Source of the DNA: an uncultured Blautia sp.
GTDB taxonomy: Bacteria; Bacillota; Clostridia; Lachnospirales; Lachnospiraceae
DNA length: 43,911 nucleotides
Assembly: GCA_945864225.1 (NCBI GenBank)
Contig: CAMBAL010000016.1
Span: forward strand, 1 to 43,911
Direction of reading: 5' to 3'
The translations under genes were made by a program, and so were the position numbers. Below are positions 1 to 43,911 of the stretch, piece by piece. The notes beneath the pieces are model-generated. The model was not told the origin of the DNA. It did not search any database and saw only the letters and a program-made list of their open reading frames with translations. The stretch's first letter is position 1, and each line of letters starts with the position of its first letter.

Positions 1-124
1 ACAGCTTAGTAAAGTGCGCCCATTTATGGCTGTCCTCTACTTTCTTTCACACTAATCTCCTCTTTTCTGCCTCATACAACATACAATTCTCTCTTATTCA
101 TCCCCGCCGGAAATATTCCCCGTT

Positions 125-577
125 TCACACCGGCAATGCCACTTTTTCCACGTGATAACTTCCGTTATCAACGGTCACGACTGCCATCGTCGGTTCCTTC
201 CCAAAACGATTATTTCCACAGCTTCCCGGGTTCAGCCACAAACGGCCATCGATCATTTTTTCATAATACTGATGGGTATGTCCAAACACCACAATCTGAA
301 CATTTCCAAGGTTCCAAGCCACATCTTTTTTATTATGTACCATGAAAAATTCCACACCTTCAATGGAAAAATGCAGTTTTTCTGCAAGAGTATCCGTCCA
401 TCCTCTGTCATTATTTCCACGGACTGCATAGATAGATGCAAGGGGTCTTATCCTGTCCAGAATTTCCAGTTTTCCCATATCCCCTGCATGCAAAATACAG
501 TCACAGGTTTCCAGAATCTCCATCACTTCCTGCCTCAATACTCCATGCGTATCTGAAATAATTCCTATTTTTTTCAC
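125..577 (-). CDS. YfcE/MJ0936-type metallophosphoesterase
   Basis: A 150-residue protein with the full calcineurin-like metallophosphoesterase signature in order: SDTHG (residues 8-12), HAGD (30-33), GNND (54-57), GHTH (99-102) and NPGS (116-119). These supply the Asp, His and Asn ligands of a di-metal centre. Known members of this small cytosolic family hydrolyse phosphodiester model substrates; the physiological substrate is usually unknown. The start is a GTG at 577, chosen because GAGGAG precedes it at good spacing and MKKIGIISDTHG is the typical N-terminus. It lies downstream of the metallo-beta-lactamase-fold gene on the same strand, separated by a hairpin, so it may have its own promoter. 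The family call is secure; the cellular role is not. Confidence 0.9.
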   Translation of the reverse strand: MKKIGIISDTHGVLRQEVMEILETCDCILHAGDMGKLEILDRIRPLASIYAVRGNNDRGWTDTLAEKLHFSIEGVEFFMVHNKKDVAWNLGNVQIVVFGHTHQYYEKMIDGRLWLNPGSCGNNRFGKEPTMAVVTVDNGSYHVEKVALPV

Positions 578-689
578 TGCGATACTCCTCTCGTTCCCAT
601 CAGATTCTGTCTCTTCTGTACACCCTTTGTCTTTATTGTTTCTGCCATATACTTCTCCATTTCTTCAACATCTCCTTATCCAAACAGTA

Positions 690-719
690 AAAGCGGATGT
701 CCCGGCAGGTTCATCCGCT
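690..719 (-). terminator. hairpin after the MBL-fold gene
   Basis: AGCGGATG and CATCCGCT form an 8-bp stem with a 12-base loop just beyond the stop codon at 726. On the minus strand it is followed by TTTTA, a weak U-run. It probably acts as the terminator of the nth/MBL transcript. Confidence 0.45.
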
Positions 720-725
720 GCTTCA

Positions 726-1880
726 TTATATATCAAGATAGAAATTCGGAGCAATAATATGCTGCTCTCTGCAGGAACATCCATCCTGACATCCGTCACA
801 GCACTCACTGCTGGAACAACACATATAAGTATCTCCATCTCCAATCTGAAATAAACCGGTATACTGCATGGATGTTCTGTAAGATCTAGCTCTTTTCTTA
901 CTGTTGGCATGATAAACACCATTGGAGATCAACAGATTTTCCGGCATATACGGACTGAAGTTAAAATAATGAGATTCTGTGCCGTGATGGGGTACTTTGA
1001 TACACCAGTAATGCTCAAACAAAGGTATTTTCCCATCATAATTATCTGCAATCATACGCATATGCGCTGGCTGTACATCTCCGGTAAACAGGAGATTCCA
1101 TTCCCCGTCTTCTGCATTCTGAAATACAATACTGACCTTATTCTTGAACTGTCTCAGTTCCATTTCCTGCGTTTCCATACCGGAAAGAAACTGTATGAAT
1201 TCCGGCGTATTTCTCAGTATACGAAACTCCTTTTCCACTTCCCTGAAAGAAATTTTTTCTGTTTTTCGCATACATTTTTCCGCATCATTTATCATCTCCC
1301 AGATAATCCGGCGAAGTTTTTCCGCAATCCCTACGATTTTCTCCCAGACATCTCTGTCGCAGTCTTCTATCCTTTTCAGGAACTTCTCTGTTTCCTCTGC
1401 GATCACTCCCGTATCCGGCCAGAGTGCCTGATATCTGCCCTCAAATACCGTTCCCCGGGACAACAGTTCCAGATTCTGGGGATATTTGCCAAGCACACCC
1501 GCAAGAGCAAAAAGACTCACCTGATGACTTGGAAGGCAGGAATCTTTTGCCAGATCCGCCAGAAGCATCAGTGCCAGAGTCCTGCTCATTTCCGGCCGGG
1601 AAAACACATCCGGAAGATAAATCCTGACAAATTCAAAAGAATTTTTCCGTTTTTTCATCATATACAGAAGTCCTGACAAATGATCCAGATGGAAATGGGT
1701 CAGGAGAAGATTTTTATGGGAAATCGTCGACAAATCTGACATTACCGCATCGAAAACCTCGCTGCGGCGCAGTCCTCCAATCCGGTTATTGCTCGTCCCA
1801 AAATCCACCAGCAGATTTTTTCTTCTGTCTCTGAGACAAAAACAATCTCCAAATCCCATATTATACATCCGTATTTTCAT
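726..1880 (-). CDS. ComEC-like metallo-beta-lactamase-fold hydrolase
   Basis: A 384-residue protein. The N-terminal half carries the metallo-beta-lactamase metal motif HFHLDH (residues 62-67) after LLVDFGTSN; later FTGDVQ and VPHHGTESH match the remaining ligand motifs of the ComEC/Rec2 hydrolase subgroup. There is no signal peptide or membrane segment, so it is a free cytosolic MBL protein and not a DNA-uptake channel. A middle segment rich in Glu, Lys and Arg (about 160-240) looks helical and separates the two halves of the fold. The C-terminus is odd: seven Cys fall within residues 354-370. The ATG at 1880 follows nth closely, with a GAGGAC ribosome site inside a tandem duplication. Substrate unknown; nuclease or phosphodiesterase activity is a guess from the fold. 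Confidence 0.75.
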   Translation of the reverse strand: MKIRMYNMGFGDCFCLRDRRKNLLVDFGTSNNRIGGLRRSEVFDAVMSDLSTISHKNLLLTHFHLDHLSGLLYMMKKRKNSFEFVRIYLPDVFSRPEMSRTLALMLLADLAKDSCLPSHQVSLFALAGVLGKYPQNLELLSRGTVFEGRYQALWPDTGVIAEETEKFLKRIEDCDRDVWEKIVGIAEKLRRIIWEMINDAEKCMRKTEKISFREVEKEFRILRNTPEFIQFLSGMETQEMELRQFKNKVSIVFQNAEDGEWNLLFTGDVQPAHMRMIADNYDGKIPLFEHYWCIKVPHHGTESHYFNFSPYMPENLLISNGVYHANSKKRARSYRTSMQYTGLFQIGDGDTYMCCSSSECCDGCQDGCSCREQHIIAPNFYLDI

Positions 1881-1942
1881 CGTTCGTCCTCTATTCTTCC
1901 ACGCCGTTTTTTCATCGTTTCGTCCCCTGTTCTTCCACGCCG
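1874..1942 (-). repeat. tandem ~34-bp duplication at the nth/MBL junction
   Basis: Two near-identical copies lie head to tail, 1874-1906 and 1909-1942, differing by a few substitutions and a 1-base indel. On the minus strand each contains GGCGTGGAAGAA, a purine-rich ribosome site and CGATGA. The upstream copy holds the nth stop (TGA 1914-1912) overlapping an ATG (1915-1913); the downstream copy holds the MBL start (1880). The ATG in the upstream copy opens a 12-codon frame, MKKRRGRIEDER, whose TGA (1879-1877) overlaps the MBL ATG in the same ATGA arrangement. Confidence 0.85.
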
Positions 1943-2571
1943 TTTTTCCGGCAGATATCCTTCAGACAGCAGCGGTCACAATGGGGTCTGGTACGTGCGG
2001 TACATATCTCTCTGCCATGGAACACCAGTCTGTGACAAAAATCACTGCCTTCCTCAGGAGGGATGATCTTCCAGAGCGCCATCTCAACTTTTTTCGGTTC
2101 TTTTATATTGTCCACAAGACCGATACGGTTGGTCAGACGGATACAATGCGTGTCTGTAACGATTGCAGGTTTCCCAAACACATCTCCCATAATCAGATTC
2201 GCACTCTTTCTTCCTACTCCCGGAAGCTTCAGAAGTGCCTGAAAATCATCCGGTACTTTACCTCCATAATCCTCCATAAGCATCTTCATGCATGCGCTGA
2301 TATCCCGCGCCTTACTTCTTCCAAGACCGCATGGCCGTACAATTGCTTCAATCTCATCCACCGGTGCCTCAGCAAGAGATTTTATGTCAGGATATTTCGC
2401 ATACAGATCTTCTACCACTACATTTACTCTCGCATCCGTACACTGAGCAGCCAGCCGGACGCTGACCAGCAGCTTCCATGCCTGGTCATAATCCAGTGTG
2501 CATCCCGCGTCCGGATAATCCTCTTTTAACCTCCGGATCACCTCCAGAGCAAGTTCTTCTTTTGTCATCTC
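1912..2571 (-). CDS. nth: Endonuclease III (DNA glycosylase/AP lyase)
   Basis: A 219-residue base-excision repair enzyme that removes oxidised pyrimidines and nicks at abasic sites. The helix-hairpin-helix LPGVGRKSA carries the catalytic Lys and IVTDTH the catalytic Asp. Near the C-terminus CTARTRPHCDRC followed by CLKDIC forms the [4Fe-4S] cluster site, spaced C-x7-C-x2-C-x5-C, one residue longer in the first gap than the C-x6 spacing I know from E. coli. The ATG at 2571 is preferred to an upstream one at 2604 because AGGAG lies five bases before it and it then follows the oxidoreductase stop (2577) without overlap. It sits between the Gfo/Idh/MocA gene and the MBL gene in an apparent operon. 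Confidence 0.93.
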   Translation of the reverse strand, partial: EMTKEELALEVIRRLKEDYPDAGCTLDYDQAWKLLVSVRLAAQCTDARVNVVVEDLYAKYPDIKSLAEAPVDEIEAIVRPCGLGRSKARDISACMKMLMEDYGGKVPDDFQALLKLPGVGRKSANLIMGDVFGKPAIVTDTHCIRLTNRIGLVDNIKEPKKVEMALWKIIPPEEGSDFCHRLVFHGREICTARTRPHCDRCCLKDICRKNGVEEQGTKR

Positions 2572-2576
2572 TTCTC

Positions 2577-3545
2577 CTATTCGCAGGGATATTTCATACC
2601 CCACTGGCCACGGATCTTATCCATCAGTTTCATTACTTTCAAAGTTTCAGAATGAGGCATTTCATCACATTCCACCCTGCCGGATTCGATTGCTTTCTGA
2701 CATGCGGTCACTTCATATTCATAGCCGTTGATCTGCTCCGGGACCTGATAACGGGCTGTCATTTTTCTGTCCAGGTCAAAGACACGGATCTCTTCACAGT
2801 TATTAATATTCTGAATTTCAATATATCCTTTACTTCCGTTGATCACACCCTCCCGGTCTGTCTGGGCAAGCATATTGCTGTGAAGAACAGCCATTTTTCC
2901 ATCTTCAAAAGTAAGTGTGATACTGTTCATCCAGTCTATGCCTTTTGGAGACATCACAGCAGCAGAAGTGACATCTCTGATCTCACTGTGAAATACCATC
3001 ATGGCAAAATTGATCGGATAAACCCCAAGATCCAGCAGGGCTCCGCCTGCCAGTTCCGGATTCTGCATACGCTCCACATGATCCAGTACATAGCCCAGAT
3101 TTGCCGTAAGAGAGGTCACTTCTCCGATCACTCCGCTCTCCACCAGTTCATCGATCATTCTCCGGCTCGGCATATAGCGGGTCCAGATTGCTTCTGTCAG
3201 AAGCAGCCCCTTTTCTTCCGAAAGACGAATCAGTTCTTCCGCCTGAGCTGCATTTACGGTAAACGCCTTTTCTACAAGAACATGTTTGCCATGTTCCAGA
3301 CACATTTTTGCATACTGATAGTGATGAGAATGCGGAGATGCCACATAGACCAGCTCAACTTCCGGGTCTTCCAGCATCTCTTCATAGGATCCATATGCCT
3401 TCTCAAATCCCCATTCGTCTGCAAAAGCTTTGGCTTTTTCATATGTTCTGGATGCAACCGCATAACGTTCCACGCTGTCTAATCCGGACACGGCCTCTGC
3501 CATTTTCCGTGCAATACCGCCCGGTGCCAAAATCGAAAATTTCAT
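2577..3545 (-). CDS. Gfo/Idh/MocA family NAD(P)-dependent oxidoreductase
   Basis: A 322-residue cytosolic dehydrogenase. The N-terminus (MKFSILAPGGIARKMAEAV) is a Rossmann fold with a glycine-rich loop; VYVASPHSHHYQYA and VLVEKAFTVNAAQAEEL correspond to the conserved blocks around residues 70 and 95, with EKA in place of the usual EKP. GGALLDLGVYPINFAM (about 160-176) is the C-terminal substrate-domain signature seen in dihydrodiol dehydrogenase-like members. Substrates of the family are sugars, inositols or their derivatives; none can be assigned here. A strong AAGGAG precedes the ATG. It leads the operon into nth. Its position next to sugar module A may hint at sugar oxidation, but a terminator-like hairpin lies between them. 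Confidence 0.85.
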   Translation of the reverse strand: MKFSILAPGGIARKMAEAVSGLDSVERYAVASRTYEKAKAFADEWGFEKAYGSYEEMLEDPEVELVYVASPHSHHYQYAKMCLEHGKHVLVEKAFTVNAAQAEELIRLSEEKGLLLTEAIWTRYMPSRRMIDELVESGVIGEVTSLTANLGYVLDHVERMQNPELAGGALLDLGVYPINFAMMVFHSEIRDVTSAAVMSPKGIDWMNSITLTFEDGKMAVLHSNMLAQTDREGVINGSKGYIEIQNINNCEEIRVFDLDRKMTARYQVPEQINGYEYEVTACQKAIESGRVECDEMPHSETLKVMKLMDKIRGQWGMKYPCE

Positions 3546-3667
3546 CGTTTTATTCTCCTTATTCCATTTTTCTTATTTATAAATACGGATGTCTGCATAT
3601 GCAGATTATTCGCTTACTGTAATGTAAATCATAGCAGAATGGCGCCGGAATTTCAACTGCATACCCA

Positions 3668-3705
3668 AAAACAGTCTGTATACCCCTATTCCGCCTTAAA
3701 ACTGT
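3668..3705 (-). terminator. possible terminator after the lone solute-binding protein
   Basis: AAAACAGT and ACTGTTTT pair across a loop of about 20 bases and are followed on the minus strand by a short T-run. The stem is weak and AT-rich, and it is the only candidate in the 160-base gap before the oxidoreductase gene. Confidence 0.3.
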
Positions 3706-3706
3706 T

Positions 3707-5398
3707 TTACTGCGATTCATAGACAATCTGTATCCGTTTTTCCAGTTCTTCCCCGCCCTGGCTGTACCATTCCTCTACAAATGTGTCAAAATAACTCATG
3801 GGCTGTTTTCCAAGTATCATCTGAAGAAACGTATTTTTTTCCAGTGTTTTCAGGCCCTGTGGAATCTCATTATCAGTTTCTGCCAGATATTCCCGCTTTG
3901 GCGTCTGATAGTTGCTGTCTACCAGAAGTCCGACTGCTGACAGCCTTGATTTATAAGCAGCCCAGTCCTGCTTGCTGATTTCTTTCCCTGCGATATAGTT
4001 CCTGCACGCTTTATAATACGACTGTTCAATTGCGCTCAGACTGCTGGCGGTAATCTCTCCTGCAAGCGTCTTTCGGATATTTCTTGTTACAGTATAAGTA
4101 GCTTCATTGTAGTCCACATTAATTACCAGCGGTCTTGCCGTCGGATCCACATTCAGTGCAAAATATCCATTTACCTCATCCGCATCCTTTGCCTCATACC
4201 TGGTATAATCAAACAAAACGCTGATAATCTTCATCACGATTTCCGGATGCTCATATCCTTTGCGAACAACCACATATTTGTTATCACGGAAGGATGCATA
4301 AGTATGTACCGTTTTGCTGCTTTTGAAATAATAGGGTTCCCATTCCGCATCCGGATCATTTTCAATCTGATCCATCAGAGGGTTATTCGGAGCCCACCAC
4401 AGTCCAAAAAAGGCGCCGCACCTTCCATCCACAACCAGATCCCGAATATTATTCTGTGTGCGCAGTGCAAAATTCTGATCCAGAATTCCATCTTCATAAA
4501 GCTTTCGAAGCTGCGCAAGACCCTGTCTGGTTTCCTCTGTCAGTGATCCGTAAATAATTCTCCCGTCTTTTTCTATCCATTTCTGCGGCTCTGCACCAAA
4601 CAATTCAAAAATCGGTTCCACCGAATAATTGCTGCTGGTCGTTCCGATCAGCGACGTGTCGCATACCAGTCCTATGGGTTCTTCTCCTTCTCCTGCACCC
4701 ATACGATTCCGGATAAATGCTTCTATAATCTCAAATGCATCTTCCAGAGTTTCCGGAGCTTCCAGACCAAGTGCATCCATCCAGTCTTTACGAAGCCATA
4801 AAAGTCTCGGTCCATGGTCAATGACTGTTTCCGGTATCGCCATAAGCTGTCCGTCAAACGTACATGCCTCAAGGAGCTGCCCGCCATAACTGTCATACAT
4901 TTCCTTGATCCGGTCTGTCGCACAATTTTCATAAACATCTGTCAGATCTTCTACCAGGTCATTTTCCACCAGCTCTTTCAGCATCTGACGTTCGGACAGC
5001 ACCAGAATATCCGGAAGGGTCTGATCCTTTACCATCACATTGATAAACTCATTGTACTTATCTTCTGTCTCCATATAAATATTCTTATTCTGAATATTCA
5101 GCATGTTTTTCAGGTATCTGGTATAGGCATTATCCTCATAGGTATCCCCGTCCGGCAGATTGGAACGATTTGTCCCGCTCATCTGTCCCAGAGTATAGGT
5201 CACAGGCTCCGGATACTTCCCGTAAGGCGTGGTTTTCGCCTCTTCCCAGCTCCCGGAATTTGCTCCACTGTCTGCTTCCTGTAACGCCCCCGGACCGCCG
5301 GAAGTTCGAAACAGTCCGCAGCCGGCCATCATGAATACAATAGCCACACACAGCCACAAAAATACCCTTTTTTTAATAACTCTTTTCTTTCTGCACAT
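3707..5398 (-). CDS. Extracellular solute-binding lipoprotein linked to a YesMN system
   Basis: A 563-residue lipoprotein. The N-terminus has basic residues, a hydrophobic run and a lipobox (VFMMAGCGLF, Cys about residue 26), so it is probably anchored to the outer face of the membrane. The body resembles the large LplA-like class of sugar-binding proteins of CUT1 ABC transporters (about 550 residues). ATG 5398 is chosen over a GTG at 5401; GGAAGG lies 8 bases upstream. The start lies inside the 3' end of the histidine-kinase gene (26-base overlap), so the two are translationally coupled. No permease accompanies it. It may present sugar to permeases 8772-10468 or act as the sensory binding protein for the kinase. 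Ligand unknown. Confidence 0.85.
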   Translation of the reverse strand: MCRKKRVIKKRVFLWLCVAIVFMMAGCGLFRTSGGPGALQEADSGANSGSWEEAKTTPYGKYPEPVTYTLGQMSGTNRSNLPDGDTYEDNAYTRYLKNMLNIQNKNIYMETEDKYNEFINVMVKDQTLPDILVLSERQMLKELVENDLVEDLTDVYENCATDRIKEMYDSYGGQLLEACTFDGQLMAIPETVIDHGPRLLWLRKDWMDALGLEAPETLEDAFEIIEAFIRNRMGAGEGEEPIGLVCDTSLIGTTSSNYSVEPIFELFGAEPQKWIEKDGRIIYGSLTEETRQGLAQLRKLYEDGILDQNFALRTQNNIRDLVVDGRCGAFFGLWWAPNNPLMDQIENDPDAEWEPYYFKSSKTVHTYASFRDNKYVVVRKGYEHPEIVMKIISVLFDYTRYEAKDADEVNGYFALNVDPTARPLVINVDYNEATYTVTRNIRKTLAGEITASSLSAIEQSYYKACRNYIAGKEISKQDWAAYKSRLSAVGLLVDSNYQTPKREYLAETDNEIPQGLKTLEKNTFLQMILGKQPMSYFDTFVEEWYSQGGEELEKRIQIVYESQ

Positions 5399-7088
5399 CA
5401 CAATGTCCTTCCCTTGGTGTCCTGATTTCTACGCGGGTTCCTTTTCCCGGCTCACTGAAGATCCGGATGGCATATTCTTCTCCATAAAGCAGACAGATAC
5501 GGTCATTTACATTCTTTAATCCATATCCTTTTGCCTGATAAGTCACAAGAGATTCCGCCTTTTCCTGCTCCATACCTTCTCCATTATCTTCCACGATAAT
5601 GAGAACATCCTCTTTCTCTTCGAGGAAAGAAAGACAAAGCATTTTTTCTCCCTCTTCTTTCAGATCCAGTCCGTGTTCCAGTGCATTTTCCACCACCGGC
5701 TGAAGAATGAGTTTGGGCACTTTTTCTATCTTGATACCTTCATCTATTTTCCATTCCACCTGAAAATCATTGTCATGCATCACAAGCTGAATTTCCAGAT
5801 AAGCTTCAATATTTTTGATACAGTTTTCCACAGTGACCATATCTTCACCGCGGCTCAAAGCAGTCCGGTAAAACGTGGAAAGCGCCAGCGTTACCCTGCT
5901 GATCTCCTTCTGATTGCTGCGGATTGCCATCCAGTTAATGATAGAAAGCGAATTGTATAAAAAGTGAGGATTGATCTGTGCCTGCAGTGCTTTCAGCTCA
6001 AATTCCTTAAGCGCAATCTTATTTTTATATACTTCCTTGATCAGGCGGTTGATTTCTTCCATCATGCTGCGGAAACTGCCAATCAGTACTCCGATCTCAT
6101 CCTCTGAATCACTGGTTACCGTAACCTCCCGGCTGCCATTTTTTACCCGGTTCATATTTTCCGTAAGCAGTTCAATTCCTCTGGTAAGCATCTTCGACAG
6201 AACCGGCCCAAGAACAAGGATAATGACAAGACAAAGAACGATCAGGGGAATTTCCCCCATCAATACCTCAGATACCGATTTCGTAATATCCACATGCGGA
6301 CGGTAAAGATAATAAACCCAGCTATTCTCCTGACTTTTACTGTCTACACATGCACATTTCTCACAGATTTCCTCCAGGAGCATTTCGCCGTTTTCATAAA
6401 ATTCTGCACTGACTTCTGATTCTTCTGAACAAAACAGGATGCGTCCGCTGCCGTCCAGAACCAGTCCGTCCGATCCGTTTCCCGTAATATTCCGGAACGG
6501 CTGAAACACCTTATCATAATTCAGAATCACACACAGCATTGCGCAGAATTCCTGATCCAGATAAATTCTTCTCACTGCAGCGATCTCTTTTTTTTCCCGA
6601 TTTACCATCCACTGCACAGTCACCCGTTCTGTCAGTTCCCCATACCACCATGCCCCGGCTGCGTCACTCATGGGAATCAGTGTATAATCATGCTGCACCG
6701 GTAAATTATCCGCATACAGCTGAATCTGCAGAATTGCCTCATGATAGGACTTCGGCACCGACAAAAGAGGATCCGCCACCTGTGTATACAGCTCATAACA
6801 CTCATAAGGATCCGTATTTTTATTCCGGATGATTTCCTCAATATCCGGAGAATATGTCAGATAATTGATCAGGCTGGTATATACCTGCACTTCGCTGTCA
6901 ATCGTATTTCTTGTCTGCACCAGTATCGAATTCATACCATACACTTCGTTTTCCCGGACAAGTGTACTCATCCGCAGATAACTGTACATGGCAAGTACCG
7001 TCATAGGAACTAAGCTGACAACCACCAATATGATCGTCAGCTTATAACGGTATTTCATATTTTTAATTTTCAGCCAGATGTTCTTCAT
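5373..7088 (-). CDS. YesM-type sensor histidine kinase
   Basis: A 571-residue membrane kinase. A first membrane segment lies near residues 15-37 (ILVVVSLVPMTVLAMYSYL), then an extracellular sensory domain of about 220 residues, a second membrane segment (PLIVLCLVIILVLGPVL), a HAMP-like linker, the phospho-acceptor motif NPHFLYNSL with His about 375, and a C-terminal ATPase domain with NALEHG, DNGEG and GYGLKNV. This is the LytS/YesM architecture. ATG 7088 is chosen over 7187 because it removes a 125-base overlap with the response regulator, leaving 26 bases, and because AGGTGAGG precedes it. Partner: the YesN-like regulator directly upstream. It probably senses an extracellular saccharide, perhaps through the adjoining lipoprotein. 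Confidence 0.92.
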   Translation of the reverse strand: MKNIWLKIKNMKYRYKLTIILVVVSLVPMTVLAMYSYLRMSTLVRENEVYGMNSILVQTRNTIDSEVQVYTSLINYLTYSPDIEEIIRNKNTDPYECYELYTQVADPLLSVPKSYHEAILQIQLYADNLPVQHDYTLIPMSDAAGAWWYGELTERVTVQWMVNREKKEIAAVRRIYLDQEFCAMLCVILNYDKVFQPFRNITGNGSDGLVLDGSGRILFCSEESEVSAEFYENGEMLLEEICEKCACVDSKSQENSWVYYLYRPHVDITKSVSEVLMGEIPLIVLCLVIILVLGPVLSKMLTRGIELLTENMNRVKNGSREVTVTSDSEDEIGVLIGSFRSMMEEINRLIKEVYKNKIALKEFELKALQAQINPHFLYNSLSIINWMAIRSNQKEISRVTLALSTFYRTALSRGEDMVTVENCIKNIEAYLEIQLVMHDNDFQVEWKIDEGIKIEKVPKLILQPVVENALEHGLDLKEEGEKMLCLSFLEEKEDVLIIVEDNGEGMEQEKAESLVTYQAKGYGLKNVNDRICLLYGEEYAIRIFSEPGKGTRVEIRTPREGHCDVQKEKSY

Positions 7089-8601
7089 CCTCACCTGTTC
7101 CTTTCCGGTATGATTCCGGACTTGTTCCATAGTATTCCCGGAAACTCCTGCAGAAATAAGACACATTGGCAAAGCCGACTTTTTCACTGATCTGTGCTAC
7201 TTTCATACCGGTTTTGCTCAAAAGCTCTTTGGCTTTTTCCATTCGAAATACACGGATAAAACGATTCAGATTCATTCCTGTTTCTTTCTTGAAAATAAAG
7301 CTGAGATAACCGGAAGAAAGATACACTTTTTCTGCCAGCATTTCCAGATTCAGATCCTCGTCATAATGCTGATAAATGTAATTTTTCACTGCAGACACTT
7401 CATCTCTGGAGTCTCTCAGTGACCGTTTTACAAACTCCTCATATTCCCGGATATTCTCCTCTGTTACAGTCAGTATTTCCAAAATATCCTGGCAGTTATA
7501 AAGTCGCTCCACCTCTTTTTCCAGACGTTTTTCTCCGGCAAACTGATTCTCCTGATACAATTCCTGAATCACATTGGAAAAAACAAATTTAATATACATG
7601 GCAGAATACTGGGTATTCTCCTGATATTTTCCTTTCAGACACTGGAAGTGTTTCCACAGTTGATCAATATCCTTACGAGTAATATCTTCGGAAATCATCT
7701 GCATCAGATGTGCATCCTGCACTTCCTTTCCTGCTGTCTTCCAGTCATCCTCTTCACAGGAAAAAACATGCTTCTCCGGATGATAAAATTTCTCTTCCAT
7801 CTGCCGTTCCAACTGGTTGAGCACATCAGGAAGACATTCACATCCCTCAAATTTTCTGCTCACTGCCAGATGAAAACTCATCGTATAAGTTCTCTTTAAT
7901 TGCTGATAAATATGATTTGCTATCAACTGATAATCACAGTACAGATCCTGAAAAAGGAGCAGAGACTGACGTGCATTCAGGTTGAGATAAAAAAAAACTC
8001 TCCGAAGCTCCTTCTGAATTTTCTCCGGGAACGTTTCTTCCGCTGAATCAAAAAATGACTGACCGGTTTCGATCAGAATCGCACAATGCCATCTGTTCCA
8101 TTTCTCAATATCAATCATCTTTTCCGCACGTTTTAAGAGTTCTTTCTGCCCGGTATAGAGATAATTCTGCAGAAAATACTGCTGCAGGAAATTTTGTCCC
8201 TGAAGGTCCTGAGACTCCTTTTCTTTCATCTTCATAATCTCATTTTTTGCCTTACAGATTACCTTATGGAATGTATCCGGATCCACCGGCTTCAATACAT
8301 AATCCTTTACTCCGTAACGAATCGCTTCCTGTGCAAAACTGAAGTCATTATATCCGCTGAAGATCACCACCTGAAGGTGATCGTTCGTTTCCCGGACTCT
8401 TCTGACAAGTTCCAGGCCATCCATATGAGGCATTTTGATATCTGTCAAAAGAAGATCTACATCCTGCGTATTCAGAATCTGAAGAGCCTGTTTGCCATTG
8501 GCAGCTTCACTGATCTCACTGATTCCGTCCTCCTGAGAGAGAAGATATTTCAGGCCTTCCCGCTCGATTTTTTCATCATCCACCACTAAAATCTTTATCA
8601 T
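7063..8601 (-). CDS. YesN-type response regulator with AraC DNA-binding domain
   Basis: A 512-residue regulator. The N-terminal receiver has DD at 8-9, phospho-acceptor Asp54 in LLLTDIKMPHMDG and Lys near 104 in YVLKPVD. A long middle region of about 250 residues is typical of YesN. The C-terminal 100 residues are an AraC/XylS double helix-turn-helix (LNLEMLAEKVYLSSGYLS, then MKVAQISEKVGFANVSYFC). AGGAGATAG precedes the ATG. It is first in the operon with the kinase and the lone lipoprotein. The likely target is the promoter of the solute-binding protein/permease operon (11847-8772), where a 20-bp-spaced direct repeat lies. Confidence 0.92.
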   Translation of the reverse strand: MIKILVVDDEKIEREGLKYLLSQEDGISEISEAANGKQALQILNTQDVDLLLTDIKMPHMDGLELVRRVRETNDHLQVVIFSGYNDFSFAQEAIRYGVKDYVLKPVDPDTFHKVICKAKNEIMKMKEKESQDLQGQNFLQQYFLQNYLYTGQKELLKRAEKMIDIEKWNRWHCAILIETGQSFFDSAEETFPEKIQKELRRVFFYLNLNARQSLLLFQDLYCDYQLIANHIYQQLKRTYTMSFHLAVSRKFEGCECLPDVLNQLERQMEEKFYHPEKHVFSCEEDDWKTAGKEVQDAHLMQMISEDITRKDIDQLWKHFQCLKGKYQENTQYSAMYIKFVFSNVIQELYQENQFAGEKRLEKEVERLYNCQDILEILTVTEENIREYEEFVKRSLRDSRDEVSAVKNYIYQHYDEDLNLEMLAEKVYLSSGYLSFIFKKETGMNLNRFIRVFRMEKAKELLSKTGMKVAQISEKVGFANVSYFCRSFREYYGTSPESYRKGTGEDEEHLAEN

Positions 8602-8658
8602 TCTATCTCCTGTTTCCCATCATTCATTCTCACAAAATATCCTCAGATAACTGTCTTC

Positions 8659-8698
8659 AGTTTACCATTTTTTTCACTCTTTGTGAAGATAATCTTCA
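8659..8698 (-). promoter_or_regulatory. probable promoter of the YesN-YesM operon with palindrome
   Basis: On the minus strand TTCACA (8682-8687) and TAAACT (8659-8664) are 17 bases apart, about 60 bases before the regulator start. A perfect palindrome, TGAAGAT-A-ATCTTCA (8684-8698), overlaps the -35 element and could be an operator. Confidence 0.5.
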
Positions 8699-8721
8699 TA
8701 TTATTTGGAAAATAAAGCAAG

Positions 8722-8757
8722 ATACGGCTGCCGTTCACAAAGAACAGACAGCCGTAT
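8722..8757 (-). terminator. terminator of the module A transporter operon
   Basis: ATACGGCTG and CAGCCGTAT form a 9-bp stem 15 bases after the last permease stop (8772). The T-rich run behind it is interrupted (CTTGCTTTATTTT). It would separate the transporter operon from the downstream YesN operon. Confidence 0.7.
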
Positions 8758-8771
8758 AATATGTATGCAGA

Positions 8772-9614
8772 TCAGCCTTTTACCGCACCTGCAACAACAC
8801 CTTCAATAATATATTTCTGACATACCAGATAGATGATAATAATCGGAATAATATCGATCATAATACTTGCCATCATCGGTCCCATCTGTACATGGCCAAA
8901 GCTTCCGCGGAAATACTGGATTGCCATCGGAATGGTACGATATTTCTTGATATCCAGTACCAGAGTCGGCAGAAGATAATCGTTCCATACCCACATCAGT
9001 TCCAGAATCGCTGTGGAAATAATAGTTGGTTTCAGAATCGGAATCAAAATCTGGAAATATACCTGAACCGGATTGCAGCCATCGATCAGCGCTGCTTCTT
9101 CGATTTCCAGCGGAATACCTTTTACAAAACCGGTAAACATGAAAACTGCAAGACCTGCACCAAATCCAAGGTAAATAATGCAGATATTGTATGGATTATT
9201 GAGTTTCAAGGTATCTGCTGTTTTTGCAAGTGTAAACATAACCATCTGGAAAGGAACTACCATACTAAACACACAGAGGTAATAAAAAGCCTTTGAAAGC
9301 GCGCCATTTACACGGACGATATACCATGCACACATAGAACAGCAAAGAAGGATCAGCACTACAGATGTTACGGAAATTATAAGGCTGTACCAGAATGATT
9401 TCAGGAAATCCATCTGGGTAACGCTGGCTACAAAGTTTGCAAATCCGTTCCATGTTTCACTGTCTGGCAGTGAAAATACGCCTGATGTCGTAATCGCAGC
9501 TTCTTTTTTCAGTGCATTGATCAGAATCAGAAAAATCGGATACATCCAGAAAATGGAAATAATGGATAATATAATGGTTGGAATAATGCTTTTTTTCTTA
9601 TTATTTGCTTCCAT
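8772..9614 (-). CDS. Carbohydrate ABC transporter permease (MalG-like)
   Basis: A 280-residue inner-membrane permease of the CUT1 family with about six hydrophobic segments. The cytoplasmic EAA loop, EEAALIDGCNPVQVYFQI at about 190-207, is where the shared ATPase docks. The C-terminus KYIIEGVVAGAVKG is typical of the MalG-type subunit. Its ATG overlaps the stop of the upstream permease by one base (TAATG), so the two are translationally coupled. It is the last gene of module A, followed by a terminator. Substrate is probably an oligosaccharide or sugar; no glycoside hydrolase is encoded in this operon to narrow it. Confidence 0.93.
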   Translation of the reverse strand: MEANNKKKSIIPTIILSIISIFWMYPIFLILINALKKEAAITTSGVFSLPDSETWNGFANFVASVTQMDFLKSFWYSLIISVTSVVLILLCCSMCAWYIVRVNGALSKAFYYLCVFSMVVPFQMVMFTLAKTADTLKLNNPYNICIIYLGFGAGLAVFMFTGFVKGIPLEIEEAALIDGCNPVQVYFQILIPILKPTIISTAILELMWVWNDYLLPTLVLDIKKYRTIPMAIQYFRGSFGHVQMGPMMASIMIDIIPIIIIYLVCQKYIIEGVVAGAVKG

Positions 9615-10468
9615 TACTGCTGCACCTCCTTAGATGATGTTGCTTTGAGCTGAATCAGGGCAATTGCCACAACAAGAATGAAGAATACGACTGCTTTTGC
9701 CTGTCCGATACCCTTCCACTGTGCGCCGCTTCGTGCATAGAACGTATCATAAATATTCAGCGCAAGCAGCTGAGACTGTTTGCCCGGATCACCGCCGGTC
9801 AGAGAAAGGTTCTGGTCGAACATCTTGAATCCGTTAGTAAGCGTCAGGAATGTACAGATTGTAACAGACGGCATAATCATCGGAATTTTGATTTTAAACA
9901 AGATCTGACCGGAAGTTGCTCCATCGATCTGAGCGGCTTCGATCAGATCAGGAGATACATTATTCAGACCTGCCACATAAATAATCATCATATAACCGAT
10001 CTGCTGCCACATAAGCAGAATCAGCATACCGATAAATCCGTTTCTCGCGGAAAGAGCCAGAAGCGGCTGTCCCCATTTGGAAAGCAGACCATTGATCAAT
10101 GTCTGCCAGATATAACCCAGTACAATACCGCCGATCAGATTCGGCATAAAGAATACAGTACGAAATACGTTAGTCCCTTTGAATCCTTTGGTCAGAGCCA
10201 GTGCAATGGCAAATGCCAGAACATTGATCGTAAGACTGCTAAGGAACGCAAAGGCAACTGTCAGCCAGAAAGAGTGACTGAATGTGGAATCAAGCAGGAT
10301 TTTCTGATAATTGGATAATCCGACAAATGTTACATCCTGCACCGTTGTAAACTTACAGAATGAAAGGTAAATTCCCCATATAAACGGCCAGAGGAAGCCG
10401 ATAATAAATGCAGCCAGTGTCGGAAGGATAAATATTGGCCACCATTTTTTTATTGTTTTTCCTACCAT
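9614..10468 (-). CDS. Sugar ABC transporter permease (MalF-like)
   Basis: A 284-residue membrane permease of the CUT1 family. Hydrophobic segments begin with FILPTLAAFIIGFLWPFIWG near the N-terminus; the EAA loop is IEAAQIDGATSGQILFKI. It pairs with the MalG-like subunit encoded next and with the solute-binding protein encoded upstream. GAGG precedes the ATG. A hairpin lies between it and the solute-binding-protein gene, which should lower permease expression relative to the binding protein. Confidence 0.93.
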   Translation of the reverse strand: MVGKTIKKWWPIFILPTLAAFIIGFLWPFIWGIYLSFCKFTTVQDVTFVGLSNYQKILLDSTFSHSFWLTVAFAFLSSLTINVLAFAIALALTKGFKGTNVFRTVFFMPNLIGGIVLGYIWQTLINGLLSKWGQPLLALSARNGFIGMLILLMWQQIGYMMIIYVAGLNNVSPDLIEAAQIDGATSGQILFKIKIPMIMPSVTICTFLTLTNGFKMFDQNLSLTGGDPGKQSQLLALNIYDTFYARSGAQWKGIGQAKAVVFFILVVAIALIQLKATSSKEVQQ

Positions 10469-10498
10469 AATAGTTTTCCTCTTCTTTCCTTTTCCAAT

Positions 10499-10533
10499 AA
10501 AAGGGGAAGGCAGGATTTTCTGCCTCCCCTTTG
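10499..10533 (-). terminator. intercistronic hairpin between binding protein and permease
   Basis: On the minus strand CAAAGGGGAGGCAG pairs with CTGCCTTCCCCTTT (one bulge) around a six-base loop, and a T-rich stretch follows after a few bases. Its place between binding-protein and permease genes suggests partial termination or 3'-end protection of the upstream message. Confidence 0.7.
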
Positions 10534-10569
10534 TGATTCACCTTTGAAACTGAGGTATGACGAAATTAA

Positions 10570-11847
10570 TTATTCAGACAGAGCTTTTTCTGTTGCCCAG
10601 TTGTCAACAAATGCACTTACAACAGCATCCCAGTCACCGGTTCCTGCTGCATATCCGGTAAGAGCAGTGCCAAGAGCGTTTTTCCACTCTTCAGACGGCA
10701 TAGTTGTGAAATTCCATGATACAGGAATAAGTCCTGCTGCTGTATACTCAGCATCCTGTGTTACAAAAATGTTGCTGGAAGCCTGTGCGGTTTTGAAAGG
10801 AATTGTGAATCCCATGTCTTCTGCCATAGCTTTTGTTCCTGCTTCGGAAGTTACACACCAGTTTATGAAATCAAGTGTAGCCTGGATATCTTCTTCAGCT
10901 GCATTTTTGTTTACGCACCAGAAGTTTTCTGTACCGGTTGCAAGGCCTTCGTTTTCATCATCAACACCGAAGTAGATCGGAATCATAGCCAGTTCGTCAT
11001 CTGCAAATGTCTTGGAAAGTTCACCGTATTCCCAGGAACCATTCTGATAGAAGACTGCTTCACTGTTTACGAACTCATTTCTGGAGTCGTCAGCTGTTTT
11101 TGCAGAAAGTTCTGCAGGATCACAGGTGGAATCTGTGATGTACAGATCAAACACATTCTTATAGTTATCAAGATAGGTGCCTTTGATTGCATCTGTATCT
11201 TCCACTCCGTCTGCTTTGTATTCATAGTAGATCGGAAGGTTTGCAAGATGGGTCTTAAATCTCCAGTCAGAGGATCCGTCCATACCTGCGGATGTAAATG
11301 CACCTTTGATTCCCAGTTCATCTTTTCTTGCCTGAATGTCATCTGCAACAGTTTTCAACTGGTCAAAGCTCTTGATGTCATCCAGAGAATATCCTGCTTT
11401 TTCAAGAAGAGTCTTATTTACAATCAGACCATAGGACTCGATTACATATGCGATTCCGTCAACTGCATCTCCGTCTTTTACAGTAAAAGAATCAGATGTA
11501 AGCTGAGAATAAATATCGGAATCTTTCAGATCATAGCAGTAATCTTTCCAGTTTTTCAAGCCTACCGGACCATTTACCTGGAAAAGAGTCGGAGCATCGC
11601 TCTTAGCCATTTCAGACTGAAGTGTTGTCTCATATTGACCGGAAGCTGCAGTAACTACGGTTACCTCTACGCCTGTTTCCTCAGTGTAAGCTTTTGACAG
11701 ATTCTGCCATGCTTCATCCTGTTCCGGTTTGAAGTTCAGATAGTAAACTTTTCCTGCCGCATCGTCAGCCATTACCGGAATTGCCGGAACCATGGAAGCT
11801 GCCATTACTGCTGCTAATCCCATTGCTGTAAGTTTTCTCATTTTCAT
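10570..11847 (-). CDS. CUT1 sugar ABC transporter solute-binding protein
   Basis: A 425-residue secreted binding protein. The N-terminus MKMRKLTAMGLAAVMAASMV is a classical signal peptide ending near PVMADDA. No lipobox Cys is visible, so membrane attachment is uncertain. The mature part has the type 1 extracellular solute-binding fold features (DAPTLFQVNGP, EAVFYQNGSWEYGEL, KAMAEDMGFTIPF). It leads module A with two permeases downstream. GGAGAGG precedes the ATG. Regulation is probably by the neighbouring YesMN system through the direct repeat at 11941-11971. Confidence 0.92.
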   Translation of the reverse strand: MKMRKLTAMGLAAVMAASMVPAIPVMADDAAGKVYYLNFKPEQDEAWQNLSKAYTEETGVEVTVVTAASGQYETTLQSEMAKSDAPTLFQVNGPVGLKNWKDYCYDLKDSDIYSQLTSDSFTVKDGDAVDGIAYVIESYGLIVNKTLLEKAGYSLDDIKSFDQLKTVADDIQARKDELGIKGAFTSAGMDGSSDWRFKTHLANLPIYYEYKADGVEDTDAIKGTYLDNYKNVFDLYITDSTCDPAELSAKTADDSRNEFVNSEAVFYQNGSWEYGELSKTFADDELAMIPIYFGVDDENEGLATGTENFWCVNKNAAEEDIQATLDFINWCVTSEAGTKAMAEDMGFTIPFKTAQASSNIFVTQDAEYTAAGLIPVSWNFTTMPSEEWKNALGTALTGYAAGTGDWDAVVSAFVDNWATEKALSE

Positions 11848-11926
11848 GTTCTACCTCTCCTTTACATTTGATAATAACTTGTTATCGTTCCTAATGATTT
11901 TATTTTAGTTTTCAGCAGACTTTTTC

Positions 11927-11971
11927 TCCATAGTAAAAAATCAAGAAACGTGTAAAAAATTCAAGAACATG
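11927..11971 (-). promoter_or_regulatory. module A promoter with direct repeats for an AraC-type activator
   Basis: On the minus strand TTTACA (11951-11956) and TATGGA (11927-11932), 18 bases apart, form a possible promoter 80 bases before the solute-binding-protein gene. TCAAGAA occurs at 11941 and 11961, exactly 20 bp apart, flanking and overlapping the -35 region. This spacing fits a dimeric AraC-type regulator. Confidence 0.4.
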
Positions 11972-12033
11972 AAATGTACTTTTTTATTTTATACAGAAAA
12001 ATATCGGACATATTCTTATTTGATTTTCGCGAA

Positions 12034-12078
12034 AAAAGGTCATATTTTCCACAATAACAGGAAAATCATGACCTTTTA
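12034..12078. terminator. bidirectional terminator between thiC operon and module A
   Basis: A long hairpin: AAAAGGTCATATTTTCC pairs with GGAAAATCATGACCTTTT (one bulge) around ACAATAACA, with A-runs and T-runs on both sides. It follows the small Nif11-like gene on the minus strand. Confidence 0.8.
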
Positions 12079-12113
12079 AGCAGTTACCCTTATATGTATG
12101 ACAGAAGAAATCG

Positions 12114-12398
12114 TCAGTCTTCCAGGCCGGCAAAGAACAATTCGTAAAAATCATCTTCACCTTCCAGCATAGGGGAATTCTCTCCGCCGCCGTTGGTGCT
12201 CCTCTTCATTGCCGCATAAAATTCCTCTCCGGCATTGATCAGATCCATATCATAGACCGGATACCCAAGTTCCCGGCATTTTCTGCAAAATGCTGCAACC
12301 GGATGTGCATCCTCCCTGGTAGCAAGAAATTCACTTCTCAGATTTTTATCAGCCAGAGCTTTTTGTTTGATCTCATCCAGCATTTCCGCAATTTCCAT
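12114..12398 (-). CDS. Nif11-like small protein downstream of thiC
   Basis: A 94-residue acidic protein. Residues 1-60 resemble a Nif11 leader-type helical domain (ALADKNLRSEFLATRED, then LGYPVYDMDLINAGEEF). After it come RSTNGGGENSP (about 66-76), a Gly-rich point reminiscent of leader cleavage sites, and an acidic C-terminus, EGEDDFYELFFAGLED. The putative core has no Cys and almost no Ser/Thr after the GGG, so lanthionine or azole formation there is unlikely. It lies 24 bases after thiC with AAGGAA before its ATG, so it is co-transcribed and under TPP control. No RiPP maturase or transporter is adjacent. The Nif11 assignment is by eye; the function is unknown and may be regulatory. Confidence 0.7.
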   Translation of the reverse strand: MEIAEMLDEIKQKALADKNLRSEFLATREDAHPVAAFCRKCRELGYPVYDMDLINAGEEFYAAMKRSTNGGGENSPMLEGEDDFYELFFAGLED

Positions 12399-12422
12399 AT
12401 CAGATTCCTTTCTTATTCATCA

Positions 12423-13733
12423 TCATTCATCAAAAATCGTGACGATTTCTCCGTCCAGAATACGGTTGGTATTCTTTACAGCACAGAAATTACCGCACAT
12501 ACTGCAGGTATCTTCTTTTTCCGGTTTTGCCTCCGCACGGTAGCGTCTTGCTTTCTCCGGATCCATACTGAGACGGAACATTTCTTCCCAGTCAAGACGT
12601 TTTCTGGCTTCACTCATCTGATAGTCCCAGTCTGCTGCACCTGGAATTCCCTTGGCAATATCTGCAGCATGAGCTGCAATCTTGGCTGCAATGATTCCTT
12701 CTTTTACATCAGCTGCGTTTGGCAGACGAAGATGTTCCGCAGGAGTCACATAGCACAGAAATGCTGCACCGGAAGCTGCCGCAATGGCTCCGCCGATGGC
12801 TGATGTAATATGATCATAGCCCGGTGCCACATCTGTTACAAGAGGCCCAAGTACATAGAACGGCGCACCATGACAGAGTGTCTTCTGGATTTCCATATTG
12901 GCTGCGATCTGGTTCATCGGCATATGTCCCGGTCCTTCGATCATCACCTGCACATCTTTTTCCCATGCGCGTTTTGTCAGTTCTCCAAGAGTAATCAGCT
13001 CCTCAATCTGGGCAGTATCTGTGGCATCTGCAAGACATCCCGGACGGCAGGCATCTCCAAGGCTCATTGTGATATCATACTCTCTGCAGATATCCAGAAT
13101 CTCATCATAATGTTCATAGAACGGATTCTCTTTTCCGGTCATTTCCATCCACGCAAACATAATGGACCCGCCTCTGGAAACAATATTCATCAGTCTCTTG
13201 TTTTTCTTAAAGCGCTCTGCAGTAGCGCGGTTCATACCGCAGTGGATAGTCATAAAATCCACGCCGTCTTCCGCATGCATGCGCACAATGTCGATCCACT
13301 CTTCTGAGGTAATTTTACCCAGTGCTTTGTGGTAATACACAACTGCATCATAAATAGGAACGGTTCCGATCATCGCCGGACATTCTTCTGTCAGCTTGCG
13401 GCGAAAACTTCTGGTATCGCCGTAGGAGCTCAGATCCATAATCGCTTCTGCGCCCATTTCCACAGCGGAACGAACTTTTTCATATTCCATATCTACGTCT
13501 TTCCAGTCACGGGAAACACCCAGATTTACATTAATTTTTGTCGTCAGTTTTGCGCCTACGCCGCTGGGGCTCAGGCTTTTGTGATTCTTATTGCACGGGA
13601 TAATGACTTCTCCTTTTGCAATCAGTTTTCTTAATTCTTCCGCATCCCAGTGCTCTTTCTCTGCTACAATTTTCATCTGTGGAGTAATGATTCCCTGTTT
13701 TGCGGCGCCCATCTGTGTTGTGTAATCTGACAT
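12423..13733 (-). CDS. thiC: Phosphomethylpyrimidine synthase ThiC
   Basis: A 436-residue radical-SAM enzyme that converts aminoimidazole ribotide to HMP-phosphate, the pyrimidine half of thiamine. Landmarks: [17 protein letters not shown] near the N-terminus, [20 protein letters not shown], and the C-terminal cluster motif CSMCGNFC (C-x2-C-x4-C). ATG 13733 is chosen because AAAGGAGGA lies just upstream and MSDYTTQM begins the conserved region; an open frame continues 34 codons further but has no support. It is controlled by the TPP riboswitch about 290 bases upstream and followed by the Nif11-like gene. No other thi gene is in the window. Confidence 0.97.
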
Positions 13734-13909
13734 TGTTTTGTCCTCCTTTTTTCTGACAGAAGGTGGTGCCCCCAATCTGCCTTTTACATTTCTGTATTCT
13801 TCATTTTTATATAAAAATCCGGTACTCACCAATCATTGCCTGCAGTCATGCTCTGATCACTGCCGGTTATCCGGAATTTTTATCATGATATTTCCTCTTC
13901 GTTGCAGTG

Positions 13910-13974
13910 CACTCCCGCCCGGAGTTTTTTTATATTACACGAAAATGCGGAGCGCTTTCCTGTAATATAAAAAA
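13910..13974 (-). promoter_or_regulatory. extra hairpins in the thiC leader
   Basis: Downstream of the riboswitch terminator, the minus-strand leader can fold TTTTTTATATTACA against TGTAATATAAAAAA (arms near 13961-13974 and 13925-13938), followed by a small ACTCC/GGGAGT hairpin (13910-13924). The first arm is the terminator's own U-run, so this fold could compete with termination. The remaining ~170 bases before thiC hold another AT-rich stem (AAAAATTCCGG with CCGGATTTTT). Confidence 0.5.
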
Positions 13975-14005
13975 ACTGCAGTATGCCAAATCACACACTG
14001 CAGTT
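13967..14005 (-). terminator. riboswitch-associated terminator upstream of thiC
   Basis: AACTGCAGT and ACTGCAGTT form a perfect 9-bp stem followed on the minus strand by seven T residues, about 18 bases after the TPP aptamer. It is the likely expression platform: TPP binding should favour this terminator and shut off thiC. Confidence 0.8.
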
Positions 14006-14022
14006 AATGAAATCTTTATTAA

Positions 14023-14105
14023 CTCCCTACGTTGGCATTATCCAAATCAGGTTACGGGTCAAAGCGATACAGCTTACTCTCAGCCTGTTTCCACAAGCTC
14101 CCCTT
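14023..14105 (-). ncRNA. TPP riboswitch (THI element)
   Basis: Read on the minus strand the element has the THI-box landmarks in order: GGGGAGC at the 5' end, CTGAGAG, a GACCCG equivalent of ACCC, then ACCTGATTTGGATAATGCC and AACGTAGGGA. These match the thiamine pyrophosphate aptamer closely. It lies upstream of thiC on the same strand and is followed by an intrinsic terminator, so it should repress transcription when TPP is plentiful. Confidence 0.96.
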
Positions 14106-14271
14106 TTTTAATTATTTCTATTTTAACACTCCCCCTGCGGCAAGTCAATATTCCTTTCTAATCGCCGCATACGGCTGTACGCATCAGCATGATTTTTTCA
14201 TATACCGTAAATCCAATACCAATCCAGATAATGAAAAAAGCAATAAAACAATTGCGGTTCATCTCTTCATG

Positions 14272-14322
14272 GAAATAAAAAATGCAGAATAACATACATC
14301 ATCGTATATTATCCTGCAGCTT
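14272..14322 (-). terminator. terminator of the small XRE gene
   Basis: CTGCAGGATAATATAC pairs with GTATGTTATTCTGCA (one bulge) around GATGAT, followed by TTTTTTATTT on the minus strand, directly after the stop at 14325. Confidence 0.75.
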
Positions 14323-14324
14323 TT

Positions 14325-14579
14325 CTATTTTTCCTTATCCTGTATTTCCAGAAGTTCTCCGACTTCCACTCCAAGAACCTCTGCAAAAATATACAGTTCA
14401 TAATCTGCCACGAAACGCATTCCGCTTTCAATTCTGCTGATGCTGTCCCGTTCCATTACAACTCCCTTCACCTGCAGTCTCGCTGCAAGTTCACTCTGGG
14501 ATAGTCTGTTTTTTCTGCGAAATTTCCGGATCTGTTCTCCACTCACATTCTTCTTTCCCTGATAATCGTAAATCTTCAT
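14325..14579 (-). CDS. Small XRE-family helix-turn-helix regulator
   Basis: An 84-residue DNA-binding protein. Residues about 15-75 form a Cro/CI helix-turn-helix (IRKFRRKNRLSQSELAARL, then ISRIESGMRFVADYEL). No other domain is present. GGAGGAAAT precedes the ATG. Upstream, a perfect 13-bp inverted repeat (14600-14640) is a good candidate for its own operator. It follows the SagB-like gene on the same strand with a 130-base gap, so it is probably a separate, autoregulated unit. Target genes are unknown. Confidence 0.85.
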   Translation of the reverse strand: MKIYDYQGKKNVSGEQIRKFRRKNRLSQSELAARLQVKGVVMERDSISRIESGMRFVADYELYIFAEVLGVEVGELLEIQDKEK

Positions 14580-14599
14580 ATTTCCTCCGGATTCTACAC

Positions 14600-14640
14600 A
14601 TTGTGCTAATGTTCAACAATTTTCTTGACATTAGCACAAT
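14600..14640. promoter_or_regulatory. perfect 13-bp inverted repeat, probable operator
   Basis: ATTGTGCTAATGT (14600-14612) and ACATTAGCACAAT (14628-14640) are exact reverse complements separated by 15 bases. A further partial copy, TGTGTTAAT, lies just beyond at 14654-14662. Position about 20-60 bases before the XRE start suggests a regulator-binding site. Without a U-run it is not a terminator. Confidence 0.7.
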
Positions 14641-14709
14641 TTTCCAGAGAAAATGTGTTAATACTCTGCATCGGTCCAAAAAAGTCCGTGGGGATATGTC
14701 AAATACTAT

Positions 14710-15492
14710 TTATTTTCTTCCAACCGGAGCAACATAGATTGCAAATTCATCATCCATTTCACCGGAAGGTCCTCCCGGGAAACCAAGCAAATCATCCAGA
14801 AGATCCTGATTATACGCTCCCACTGCACAGGTTCCGCATCCAATTGCTTCACAGGCAAGATACAGATTCTCACAAACATGTCCTGCATCCATCAGCATAT
14901 ATCTGTGTGCTTTCATCCCATAACGCCACTCTGTCCGATAGGGAATCACACTCCAGACAAAGGTTACCGGAGCAGTTCCGGCAAATTTCTGACCTGCCAG
15001 TGCTTCCGTCAGTTCTTCCGTATAATCCGGTCTGTCCTCCCATAATTCCAGACTATGTCCGGATGGAAGATAGTGATAGATTCCGGCCGGAATCCCCTCT
15101 ATCTGATGAATAAACAGATATGTTTCCATAGCATGCCTGGAGCCTGCTGACGGTACATTCCGTAATGTTACCTGCTTCATTTTTCCGGCAAAATGACGAA
15201 TTCCCTGTGTCGCCCACAGAAGAAATGACAGTTCTTTCTGAGTCAGGTTCTCATCTTTATATGTACGGCAGCTTTCTCTCTCCTGTATCAGTTCAAACAG
15301 GTTTTTCTCCTGCACAATGTCCTCAAAATCCAACGGGAGTTCCAGCACACTGCTCCCCTTTCCCTCTTTCACAGGTGCCGGAAAAGGCAGTTTCTGCTCC
15401 TGGTCAGTAGGTTCCAGACCAGCGTCTGCAGGCGAATATCCTTTCATCATTTCTCTGTGTTTCAGGATTTCATATCTTGTTTTATCATTCAT
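14710..15492 (-). CDS. SagB/ThcOx-family nitroreductase-like dehydrogenase
   Basis: A 260-residue flavin oxidoreductase of the nitroreductase fold. Key blocks are ERESCRTY near residue 70, NVPSAGSRHAMETYLF (FMN-binding Ser/Arg region), GIYHYLPSGHSLE, and the C-terminal AIGCGTCAVGAYNQDLL. These match the SagB-type subgroup, whose RiPP members oxidise azolines to azoles; many stand-alone members have unknown substrates. ATG 15492 is chosen over 15540 because AAGGGAGA lies seven bases upstream. No SagC/SagD cyclodehydratase is nearby, so a toxin-maturation role is not supported here. Cytosolic, no membrane segment. Confidence 0.88.
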   Translation of the reverse strand: MNDKTRYEILKHREMMKGYSPADAGLEPTDQEQKLPFPAPVKEGKGSSVLELPLDFEDIVQEKNLFELIQERESCRTYKDENLTQKELSFLLWATQGIRHFAGKMKQVTLRNVPSAGSRHAMETYLFIHQIEGIPAGIYHYLPSGHSLELWEDRPDYTEELTEALAGQKFAGTAPVTFVWSVIPYRTEWRYGMKAHRYMLMDAGHVCENLYLACEAIGCGTCAVGAYNQDLLDDLLGFPGGPSGEMDDEFAIYVAPVGRK

Positions 15493-15644
15493 AAAAAATC
15501 TCCCTTCTGACGTGCCGGATGTTTTGATGCTTTTCACCATTGTGCAGTATGCATTTGGTCTGTCATCCGTTTTATGAATGCAGTATATCGGATTTGCATG
15601 CGAAATTCAACAAGGAGAGGCCACTGGGGACAAACAAAATTCCA

Positions 15645-17684
15645 CTATTTCCCGTCCCCAACAGCACGGATAATCCGCACATCATACTTCTTCAGTATTT
15701 CACCAGTTTTGACCGTTTCCCCTGTCAGGGCATCTGTGTTTCCTGCCAGACAGGACGGAATCTCTATTTCCTCATCTCTGAAATTCATGACAAAGTAGAA
15801 TTTACAATCATCTGCTTTTCTGCAGGTCACCTCAAGTTCCGTTTCTTCGCCAATCACAGGAGTTACTCCTGCATCTGCGGCAGCCATTCCAAGCACCCTG
15901 GCAACGCCCGCTTCTTCCATGTCTGTTCCGATGTAGTAAACCTGCCCATTGCCGAAATGATTTCTGGTCACTGCAGGTGTTCCTGCATAAAAATTACTTT
16001 CATATTTCGCCAGGCACTCTGCACCTTCCAGATGCATCAAATCACTCACGATTCTGGATTTCGCTTCACTTCCGTCATCAAACACTACTTTATTAAACTG
16101 TTCCGGAGCGAGGGCATCCACTTCTTCCACCCATACGCCGGCCAGATCTTTCAGCGGTCCGGGATAACCACCGAGATATACATTGTCCGATTCTCCAACA
16201 ATTCCACTCATATAAGTTGTCACAAGCACCCCGCCGTTTTTCACATAATTCTCAAGTGCTTCCTTCATTCCTTCTTTGACCATATAAAGAACAGGTGCAA
16301 CAATCATCTTATATTTACTGAAATCCGCATCAAACGGAATCATGCTGACACCGATGTTTTTGTTATAAAAATACTGATAATACTGATGAATCTGATCCAC
16401 GTACATCAGATCTACATTCGGTCCGCTGGTGTATTCCAGAGCCCAGTAATTATCCCAGTCAAAAATAATTCCGACCTCTGTTTCATTGACAGATCCAAGT
16501 GTTGTATCACCAAGATGCTCCAGTTCCTCTCCCAGCTGCTTTACTTCACGGAAAACACGGGTATTTTCCGTTCCCGCATGCGCAATGACCGCACCATGGA
16601 ATTTTTCGCATCCTCCCACACTGCGGCGAAGCTGGAAAAACTGAATCGTATCTGCACCATGTGCCATGGTCTGGTAACTCTGGGCACGCATCTGACCAGG
16701 TTTTTTCAGAGAATTGTACATCTGCCAGTTCTGCTGGCTCGGAGTCTGTTCCATCAGCATGAACGGTTCGTCCTTCAGTCCGCGCATCAGGTCATGGCTC
16801 ATTGCGATAAAACTCCACGGAGTATCATAGCTCGGGTAATTATCCCAGGAAACGATGTCCATCTCTTTTGCCCATTTAAAATAGTCGAGACCTTTGTAGG
16901 TACCCATCAGATTGGTGGTGACCACGGTATCCGGAGCATAAGAATGGATGATATCACGCTCCATTTTATAGTTTTCCAGAATACTGTCGGAAATAAATCT
17001 TCGGTAGTCAATGGACAGTCCGGCAAATGCAGTATCTACTCTGGCAGCATACACAGACTTCTTCTCCATCCCGTCGCCCAGTACATTGGGAAGTACAATC
17101 TCATCCCAATCGTAAACAGTATGGCCCCAGAATTCCAGGTTCCATGCCTGATTCACAGCCTCAATGGTTTTGTATTTCTTTTTCAGCCATACACGGAAGG
17201 CTTTTTCACAATTTTCACAGTAACATTCGCCGCCATATTCGTTATTCACATGCCAGCAGGTCACATGCGGATTGGCTGCATAACGCTCAGCAAGCTTCTT
17301 CACCAGAGCGCCGGCATATTTCTGATATACAGGGGAATTGGGGCAGGCATTGTGGCGCTGACCGAATTTATGATGTCTTCCCTCGTAATCCGTTCTTGCC
17401 ACTTCCGGATATTTTTTTACCATCCAGGCAGGAAGCGCAGCTGTGGATGTTGCAAGAACAATATCGTAATTTTCTCTGCTCAGCATATCCACGATTTCAT
17501 CCAGTTCACTGAAATTATATTCTTCTTCCGATGGCTGAATCTTCGCCCAGGAAAATACATTGATGGTTGCTGAGTTGATTCTGGCATTTCTGAAAATTCT
17601 CATATCCTCATCCCAGACATCCTTCGTCCACTGGTTCGGATTGTAATCTCCACCGTATAAAATTCGTTTAAATTTTCCTTTCAT
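15645..17684 (-). CDS. GH42 beta-galactosidase
   Basis: A 679-residue cytosolic glycoside hydrolase, the usual length for GH42. Order: (beta/alpha)8 barrel with YGGDYNPNQW at the start, acid/base Glu in WHVNNEYGGE (about 150), a Cys-rich metal site CYCENC right after it, nucleophile Glu in LMEQTPSQQNW (about 310), then a trimerisation domain and a small beta domain to the end. There is no signal peptide, so it acts on imported galactosides. AAAGGGGAAC precedes the ATG. It is divergent from an AraC regulator whose gene starts 226 bases away, the likely activator. No transporter is adjacent. Substrate could be lactose, galacto-oligosaccharides or plant galactans; galactosidase is the family's main activity. 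Confidence 0.94.
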   Translation of the reverse strand: MKGKFKRILYGGDYNPNQWTKDVWDEDMRIFRNARINSATINVFSWAKIQPSEEEYNFSELDEIVDMLSRENYDIVLATSTAALPAWMVKKYPEVARTDYEGRHHKFGQRHNACPNSPVYQKYAGALVKKLAERYAANPHVTCWHVNNEYGGECYCENCEKAFRVWLKKKYKTIEAVNQAWNLEFWGHTVYDWDEIVLPNVLGDGMEKKSVYAARVDTAFAGLSIDYRRFISDSILENYKMERDIIHSYAPDTVVTTNLMGTYKGLDYFKWAKEMDIVSWDNYPSYDTPWSFIAMSHDLMRGLKDEPFMLMEQTPSQQNWQMYNSLKKPGQMRAQSYQTMAHGADTIQFFQLRRSVGGCEKFHGAVIAHAGTENTRVFREVKQLGEELEHLGDTTLGSVNETEVGIIFDWDNYWALEYTSGPNVDLMYVDQIHQYYQYFYNKNIGVSMIPFDADFSKYKMIVAPVLYMVKEGMKEALENYVKNGGVLVTTYMSGIVGESDNVYLGGYPGPLKDLAGVWVEEVDALAPEQFNKVVFDDGSEAKSRIVSDLMHLEGAECLAKYESNFYAGTPAVTRNHFGNGQVYYIGTDMEEAGVARVLGMAAADAGVTPVIGEETELEVTCRKADDCKFYFVMNFRDEEIEIPSCLAGNTDALTGETVKTGEILKKYDVRIIRAVGDGK

Positions 17685-17736
17685 GATAAGTTCCCCTTTC
17701 GTTTCTGGTACTGCATTCGTATACTTCTGTATTTTT

Positions 17737-17760
17737 TCGATATTTCATCGATATTCGAAA
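17737..17760. promoter_or_regulatory. direct repeats in the GH42/AraC divergent region
   Basis: TCGATATTTCA (from 17738) and TCGATATTCGA (from 17749) lie 11 bp apart, one helical turn, in the 226-base divergent region. ATTTCGAAAC near 17889, close to the AraC start, shares the TTCGAAA core. They are candidate sites for the AraC-type regulator. Confidence 0.4.
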
Positions 17761-17910
17761 TCATGATACTTTGAAATAAGCTGTTTTTAAATTTTGCAGC
17801 ATGTTGTTCTCACAGATACCGTTTTTTATTCCCCATTATACAATGTCTGGACAATCGGATGTATAATATGTTAAACTAAATAATATAACATTTCGAAACA
17901 AGGTGAACTT

Positions 17911-18729
17911 ATGCCCATTTATTTTCGCAGCACGCCCGTCCATGAGCCTTTTGCGTTTGATTCTATCGGAAATCAGTGGAAACAGGAACAGGTATCCCGC
18001 CCCAAAGGATATCCGCTCTACCATTTTCTGCAGACAGAACAGGGCTGCGGCAGAATTGAGATCAAAAATCAGACCTATATCCTGCATGAAGGGGAAGGCA
18101 TTCTCATTGCCCCGTTTATCAGCCACTCCTACTCCGGCGAAACGGAGGAATGGATCACATCCTTTGCCACCATTACAGGCACTGCAGAGAGCACCATACC
18201 ACAGCTTCTGAAAAACAGAGCGGTAATCTCCACAGACAGTGACCAGGGGCGTCAGATCAGTCTGATCATCAATGATGCTGTCAGGAAATATACAGCTCCC
18301 GGACTGAATGACCGTTCTCTGTCTATTGACTGCTACAGTCTCCTCATGCAGTTCGTGGATGGCTTTTATTCCAGTGATCCGAAAAACGACCCTTTGTATG
18401 AACAATATATTCTCCCATCAATAAAAGAAATCGAAACGAATTATCATTCCCGACTGACCGTGCAGGAACTCAGCCGGAAAGTTTATGTGACTCCCCAGTA
18501 TCTGTCACGCCTTTTTGGACGTTTTCTGGGCTGTTCCGCCTATGAATATCTGACTTCTTTCCGCATCAGCAAGGCCAGAGAACTGCTGATCACGCACCCG
18601 CGGATGGAAATCCAGACCATTGCCCATCAGACAGGCTTTGAAGATGCCAGCCATTTCATTGCCATGTTCAAAAAAAAGACCGGCACAACCCCGAAAGAAT
18701 TTCGGGTGCTGTACCGGCTTCGCGAATAA
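17911..18729 (+). CDS. AraC-family transcriptional regulator of the GH42 gene
   Basis: A 272-residue regulator. The N-terminal ~150 residues are a cupin-like sugar-sensing domain (YPLYHFLQTEQGCG, LHEGEGILIAPFISHSY). The C-terminal ~100 residues are an AraC double helix-turn-helix (LTVQELSRKVYVTPQYLS, then MEIQTIAHQTGFEDASHF). AAGGTGA precedes the ATG at 17911. It is divergently oriented to the GH42 beta-galactosidase, which suggests it activates that gene in response to a galactoside. It converges with cstA, ending 10 bases before the cstA stop. Confidence 0.92.
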   Translation: MPIYFRSTPVHEPFAFDSIGNQWKQEQVSRPKGYPLYHFLQTEQGCGRIEIKNQTYILHEGEGILIAPFISHSYSGETEEWITSFATITGTAESTIPQLLKNRAVISTDSDQGRQISLIINDAVRKYTAPGLNDRSLSIDCYSLLMQFVDGFYSSDPKNDPLYEQYILPSIKEIETNYHSRLTVQELSRKVYVTPQYLSRLFGRFLGCSAYEYLTSFRISKARELLITHPRMEIQTIAHQTGFEDASHFIAMFKKKTGTTPKEFRVLYRLRE

Positions 18730-18739
18730 AAGTCAGTTT

Positions 18740-20437
18740 TTATGCGACAGCTTTTTTGCTATCCTTTTTTTCCAGCAGTTTTTTAACACCCTGTACAGCA
18801 ACGATCACACCGAGGATCAGAAGCAGTACAGCAAAGATCAGCTGCAGGGTATTTCCAAGACTGAGACCGGTAGTCATGAATGCTTTGGAAAGTTTCACAA
18901 TAGTCATGGACAATGCTGTAAAAGTAACTGCCATCATGAATGCCATTGGAATCCACAGCATGCATCCCTGACGTTTGGTCTTTTTCAGGAATACTGCACA
19001 GGCAACCAGTGCCAAGACAGATAACAGCTGGTTTGCGGAACCAAACAGCGGCCAGATTTCCGCATATCCCACTTTTGCCAGCAGATATGCCAGTACCAGA
19101 GTAATTACTGTTGCAAAATATTTATTGGTTACAACTTTCAGGAATGGGCTCATATTGTTTTCATCCACATCATCGTCAATGAAAAATTCCTGGAAAGACA
19201 GACGTCCCACACGTGCTACAGAGTCCAGAGAAGTCAGCGCAAACGCGGAAACTGCCAGGTTGATCAGGGTAAATACCAGATCATGAGGAAGTCCTGCAAC
19301 TGACAGGAAATTTGCGATAGCTCCGGCAAAAATCTGTGGCTGTGTAGTCAGGCCCTGCGCTGCAGCTTCTCCCTTTCCGAAAGATGCAACAGCGATCAGA
19401 GCAATGATTGCCAGCATACTTTCCATCAACATGGCACCGAAAGATACCGGCAGCATACTCTTTTCATTTTTTACCTGTTTGGAAGCAGTACCGGAAGATA
19501 CCAGTGAATGGAAACCGGAAACTGCACCGCAGGCGATGGTTACAAACAGGATCGGGAACAGATACTGTCCATCTACATTAAATCCATTGAAAGCTTCCAG
19601 ATTGCAGGAAGGATTTGCAACAAATACACCGATCACAGCGCCAACGATCATAAAAATCAGCAGGTAACTGTTCAGGTAGTCACGCGGCTGAAGCAGGGCC
19701 CATACAGGAACAACGCAGGCAATCAGTATGTACGCAAAAATGATGATATGCCATGTTCCGCGCTCCAGATACACCGGAAATTTCAGTCCCAATGCAACTG
19801 CAACCACCAGCATAACAATTGCAATCGCTGTGTTGACCCATTTATTCAATTTTGCATATTTCAAAATCATTCCCAAAACCACTGCCTCAAGAATGAAAAG
19901 CATAGAAGTCGTTGCAACAGCACCGTTTGCGGTTATTTTGGAAACTACGCCGGCTTCATCTGCAGTGAATCCGTTGAAAGTTCCGGCAACAACGTCTGCA
20001 AATGCAGCGATTACCAGAATACAGAACAGCCAGCAGAACAGCAGGAACAGTTTCTTTCCCAGCTTACCAATATATTCTTCAATGATGTATCCAATGGTAC
20101 GTCCTTTGTTTTTTACAGACGCATACATAGCAGCAAAATCCTGCACTGCTCCAAAAAATACACCACCGATCAGGATCCATAACATAACCGGAAGCCAGCC
20201 AAAAATAGCTGCCTGAATCGGTCCATTGATCGGACCTGCGCCGGCAATCGACGCAAACTGATGACCAAATACAACGTTGGTATCAGCAGGTACATAATCG
20301 ACTCCGTCCTCCAATTCATAGGCAGGAGTCTTTGCCTTGGGATCAATTCCCCATTTGTTCTGAAGATAACGTCCATACAGAAGATATGCTCCTCCAAGAA
20401 CTACGATGGCGATTACCATCATCAAAATTCCACTCAT
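18740..20437 (-). CDS. cstA: CstA-family carbon starvation transporter
   Basis: A 565-residue polytopic membrane protein, shorter than the roughly 700-residue E. coli CstA. Landmarks: an N-terminal membrane helix, GHQFASIAGAGPINGP, FGAVQDFAAMYAS, IIEEYIGKLGKKLF, CGAVSGFHSLVSSGTASKQ and a C-terminal LLLILGVIVAVQGVKKLLEK. CstA-type proteins have been linked to peptide and pyruvate uptake. ATG 20437 is chosen because AAAGGGAGAG precedes it; the open frame extends 67 codons into the T-box leader and that part is not coding. Expression is controlled by the T-box leader at 20470-20762, tying it to tRNA charging, which favours an amino acid or peptide substrate here. A decayed second copy lies at 40592-40868. 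Confidence 0.92.
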   Translation of the reverse strand: MSGILMMVIAIVVLGGAYLLYGRYLQNKWGIDPKAKTPAYELEDGVDYVPADTNVVFGHQFASIAGAGPINGPIQAAIFGWLPVMLWILIGGVFFGAVQDFAAMYASVKNKGRTIGYIIEEYIGKLGKKLFLLFCWLFCILVIAAFADVVAGTFNGFTADEAGVVSKITANGAVATTSMLFILEAVVLGMILKYAKLNKWVNTAIAIVMLVVAVALGLKFPVYLERGTWHIIIFAYILIACVVPVWALLQPRDYLNSYLLIFMIVGAVIGVFVANPSCNLEAFNGFNVDGQYLFPILFVTIACGAVSGFHSLVSSGTASKQVKNEKSMLPVSFGAMLMESMLAIIALIAVASFGKGEAAAQGLTTQPQIFAGAIANFLSVAGLPHDLVFTLINLAVSAFALTSLDSVARVGRLSFQEFFIDDDVDENNMSPFLKVVTNKYFATVITLVLAYLLAKVGYAEIWPLFGSANQLLSVLALVACAVFLKKTKRQGCMLWIPMAFMMAVTFTALSMTIVKLSKAFMTTGLSLGNTLQLIFAVLLLILGVIVAVQGVKKLLEKKDSKKAVA

Positions 20438-20469
20438 GATGTCTCTCCCTTTCTTTAAGTAAAAATATA

Positions 20470-20762
20470 TATAAAAAAACGCCCTTACAGTCCCATCCCG
20501 GGATTGCAAAGGCGGAATTTTCCGTGGTACCACTCTGCTTGCTGCAGGCAGCTGCAGCCTCTCATTACCGTCATAAAGAACATCTCTGCACCATCTTATG
20601 TAACGGTTTCTCCTGTAACGTGGAGAATACGTCCTCATCTACTGGCATATCTGCGTTCAAAAGGAAGCTCCGGGGTGATGTCACCAAAAGGCCCTCTGCC
20701 GCTTCGCACCATACAGCGGTTCTCTGAAATCAGGTATCTTCTCGTGATGTGTCCCTTTCAAT
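20470..20762 (-). ncRNA. T-box leader upstream of cstA
   Basis: On the minus strand the leader has Stem I features (AGAGAACCGC, distal loop TATGGTGCGAAGC, AGTAGATGAGGACGT), a linker, the T-box GAGTGGTACCACGG (20522-20536), and a terminator in which CGCCTT pairs with AAGGGCG before seven T residues (20474-20512). The specifier is most likely TTC (20664-20666, Phe) within GGAGCTTCCTTTTGAACG, judged by alignment to known Stem I patterns; CTT (Leu) one base earlier is possible. The TGGT bulge pairs with a tRNA ending ACCA, compatible with both. Uncharged tRNA should allow read-through into cstA. Confidence 0.92.
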
Positions 20763-20788
20763 GCTTTAACTATTTAAAGGATGTATAT

Positions 20789-20817
20789 GTTTTACACCCA
20801 TTTCCCCAAAAACGCAA
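20789..20817 (-). promoter_or_regulatory. probable promoter of the T-box/cstA transcript
   Basis: TTGCGT (20812-20817) and TAAAAC (20789-20794) are 17 bases apart on the minus strand, about 27 bases before Stem I. The relic copy keeps the same arrangement (TTGCTT, 17 bases, AAAAAC), which supports the call. Confidence 0.5.
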
Positions 20818-20891
20818 GATATTTTTTGTAGATATTTCATCATTTATCGTTCTGTTTTTTATGCAATATGTCATTTTACAGGCCGTCGATG

Positions 20892-22490
20892 TTATCGGAC
20901 ATCCTTCCAAATGGTAAAGCTATCATAATCTGCATACCCGTCACTTTTTTCCCCATTAGAAGAAGCATACATTCCTGCCGTACATCCGGTAAACCCACCG
21001 GCTATTTCTGTACTCATATGACGAATATCCACATTTTCGGCAACACAGTTCCAGTCCTTCAGGCAGCTTCCTTTTTCCCTGTTCTGCGCCTTTTCCCAGT
21101 AAAAGGATGCCTGCAGTCCATTCACCTTTATACAAAGGAAAATCCTGTTGCCAGTATCCCCCTCAGAAATCATCTCTCCAGACACCCTGTCTGCTCCTTT
21201 CTGACAGGATATTACACAAAAATACTTTTTCCCATTTCTCTCAGAAATCTCAAAGCGAATATGATTCTCATTATCCTGCAAATATACAAGCCCTGCACAG
21301 TCTTTTTCTTTGCTGCAATGCAGTTCCATTTCTGTTTTCACACAAAAATCTCTGGATTGCTGACGTATTCCCACATATGAAGGAGCCTTTTTCTCTTTTA
21401 AAGTTGCCTGTTCCATGTTCAGGCGCAGATATCCCTCTCTTTCATCCAGAGTAATCGCCCCGTCTGAATGATTTCTGAGCATAACAAATTCCAATGGAAG
21501 CTTCTTTTCCCGGAAATGATATATCTTTTCTGAGCCATCAGGTTTCTTTGGCTCATTTTCCAACTCTCCCGGAATCTCTACCAGTTCCTCCAGCATTCCT
21601 ACTCCAGGATTTACCACAGGCCAGTCATTCTCCCACTCTACCCTGGCAAGAAATGTTTCTCTGCCAAGAAGGGTATATCCGTTCTGCAGACGGCATCCAA
21701 GGACCACCATATACCAGTTTCCATGACCGTCATCTACCAGATCCCCATGACCTACACAGGTAACAGCCGCCTTTTTTCCCAGATGACGATGCGTCAGAAT
21801 CGGATTAAAGGGACAATACTCATAAGGTCCCGTCACCTTTCTGCTGCGGGCTGCAACCACACAATGGTTTTCTTCCGTTCCGCCTTCTGCATGTAAAATA
21901 TAATAATATCCGTCTTTTTTATACAGATGGGGTCCCTCAGGCCAAACGGCTTTTTTCTGGAATCCATAGAGCACCACATACTCTTCCCCCTCCAGTACAA
22001 ACTTCTCCGTATTCATCCTCCGTATCCAGATCTCACAGTCCCCGAAATAGGCACTTCCACGGGAATTCTGCCTTTGTCCGATATACCAACAGGTACCATC
22101 CTCATCGAAAAATAAACTTGGGTCAATTCCCTTCGCTTCCTCTCCCAGATAGTGGGGCTCAGACCAGGGGCCTTCCGGATGTTCAGCCGCAACAACAAAA
22201 TTCCCCCCGGCCCCTACATTTGTAGTGATCAGATAATACTTTCCACCAGAATAACGAATCGAAGGCGCATAGATTCCCTCCGAATGCCCGCAATTCTCCA
22301 GAGGAAGCTGTGACTTTCTATCCAACACATTTCCAATTTGTTTCCAATCCCCCAGATTTTTACTGAAAAAAACAGGAACCCCCGGAAAATATGCAAATGT
22401 AGAATTTACCATATAAAATGTATCCCCGACTCTGCAAATAGAAGGGTCCGGGTAAAACCCACGAAGGACAGGATTTTTATATTTAGCCAT
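20892..22490 (-). CDS. GH43 beta-xylosidase/alpha-L-arabinofuranosidase
   Basis: A 532-residue glycoside hydrolase without a signal peptide. The five-bladed propeller carries the GH43 triad: Asp in GFYPDPSICR (near residue 13), Asp in GIDPSLFFDEDG, and Glu in WPEGPHLYKKDGYY. The C-terminal ~200 residues form a second beta-sandwich domain (LPLEFVMLRNHSDG onwards), as in XynB-type xylosidases. ATG 22490 is preferred because GGAGG lies eight bases upstream and MAKYKNPVLRGFYPDPS begins the fold; the frame is open to 22547. It is the last gene of module B with GH3 and the CE4-like deacetylase, pointing to (arabino)xylo-oligosaccharides. Xylosidase versus arabinofuranosidase cannot be settled from sequence. 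Confidence 0.92.
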   Translation of the reverse strand: MAKYKNPVLRGFYPDPSICRVGDTFYMVNSTFAYFPGVPVFFSKNLGDWKQIGNVLDRKSQLPLENCGHSEGIYAPSIRYSGGKYYLITTNVGAGGNFVVAAEHPEGPWSEPHYLGEEAKGIDPSLFFDEDGTCWYIGQRQNSRGSAYFGDCEIWIRRMNTEKFVLEGEEYVVLYGFQKKAVWPEGPHLYKKDGYYYILHAEGGTEENHCVVAARSRKVTGPYEYCPFNPILTHRHLGKKAAVTCVGHGDLVDDGHGNWYMVVLGCRLQNGYTLLGRETFLARVEWENDWPVVNPGVGMLEELVEIPGELENEPKKPDGSEKIYHFREKKLPLEFVMLRNHSDGAITLDEREGYLRLNMEQATLKEKKAPSYVGIRQQSRDFCVKTEMELHCSKEKDCAGLVYLQDNENHIRFEISERNGKKYFCVISCQKGADRVSGEMISEGDTGNRIFLCIKVNGLQASFYWEKAQNREKGSCLKDWNCVAENVDIRHMSTEIAGGFTGCTAGMYASSNGEKSDGYADYDSFTIWKDVR

Positions 22491-22572
22491 AATTACATCC
22501 TCCATCACAAAAATTCCATAACTGTTCCGCACCTTCATAACTGCCATATTTCAGAATAGCGAAAACGCCGGA

Positions 22573-23343
22573 TTACAATATCCGGCGTTCTCCATCCAGT
22601 TTCACATAAACCGGTATTTTCGATAAATTTTCCACCTGGCTTCGATCCGCACGAAACATAAGCTGCCTTGCTGCCGTCATGTAATTCACATATTCCATAT
22701 TTGTGGCGTACCACACATCTTTTTTTCCGGAAATCTGCTGACAGAATTCCTCCATCTTATCCCAGGTCTGCTCCCGTTCAAATTCAAAGCTGTGCCCCCA
22801 TACGTACAATAAAGGAAGCTTCATATATTCCGGCGTATTCAAAAATCTCTCTGCCATACCATCAAAAGCGTCATTATGGTGGCAGGATGGCGTCCATCTC
22901 ATAAAATCCTCCGGAACTCTGAAATTTCCGGTAGATTCCACTGTTCTGCAGTATATAAATCCAAGTGTTTTCAAAGTCTCAATCACACTTTTATCATATT
23001 CCCCGAAAGCATAGGAGCATCCTTTGATAATCCTGCCACATTTCTCTTCCAGAAAAAGACGGTCCTCCCAGAACTCGCCGATCTGCATTTCTCTGGCCAG
23101 ATGTGTCGGATATTCATGATGAACTCCGTGACAGGCAACCTCATGATTTTTATATAATTCCTTCAGTTCCGAAGAAGTAACATATCCTTCCTCATCCAAA
23201 GTACCCGAATTTAAATGAAAAGTTGCTTTCAGACGATATCTGTCAAAAATGCCGACCAGACGCCTGTCATAAATCTGTCCGTCATCGTAACTGAAGGTCA
23301 CTGCTTTTTCTTTCCAGTCAGGATAACATAATTCAAATTTCAT
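22573..23343 (-). CDS. Polysaccharide deacetylase-like (CE4) protein
   Basis: A 256-residue cytosolic protein with the NodB/CE4 fold. VTFSYDDGQIYDRRL holds the catalytic Asp and metal Asp (SYDDG for the usual TFDDG) and HEVACHGVHHEYPTHL supplies the His metal ligands. There is no signal peptide, so it would act on imported oligosaccharides and not on the wall. Its ATG overlaps the GH3 stop (ATGA at 23343), so it is translationally coupled in module B. Removal of acetyl groups from xylo-oligosaccharides would let GH3 and GH43 finish degradation; this is inference from context. Chitooligosaccharide deacetylation is an alternative. Confidence 0.8.
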   Translation of the reverse strand: MKFELCYPDWKEKAVTFSYDDGQIYDRRLVGIFDRYRLKATFHLNSGTLDEEGYVTSSELKELYKNHEVACHGVHHEYPTHLAREMQIGEFWEDRLFLEEKCGRIIKGCSYAFGEYDKSVIETLKTLGFIYCRTVESTGNFRVPEDFMRWTPSCHHNDAFDGMAERFLNTPEYMKLPLLYVWGHSFEFEREQTWDKMEEFCQQISGKKDVWYATNMEYVNYMTAARQLMFRADRSQVENLSKIPVYVKLDGERRIL

Positions 23344-25451
23344 CAGACCTTCGCCTCTTCTCTTTGGTACACGATTTCCACAGGACGTACACCGGTAAGC
23401 TCTATACTTCTTTCATCCGGCTGACTGCATCCTACATAAATGGCAAAACGGTTTCCGTCTTCTTTTCTTACTCCATCTTCATCTACCACTGTAAATGCTC
23501 TGGAAGAAAGGGGAAGTGTCACGGTCTTTTTCTCTCCTGCTTTCAGGAATACTCCGGTAAATGCTGCGAGTTCCGGATTTTTCACTGCGTAAGGAGAATC
23601 CAGATTCTTCATATAAACCTGAACAACCTCTCTGGTATCAAAAGTTCCTTTGTTTTCCACTTCTGCCTCTACTGCTGGTCCATCTTCAGTTATAACAACC
23701 TTCGCTGCTGTCACCTCAACATGAGAATAAGTCAGTCCATATCCAAATGGGAACTGTGCTTTTCCTTCAAGATAACGATAAGTTCTTCCCTTCATGGAAT
23801 AGTCTGTAAAATCCGGCAGTTCTTCCAGTGATTCATAGAAAGTAACCGGAAGTTTTCCGGAAGGTGAAGTTTCTCCAAACAGCACTTTTGCTGCTGCCTT
23901 CCCGCCCTGTGCTCCAGGATACCACAGAACCATTACAGCATCAAAATGCTCTGCTGCATAGCTCATATCAATATCGCTGCCTGCCATCAGGCAAAGAATC
24001 ACCGGTTTCCCTGATTCTGCCATTGCTTCCATAAGCTCTCTCTGCACTTTCGGAAGCTCCAGAGTTTCTTTGTCACCGGAAGCATAGCTGTTTCCTGTAT
24101 CTCCCTCTTCTCCTTCCAGGGTCTCATCCAGACCCACACAGAGAATTACCACATCACTGTTATCCGCTACGATTTTGGCCTCTGCAAGCCTGTCCTGTGT
24201 AAAAGCAAGAGCCTCTGTCTTATCTCTGTACAGATCACAGCCTGCAGAAGTCAGCACACGCACATCCTCACCCAGATAATCCTGAATCCCTTCCAGTACA
24301 GTCACATATCTGGAGGCTGTTCCGTGATAATTTCCAATCAGAGCCTTACGGCTGTCCGCATTAGGGCCGATCACGCCTACGGTTTTCAGATTTTCTTTCT
24401 TCAAAGGAAGAATTCCGTTATTTTTCAGAAGTACAAAACTTTCTTCTGCAGCATGCTCAGCCAGCGCCAGATGGGCAGGAGACTCCACTTCTGTATAGGG
24501 AATGCTGTCATATTCACTTTCACCAAACAACCCTAACATATAACGAGTAGTAAAGAGACGCACTGCAGCCTCAGTAATGACTTTCTCTGACACCAGACCA
24601 TTATGATAGGCCTTCAGGATATGAAGATAGGTATTTCCGCAATTCAGATCACATCCATTGTTAATTGCCAGAGCTGCGGATTCCTGTGCTGTATTGGTAA
24701 CCATGTGATTTTCATGAAAATCGCGGATTGCCCAACAATCCGAAACAAAATGTCCCTGGAATCCCCATTTTTCACGAAGAATTTTCTGAAGAGACGGACT
24801 TGCGCAGCAGGGCTCTCCGTTGGTACGGTTATACGCTCCCATCACTGCCTCTACGTCCGCTTCCTTCACAAGGCCTTCAAATGCAGGAAGATAAGTTTCC
24901 TCCATATCTTTTTTGGAAACTTCTGCATCAAATTCGTGGCGAAGCGCCTCAGGACCTGAATGCACGGCAAAATGTTTCGCGCAGGCTGCCGCTTTCATGG
25001 TTTCCCCCTGGCCCTGCAGTCCCTTGACAAAAGAAACGCCCAGACATTTAGTCAGATACGGATCTTCCCCGTATGTCTCATGTCCTCTTCCCCATCGGGG
25101 ATCACGGAAAATATTTACATTGGGAGACCAGAAGGTCAGTCCTTTATAAATATCCCTGTCCTCTTTTGCGGAATATGCATTGTATTTCGCCCGGCCTTCT
25201 GTAGCAACTACATCTGCCATCTCATATAACAAATCAGGATCAAAGGTTGCTCCAAGTCCGATTGCCTGAGGAAAAACCGTTGCCTGTCCGGCTCTGGCCA
25301 CTCCATGAAGCCCTTCATTCCACCAGTTATAGGCAGGAATATTCAGACGCCTGATCGCCGGTGCGTCATAACGAAGCTGACTTGCCTTTTCTTCCACAGT
25401 CATTTGGCTGACCAGCTCCTGTGCTTTTTTTCTTGCAGCTTCCCGATTCAT
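23343..25451 (-). CDS. GH3 beta-glycosidase (probable beta-xylosidase/glucosidase)
   Basis: A 702-residue enzyme. It has the GH3 barrel (NEGLHGVARAGQATVFPQ, GLTFWSPNVNIFRDPRWG, KHFAVHSGPE), nucleophile Asp in GHFVSDCWAIRDF (about 255), the alpha/beta sandwich domain (GVIGPNADSRKALIGNYHG, GLDETLEGEEGD) and a C-terminal fibronectin III-like domain. SDCWAI resembles the SDCGAI of GH3 xylosidases. No signal peptide. ATG 25451 follows GGGAGG at eight bases and is preferred to 25469. It lies 41 bases after the permease stop and overlaps the deacetylase start, so it is in the module B operon. Most likely it releases xylose or glucose from imported oligosaccharides. Confidence 0.93.
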   Translation of the reverse strand: MNREAARKKAQELVSQMTVEEKASQLRYDAPAIRRLNIPAYNWWNEGLHGVARAGQATVFPQAIGLGATFDPDLLYEMADVVATEGRAKYNAYSAKEDRDIYKGLTFWSPNVNIFRDPRWGRGHETYGEDPYLTKCLGVSFVKGLQGQGETMKAAACAKHFAVHSGPEALRHEFDAEVSKKDMEETYLPAFEGLVKEADVEAVMGAYNRTNGEPCCASPSLQKILREKWGFQGHFVSDCWAIRDFHENHMVTNTAQESAALAINNGCDLNCGNTYLHILKAYHNGLVSEKVITEAAVRLFTTRYMLGLFGESEYDSIPYTEVESPAHLALAEHAAEESFVLLKNNGILPLKKENLKTVGVIGPNADSRKALIGNYHGTASRYVTVLEGIQDYLGEDVRVLTSAGCDLYRDKTEALAFTQDRLAEAKIVADNSDVVILCVGLDETLEGEEGDTGNSYASGDKETLELPKVQRELMEAMAESGKPVILCLMAGSDIDMSYAAEHFDAVMVLWYPGAQGGKAAAKVLFGETSPSGKLPVTFYESLEELPDFTDYSMKGRTYRYLEGKAQFPFGYGLTYSHVEVTAAKVVITEDGPAVEAEVENKGTFDTREVVQVYMKNLDSPYAVKNPELAAFTGVFLKAGEKKTVTLPLSSRAFTVVDEDGVRKEDGNRFAIYVGCSQPDERSIELTGVRPVEIVYQREEAKV

Positions 25452-25492
25452 AGTTGAAACCTCCCTCATTATATTTTCTCAGAAGTCTTTTA

Positions 25493-26347
25493 TCATCCTT
25501 TTACTGCTCCTGTAGTCAGACCTTCTACAATCTGGTTGCTGAACATACAATACACGATGACCGTAGGCGCAATAGCGATAATAATCGCTGCAAACATCTG
25601 TACATAGTTTGTTGCGTAAGGGCCAACAAAGTAAGTCAGAGTAACAGGCAATGTCTTTTTCATAGGGTCGGAAATAAATACCATTGCAAGAAGAAGTTCA
25701 TTCCAGTTTCCAATGAAAGTCATCAGACCTGATACGAAAAATCCGGTTCTGCACAAAGGAAGCGCAATCCTGAAAAAGCATCCGTAAATTCCGCAGCCGT
25801 CAATGGCAGCCGCCTCAAAAAGTTCTCCCGGCATACTCTTAAAAAATCCGGTAAGCAGGAAAATAGTCATCGGAAGTGAAAAAGTAATATAGGGTATCAT
25901 TAATCCAAATCTTGAATTTGTTAACCCCAGTTTTGCAAAACGCACAAAAAGCGGAATCAGAATACAATGTACAGGCACCATCATACCGATCAGGAAAAAC
26001 GTATGCATTGCTTCTGAAAATTTCCAACGCATTCTCGCAATTGCAAAAGCTGCCATTGCTCCAAAAAACATGCTGACGATCAATGTAACACCACAGACCA
26101 GCACAGAGTTTATCAGAGCCTGTCCCAGTTTTCCAAGTGTCCATGCCTGTACATAGTTTTCAAAATGAAATACTTCCGGCAGAGCAAACGGAGCGGCCAT
26201 CACTCCTGCATTATCTTTTAAAGATACAGACAACATCCAGAGAAGCGGAGCCAGATAAATCACTGCCAGTATGATCAGAAAAATGTAGATTACCATAGTA
26301 ATGGGTTTGATATTATTTTTATTCGATTTTACCACAGTCTTACTCAT
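25493..26347 (-). CDS. Carbohydrate ABC transporter permease (MalG-like), module B
   Basis: A 284-residue CUT1 permease with about six membrane segments. The EAA loop FEAAAIDGCGIYGCFFRIAL is the ATPase contact, and the C-terminus NQIVEGLTTGAVKG is typical. It starts 12 bases after the MalF-like gene and precedes the GH3 gene. The hydrolases in the same operon suggest a xylo- or gluco-oligosaccharide substrate. No ATPase gene is adjacent. Confidence 0.93.
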   Translation of the reverse strand: MSKTVVKSNKNNIKPITMVIYIFLIILAVIYLAPLLWMLSVSLKDNAGVMAAPFALPEVFHFENYVQAWTLGKLGQALINSVLVCGVTLIVSMFFGAMAAFAIARMRWKFSEAMHTFFLIGMMVPVHCILIPLFVRFAKLGLTNSRFGLMIPYITFSLPMTIFLLTGFFKSMPGELFEAAAIDGCGIYGCFFRIALPLCRTGFFVSGLMTFIGNWNELLLAMVFISDPMKKTLPVTLTYFVGPYATNYVQMFAAIIIAIAPTVIVYCMFSNQIVEGLTTGAVKG

Positions 26348-26358
26348 CTTCTCCCCTC

Positions 26359-27246
26359 CTAACTTTCGTATGTTTCTACTTTAATTACTTTTTTCACAAG
26401 AAGCGTAACCACAAGGCACATTACCAGAAGCACAACAGAAATGGCACTGGCGTAACCATATTTAAAGTAATTAAAGCCTTCTGCGTAAAGTTCTGTTGCA
26501 AGCACCTCGGTACGGTGGTTCGGTCCGCCCTGAGTCATATTATAAACCAGATCGAAGAACTTCAGAGAACCGATACAATTCAGGGAAAGAGAAGTAATCA
26601 CCATCGGTTTAATAAGAGGCAGGGTAATATAACGAAACGCTTTTACCTTGGATGCACCATCTATATAAGAAGCTTCATACACATCACGGGAAATTCCTGT
26701 AATCTGTGCCATATAAAGCATCATATTCTGTCCTACATACTGCCAGAGAGCCACAAATGCGATAACCCACATAGGAAGTACAATAAATCCTTTGGATTCC
26801 ATTAACCATAAAGGTCCTTCAATACCAAATTTTGCAAGAAGATTGTTGATACCGATTTTAGGATTAAACAAAAATGCCCACAGAAGACCTAATGCTGCAG
26901 AAGACAGCACACAGGGCAAATAATAAATATTTTTAAACAGATTTCGTCCTTTGGGAATATTGGTCAGCATAACTGCCAGCAAAAGTCCGATTACCTGCTG
27001 CGTAACTGCTGAAAAAATCATAAAGAAAATCGAGTTTTTCAGAGCAATTCTAAATGTAGAATCTTTAAAAAACAATTTTTTATAATTTGCCAGGCCCACA
27101 AATGAAGGCGGTGTCAAAGCCGCATAATCGCATAATGAATAATAAAGCATCTGGATAACGGGGATGACCAGCACCAGAACAAACATAGCCAAAGCTGGCG
27201 CTACAAAAATACATATGGCTTTTTTGTCTCGTAAAATTTTATCCAT
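26359..27246 (-). CDS. Sugar ABC transporter permease (MalF-like), module B
   Basis: A 295-residue CUT1 permease. It begins with a cytoplasmic stretch and a first helix (FVAPALAMFVLVLVIPVI) and has the EAA loop YEASYIDGASKVKAFRYI. It forms the heterodimer with the protein encoded at 25493-26347. It is separated from the solute-binding-protein gene by 148 bases holding a strong hairpin, which probably tunes expression. Confidence 0.93.
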   Translation of the reverse strand: MDKILRDKKAICIFVAPALAMFVLVLVIPVIQMLYYSLCDYAALTPPSFVGLANYKKLFFKDSTFRIALKNSIFFMIFSAVTQQVIGLLLAVMLTNIPKGRNLFKNIYYLPCVLSSAALGLLWAFLFNPKIGINNLLAKFGIEGPLWLMESKGFIVLPMWVIAFVALWQYVGQNMMLYMAQITGISRDVYEASYIDGASKVKAFRYITLPLIKPMVITSLSLNCIGSLKFFDLVYNMTQGGPNHRTEVLATELYAEGFNYFKYGYASAISVVLLVMCLVVTLLVKKVIKVETYES

Positions 27247-27340
27247 AACAATCTCTCCTTCCGTCTATTGTTGTACATCTTTCTTTTTATTTTGCCATAG
27301 AAAAATGCCGAGCAATGTACTATGACAAAATATAATACAG

Positions 27341-27372
27341 CTGCTGCAGAACATGCCTGTTCCACAGCAGCC
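27341..27372 (-). terminator. intercistronic hairpin in module B
   Basis: GGCTGCTGTGGAACAG pairs with CTGTTCCACAGCAGC-like sequence around CATG on the minus strand, with an AT-rich stretch after it but no long U-run. It follows the binding-protein stop (27395) and may cause partial termination or stabilise its message. Confidence 0.6.
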
Positions 27373-27394
27373 GTCCTGAATCAATTAATTTCTG

Positions 27395-28687
27395 TTATTC
27401 CCAGACATTATCTTCATAGAATGTCTGAACAGTCTGGAAGGCTTCCTCTGGAGTCTGATTTCCAAGGAAAATATCTACCATAGCATTGTCAAAGCAGTCG
27501 CCTGCCTCTACAGATACAAGAGATTCATTATAGAATCCAAATGTGCCTGTAGCATTTGCCATAATATCCTGAACATATTTTAACTGTGCCGGAGCTTTGT
27601 CATAGTTGATTTCCAGATCTTTGATGATCGGGAATTTACCTCCAACCTCTGCAGTGTATTTCTGAGCTGTCTCATCTGTAAACATCTTCATTAATGCAAT
27701 CGCTGCATCCTGATGTTCTGTTGTGGAGCTCATTAACAGGTTGTCTGTCTTAACGATCATACGGTTCGGATCGTTTGCGCCTTCGATTCCAGGGAACTGG
27801 AATACACCACATTTTTCCTCAAATTCAGGATTGTTGCCGTTAATCTGTGCAATAGCCCAGGAACCCTGAACAAGCATTGCTGCTTCACCATTATAGAAAG
27901 CTGCTGTAGCCTGATCATTGGAATCACCTGCTGCTGTCGGCTGGAAATACTGGGAAAGCTCTTTTAATTTTTCGCCTGCTGCTATACAATTCTCATCTGT
28001 CCAGTTTGCTGTATGATCTGCAATTGCCTGTAAATCAACACCCTGACGGTCGCACAGATAACCTGCGATCATAGAGAGACACCATGCAGTACCTGCGGAG
28101 CAGGAAATCGGAGTATAACCTGCCTCCTGGAGTTTCTGGCACACTTCAAGCAGTTCATCATAGGTTGCAGGAACTTCCACACCTGCTGCTGCAAACATTT
28201 CTGTATTATAGTAAACACAGGCTGCTGCAAAGTTGGTCGGAACCGCCATAATCTTTCCATCATATGTCATTCTCTCAAAAATGCCATCTGTGAAGCTTGC
28301 ATACCAGTCTGCTTCCTGATTCTGAAGAATATCGGTCAGATCTGCTGCTGCTCCTGCATTTACATATACGTCCATATTCGGGCCAGGATTACAGATATAA
28401 ACATCCGGTGTCTGTCCGGCTGCGATCAGCGCATTCAGTTTTCCATCATATTCTTCCAGATTGGTTGTGATCGGAGTTACATGATACTGTCCTTCATACT
28501 CAGTGTTAAAACGATCAATGACCTCTTTATAGCCCTTGGAAATAAGATCCTCTGTAGCTTCCAGATCATCCCAGAACATCCATGTAATTTCTTCTGTTTC
28601 TTCTGCTGCTACCGGTACAGCCATGGTCATAGTTCCGGCCACCATAGCTGCTGACAATAATACAGAAAGTAATCTTTTTTTGTTCAT
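27395..28687 (-). CDS. CUT1 sugar solute-binding protein, module B
   Basis: A 430-residue secreted binding protein. The signal peptide MNKKRLLSVLLSAAMVAGTM ends near VPVAAEE and no lipobox Cys is visible. The mature protein has type 1 binding-protein blocks (YEVIDRFNTEYEGQYH-like start, TPDVYICNPGPNMD, AAFYNGEAAMLVQGSWA). GAAGGAGG precedes the ATG. It leads the module B operon and is divergent from the AraC gene 355 bases away, its likely regulator. The ligand is probably a plant-derived oligosaccharide, given GH3, GH43 and CE4 downstream. Confidence 0.93.
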   Translation of the reverse strand: MNKKRLLSVLLSAAMVAGTMTMAVPVAAEETEEITWMFWDDLEATEDLISKGYKEVIDRFNTEYEGQYHVTPITTNLEEYDGKLNALIAAGQTPDVYICNPGPNMDVYVNAGAAADLTDILQNQEADWYASFTDGIFERMTYDGKIMAVPTNFAAACVYYNTEMFAAAGVEVPATYDELLEVCQKLQEAGYTPISCSAGTAWCLSMIAGYLCDRQGVDLQAIADHTANWTDENCIAAGEKLKELSQYFQPTAAGDSNDQATAAFYNGEAAMLVQGSWAIAQINGNNPEFEEKCGVFQFPGIEGANDPNRMIVKTDNLLMSSTTEHQDAAIALMKMFTDETAQKYTAEVGGKFPIIKDLEINYDKAPAQLKYVQDIMANATGTFGFYNESLVSVEAGDCFDNAMVDIFLGNQTPEEAFQTVQTFYEDNVWE

Positions 28688-29042
28688 AATGAACCTCCTT
28701 CTTTTATTTTATTTGCTTGTTATCTGATAATTTAACTATATCAAAGACTATTCTTTTTTTCTCTGTAATTATTGCCTTGTAACTATCAATTCTTGCTATT
28801 TTTTTATCGTCTCAAGAACAATATATTCAATTTTCATAATAAATATTATACATTTTTATGCACTTTTTCTCATCGCATCATATTCTCATAGACGCAACGA
28901 TGTATTTTTCACCAGTTATTCCTTGCATATCGCATATTTTCTTGATATATTAAAAGTAGAACAAGAAGCAATTTTTTACACTCAAAAAGCAATAATTCGA
29001 CACACCATAATCGTACATCATTTTCAAAAAGGAGAATGCTTC
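28688..29042. other. 355-base divergent control region of module B
   Basis: AT-rich region between the solute-binding-protein gene and the AraC gene. TCTTGATAT, TCAATTCTTGCTA and TCAAGAACA occur in it and are possible activator half-sites, but I could not fix a convincing promoter for either direction. AAAAAGGAG at 29025-29033 is the AraC ribosome site. No RNA gene was recognised. Confidence 0.5.
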
Positions 29043-29900
29043 ATGATTAAAAATCTGACCGGTATTCACGAGACCGTAGATTATCGCACAGATACCCAGA
29101 TCTGCCTCTACTATAATGATGAATATGAAAATTATCCGCCCCACTGGCATACTTCCTTTGAAATCATCATGCCCACTGTCAATTCTTACCGGGTTGTATG
29201 CGGCGAAAAGGACTATCATCTGCGTGAAAAAGATATCCTGGTCATCTGTCCCTGCATGATTCATGAGCTTTTTGCTCCGGAAACAGGGGAACGTATTATT
29301 TTCCAGCCGGGATTAAATAAAATTTCCATTAAAGAGCTGAATCTTCTTACCTCTATCATAAGCCCGGCCCTGCTTATTACGCCGGAGGAATATCCTCTGA
29401 TTCATGAAAGAGTTCATCAGCTTATGCTGGATATTAAAGAAGAATATTTTAATGCTTCGCACTATGCAGAAGCCGCCATCTTTTCCAAATTTCTGGAAAT
29501 ACTGGTGTGTATAGGCAGAAGCCATAAAACCTTCACCCAGAAGCAGAAAGATCTGACCAGTTCCCGTCAAAAAGAATATGTAGAAAAATTTATTTTTATC
29601 ACAGATTATATCAATGAACATTTTGCAGAAAATCTGACTCTGGAGGATGCAGCAAATCTGGCCGGATTCAGTAAGTTTCATTTTTCCAGGCTGTTCAAGC
29701 AGTATACCGATACTTCTTTTTATAAATATCTGAATCAGAAACGTATTGCCTACGCTAAGACACTTCTGCTGGATCCTCAGATGGCTGTAACAGATGTGGC
29801 ACTTCAGTCCGGTTTCTCCAGTCTGTCTGCATTTCTCAGGATGTTCAAACAAATGAACCAGTGCACACCTACAGAATTTCGAAATATGTATGATAACTGA
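29043..29900 (+). CDS. AraC-family regulator of module B
   Basis: A 285-residue regulator with a cupin-type N-terminal sensor (NYPPHWHTSFEIIMP, LREKDILVICPCMIHELF) and a C-terminal AraC double helix-turn-helix (LTLEDAANLAGFSKFHFS, then MAVTDVALQSGFSSLSAF). ATG 29043 is preferred over an upstream start at 28923 because AAGGAG lies nine bases before it and the upstream 40 residues are not AraC-like. It is divergently oriented to the module B solute-binding-protein gene and probably activates it in response to an intracellular sugar. Confidence 0.92.
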   Translation: MIKNLTGIHETVDYRTDTQICLYYNDEYENYPPHWHTSFEIIMPTVNSYRVVCGEKDYHLREKDILVICPCMIHELFAPETGERIIFQPGLNKISIKELNLLTSIISPALLITPEEYPLIHERVHQLMLDIKEEYFNASHYAEAAIFSKFLEILVCIGRSHKTFTQKQKDLTSSRQKEYVEKFIFITDYINEHFAENLTLEDAANLAGFSKFHFSRLFKQYTDTSFYKYLNQKRIAYAKTLLLDPQMAVTDVALQSGFSSLSAFLRMFKQMNQCTPTEFRNMYDN

Positions 29901-29925
29901 GGCATTGGAGACGGAGTTTTCCGGT

Positions 29926-30525
29926 TTACTCTATAGCACTGGAGATTGCTTCAATAGCGGTGGCATTGTCTTTTTCATCATCTGCCAAATGCCATGGGCC
30001 CACCAGATCATCCGCTGTCAAAGTCACAGAATCCGGCTCAGGCTCAAGCTCCAGTTCCTGTGTCACCTCCGGCTCCACAGCTTCGGGGACTCTTTCCACA
30101 TCAATATGTATGCTGCCCTTTGCCTTCTGCCCCACAATGACGATGGGATAGGCGCCGTCCATAGGAGCCTCCACGGTAAATTCCTTCACTGTTCCGTCTC
30201 CCTGGTAAAGCACAGTTCCGTCCGGCGCCGTAATCTTCATGGACAGATTGCCCTTCACCGTCTCAAATTGAATTTTGATCGTGTCGCCCTGTCCCAACTC
30301 CAGAGTGTGGGTGTCTGTGCAGTTCATGGTTTTGATGTCCAACTGATAGGAATCCTCATTCTTTACTCTGCTGCCGTCAAAGGTGATCGCAGATGCGCAC
30401 CTATCTGCGTCCACATTTCGTCCGTCCTGTCAGGCTCCCTGTCTGCAATCTCTATCATCACTGTTACCGGTGCAACAATTTCTAAAGCAAGTAGATTGGC
30501 ATCAAACCTGCGAATCAGGGCAAAC
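29926..30525 (-). pseudogene. decayed fragment of an extracellular protein
   Basis: The minus-strand frame from a GTG at 30414 to 29926 encodes 162 residues with a beta-sandwich-like part (KIQFETVKGNLSMKITAPDG, DGAYPIVIVG), an acidic linker (EPEVTQELELEPEPD) and LTADDLVGPWHLADDEKDN, which I associate with the start of a larger C-terminal domain that is missing. Upstream, another frame reads LLALEIVAPVTVMIEIADREPD and rejoins the first if five bases (AGGAC in GACAGGACGGAC) are removed, suggesting a small frameshifting insertion. Both ends appear truncated. It lies in the debris region next to guaA. The parent protein was not identified. Confidence 0.45.
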
Positions 30526-30536
30526 CTTCATCACTG

Positions 30537-31151
30537 TTGTTCAATATTACCGATATAAAAAAGTGTCTCCGACACTTGTTTCTACCTCAATCCCCCGCTC
30601 CAAACACAATCCTTTTAAATATTGGAGAGAGAAAACATTTTTTCCGCATTTTGCGTGGAATGGCACAAAAATATCTTGGTACAATTGTCGGCTTTCCTGA
30701 GCGAAGTGCCGATGTACGTTTAGCACAATACGAAACAGGAACAAGAAAACCGAAAGCGGAACTTACTGCCGCACTGGCACAGGCTCTTGATGTTTTCCCT
30801 CATGCCCTCGATGTGCCTGACATTGACAGTTTTATTGGACTGGTGCACACTTTGTTTACCCTTGAAGATTTGTACGGTCTGACTGTCAGTGAATCATCAG
30901 ACAGAGCAATCTGTCTGAAAGTCGATACTTCCAAAGGCAAAGACGCTCACGAACTCCGGAAAATGCTGTATGCCTGGAAAGAGCAGGCCGACAAGCTATC
31001 TTCTGAAGAAATCAGCAAGGACGAATATGATAAGTGGCGTTACCATTACCCAGAGTTTGATACCTCGCAAACATGGGCAAAAGTTCCGTCACAGGCACTT
31101 AGCGACGCTCTGGTCGAAATGTTCCAAGACCACCTCAAGCCGGATAAATAA
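30537..31151 (+). CDS. XRE-family regulator, probably with a damaged start
   Basis: The frame to 31151 encodes a helix-turn-helix protein: IGERKHFFRILRGMAQKYLG, then VRLAQYETGTRKPKAELTAAL, followed by a ~120-residue C-terminal domain (ALDVPDIDSFIGLVHTLFTL, DEYDKWRYHYPEFDT). Homologues I recall begin about two residues before IGER; here that place has TTA, not a start codon. The upstream TTG at 30537 gives 28 extra residues unlike the family and has no clear ribosome site, so the gene may be inactive or use ATT at 30621. It ends at a strong terminator. Probably a leftover of a mobile element. Confidence 0.7.
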   Translation: MFNITDIKKCLRHLFLPQSPAPNTILLNIGERKHFFRILRGMAQKYLGTIVGFPERSADVRLAQYETGTRKPKAELTAALAQALDVFPHALDVPDIDSFIGLVHTLFTLEDLYGLTVSESSDRAICLKVDTSKGKDAHELRKMLYAWKEQADKLSSEEISKDEYDKWRYHYPEFDTSQTWAKVPSQALSDALVEMFQDHLKPDK

Positions 31152-31158
31152 AGACGTC

Positions 31159-31205
31159 AAAAAGCCCTTAGCTATGAATTTTTACCCACAGCTAAGGGCT
31201 TTTTA
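31159..31205. terminator. strong terminator after the XRE gene
   Basis: AAAAAGCCCTTAGCT pairs exactly with AGCTAAGGGCTTTTT around a 17-base loop, seven bases after the XRE stop. A-runs and T-runs on both sides allow termination in either direction. Confidence 0.88.
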
Positions 31206-31299
31206 GATAAATATGGATTTATTAGTTGCACAACCACCTGTCAATCATTCTCTAACCCTAAAACCACTGGATTACAAGAACAATGGCTCACATGCAACT

Positions 31300-31318
31300 G
31301 TTATCAATTTGTTATCAA
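31300..31318. other. possible attachment-site remnant at the guaA 3' end
   Basis: GTTATCAA occurs twice (31300-31307 and 31311-31318), 11 bp apart, about 60 bases from the guaA stop. Such short direct repeats are typical of tyrosine-recombinase sites near element ends, and the 3' end of guaA is a known integration hotspot. No integrase gene or second copy of the site is present in the window. Confidence 0.4.
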
Positions 31319-31376
31319 AAGACTTCTTGAAGTGCCGCAAGCCCGCATAAATACTGGATTCTTAAAGCATTTCGGT

Positions 31377-32360
31377 CTACTCAAACTCAATCGTCCCAGT
31401 AGGTTTCGGTGTAAAATCATAAAGCACACGGTTTACGCCGGGAACCTCATGTGTGATTCTCTCAACCAGATGGCACATCAGATCAAACGGAATGTTCTCG
31501 ACAGCCGCAGTCATTGCATCTTTTGTATTGACTGCACGGATGATAACAGACCACTCAAATGCCCTTTTTCCATCTTTTACACCTGTAGATCTGAAGTCCG
31601 GCACTACTGTGAAATACTGCCATACTTTTCCTTCCAGGCCATGCTTTGCAAACTCTTCGCGAAGAATTGCATCGGATTCGCGAACGGCTTCCAGTCTGTC
31701 GCGGGTGATGGCACCCGGGCAGCGAACGCCAAGTCCCGGTCCCGGGAATGGCTGGCGATATACCATTCCATGCGGAAGGCCAAGCTGTTCTCCCACAATA
31801 CGAACCTCATCCTTGAAAAGAATCTTAATCGGCTCAACCAATTCAAAATCCAGATCCTCAGGAAGTCCACCTGCGTTATGATGTGCCTTGATCCCTTCTT
31901 CACTCTCAAGAATATCCGGCCAGATGGTTCCCTGTGCAAGGAACTCGACTCCATCAAGCTTGCGTGCTTCTTCTGCAAATACTTCGATAAACTCTCCGCC
32001 GATAATCTTTCTCTTTGTCTCCGGATCCGTTACTCCCGCCAATTTGTCAAGGAAACGATCTGTTGCGTCAACATAGACAAGATTTGCTTTCATCTGGTTC
32101 CGGAAAACTTCGATCACCTGCTCCGGCTCTCCTTTGCGAAGAAGGCCATGATTTACATGCACACTTGTAAGCTGATCTCCTATCGCTTTGATCAAAAGTG
32201 CTGCTACAACAGATGAATCCACACCACCTGAAAGTGCAAGCAGCACTTTTTTATCTCCAACCTGCTCACGGATTTCTTTGATCTGCTCATCAATAAATAC
32301 CTGTGCAAGCTCCGGAGTTGTGATTCTGACCATGTCTTCCGGACGTCTTTCTACTGCCAT
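31377..32360 (-). CDS. guaA: GMP synthase, ATP-pyrophosphatase subunit only
   Basis: A 327-residue protein with the synthetase part of GMP synthase: PP-loop [16 protein letters not shown] (about 45-60), the XMP-binding part ([32 protein letters not shown]) and the C-terminal dimerisation domain ([14 protein letters not shown] to the end, TGTIEFE). It aminates XMP to GMP using ATP. The N-terminal glutamine amidotransferase domain of the ~510-residue bacterial GuaA is absent and nothing like it lies upstream, so ammonia must come from a separate subunit or be used directly, as in archaeal split enzymes. ATG 32360 is chosen for the GAGGGT ahead of it; 32378 is also possible. The 3' end borders mobile-element debris. 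Confidence 0.93.
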
Positions 32361-32479
32361 AATTCTTACCCTCATCATCTTTCATAGTTTTATATAAGAA
32401 TCATAACATATTACCGGGTATTTGAATAGCAAATCTTTTGATTTCCGAAACGATGTACCAATGGCACACATATTCTTTT

Positions 32480-34879
32480 TTATCTGGCAGTCAGCAGCTC
32501 CAGAAGCGCTCCGTATAAATCCTGATTCACCTTCATGGAATTCAACTCTGCAGCAAGTACAGAAACCTCTTTTTCTCTCTGAATTACTTCATACAGCTGA
32601 TCCTTCAGCCTGAATTCGATCTCTGCCTGATTCAGGAATTCGAAGCAGCGTTCTTCTGTTCTGTTTCTGCATGCTGTATACTGCGGATCCACCGTGATCT
32701 TTACCATCTGTTTTACCAAAACACACGGAACAGAAACAATCACTGCCTGTTTCCTGCTGTCGTAGGAGATATCCTCTGCATCCACGGAATTTCCATCCAC
32801 TGTAATCTTCACAGAAGCTGCAGCTTCTTTCTGATATCCGGTCAGTTCCACTGTATACCGGCGTTTCTCCGGAATCAGAGTCAGATCTCCGCTGGCAGGC
32901 AGAATCGTAAATACATTTTCATGCTCTTCTGTATACTGCATTTCTGTGATCACACACTGTTTCTTTTCATACGCACAGGTTTCGTTGTCATCTTCGTACA
33001 GGGCAAATTTCCCTTCCGCACCTGCGTACACATGGATTCTCAGAGAATCCGGATTTTTGGAAGCCTGCGCTCCACTGATCTCATCTGTAAAAGGTACGAT
33101 TCCGCCCGCCTTTGCAAGGACCGGAATACTGTCCAGTGTACGGTACATATCCAGTGTCCGTCCGCCTCTGTACATCATGCCTGTAAAGATATCATACCAG
33201 ATACCTTCCGGAAGCCATACCTTCACCTTTGCCGTATTCAGATCTCTGACGCGGGGCGTGGTCACAGGAGCAGCCATCAGCTCTGTACCGAACATATACT
33301 GATTTCTTCTCTCATATGCATCCCTTTCTTCCGGATAGTCATAGTACATGGGAAGAACCAGCGGAAGGTTTTCCTGATAACTTCTGTAATTCATGGTATA
33401 CAGATAAGGGATCATGGCATGGCGCAGACGAAGTGCTTCTCCCATGGCGATTTCCGTTTCTTTCTTAAATCTCCAGGGTTCTTTTCCGTTAAATTCACTG
33501 CTGGAACTGTGAAGTCTCATGATCGGGGAAAAGACACCTAACTGGGTCCAGCGGGCTGTCATTTCATCGTTTTTATAACCCAGCATATGGCCTCCAATAT
33601 CATGACTCCACCAGCCATATCCGATATTTGAAGCTGTTTCCGTAAAGTATGGCTGGAAATCCAGAGACTCCCAGGTAATCAGCGAGTCTCCGGAAAATCC
33701 TACCGGATAACGATGGCTTCCCGGACCGGCATATCTGGAAAAAGTCATGGGACGCTTGCCGTTTCTTCTGCTGTCCAAGAAATGAAAATGATTAAAAATC
33801 CACAGCGGATCCAGTCCTTCAATCTTGCAGTTGCTGCCCTGCTGCCAGTCGATCCACCAGAAATCCACACCTTCCTCTTCTCTCGGATGATGCAGATATT
33901 TGAAATAAGCCTCCATAAATTCCGGATCAGCCGGATCGCAGACTACCGGGTTTTCCGCCTCTGTATCCACGCCCATGGCTTTGGCCATTTCCTCATACAT
34001 CTCCTCATGAGCCTGCACACCATCCGCCGGATGAACATTCAGCGTTGTGCGCATCCCTCTGTCATGAAGCCATTTCAAAAAGCGCTTCGGATCCGGAAAA
34101 AAGTCTTTGTTCCAGGTGTATCCGGTCCATCCGCTTCCGTATTTCGGATCAATATCCACCAGATGCCAGTCCATGTCGATAACTGCCACAGTAAAGGGAA
34201 TGTTTTCCCTGTCAAACCGTTTCATCAGCTCCATATAGGACTCTTCGGTATATTTGTAATAACGGCTCCACCAGTTTCCCAGAGCGAATCTTGGGAGCAT
34301 CGGCGTTTTTCCGCACAGGCGGTAAAAATCATTAAGAGCCACCTTATAGTCATGACCATATCCAAAAAAGTACAGATCCCGGATGCCCTTTTTTCTCGGT
34401 TCGATCCATCCGTCCGGCAGTAATATCTGAGACTTGCTGTCATCAATCACAGAATATCCAAATCCGGAAACCACACCATGTTCCAGCGGGATCTCGCCGT
34501 CAGCCTCATCAAGCGTTCTTGCTGTTCCGCCAAGGTCATGGATTTCCTCCCCGTAATGCCAGATACTGTGGTAGGCACTTAAGTTTCCTTTTACCTGTAT
34601 GCTCAGTCCATGACCGGAAAATTCTTTCTCGTTATAAATAAGATGTATCCGCGAAGTATGAATTTCAATTCCGTCTCCATCAGATATCACTCTGTAATCT
34701 GTCTCAGGAAAGTCCCGGAAAAATACCATCTGCGTAGGTCTGTCTTCAAACACGCCATCCTCACTGTACTCCAATCGGATCAGCCCTTCTGTGAGAAGGG
34801 TGATCCGATATTTATCACCAGTGATCATATTGGCAGCCAGAGCAGCGGGACGGGTTTCAACTTTGTAAATATCCTGCAT
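32480..34879 (-). CDS. GH31 family alpha-glycosidase
   Basis: A 799-residue cytosolic enzyme. It has an N-terminal beta-sandwich, the (beta/alpha)8 barrel with nucleophile Asp in DFWWIDWQQG (about 370), acid/base Asp in VGFSGDSLITWESL (about 435), IGYGWWSHDIGGHM after it, and C-terminal beta domains. GH31 includes alpha-glucosidases, alpha-xylosidases and related enzymes; WWIDWQQG differs from the KTDFGE nucleophile block of YicI-type alpha-xylosidase, so I leave the substrate open. ATG 34879 follows AAAGGAG and is preferred to 34951. It is the last gene of module C and would cleave the imported saccharide. A long C-terminal helical tail (about 740-799) is unusual. Confidence 0.92.
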   Translation of the reverse strand: MQDIYKVETRPAALAANMITGDKYRITLLTEGLIRLEYSEDGVFEDRPTQMVFFRDFPETDYRVISDGDGIEIHTSRIHLIYNEKEFSGHGLSIQVKGNLSAYHSIWHYGEEIHDLGGTARTLDEADGEIPLEHGVVSGFGYSVIDDSKSQILLPDGWIEPRKKGIRDLYFFGYGHDYKVALNDFYRLCGKTPMLPRFALGNWWSRYYKYTEESYMELMKRFDRENIPFTVAVIDMDWHLVDIDPKYGSGWTGYTWNKDFFPDPKRFLKWLHDRGMRTTLNVHPADGVQAHEEMYEEMAKAMGVDTEAENPVVCDPADPEFMEAYFKYLHHPREEEGVDFWWIDWQQGSNCKIEGLDPLWIFNHFHFLDSRRNGKRPMTFSRYAGPGSHRYPVGFSGDSLITWESLDFQPYFTETASNIGYGWWSHDIGGHMLGYKNDEMTARWTQLGVFSPIMRLHSSSSEFNGKEPWRFKKETEIAMGEALRLRHAMIPYLYTMNYRSYQENLPLVLPMYYDYPEERDAYERRNQYMFGTELMAAPVTTPRVRDLNTAKVKVWLPEGIWYDIFTGMMYRGGRTLDMYRTLDSIPVLAKAGGIVPFTDEISGAQASKNPDSLRIHVYAGAEGKFALYEDDNETCAYEKKQCVITEMQYTEEHENVFTILPASGDLTLIPEKRRYTVELTGYQKEAAASVKITVDGNSVDAEDISYDSRKQAVIVSVPCVLVKQMVKITVDPQYTACRNRTEERCFEFLNQAEIEFRLKDQLYEVIQREKEVSVLAAELNSMKVNQDLYGALLELLTAR

Positions 34880-34916
34880 GATTCTGTCTCCTTTATGTAA
34901 TCCTTTCGCTGTTCCA

Positions 34917-35738
34917 TCAGCCTTTGACTGCTGATGCTGCAATACCTGCAATAAACTGCTTCTGGAAGAACAGATAAATCAGCAGTACCGGGATAATGGA
35001 AATTGCAGTCGCCGCAAACAATGCGCCATAGTCTGTGGAATACTGTCCGTTGAACATCTTCAGTCCTACTGCCAGAAGCTGTTTTTCCTGTGTATTGATT
35101 ACCAGATACGGCCACAGGAAGTCTTCCCATGTCCAGAGGAACTGGAAGATCGCGATACTGGAAATTCCATTCTTTGACATTGGAAATACAATTCTCTGAA
35201 AAATGTAAAACTCATTGGCTCCGTCAATTCTTGCCGCTTCCAGAATCTCGTCCGGCAGAGAAGAAATGTGCTGTTTCATCATAAAGATTCCGAATCCGCT
35301 GAACATTGCAGGGATGATCAGTGCTTTATAGCTGTCCATCCATCCAAAGCTCTGGATCATGGAATATTTCGGAATGATCGTTACACACCAGGGAACCATC
35401 ATTGTGGAAAGAACAAATCCGAAAATCAGATTTCTTCCCTTAAACTTATATTTGCTCAGTACAAATCCGCAAAGGGTACTTGTATAAACCACCAGAACAG
35501 TCACTACCAGCGTTACTACTAAACTGTTTATAAAAAATCTCAGGAAGTTAAAATGCGCATTCATATTCACATAATTATCCAGAATAAATTCCTGAGGAAG
35601 AAGATGCTGTTCCAGTGCCATGATTTCACTGTTCTTCTTGAAAGAGGAGCACAGCATCCATACAAACGGATAAACCGTAATCACTCCAAGCATAAGAAGA
35701 AGGATATTCAATGCAATACTGCTTATTTTTCTTCTCAT
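34917..35738 (-). CDS. Carbohydrate ABC transporter permease (MalG-like), module C
   Basis: A 273-residue CUT1 permease with about six membrane helices, the EAA loop LEAARIDGANEFYIFQRIVF and a typical C-terminus, FIAGIAASAVKG. It sits nine bases after the MalF-like gene and 37 bases before GH31, in the LacI-regulated operon. The GH31 partner suggests an alpha-linked oligosaccharide substrate. Confidence 0.93.
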   Translation of the reverse strand: MRRKISSIALNILLLMLGVITVYPFVWMLCSSFKKNSEIMALEQHLLPQEFILDNYVNMNAHFNFLRFFINSLVVTLVVTVLVVYTSTLCGFVLSKYKFKGRNLIFGFVLSTMMVPWCVTIIPKYSMIQSFGWMDSYKALIIPAMFSGFGIFMMKQHISSLPDEILEAARIDGANEFYIFQRIVFPMSKNGISSIAIFQFLWTWEDFLWPYLVINTQEKQLLAVGLKMFNGQYSTDYGALFAATAISIIPVLLIYLFFQKQFIAGIAASAVKG

Positions 35739-35747
35739 AACAGCCTC

Positions 35748-36626
35748 CTATTCTTCCGTTCCGGAAACCCGGAAGGATAACCATGAAAATACTGCGGTAA
35801 TGACAAACAGTACAAAGGATAATGCGGATGCATAACCAAAGTTATATTTCACAAAAGCTTCATCATAAATAATGTAAGAAGCCAGATAAGTTGCAGTACC
35901 GGGACCGCCTTCGGTCATGATCAGGATCTGTACATATGCCTGAATGTAAGCAATGATAGAGTTGATCACTACAAACAAAGTCATTGGCTTCAGAAGCGGC
36001 AGTGTGATATAACGGAAAGTCTGCCATGCGTTGGCTCCGTCCACTTTGGCTGCTTCCAGAGCATCTGCCGGAAGGGAATAAAGTCCCGCCATATACATTA
36101 CGACTGCATATCCGAAATCTTTCCAGATCGTCATGAGCATGACTGCGATCAGTGCTGTCTTCGGATTCATCAGCCAGTTCACGTCCAGTCCGAAGATCTG
36201 ATTGATCGTACCGATCTGGGGATTGTACATGAATTTCCATACAAATGCCACAGCTACCATAGGTGTAACTACCGGCATGTAATAAACTGCCCGGAAAAAG
36301 CTCTTATACTTAATAAGTGTGGAATAAATCGCATATGCAATTCCAAGTCCCAGACCTACACGGAAAATAATGACCACAACCGAAAAGATCAGTGTATTTA
36401 ACATCGACTTTCCGAACAGACCGCTGGTAAATACATCTTTGTAGTTCTCCAGTCCCAGGAAATTATAAGTTCCACTCAAAGGGTTCCATTCATGAAAGCT
36501 TCCTGCAAATGCGATTCCGATAGGGATAATGAGAAACACGGAAAAGAAGATTACCATTGCAGCTACCACAATATTTCTCAATATAATTTCGCTTTTACTC
36601 TGCAGGGGATGAGTCTTTTTGAACAT
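35748..36626 (-). CDS. Sugar ABC transporter permease (MalF-like), module C
   Basis: A 292-residue CUT1 permease with EAA loop LEAAKVDGANAWQTFRYITL. ATG 36626 follows GGGAGG at nine bases; a TTG directly before it is less likely. It pairs with the 34917-35738 product. Unlike modules A and B, the 44-base gap to the solute-binding-protein gene has no hairpin. Confidence 0.93.
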   Translation of the reverse strand: MFKKTHPLQSKSEIILRNIVVAAMVIFFSVFLIIPIGIAFAGSFHEWNPLSGTYNFLGLENYKDVFTSGLFGKSMLNTLIFSVVVIIFRVGLGLGIAYAIYSTLIKYKSFFRAVYYMPVVTPMVAVAFVWKFMYNPQIGTINQIFGLDVNWLMNPKTALIAVMLMTIWKDFGYAVVMYMAGLYSLPADALEAAKVDGANAWQTFRYITLPLLKPMTLFVVINSIIAYIQAYVQILIMTEGGPGTATYLASYIIYDEAFVKYNFGYASALSFVLFVITAVFSWLSFRVSGTEE

Positions 36627-36670
36627 CAATGCTTACCTCCCTCTATCTCTGTTACAGGTTTTCTTCCTGA

Positions 36671-38047
36671 TTATTTTGCATACGCATAAAGATTTTCCAC
36701 GGATTCAAAGGAGCTGTTCTTCATATCTTTGATAATATTCTCCTGTGCCTCATCAAGAGCTGTTTCAATATCAACACCGTTGAAGAAGATATCCTGTCCT
36801 GCTTTCTTCAGAGAAGTTTCCACTGTGGATGGCATCGGGCCCGGCCAGATGTAATGGTCAATGTGCTCGGAAAGTACTTTCAGAGACGGATTTTCCAGAA
36901 TCTTTTCATTATCTGCCAGGGATTTCTTAGCCGGGAAAGTACTCATGGCAAGGTTGAACGCAACCTGTGCATCATCGTTTGCAAGGAAGTATTTCACAAA
37001 ATCCTGTGCAACTGCCTGCTGGTCAGCCGGTGCATTCTTGTTCACACCAAAGGTGGATTCACCATTGTAACGGTTGTATGCATATGGTTCTCCGTCAAAT
37101 GTAGGAATTTCAAATACGCCGAAATCAATGTCACTCCAGGTTGTATTCAGAGTGTTGTAGAAATGCCCCCACTGAATAACCATTGCGGACTGACCCTGTC
37201 CAAAGCTGTCAGAACCTTTTTCACCGAAATCCTTGGAGCCGACACCGTCTGTTTCATACATATCTACCAGCATCTGCATTACCTGTTTCATTGCATCAGA
37301 ATTTACATTCGGAGTTTTTCCGTCTTCCTGGAACAGGTTTTCACCCAGCTGATAATTCAGGCCGAGAAGGTAGTTCTGATGGAAGTCATCATTAAAGTTC
37401 AGACCTGCCTGAATCAGTTTGTCGCCGTCTTTAATGGTCAGTTTCTTTGCAACTTCCCGCATTTCATCCCATGTTTTCGGAATGTCTTCGTCGGTAAGTC
37501 CTGCTTCTTCCCACATTTTTTTGTTATAATATACAGAACCGGTCATCATGCCATAGTCAATATAGTAAACATTACCGTCAATCACATGAGCATCCACACC
37601 TGTAAAGTCTGCCTGAAGGTCTTCCAGCGGAATATCAAGAGGTGCCAGATAGTTGATCAGGTTCTCATGATAGCTGTTATGAATGTTGAAAATTGCCGGT
37701 CCCTTTTCTCCGTCCAGAGCCAGTGGAAGCTTGGTCCAGTAATCTTCCCACGGGTTGTTCACCAGTTTGATGGATACATTCGGATGAATTGCGGTATATC
37801 CGTCAATTACCTGCTGGAAAAGATCATCGCTGCCCCATTCCCATAATTCTATGGAAATATCTTTTCCATCATTGATTTCTACAGTAAGATCATATTTAAT
37901 CGTGTCACCGAAAGGTTCCTTCGGCACATCTGCCTTTGCCTCGGTTTTTTCTTCTGCTTCCTTTTTCTCAGTGCTTCCGCCACATCCTGCTAATCCTGTT
38001 ACTGCCAGTACAGCTGCCATCATGGCTGCAAGCATTTTCTTCTTCAT
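36671..38047 (-). CDS. CUT1 sugar-binding lipoprotein, module C
   Basis: A 458-residue lipoprotein. The signal MKKKMLAAMMAAVLAVTG leads to a clear lipobox, LAGCGGS, followed by a Lys/Glu-rich linker and a type 1 solute-binding domain (IELWEWGSDDLFQQVIDGY, GSVYYNKKMWEEAGL, YNGESTFGVNKNAPADQQ). ATG 38047 is chosen over 38053 because GAGG is then seven bases upstream. It leads module C and its promoter carries the TTTAGCGCTAAA operator, so it is probably repressed by the divergent LacI protein. Confidence 0.93.
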   Translation of the reverse strand: MKKKMLAAMMAAVLAVTGLAGCGGSTEKKEAEEKTEAKADVPKEPFGDTIKYDLTVEINDGKDISIELWEWGSDDLFQQVIDGYTAIHPNVSIKLVNNPWEDYWTKLPLALDGEKGPAIFNIHNSYHENLINYLAPLDIPLEDLQADFTGVDAHVIDGNVYYIDYGMMTGSVYYNKKMWEEAGLTDEDIPKTWDEMREVAKKLTIKDGDKLIQAGLNFNDDFHQNYLLGLNYQLGENLFQEDGKTPNVNSDAMKQVMQMLVDMYETDGVGSKDFGEKGSDSFGQGQSAMVIQWGHFYNTLNTTWSDIDFGVFEIPTFDGEPYAYNRYNGESTFGVNKNAPADQQAVAQDFVKYFLANDDAQVAFNLAMSTFPAKKSLADNEKILENPSLKVLSEHIDHYIWPGPMPSTVETSLKKAGQDIFFNGVDIETALDEAQENIIKDMKNSSFESVENLYAYAK

Positions 38048-38098
38048 AATCATACCTCTTCTTTCTTGTTATTTTGGATTACGTTTTTCTTCTTATAT

Positions 38099-38126
38099 AG
38101 TTTAGCGCTAAATCTATTGCTAAACT
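38099..38126. promoter_or_regulatory. LacI-type operator upstream of module C
   Basis: TTTAGCGCTAAA (38101-38112) is a perfect palindrome with the central CG/GC typical of LacI-family operators. It is nested in a longer inverted repeat, AGTTTAGC (38099-38106) with GCTAAACT (38119-38126). On the minus strand TATATA just downstream is a plausible -10, which would place the operator between -35 and -10. Confidence 0.75.
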
Positions 38127-38242
38127 ACCATATCTCTTAAATTCCGTCAACAGAATTTTGTTTTTTCATCATTTTACACAGCGATTAGTATATATATTTA
38201 TGCATTATTAACAAGAGTGGTTTATTTGCAAAAGAATGCTCC

Positions 38243-38271
38243 TTGCTTTTCTATGCTTTATATAGTATAAT
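38243..38271 (+). promoter_or_regulatory. promoter of the lacI-family gene
   Basis: TTGCTT (38243-38248) and TATAAT (38266-38271) are 17 bases apart on the plus strand, 113 bases before the regulator's ATG. The rest of the 38048-38384 gap is AT-rich with no other feature seen beyond the operator. Confidence 0.65.
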
Positions 38272-38384
38272 ATAAACAAATAATATCACGGAATTTAGAT
38301 TTATTAAATCTTTTCCTTTGATTATTTCGGAATTTATAAATCATTTGAGTTTATAGAATAAACTTTACAGAAAAGAGGTTCCCT

Positions 38385-39404
38385 ATGACTTTAAAAGACA
38401 TTGCTGACAAAGCCGGTGTCAGCATGATGACGGTTTCCAATGTCATCAACGGAAAAAACAACCGCGTTTCCGCCAAAACAATTGAAAAAGTAAATGCCAT
38501 TATCAAAGAATGCGGATATGTTCCCAATCTCAGTGCCCGAAGCCTGACCAACAAAACTTCTTCTATTATCGGAATCATTATCCATCTTGATGACGACGCT
38601 CTTGATGAGAACTATCTGGAAAATCCCTATGTCAGTACGATGATAGGCACCATCGAAAAAGAACTCCGCCGTAATGGCTACTACACGATGGTTCGTTCTG
38701 TCTCCAGAAAATCAGATATCACTCTTGTCTTAAAAAACTGGAATGTAGACGGATTTATCTTTCTTTATCCCGATGAACACGACTATCTTCGTCAGTTTAT
38801 TGAATCCGCCCCCTGCCCGGTTGCTATTTTTGACAGTCATCTGAATATTCCCGGTCTGATCAACGTCTGTTCCGATGATGAAAAAGGACTCTATCTTGCC
38901 ACAAAATATATGATCAACCGGGGACATTCTCATATTGCCTTTGTAGCTGATTATAAAGATAACTACCTGCTCACCCGCCGTTTTCAGGGATACTGCAGGG
39001 CATTGGAGGAATGCGGAATCCCATTCCGGGAAGAATTTGTTTTTCCGTATTCCCCATCCTATGAGGGAGGTATTTCGGCAGGCAAGGAGATTGCCTCCCG
39101 GTCGCTGAAAGCTACCGCGGCGGTAACCACCGCAGATATCTGTGCGATCGGAATCATGGAGGGTGCGCGTCTGGGCGGGCTTCGGGTTCCTGTGGATCTG
39201 TCCGTGATCGGATACGATAATCTGAACCTGTGCCAGTATACTTCCCCGAAACTTACTTCCATTTCCCAGAATATTCCGCGCAAGGCGCTTCTGGCCACCC
39301 AGCTTCTCCTGAATAAGATCAAAGGAGAGCAAAATGACTCTCCTGACCAGGTAACAATGGATGTGGAAATTGTGGAACGGCAGTCCGTTATTTCCCTGTT
39401 CTGA
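38385..39404 (+). CDS. LacI-family transcriptional regulator of module C
   Basis: A 339-residue repressor. The N-terminal helix-turn-helix and hinge (LKDIADKAGVSMMTVSNVIN, VNAIIKECGYVPNLSARSL) are canonical; the rest is the periplasmic-binding-protein-like effector domain (IIGIIIHLDDDALDEN, GHSHIAFVADYKDNYLLTRR, LSVIGYDNLNLCQYTSPKLTS). AAGAGG precedes the ATG. It is divergent from module C and probably represses it via TTTAGCGCTAAA, released by a sugar. It may be transcribed together with the methyltransferase gene 32 bases downstream. Confidence 0.93.
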   Translation: MTLKDIADKAGVSMMTVSNVINGKNNRVSAKTIEKVNAIIKECGYVPNLSARSLTNKTSSIIGIIIHLDDDALDENYLENPYVSTMIGTIEKELRRNGYYTMVRSVSRKSDITLVLKNWNVDGFIFLYPDEHDYLRQFIESAPCPVAIFDSHLNIPGLINVCSDDEKGLYLATKYMINRGHSHIAFVADYKDNYLLTRRFQGYCRALEECGIPFREEFVFPYSPSYEGGISAGKEIASRSLKATAAVTTADICAIGIMEGARLGGLRVPVDLSVIGYDNLNLCQYTSPKLTSISQNIPRKALLATQLLLNKIKGEQNDSPDQVTMDVEIVERQSVISLF

Positions 39405-39436
39405 ATTCTGAAAGTCCCAAAAGAAAGGAGGCAGCA

Positions 39437-40324
39437 ATGTCTGACATTATCAAAATCACTGATTCTACTGCCCCGGAGTCTGATGCAGTAAAGCCTGACA
39501 TTATCGAAATCACCGATTTTGACGCACCGGAACTTGATATTTACGCCCGTCTCACTGAGAATCAGCTTCTCAACCGCCATGAACCGGAAAAAGGTCTCTT
39601 TATTGCCGAAAGTCCCAAAGTGGTGGAGCGCGCCCTGGATGCCGGATGCCAGCCGGTTTCCCTCCTTCTGGAACGCAAACATATTAAGGGCGAAGCAAAG
39701 CACATTATTGAAAGATGCCCGGATGTCCCGGTCTATACGTCAGACTTCGATGTCCTGAAACAGCTCACCGGCTTTCCCCTGACCCGGGGTGTTCTGTGTG
39801 CCATGCGCCGTCCTTCTCTTCCCTCCGTCGAAGAAGTCTGCCATGGCGCCCGGCGTATCGCCGTTCTGGAAAATGTGGTAAACCCTACCAATGTGGGAGC
39901 TATTTTCCGCTCTGCCGCAGCACTGAATATCGATGCTGTGCTCCTTACCCCCGCCTGCAGCAATCCGTTATACCGCCGGGCGATCAGAGTCAGCATGGGA
40001 ACTGTTTTCCAGATTCCATGGACCTATCTGGAATCTACGGACAGCAGTACCGATGAGAATCCCCGGACCGGAATCCGCAGCCTTCAGGAATTGGGATTCA
40101 AAACCGCCGCCATGGCGCTGAGTGACCAGGCTGTCAGCATCGATGACCCCCGGCTTATGGCAGAAGAACGTCTGGCAATTGTCCTGGGAACAGAAGGAGA
40201 CGGACTGGCTTCTTCCACCATCACAGACTGTGATTATACCGTATGTATTCCCATGTCTCACGGTGTGGATTCTCTGAATGTGGCTGCTGCCAGCGCCGTG
40301 GCGTTCTGGCAGCTTACGCGGTAA
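39437..40324 (+). CDS. SpoU/TrmH-family RNA 2'-O-methyltransferase
   Basis: A 295-residue SAM-dependent RNA methylase of the SPOUT class. The substrate-binding domain covers about residues 35-125 (KGLFIAESPKVVERAL, LTGFPLTRGVLCAM). The knotted domain has motif 1 NVVNPTNVGAIFRSAAALN, motif 2 VLGTEGDGL and motif 3 IPMSHGVDSLNVAAA. The target RNA (rRNA or tRNA) is not determinable. The first 36 residues are unusual: an 18-residue duplication, SDIIKITDSTAPESD and PDIIEITDFDAPELD, encoded by a 54-base tandem repeat (39440 and 39494). AAAGGAGG precedes the ATG. It is followed by a terminator at 40475. Confidence 0.92.
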   Translation: MSDIIKITDSTAPESDAVKPDIIEITDFDAPELDIYARLTENQLLNRHEPEKGLFIAESPKVVERALDAGCQPVSLLLERKHIKGEAKHIIERCPDVPVYTSDFDVLKQLTGFPLTRGVLCAMRRPSLPSVEEVCHGARRIAVLENVVNPTNVGAIFRSAAALNIDAVLLTPACSNPLYRRAIRVSMGTVFQIPWTYLESTDSSTDENPRTGIRSLQELGFKTAAMALSDQAVSIDDPRLMAEERLAIVLGTEGDGLASSTITDCDYTVCIPMSHGVDSLNVAAASAVAFWQLTR

Positions 40325-40389
40325 TATGACCAGTGTATTTTAGAAAATCCTGCGTTATTGATATATTTATTTGTGGACGATGTCCCGGC

Positions 40390-40467
40390 TCACCTGATAT
40401 CCACCACTCTTGCGGCAATTTTTTCGCGAAATCTCACATCATGTTCCACCACCAGCATGGTGGGAAA
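40390..40467 (-). pseudogene. C-terminal scrap of an ABC-F ATPase gene
   Basis: The minus strand reads FPTMLVVEHDVRFREKIAAR then VVDIR and a TGA at 40392-40390. VEHDxRFREKIA near a C-terminus is characteristic of Lsa-like ABC-F ribosome-protection ATPases. Nothing of the upstream gene remains; a terminator hairpin interrupts it. This is a short remnant, so the family call is tentative. Confidence 0.5.
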
Positions 40468-40474
40468 GAAGCAC

Positions 40475-40514
40475 AAAAAAGGATTCACAGATTTTTTCTG
40501 CGAATCCTTTTTTT
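40475..40514. terminator. terminator downstream of the methyltransferase gene
   Basis: GGATTCACAG pairs with CTGCGAATCC (one mismatch) around ATTTTTT, with an A-run before and seven T residues after on the plus strand. It is usable in both directions. Confidence 0.75.
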
Positions 40515-40591
40515 GCACTTTTATTAAAGTTTTCATCTGTCCGATACATTCTCCGGCATGTAAAAACTCTTCTCTTTCACATATTCCGTAT

Positions 40592-40868
40592 TTATGCTGC
40601 TGCTTTTTTCCCTTCCGTTTTTTCCAGAAGTTTCTTTACACCCTGTACTGCAACGATCACACCAAGGATCAAAAGCAGATTTCAGAATCATTCCCAGTGC
40701 AACTGCTTCAAGAATGAACAGCATGGAGGTCGTTGCAACAGCGCCGTTTGCTGTTATCTTGGAAACCACGCCGGCTTCATCCGCGGTAAATCCGTTGAAG
40801 GTTCCTGCTACAACGTCTGCAAATGCAGCGATTACCAGGATACAGAACAGCCAGCCAAAGATTGCTGC
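40592..40868 (-). pseudogene. internally deleted second copy of cstA
   Basis: Three pieces of cstA are joined on the minus strand. First, AAIFGWL (residues near 75-80 of the intact protein); then CILVIAAFADVVAGTFNG to LEAVALGMILK (matching the middle); then, in another frame, LLLILGVIVAVQGVKKLLEK to the stop TAA at 40594-40592. The first junction lies at GGCTGGC, a sequence present at both parental sites, which suggests deletion between short direct repeats. The fusion at the second junction is out of frame. It is preceded by a degraded T-box leader. The intact gene is at 18740-20437. Confidence 0.88.
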
Positions 40869-41140
40869 ATCTATCTGCAGCCTCTCATTACCGTCTTAAA
40901 GAACCCTTCTGCCCTCCTCTGCAAAACCAGCTCATCACATCCGCTCTGAGCTGCATCTTATCCTGCAGGGTCTTATGCAACGGTCTCTCCTGTAACGTGT
41001 AGAATACGTCCTCGTCTACTGACATTTCTGCGTTCAAAAGGAAGCTCCGGGATGATATCACACAAAAGGCGCTCTGCCGCTTCGCACCATATTGCGGTTC
41101 TCTGAAATCAAGTATCTTCTCGTGATGTGTCCCCTTCAAC
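40869..41140 (-). pseudogene. degenerate T-box leader of the cstA relic
   Basis: Stem I is nearly identical to the functional leader: GACACATCACGAGAAGATAC, AGAGAACCGC, TATGGTGCGAAGCGGCAGAG, CGGAGCTTCCTTTTGAACGC, AGTAGACGAGGACGT. The T-box GAGTGGTACC and the terminator are missing, because the sequence jumps from GAGAGGCTGCAG into cstA coding sequence. It cannot work as a T-box switch. A promoter-like TTGCTT, 17 bases, AAAAAC remains upstream. Confidence 0.85.
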
Positions 41141-41317
41141 GCTTTAACTATTAAAAAAATGTATATGTTTTTCACCTATTAGAGATAAAAAGCAAGATTA
41201 TATTTATACATATTTCACAGTTTTGTTCCTATGTTTTTTGTGCAAAATATCTTTCTTCCATTATCCCCGGATGGGCACAAACAAAGTCCAGCAGCGCGCT
41301 AGATCCCTTTAAACGTA

Positions 41318-41899
41318 TTAAAACAGGCTCTGCTGTTCATATTCCTGTCTTCTCTCAAGGAGGGGAGGGCTTTTACGCAGCGCAGATTCCAGGAAGGCAT
41401 CATCGTATATCCATTCCTCCAATTCTTTTTCTTCGAGGATCAGCGGCATACGATGATGCACCGGACTCACGGATGCATTGGCCCCGGTGGTCAGGATAAT
41501 AAAGTAATCCTCATCCTGAAAACGGTTATAGAATCCGGCCATATACAGGACCGGCTGATTTTCTCTCAGAAAAGTGACTTTATTTTTATCCGGATCCCAC
41601 TCATAAAACTGCCTTGCAGGGATGATGCAGCGTCTGTGCAGAACACTGTCCCGGAACATTTTCCGTTCCAGTACGGTCTCTGCCCGGGCATTGATCAGCA
41701 GCCCCTTTTTCTGATACCGGGGAAACCCCCATGTCATTGCTTCCGCAGACAAATGAGGCTTCCTGCCGGTGATCACAGCTGCCGACCGGGAAGGACAAAT
41801 GTCTCCCGCACGTTCTCTCCTGATTTTTTCGTCCACTTCCCGGACAACTCTTTCAATTTCTCTGGCTGTATCATCATCTACATAATAACGTCCACACAT
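41318..41899 (-). CDS. SRAP (HMCES/YedK-like) abasic-site protein
   Basis: A 193-residue protein. It begins MCGRYY, so after Met removal Cys2 is the catalytic N-terminus that forms a thiazolidine link with abasic sites in single-stranded DNA. INARAETV (about 70), QFYEWDP (about 99, catalytic Glu) and VHHRMPLIL (about 150, His) complete the SOS response-associated peptidase signature. It shields abasic sites in single-stranded DNA. It lies about 100 bases after the DUF6179 gene on the same strand, across a pair of direct repeats; whether it belongs to that operon is unclear. Confidence 0.93.
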   Translation of the reverse strand: MCGRYYVDDDTAREIERVVREVDEKIRRERAGDICPSRSAAVITGRKPHLSAEAMTWGFPRYQKKGLLINARAETVLERKMFRDSVLHRRCIIPARQFYEWDPDKNKVTFLRENQPVLYMAGFYNRFQDEDYFIILTTGANASVSPVHHRMPLILEEKELEEWIYDDAFLESALRKSPPLLERRQEYEQQSLF

Positions 41900-41916
41900 G
41901 CTTTCTCATCCTCTTT

Positions 41917-42018
41917 CTCTTTCCCGCATCATCCTATATGGGAAATATCTCTCTTTGTCTTTCATACGTAATCTTTTAAGAAAATCTCTTTCCCGCGCTA
42001 TCCCATATGGGAAAATAT
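41917..42018. repeat. imperfect 32-bp direct repeats with a palindromic core
   Basis: CTCTTTCCCGC, then TCCTATATGGGAAATAT (41917-41948), recurs as CTCTTTCCCGC, then TCCCATATGGGAAAATAT (41986-42018), 69 bp apart. The second copy has the perfect palindrome TCCCATATGGGA and spans the DUF6179 stop codon; the first lies just before the SRAP start. Confidence 0.75.
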
Positions 42019-42912
42019 TCCCGGAATACTCCCGTGTTCTGCAGCATTTTTTAACCTTATGGAAAGATTCTGCAAAGAATATTCCAGATATTCCGTCAAT
42101 TCTCCGTCGGCTTTGTAATACTGTTCCAGAAAGGCTTTCAGCATTTCCTGCAGCAGTGCAGTAATCTCCCTCACATCTTTCCTGCATAATAGTTCCTGCA
42201 TCCTGCTGCAGTCTTCCATACAGATCACCTCCTGCAATGGTTTTCTGACCATCATATGCCCGAGAGTATCTGTCAGGACGATCTCACAGATGTTTTCTAT
42301 CATCGACCGGTATCGATCATCATATCTGCACAGTACAGTTTTGACATGATTGCCCGGAAATATCCCAAGAAAGCACTGTTCCAGCTCAATGCACCGGATA
42401 TATTCATATATCCTGTCAATTCCCGCATACGCGGAAAGATCTTTCAGTACCGGATAATCCAACGTCAGAATCGTATTCTGCGGCTCAAATACAGGGTCAT
42501 ACCATTTAAAAAATTCCGGAATCCCTTTTACTACTGTATCATAAAAGCACCGGTTTTCAAAGGTATCAAATCCCTGTCTTATTTCAGATTTCTGAATCAT
42601 TTCAGATTCCGACAACTTTTCAGATTCCGTCAGCATTTCCGTTCCTGACAGAATACTATTATATAGCTCCAACGCGGTTTCCGCTTTTTTCCGGACACAG
42701 GTAAAGCCAATTTCATAGGCCTGCTGAGCCGGCATTTTCTGTGCGGCAGTAAGAGGATTTTTGACAGACTGCTCTCCCTCACGGATGCAGTATATCACCG
42801 CTTCCATCAGCTGCTCCGCTTTTTCATAAGTAATCGAGGTGCTCTCATGACCTGTATATTTTTCTGCCAGTTTTCCCACAAGAGGTACCAGTTCTTCCAT
42901 TTCATAATCCAA
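41998..42912 (-). CDS. DUF6179-like protein of unknown function
   Basis: A 304-residue, mostly helical, probably cytosolic protein. I associate its N-terminus (MEELVPLVGKLAEKYTG, SITYEKAEQLMEAVIYCI) with the family named DUF6179; the name is from memory. No catalytic motif is recognised. A six-residue repeat (TESEKL, SESEMI, QKSEIR) near residues 90-110 comes from an 18-base tandem repeat. The start is a TTG at 42912, chosen because GGAGGTGATC lies just upstream; the next ATG is too far from it. It begins 15 bases after the DUF6323-like stop, forming a two-gene unit. Confidence 0.75.
   Translation of the reverse strand: MDYEMEELVPLVGKLAEKYTGHESTSITYEKAEQLMEAVIYCIREGEQSVKNPLTAAQKMPAQQAYEIGFTCVRKKAETALELYNSILSGTEMLTESEKLSESEMIQKSEIRQGFDTFENRCFYDTVVKGIPEFFKWYDPVFEPQNTILTLDYPVLKDLSAYAGIDRIYEYIRCIELEQCFLGIFPGNHVKTVLCRYDDRYRSMIENICEIVLTDTLGHMMVRKPLQEVICMEDCSRMQELLCRKDVREITALLQEMLKAFLEQYYKADGELTEYLEYSLQNLSIRLKNAAEHGSIPGIFSHMG
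42582..42653. repeat. 18-bp tandem repeat inside the DUF6179 gene
   Basis: Four head-to-tail 18-base units begin at 42582, 42600, 42618 and 42636. The first three share TTTCAGATT and the fourth is diverged. The unit length keeps the reading frame. Confidence 0.8.
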
Positions 42913-42927
42913 TTTCGATCACCTCCA

Positions 42928-43455
42928 TCAGAAGAGTTCCTTCAGAGCCTCGAGATACCATTCATAATTCCAGCCTCTTCCATCCTGGAATCTGGAATAC
43001 TCTCCATAGCCGTCCGTACTTTTATATTCTCCATACCCTGCCCTGATGGCCTTTGCAAAATCAGAAAGACACGATCCCTCCAGATAATCCAGATCTCCGA
43101 AGCATACCTTTTCAAACTGCTCCTTCATCAGGTGAAGCAATTCATCATCTGTGATTTCATCCTGCATTTCATTCTTATACAAATAAAAAATTTCCTGAAG
43201 GCGGATGATTGTGTCAGCATAATCGTTCTGATCGATATATTCTGAATCACAGAATTCGTAAATGATTTTCGGGGTAATTCCCTCACCAAACTCCACTCTC
43301 TTCTGCTCCCGAAGGCTGTTTCCGCATTCTTTCAGAATCAGCTGTGCATCCTCTTCACTAAGAGTGAGTCCGTACTGCTGCGTGGTTCTGTTTGTTTCAA
43401 TTAATTTGCCCAACTGATTCTGTTTCTGCAATAAAATCATCCAATCCTGACTCAT
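42928..43455 (-). CDS. DUF6323-like protein of unknown function
   Basis: A 175-residue acidic protein, rich in helices. Blocks such as YGLTLSEEDAQLILKECGN, GITPKIIYEFCDSEYIDQND and YADTIIRLQEIFYLYKNE match what I remember as DUF6323, which usually accompanies DUF6179. No metal, nucleotide or DNA-binding motif is visible. GAGGGATACGC precedes the ATG. A strong extended -10 promoter lies about 100 bases upstream, so this gene leads the unit with the DUF6179 gene. Confidence 0.75.
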   Translation of the reverse strand: MSQDWMILLQKQNQLGKLIETNRTTQQYGLTLSEEDAQLILKECGNSLREQKRVEFGEGITPKIIYEFCDSEYIDQNDYADTIIRLQEIFYLYKNEMQDEITDDELLHLMKEQFEKVCFGDLDYLEGSCLSDFAKAIRAGYGEYKSTDGYGEYSRFQDGRGWNYEWYLEALKELF

Positions 43456-43550
43456 GCGTATCCCTCCCTGTAATAGAAACTGATAATAAAAATGACAAAA
43501 TCTTATTCTGTTTCGAAAACAAACGGTTCCTTTTTCTGTTTTGGGAACTG

Positions 43551-43579
43551 ATTATAGCACCGGATAAAAAGCATTGCCA
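43551..43579 (-). promoter_or_regulatory. promoter of the DUF6323-DUF6179 unit
   Basis: On the minus strand TGGCAA (43574-43579), 17 bases, then TATAAT (43551-43556) preceded by TGC, an extended -10. It lies 96 bases before the DUF6323 start. Confidence 0.75.
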
Positions 43580-43618
43580 GACTTGAATTTTTGCCGATTT
43601 TGTGGTAATATAATGGTG

Positions 43619-43657
43619 CAAAAAGGGAACGATTTTTTCAGTCGTTCCCTTTTTTTG
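43619..43657. terminator. terminator between the partial gene and DUF6323
   Basis: AAAAAGGGAACGA pairs exactly with TCGTTCCCTTTTT around a 9-base loop, with A-runs and T-runs on both sides. It ends the transcript of the gene at the right edge. Confidence 0.88.
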
Positions 43658-43718
43658 AACCAGATATTCCGTTTTACTGAAAACAACACTACACGAATGG
43701 CTCCAGAAACAGCATATC

Positions 43719-43911
43719 CTATAAATCCCCAAGCAGATCCTCAAGGATATTTTCCTGATATGCTGCCATTCTTCTTACCTTCATATACTCTGCCGTCTCT
43801 CTCAGCAGAGGATTTTTGATATTTCCAAGCTTCGTCATACCGACATCTCCAATGCTTTCTCCGGAAAGACTGTTTTCGTAATCTTCCGGTGTCATCCTCC
43901 ATATCTGAATT
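43719..43911 (-). CDS. C-terminal part of an unidentified gene, cut by the window edge
   Basis: The minus strand is open from the right edge to a TAG at 43721-43719. It encodes about 63 residues, including RMTPEDYENSLSGESIGDV, GMTKLGNIKNPLLRETAEYM and a helical end, AYQENILEDLLGDL. It has no stop, and codon use looks like its neighbours. I do not recognise the family. It is separated from the DUF6323 gene by a strong terminator, so it is a distinct transcript, though it may belong to the same conserved neighbourhood. Confidence 0.65.
   Translation of the reverse strand, partial: IQIWRMTPEDYENSLSGESIGDVGMTKLGNIKNPLLRETAEYMKVRRMAAYQENILEDLLGDL

Follow-up and report, generated by a model that had tools for sequence, protein, structure and literature searches.

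The window analyzed here, a stretch of 43,911 nucleotides from an uncultured Blautia sp. (contig C16 of a host draft genome that is 84% complete), carries on its minus strand the gene for a transporter of the CstA family, preceded by a long structured leader (Table 1). Like the E. coli pyruvate/H+ symporter CstA (with YbdD), the protein belongs to family PF02554; unlike that symporter, it comprises 565 rather than 701 aa, and the two share 32% identity across 576 columns. Against the NCBIfam equivalog for the pyruvate/proton symporter CstA it scores 240.5 bits and is thus below the cut-off of 1188, the YbdD partner gene was found in 0 of 10 Blautia genomes searched, and a sequence search found no solved CstA structure.

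Table 1. Features of the cstA locus and of a second, degenerate copy, in window coordinates
Feature	Position	Strand	Basis
cstA, CstA family transporter, 565 aa	18740..20437	minus	PF02554, 2e-147, 492.7 bits
Shine-Dalgarno-like AGGGAG of cstA	20445..20450	minus	sequence
Intrinsic terminator hairpin and U7	20473..20514	minus	fold, -21.5 kcal/mol
T-box leader RNA before cstA	20505..20770	minus	RF00230, 87.7 bits, E 8.7e-20, model 1-219 of 219
Antiterminator, GCAGAG/CUUUGC helix with UGGU bulge	20506..20538	minus	fold, alignment
UGGU, can pair with tRNA ACCA end (A73)	20529..20532	minus	sequence
Stem I, proximal helix to GAGC end	20666..20765	minus	consensus fold, 40 of 69 leaders
Specifier AUC (isoleucine)	20677..20679	minus	9 nt before the GAG ending Stem I; loop flanked by two covarying helices
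Stem I AGAGA motif	20721..20725	minus	invariant across 40 aligned leaders
Compact specifier loop, 5' strand, ACACA (without AGUA)	20748..20752	minus	alignment
Candidate promoter, TTGCGT-17 nt-TAAAAC (putative)	20789..20817	minus	sequence
Decayed T-box-cstA copy	40592..41218	minus	promoter region, Stem I with AUC, internal and C-terminal cstA fragments

As originally predicted, a T-box lies upstream of cstA, seen as a full-length match, and we regard this part of the reading as nearly certain: the match to RF00230, the T-box sequence, the antiterminator and the terminator hairpin were all found. The covariance search proposed with that prediction matched the leader over the whole model, at a score just under the gathering score of 93, and for this reason the default Rfam scan missed it. 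The sole element listed by that scan was a TPP riboswitch (14114-14007, minus strand), which lies upstream of a thiC-like gene (named by eye). Leaders before cstA in relatives scored 102.9 (G001), 105.4 (G055) and 89.4 bits (G004), the first two exceeding the gathering score, and the host genome gave 12 T-box matches at E values up to 1, of which 11 were at 1.4e-8 or better. A simple consensus scan at the leader detected neither promoter nor terminator; the spacing TTG...17 nt...TAAAAC recurs upstream in two relatives (L014 and L018), and the terminator stem, which has a mismatch, nonetheless folds at -21.5 kcal/mol immediately 5' of the U7 tract. The strand CCGCCUUUGC is common to the antiterminator and the terminator, making the two mutually exclusive, and both are intact inside the 101 nt upstream of the cstA start codon.

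The specifier was identified by a simple rule, namely the codon nine bases 5' of the GAG closing Stem I. For T-boxes of the host itself, the rule applied by script gave GUA for valS, UAC for tyrS, ACU for thrS and UGG for trpE, and applied by eye, where the script failed, AUC for ileS, CCG for proS and AUG for metG. Among relatives, where six genomes yielded 70 T-box matches, 30 of them with loci, and genes were named by eye, it gave UUC for pheS (5/5), UAC for tyrS (3/3), CUC or CUG for leuA (6/6) and GUA for ilvB (4/4); the weaker cases were valS, with GUA in one of two and failure in the other, and leuS, which was recovered only as a second choice. In addition to the three host genes, script calls failed for L247 (leuS) and L260 (valS), and all of these except L260 were read by eye. 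The same rule reads AUC, isoleucine, in the window leader. The expected specifier had been TTC (Phe), with CTT (Leu) as the alternative, and neither is borne out here: the specifier-loop alignment did locate the codon, and it is AUC that sits in the loop. Both TTC and CTT were rejected because they are found in GGAGCTTCC, where Stem I ends or immediately beyond that point on the 3' side; CAU (His) and the other frames were rejected because the base 5' of the codon varies among relatives while AUC, CUC or GUC is kept. A tRNA-Ile(GAU) was found in the relatives G004 and G052, with base 73 read as A in G004; a pattern search did not find it in the host draft.

The arrangement recurs in relatives. 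A scan of 222 upstream stretches with a T-box pattern gave 84 positives, the same detector being positive on 144 of 11100 Markov sequences; removal of duplicates left 71 and removal by hand of two false positives (L191 and L202) left 69 distinct cstA leaders. Their specifiers are AUC (Ile) in 58, CUC (Leu) in 10 and GUC (Val) in one, five of them (L030, L139, L157, L167 and L169) having been read by hand; UUC, a single base change away from all three, occurs in none of the 69, and UGGU is present in every one. Because every leader carries one of these three codons, the CstA clade appears to answer to branched-chain amino acids.

A T-box precedes cstA at 35 of 80 named loci. The survey of Lachnospiraceae orthologues suggested by the original prediction, in which 90 of 124 matches were examined (the 34 left out being mostly the weakest, including two partial ones above 50% identity), recovered the leader before 35 of the 57 genes that are at least 50% identical to that of the window: 11 of 12 above 80% identity, 2 of 8 at 67-73% and 22 of 37 at 50-57%. 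None of 33 loci at 46-51% identity (L178-L210) carries a T-box, two false positives having been dropped, and none was found at the 28 cstA loci examined in a phylum-wide sample (37 matches, the window's own included). Within the genus, 13 of the 14 cstA genes with 85-100% identity and an intact start have the leader (L013-L025); no T-box precedes L026 (95% identical), one is present before L030 (51% identical), and in L031 leader and gene are both broken. No T-box was found at L038 and L148; the upstream stretch is short in L038, L134, L143 and L148. A quick, unrooted tree built from 135 CstA proteins places the T-box bearers in a single supported group; it holds 107 rows, and for 62 of them no T-box was detected. 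Gains are indistinguishable from losses in this tree, and the specifier changed at least five times along it. At 20 T-box-less cstA loci, no other riboswitch reached gathering; the only RNA elements to do so were two tRNAs, both in L066, and the T-box that L074 carries 1.3 kb upstream of its cstA.

Conservation of the fold can be followed through this set. Alignment of Stem I in 40 of the 69 leaders places the specifier columns in a loop between two helices; 18 of 19 predicted pairs changed on both sides, 90.5% of cells pair compared with 73.1% in shuffles, and 154 cells show a change on both sides compared with 51.8 in shuffles, with 0 of 500 shuffles as high. In the antiterminator helix (26 leaders), 4 of 9 pairs changed on both sides, a number that 83 of 500 shuffles reach, and the covariation score was reached by 0 of 500. 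A hairpin of -10 kcal/mol or lower stands directly before at least four U residues in 68 of 69 leaders. These leaders resemble the transcriptional T-box of RF00230 in having Stem I with AGAGA, a specifier loop, a UGGN antiterminator and a terminator; they differ from it in their unusual target gene and in a compact specifier loop (5+5 aligned nt; the window has ACACA facing CAUCA), with AGUA absent from the Stem I 5' strand in 65 of 69.

AGUA, together with GAA, forms the S-turn of the specifier loop. An AGTA motif, predicted at the outset as part of the leader, is present in the hairpin after Stem I, where it aligns with an AGUA of the model, and is absent from the specifier loop of Stem I. 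In the 44 nt before AGAGA, AGUA occurs in 4 of the 69 cstA leaders, not all at the loop, as against 32 of 37 other T-boxes of Blautia genomes (first 45 nt tested). Since the remaining 5 of those 37 also lack it, we do not treat AGUA as defining for a T-box. Four pheS T-boxes in Blautia genomes (L255, L256, L257 and L262) are likewise without AGUA in the Stem I 5' strand. The compact loop provides a natural test of how far anticodon reading needs AGUA.

A T-box upstream of cstA1 has been described in Bacillus methanolicus MGA3 (PMC4342826); the likeness to our leader was judged by description only. In the available text of that report, no amino acid was assigned to the element and the authors doubted that it controls cstA1, and our literature search found a T-box before cstA in this source alone, although earlier T-box listings may include others; a word search of the main text of PMC2494555 (Wels 2008) gave no mention of CstA. 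The window leader might, in the same way, be a relic without control over cstA, and such a history would sit well with the decayed copy present in the same window and with the many clade members without a T-box. We nevertheless consider this very improbable, because antiterminator and terminator are intact here and the same parts, covarying, are found in dozens of relatives. The decayed copy has lost its antiterminator, terminator and most of cstA, and it sits where a 97% relative (L043) has an intact gene; the two flanks of this site show 92% and 88% identity. The intact copy (20875-18733) is 86% identical to L043 from the promoter region through the gene end, suggesting joint movement of the switch and its gene as a single module. 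A T-box-cstA pairing that had been reported once and doubted is widely supported by the survey.

By analogy with the T-box family, the cstA leader would act as a transcription-attenuating switch reading tRNA-Ile(GAU): when this tRNA is charged, the terminator would form and cstA would be off; when it is uncharged, it would pair with AUC and UGGU, the antiterminator would be stabilized, and cstA would be made. The response to a single uncharged tRNA that was originally predicted is to be expected from the leader anatomy, which recurs in relatives, with isoleucine taking the place of phenylalanine or leucine. Such control is unlike that of E. coli cstA, which involves CRP and CsrA according to the available text of PMC7730263. 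Production of CstA would presumably raise the supply of isoleucine, along with valine and leucine through shared enzymes, and its most likely cargo would be a 2-oxo acid for the ilv pathway, i.e., pyruvate, 2-oxobutyrate or a branched-chain 2-oxo acid. We believe that this combination, an isoleucine T-box on cstA and import by CstA of a 2-oxo acid feeding Ile/Val/Leu synthesis, is probably correct; that the protein takes up rather than exports its substrate, and what that substrate would be, is inferred.

Synthesis of branched-chain amino acids starts from 2-oxo acids, pyruvate among them, and ilvC and ilvD occur in a few of the neighborhoods seen; a 2-oxo acid is therefore no less likely as the imported substrate than an amino acid or peptide. 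In L118 (725-5426), from an Elusimicrobiota MAG, Candidatus Parendomicrobium reticulitermitis, cstA is flanked by ilvC and by a gene that resembles ilvD (named by eye), with no T-box detected; in L102, ilvC adjoins cstA in convergent orientation. These are the only two of 167 cstA loci where ilvB, ilvC, ilvD or leuA was found as a neighbor, counted over short flanks and with duplicates included. In Blautia, none of the 70 T-box matches from six genomes (with 116 first-look candidates scored in each) lay near ilvC.

Isoleucine T-boxes also precede other carriers. In the Blautia genomes seen, valine T-boxes precede ilvB, leucine T-boxes leuA, and isoleucine T-boxes ileS, cstA and, in three genomes, a TRAP transporter. 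The host TRAP unit behind its AUC T-box (L211, 987-4912, contig C23) encodes DctQ, then DctM fused to two DctP domains. For one of these DctP domains, the best solved relative by sequence is 4p8b. The T-box 1.3 kb upstream of the T-box-less cstA of L074 precedes a gene for a BASS-family symporter, and in 13 of 14 loci of its close relatives (L280-L293) a T-box reading AUC by eye was found; four of the 13 checked with Rfam scored 114 to 150 bits. At L285, where no T-box was found, the leader retains a terminator-like hairpin, possibly a remnant. The locus L287 (409-2823, minus strand) holds, in order, T-box, BASS gene, ilvC and the start of ilvD. Isoleucine T-boxes on three unrelated carriers, two of which are in places beside ilv genes, argue for a supply of 2-oxo acids.

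Characterized members of these families, as described in the available text of the sources cited, point in the same direction: E. coli CstA imports pyruvate, and no tested compound other than pyruvate and bromopyruvate competes (PMC7730263); pyruvate is carried by BASS2, and 2-keto acids are carried by BASS5 (PMC10645422); and the TRAP proteins, whose ligands are many, have one member that binds pyruvate and also count 2-acetolactate among their ligands (PMC5812351). That some members of all three families carry or bind pyruvate or related acids favors 2-oxo acid uptake over peptide uptake. Counting against it, the ASBT of Neisseria, a BASS relative, binds pantoate and not ketopantoate, again in the available text (PMC10645422). 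The scarcity of ilv genes beside cstA, the host draft without ilvC, the low identity to E. coli CstA, the absence of YbdD and the majority of clade rows without a detected T-box also speak against the 2-oxo acid reading. Alanine is made directly from pyruvate. It is never the specifier, and import of plain pyruvate fits this less well.

The original prediction held that the cargo of CstA here goes beyond pyruvate to an amino acid or peptide; what stands of this is the link to amino acids, which is to the branched-chain ones alone. Import of these amino acids themselves, with CstA in place of BrnQ, would explain why the specifiers are exactly Ile, Leu and Val, and BrnQ was not found in 9 of 10 Blautia genomes with T-box-cstA, an absence that equally fits CstA as an amino-acid importer. 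T-box specifiers have, moreover, already been used to predict transporter substrates, according to the available text of PMC2494555. We consider this alternative unlikely, albeit worth retaining, because the ilv neighbors, like the BASS and TRAP families, suggest organic acids as cargo. We know of no CstA relative that carries free amino acids, which also counts against it. Uptake of peptides as a source of branched-chain residues seems to us more doubtful still. In its favor, older work on cstA mutants of E. coli, Campylobacter and Salmonella, cited in the available text of PMC5847655 and PMC7730263, described phenotypes in peptide use. Against it, there is no need for a general peptide importer to respond to Ile, Leu or Val alone, and the pyruvate specificity of E. 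coli CstA is very narrow (PMC7730263, available text). Neighbors of cstA were read by eye, and nearby peptidases may exist.

We tentatively propose, with somewhat more doubt than belief, a tRNA-sensed oxo-acid salvage regulon in Lachnospiraceae, in which branched-chain T-boxes would control three unrelated carriers, CstA, BASS and TRAP, all of them importing 2-oxo acids for Ile/Val/Leu synthesis, the cstA branch being read by a compact, AGUA-less T-box that has undergone repeated codon switches between Ile, Leu and Val. The T-boxes seen in this clade, answering to Ile, Leu or Val only, allow the disputed substrate of CstA (pyruvate, peptides or other) to be approached through its regulation. 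The substrates predicted by the 2-oxo acid reading are open to assay, and gut anaerobes may, on this reading, scavenge 2-oxo acids for branched-chain amino acid synthesis.

Auxotrophy for branched-chain amino acids was considered as a cause of the arrangement, given that ilvC was not found in the host draft, and was rejected, since ilvC is present in 51 of 60 genus genomes overall. The gap in the host may reflect incompleteness of the draft: in the relative G004, a pheS T-box, a leuA T-box and ilvC all lie inside 17 kb, so one missing stretch could explain it. Among the 14 genus genomes with T-box-cstA, 13 carry ilvC, and imported precursors could therefore be used.
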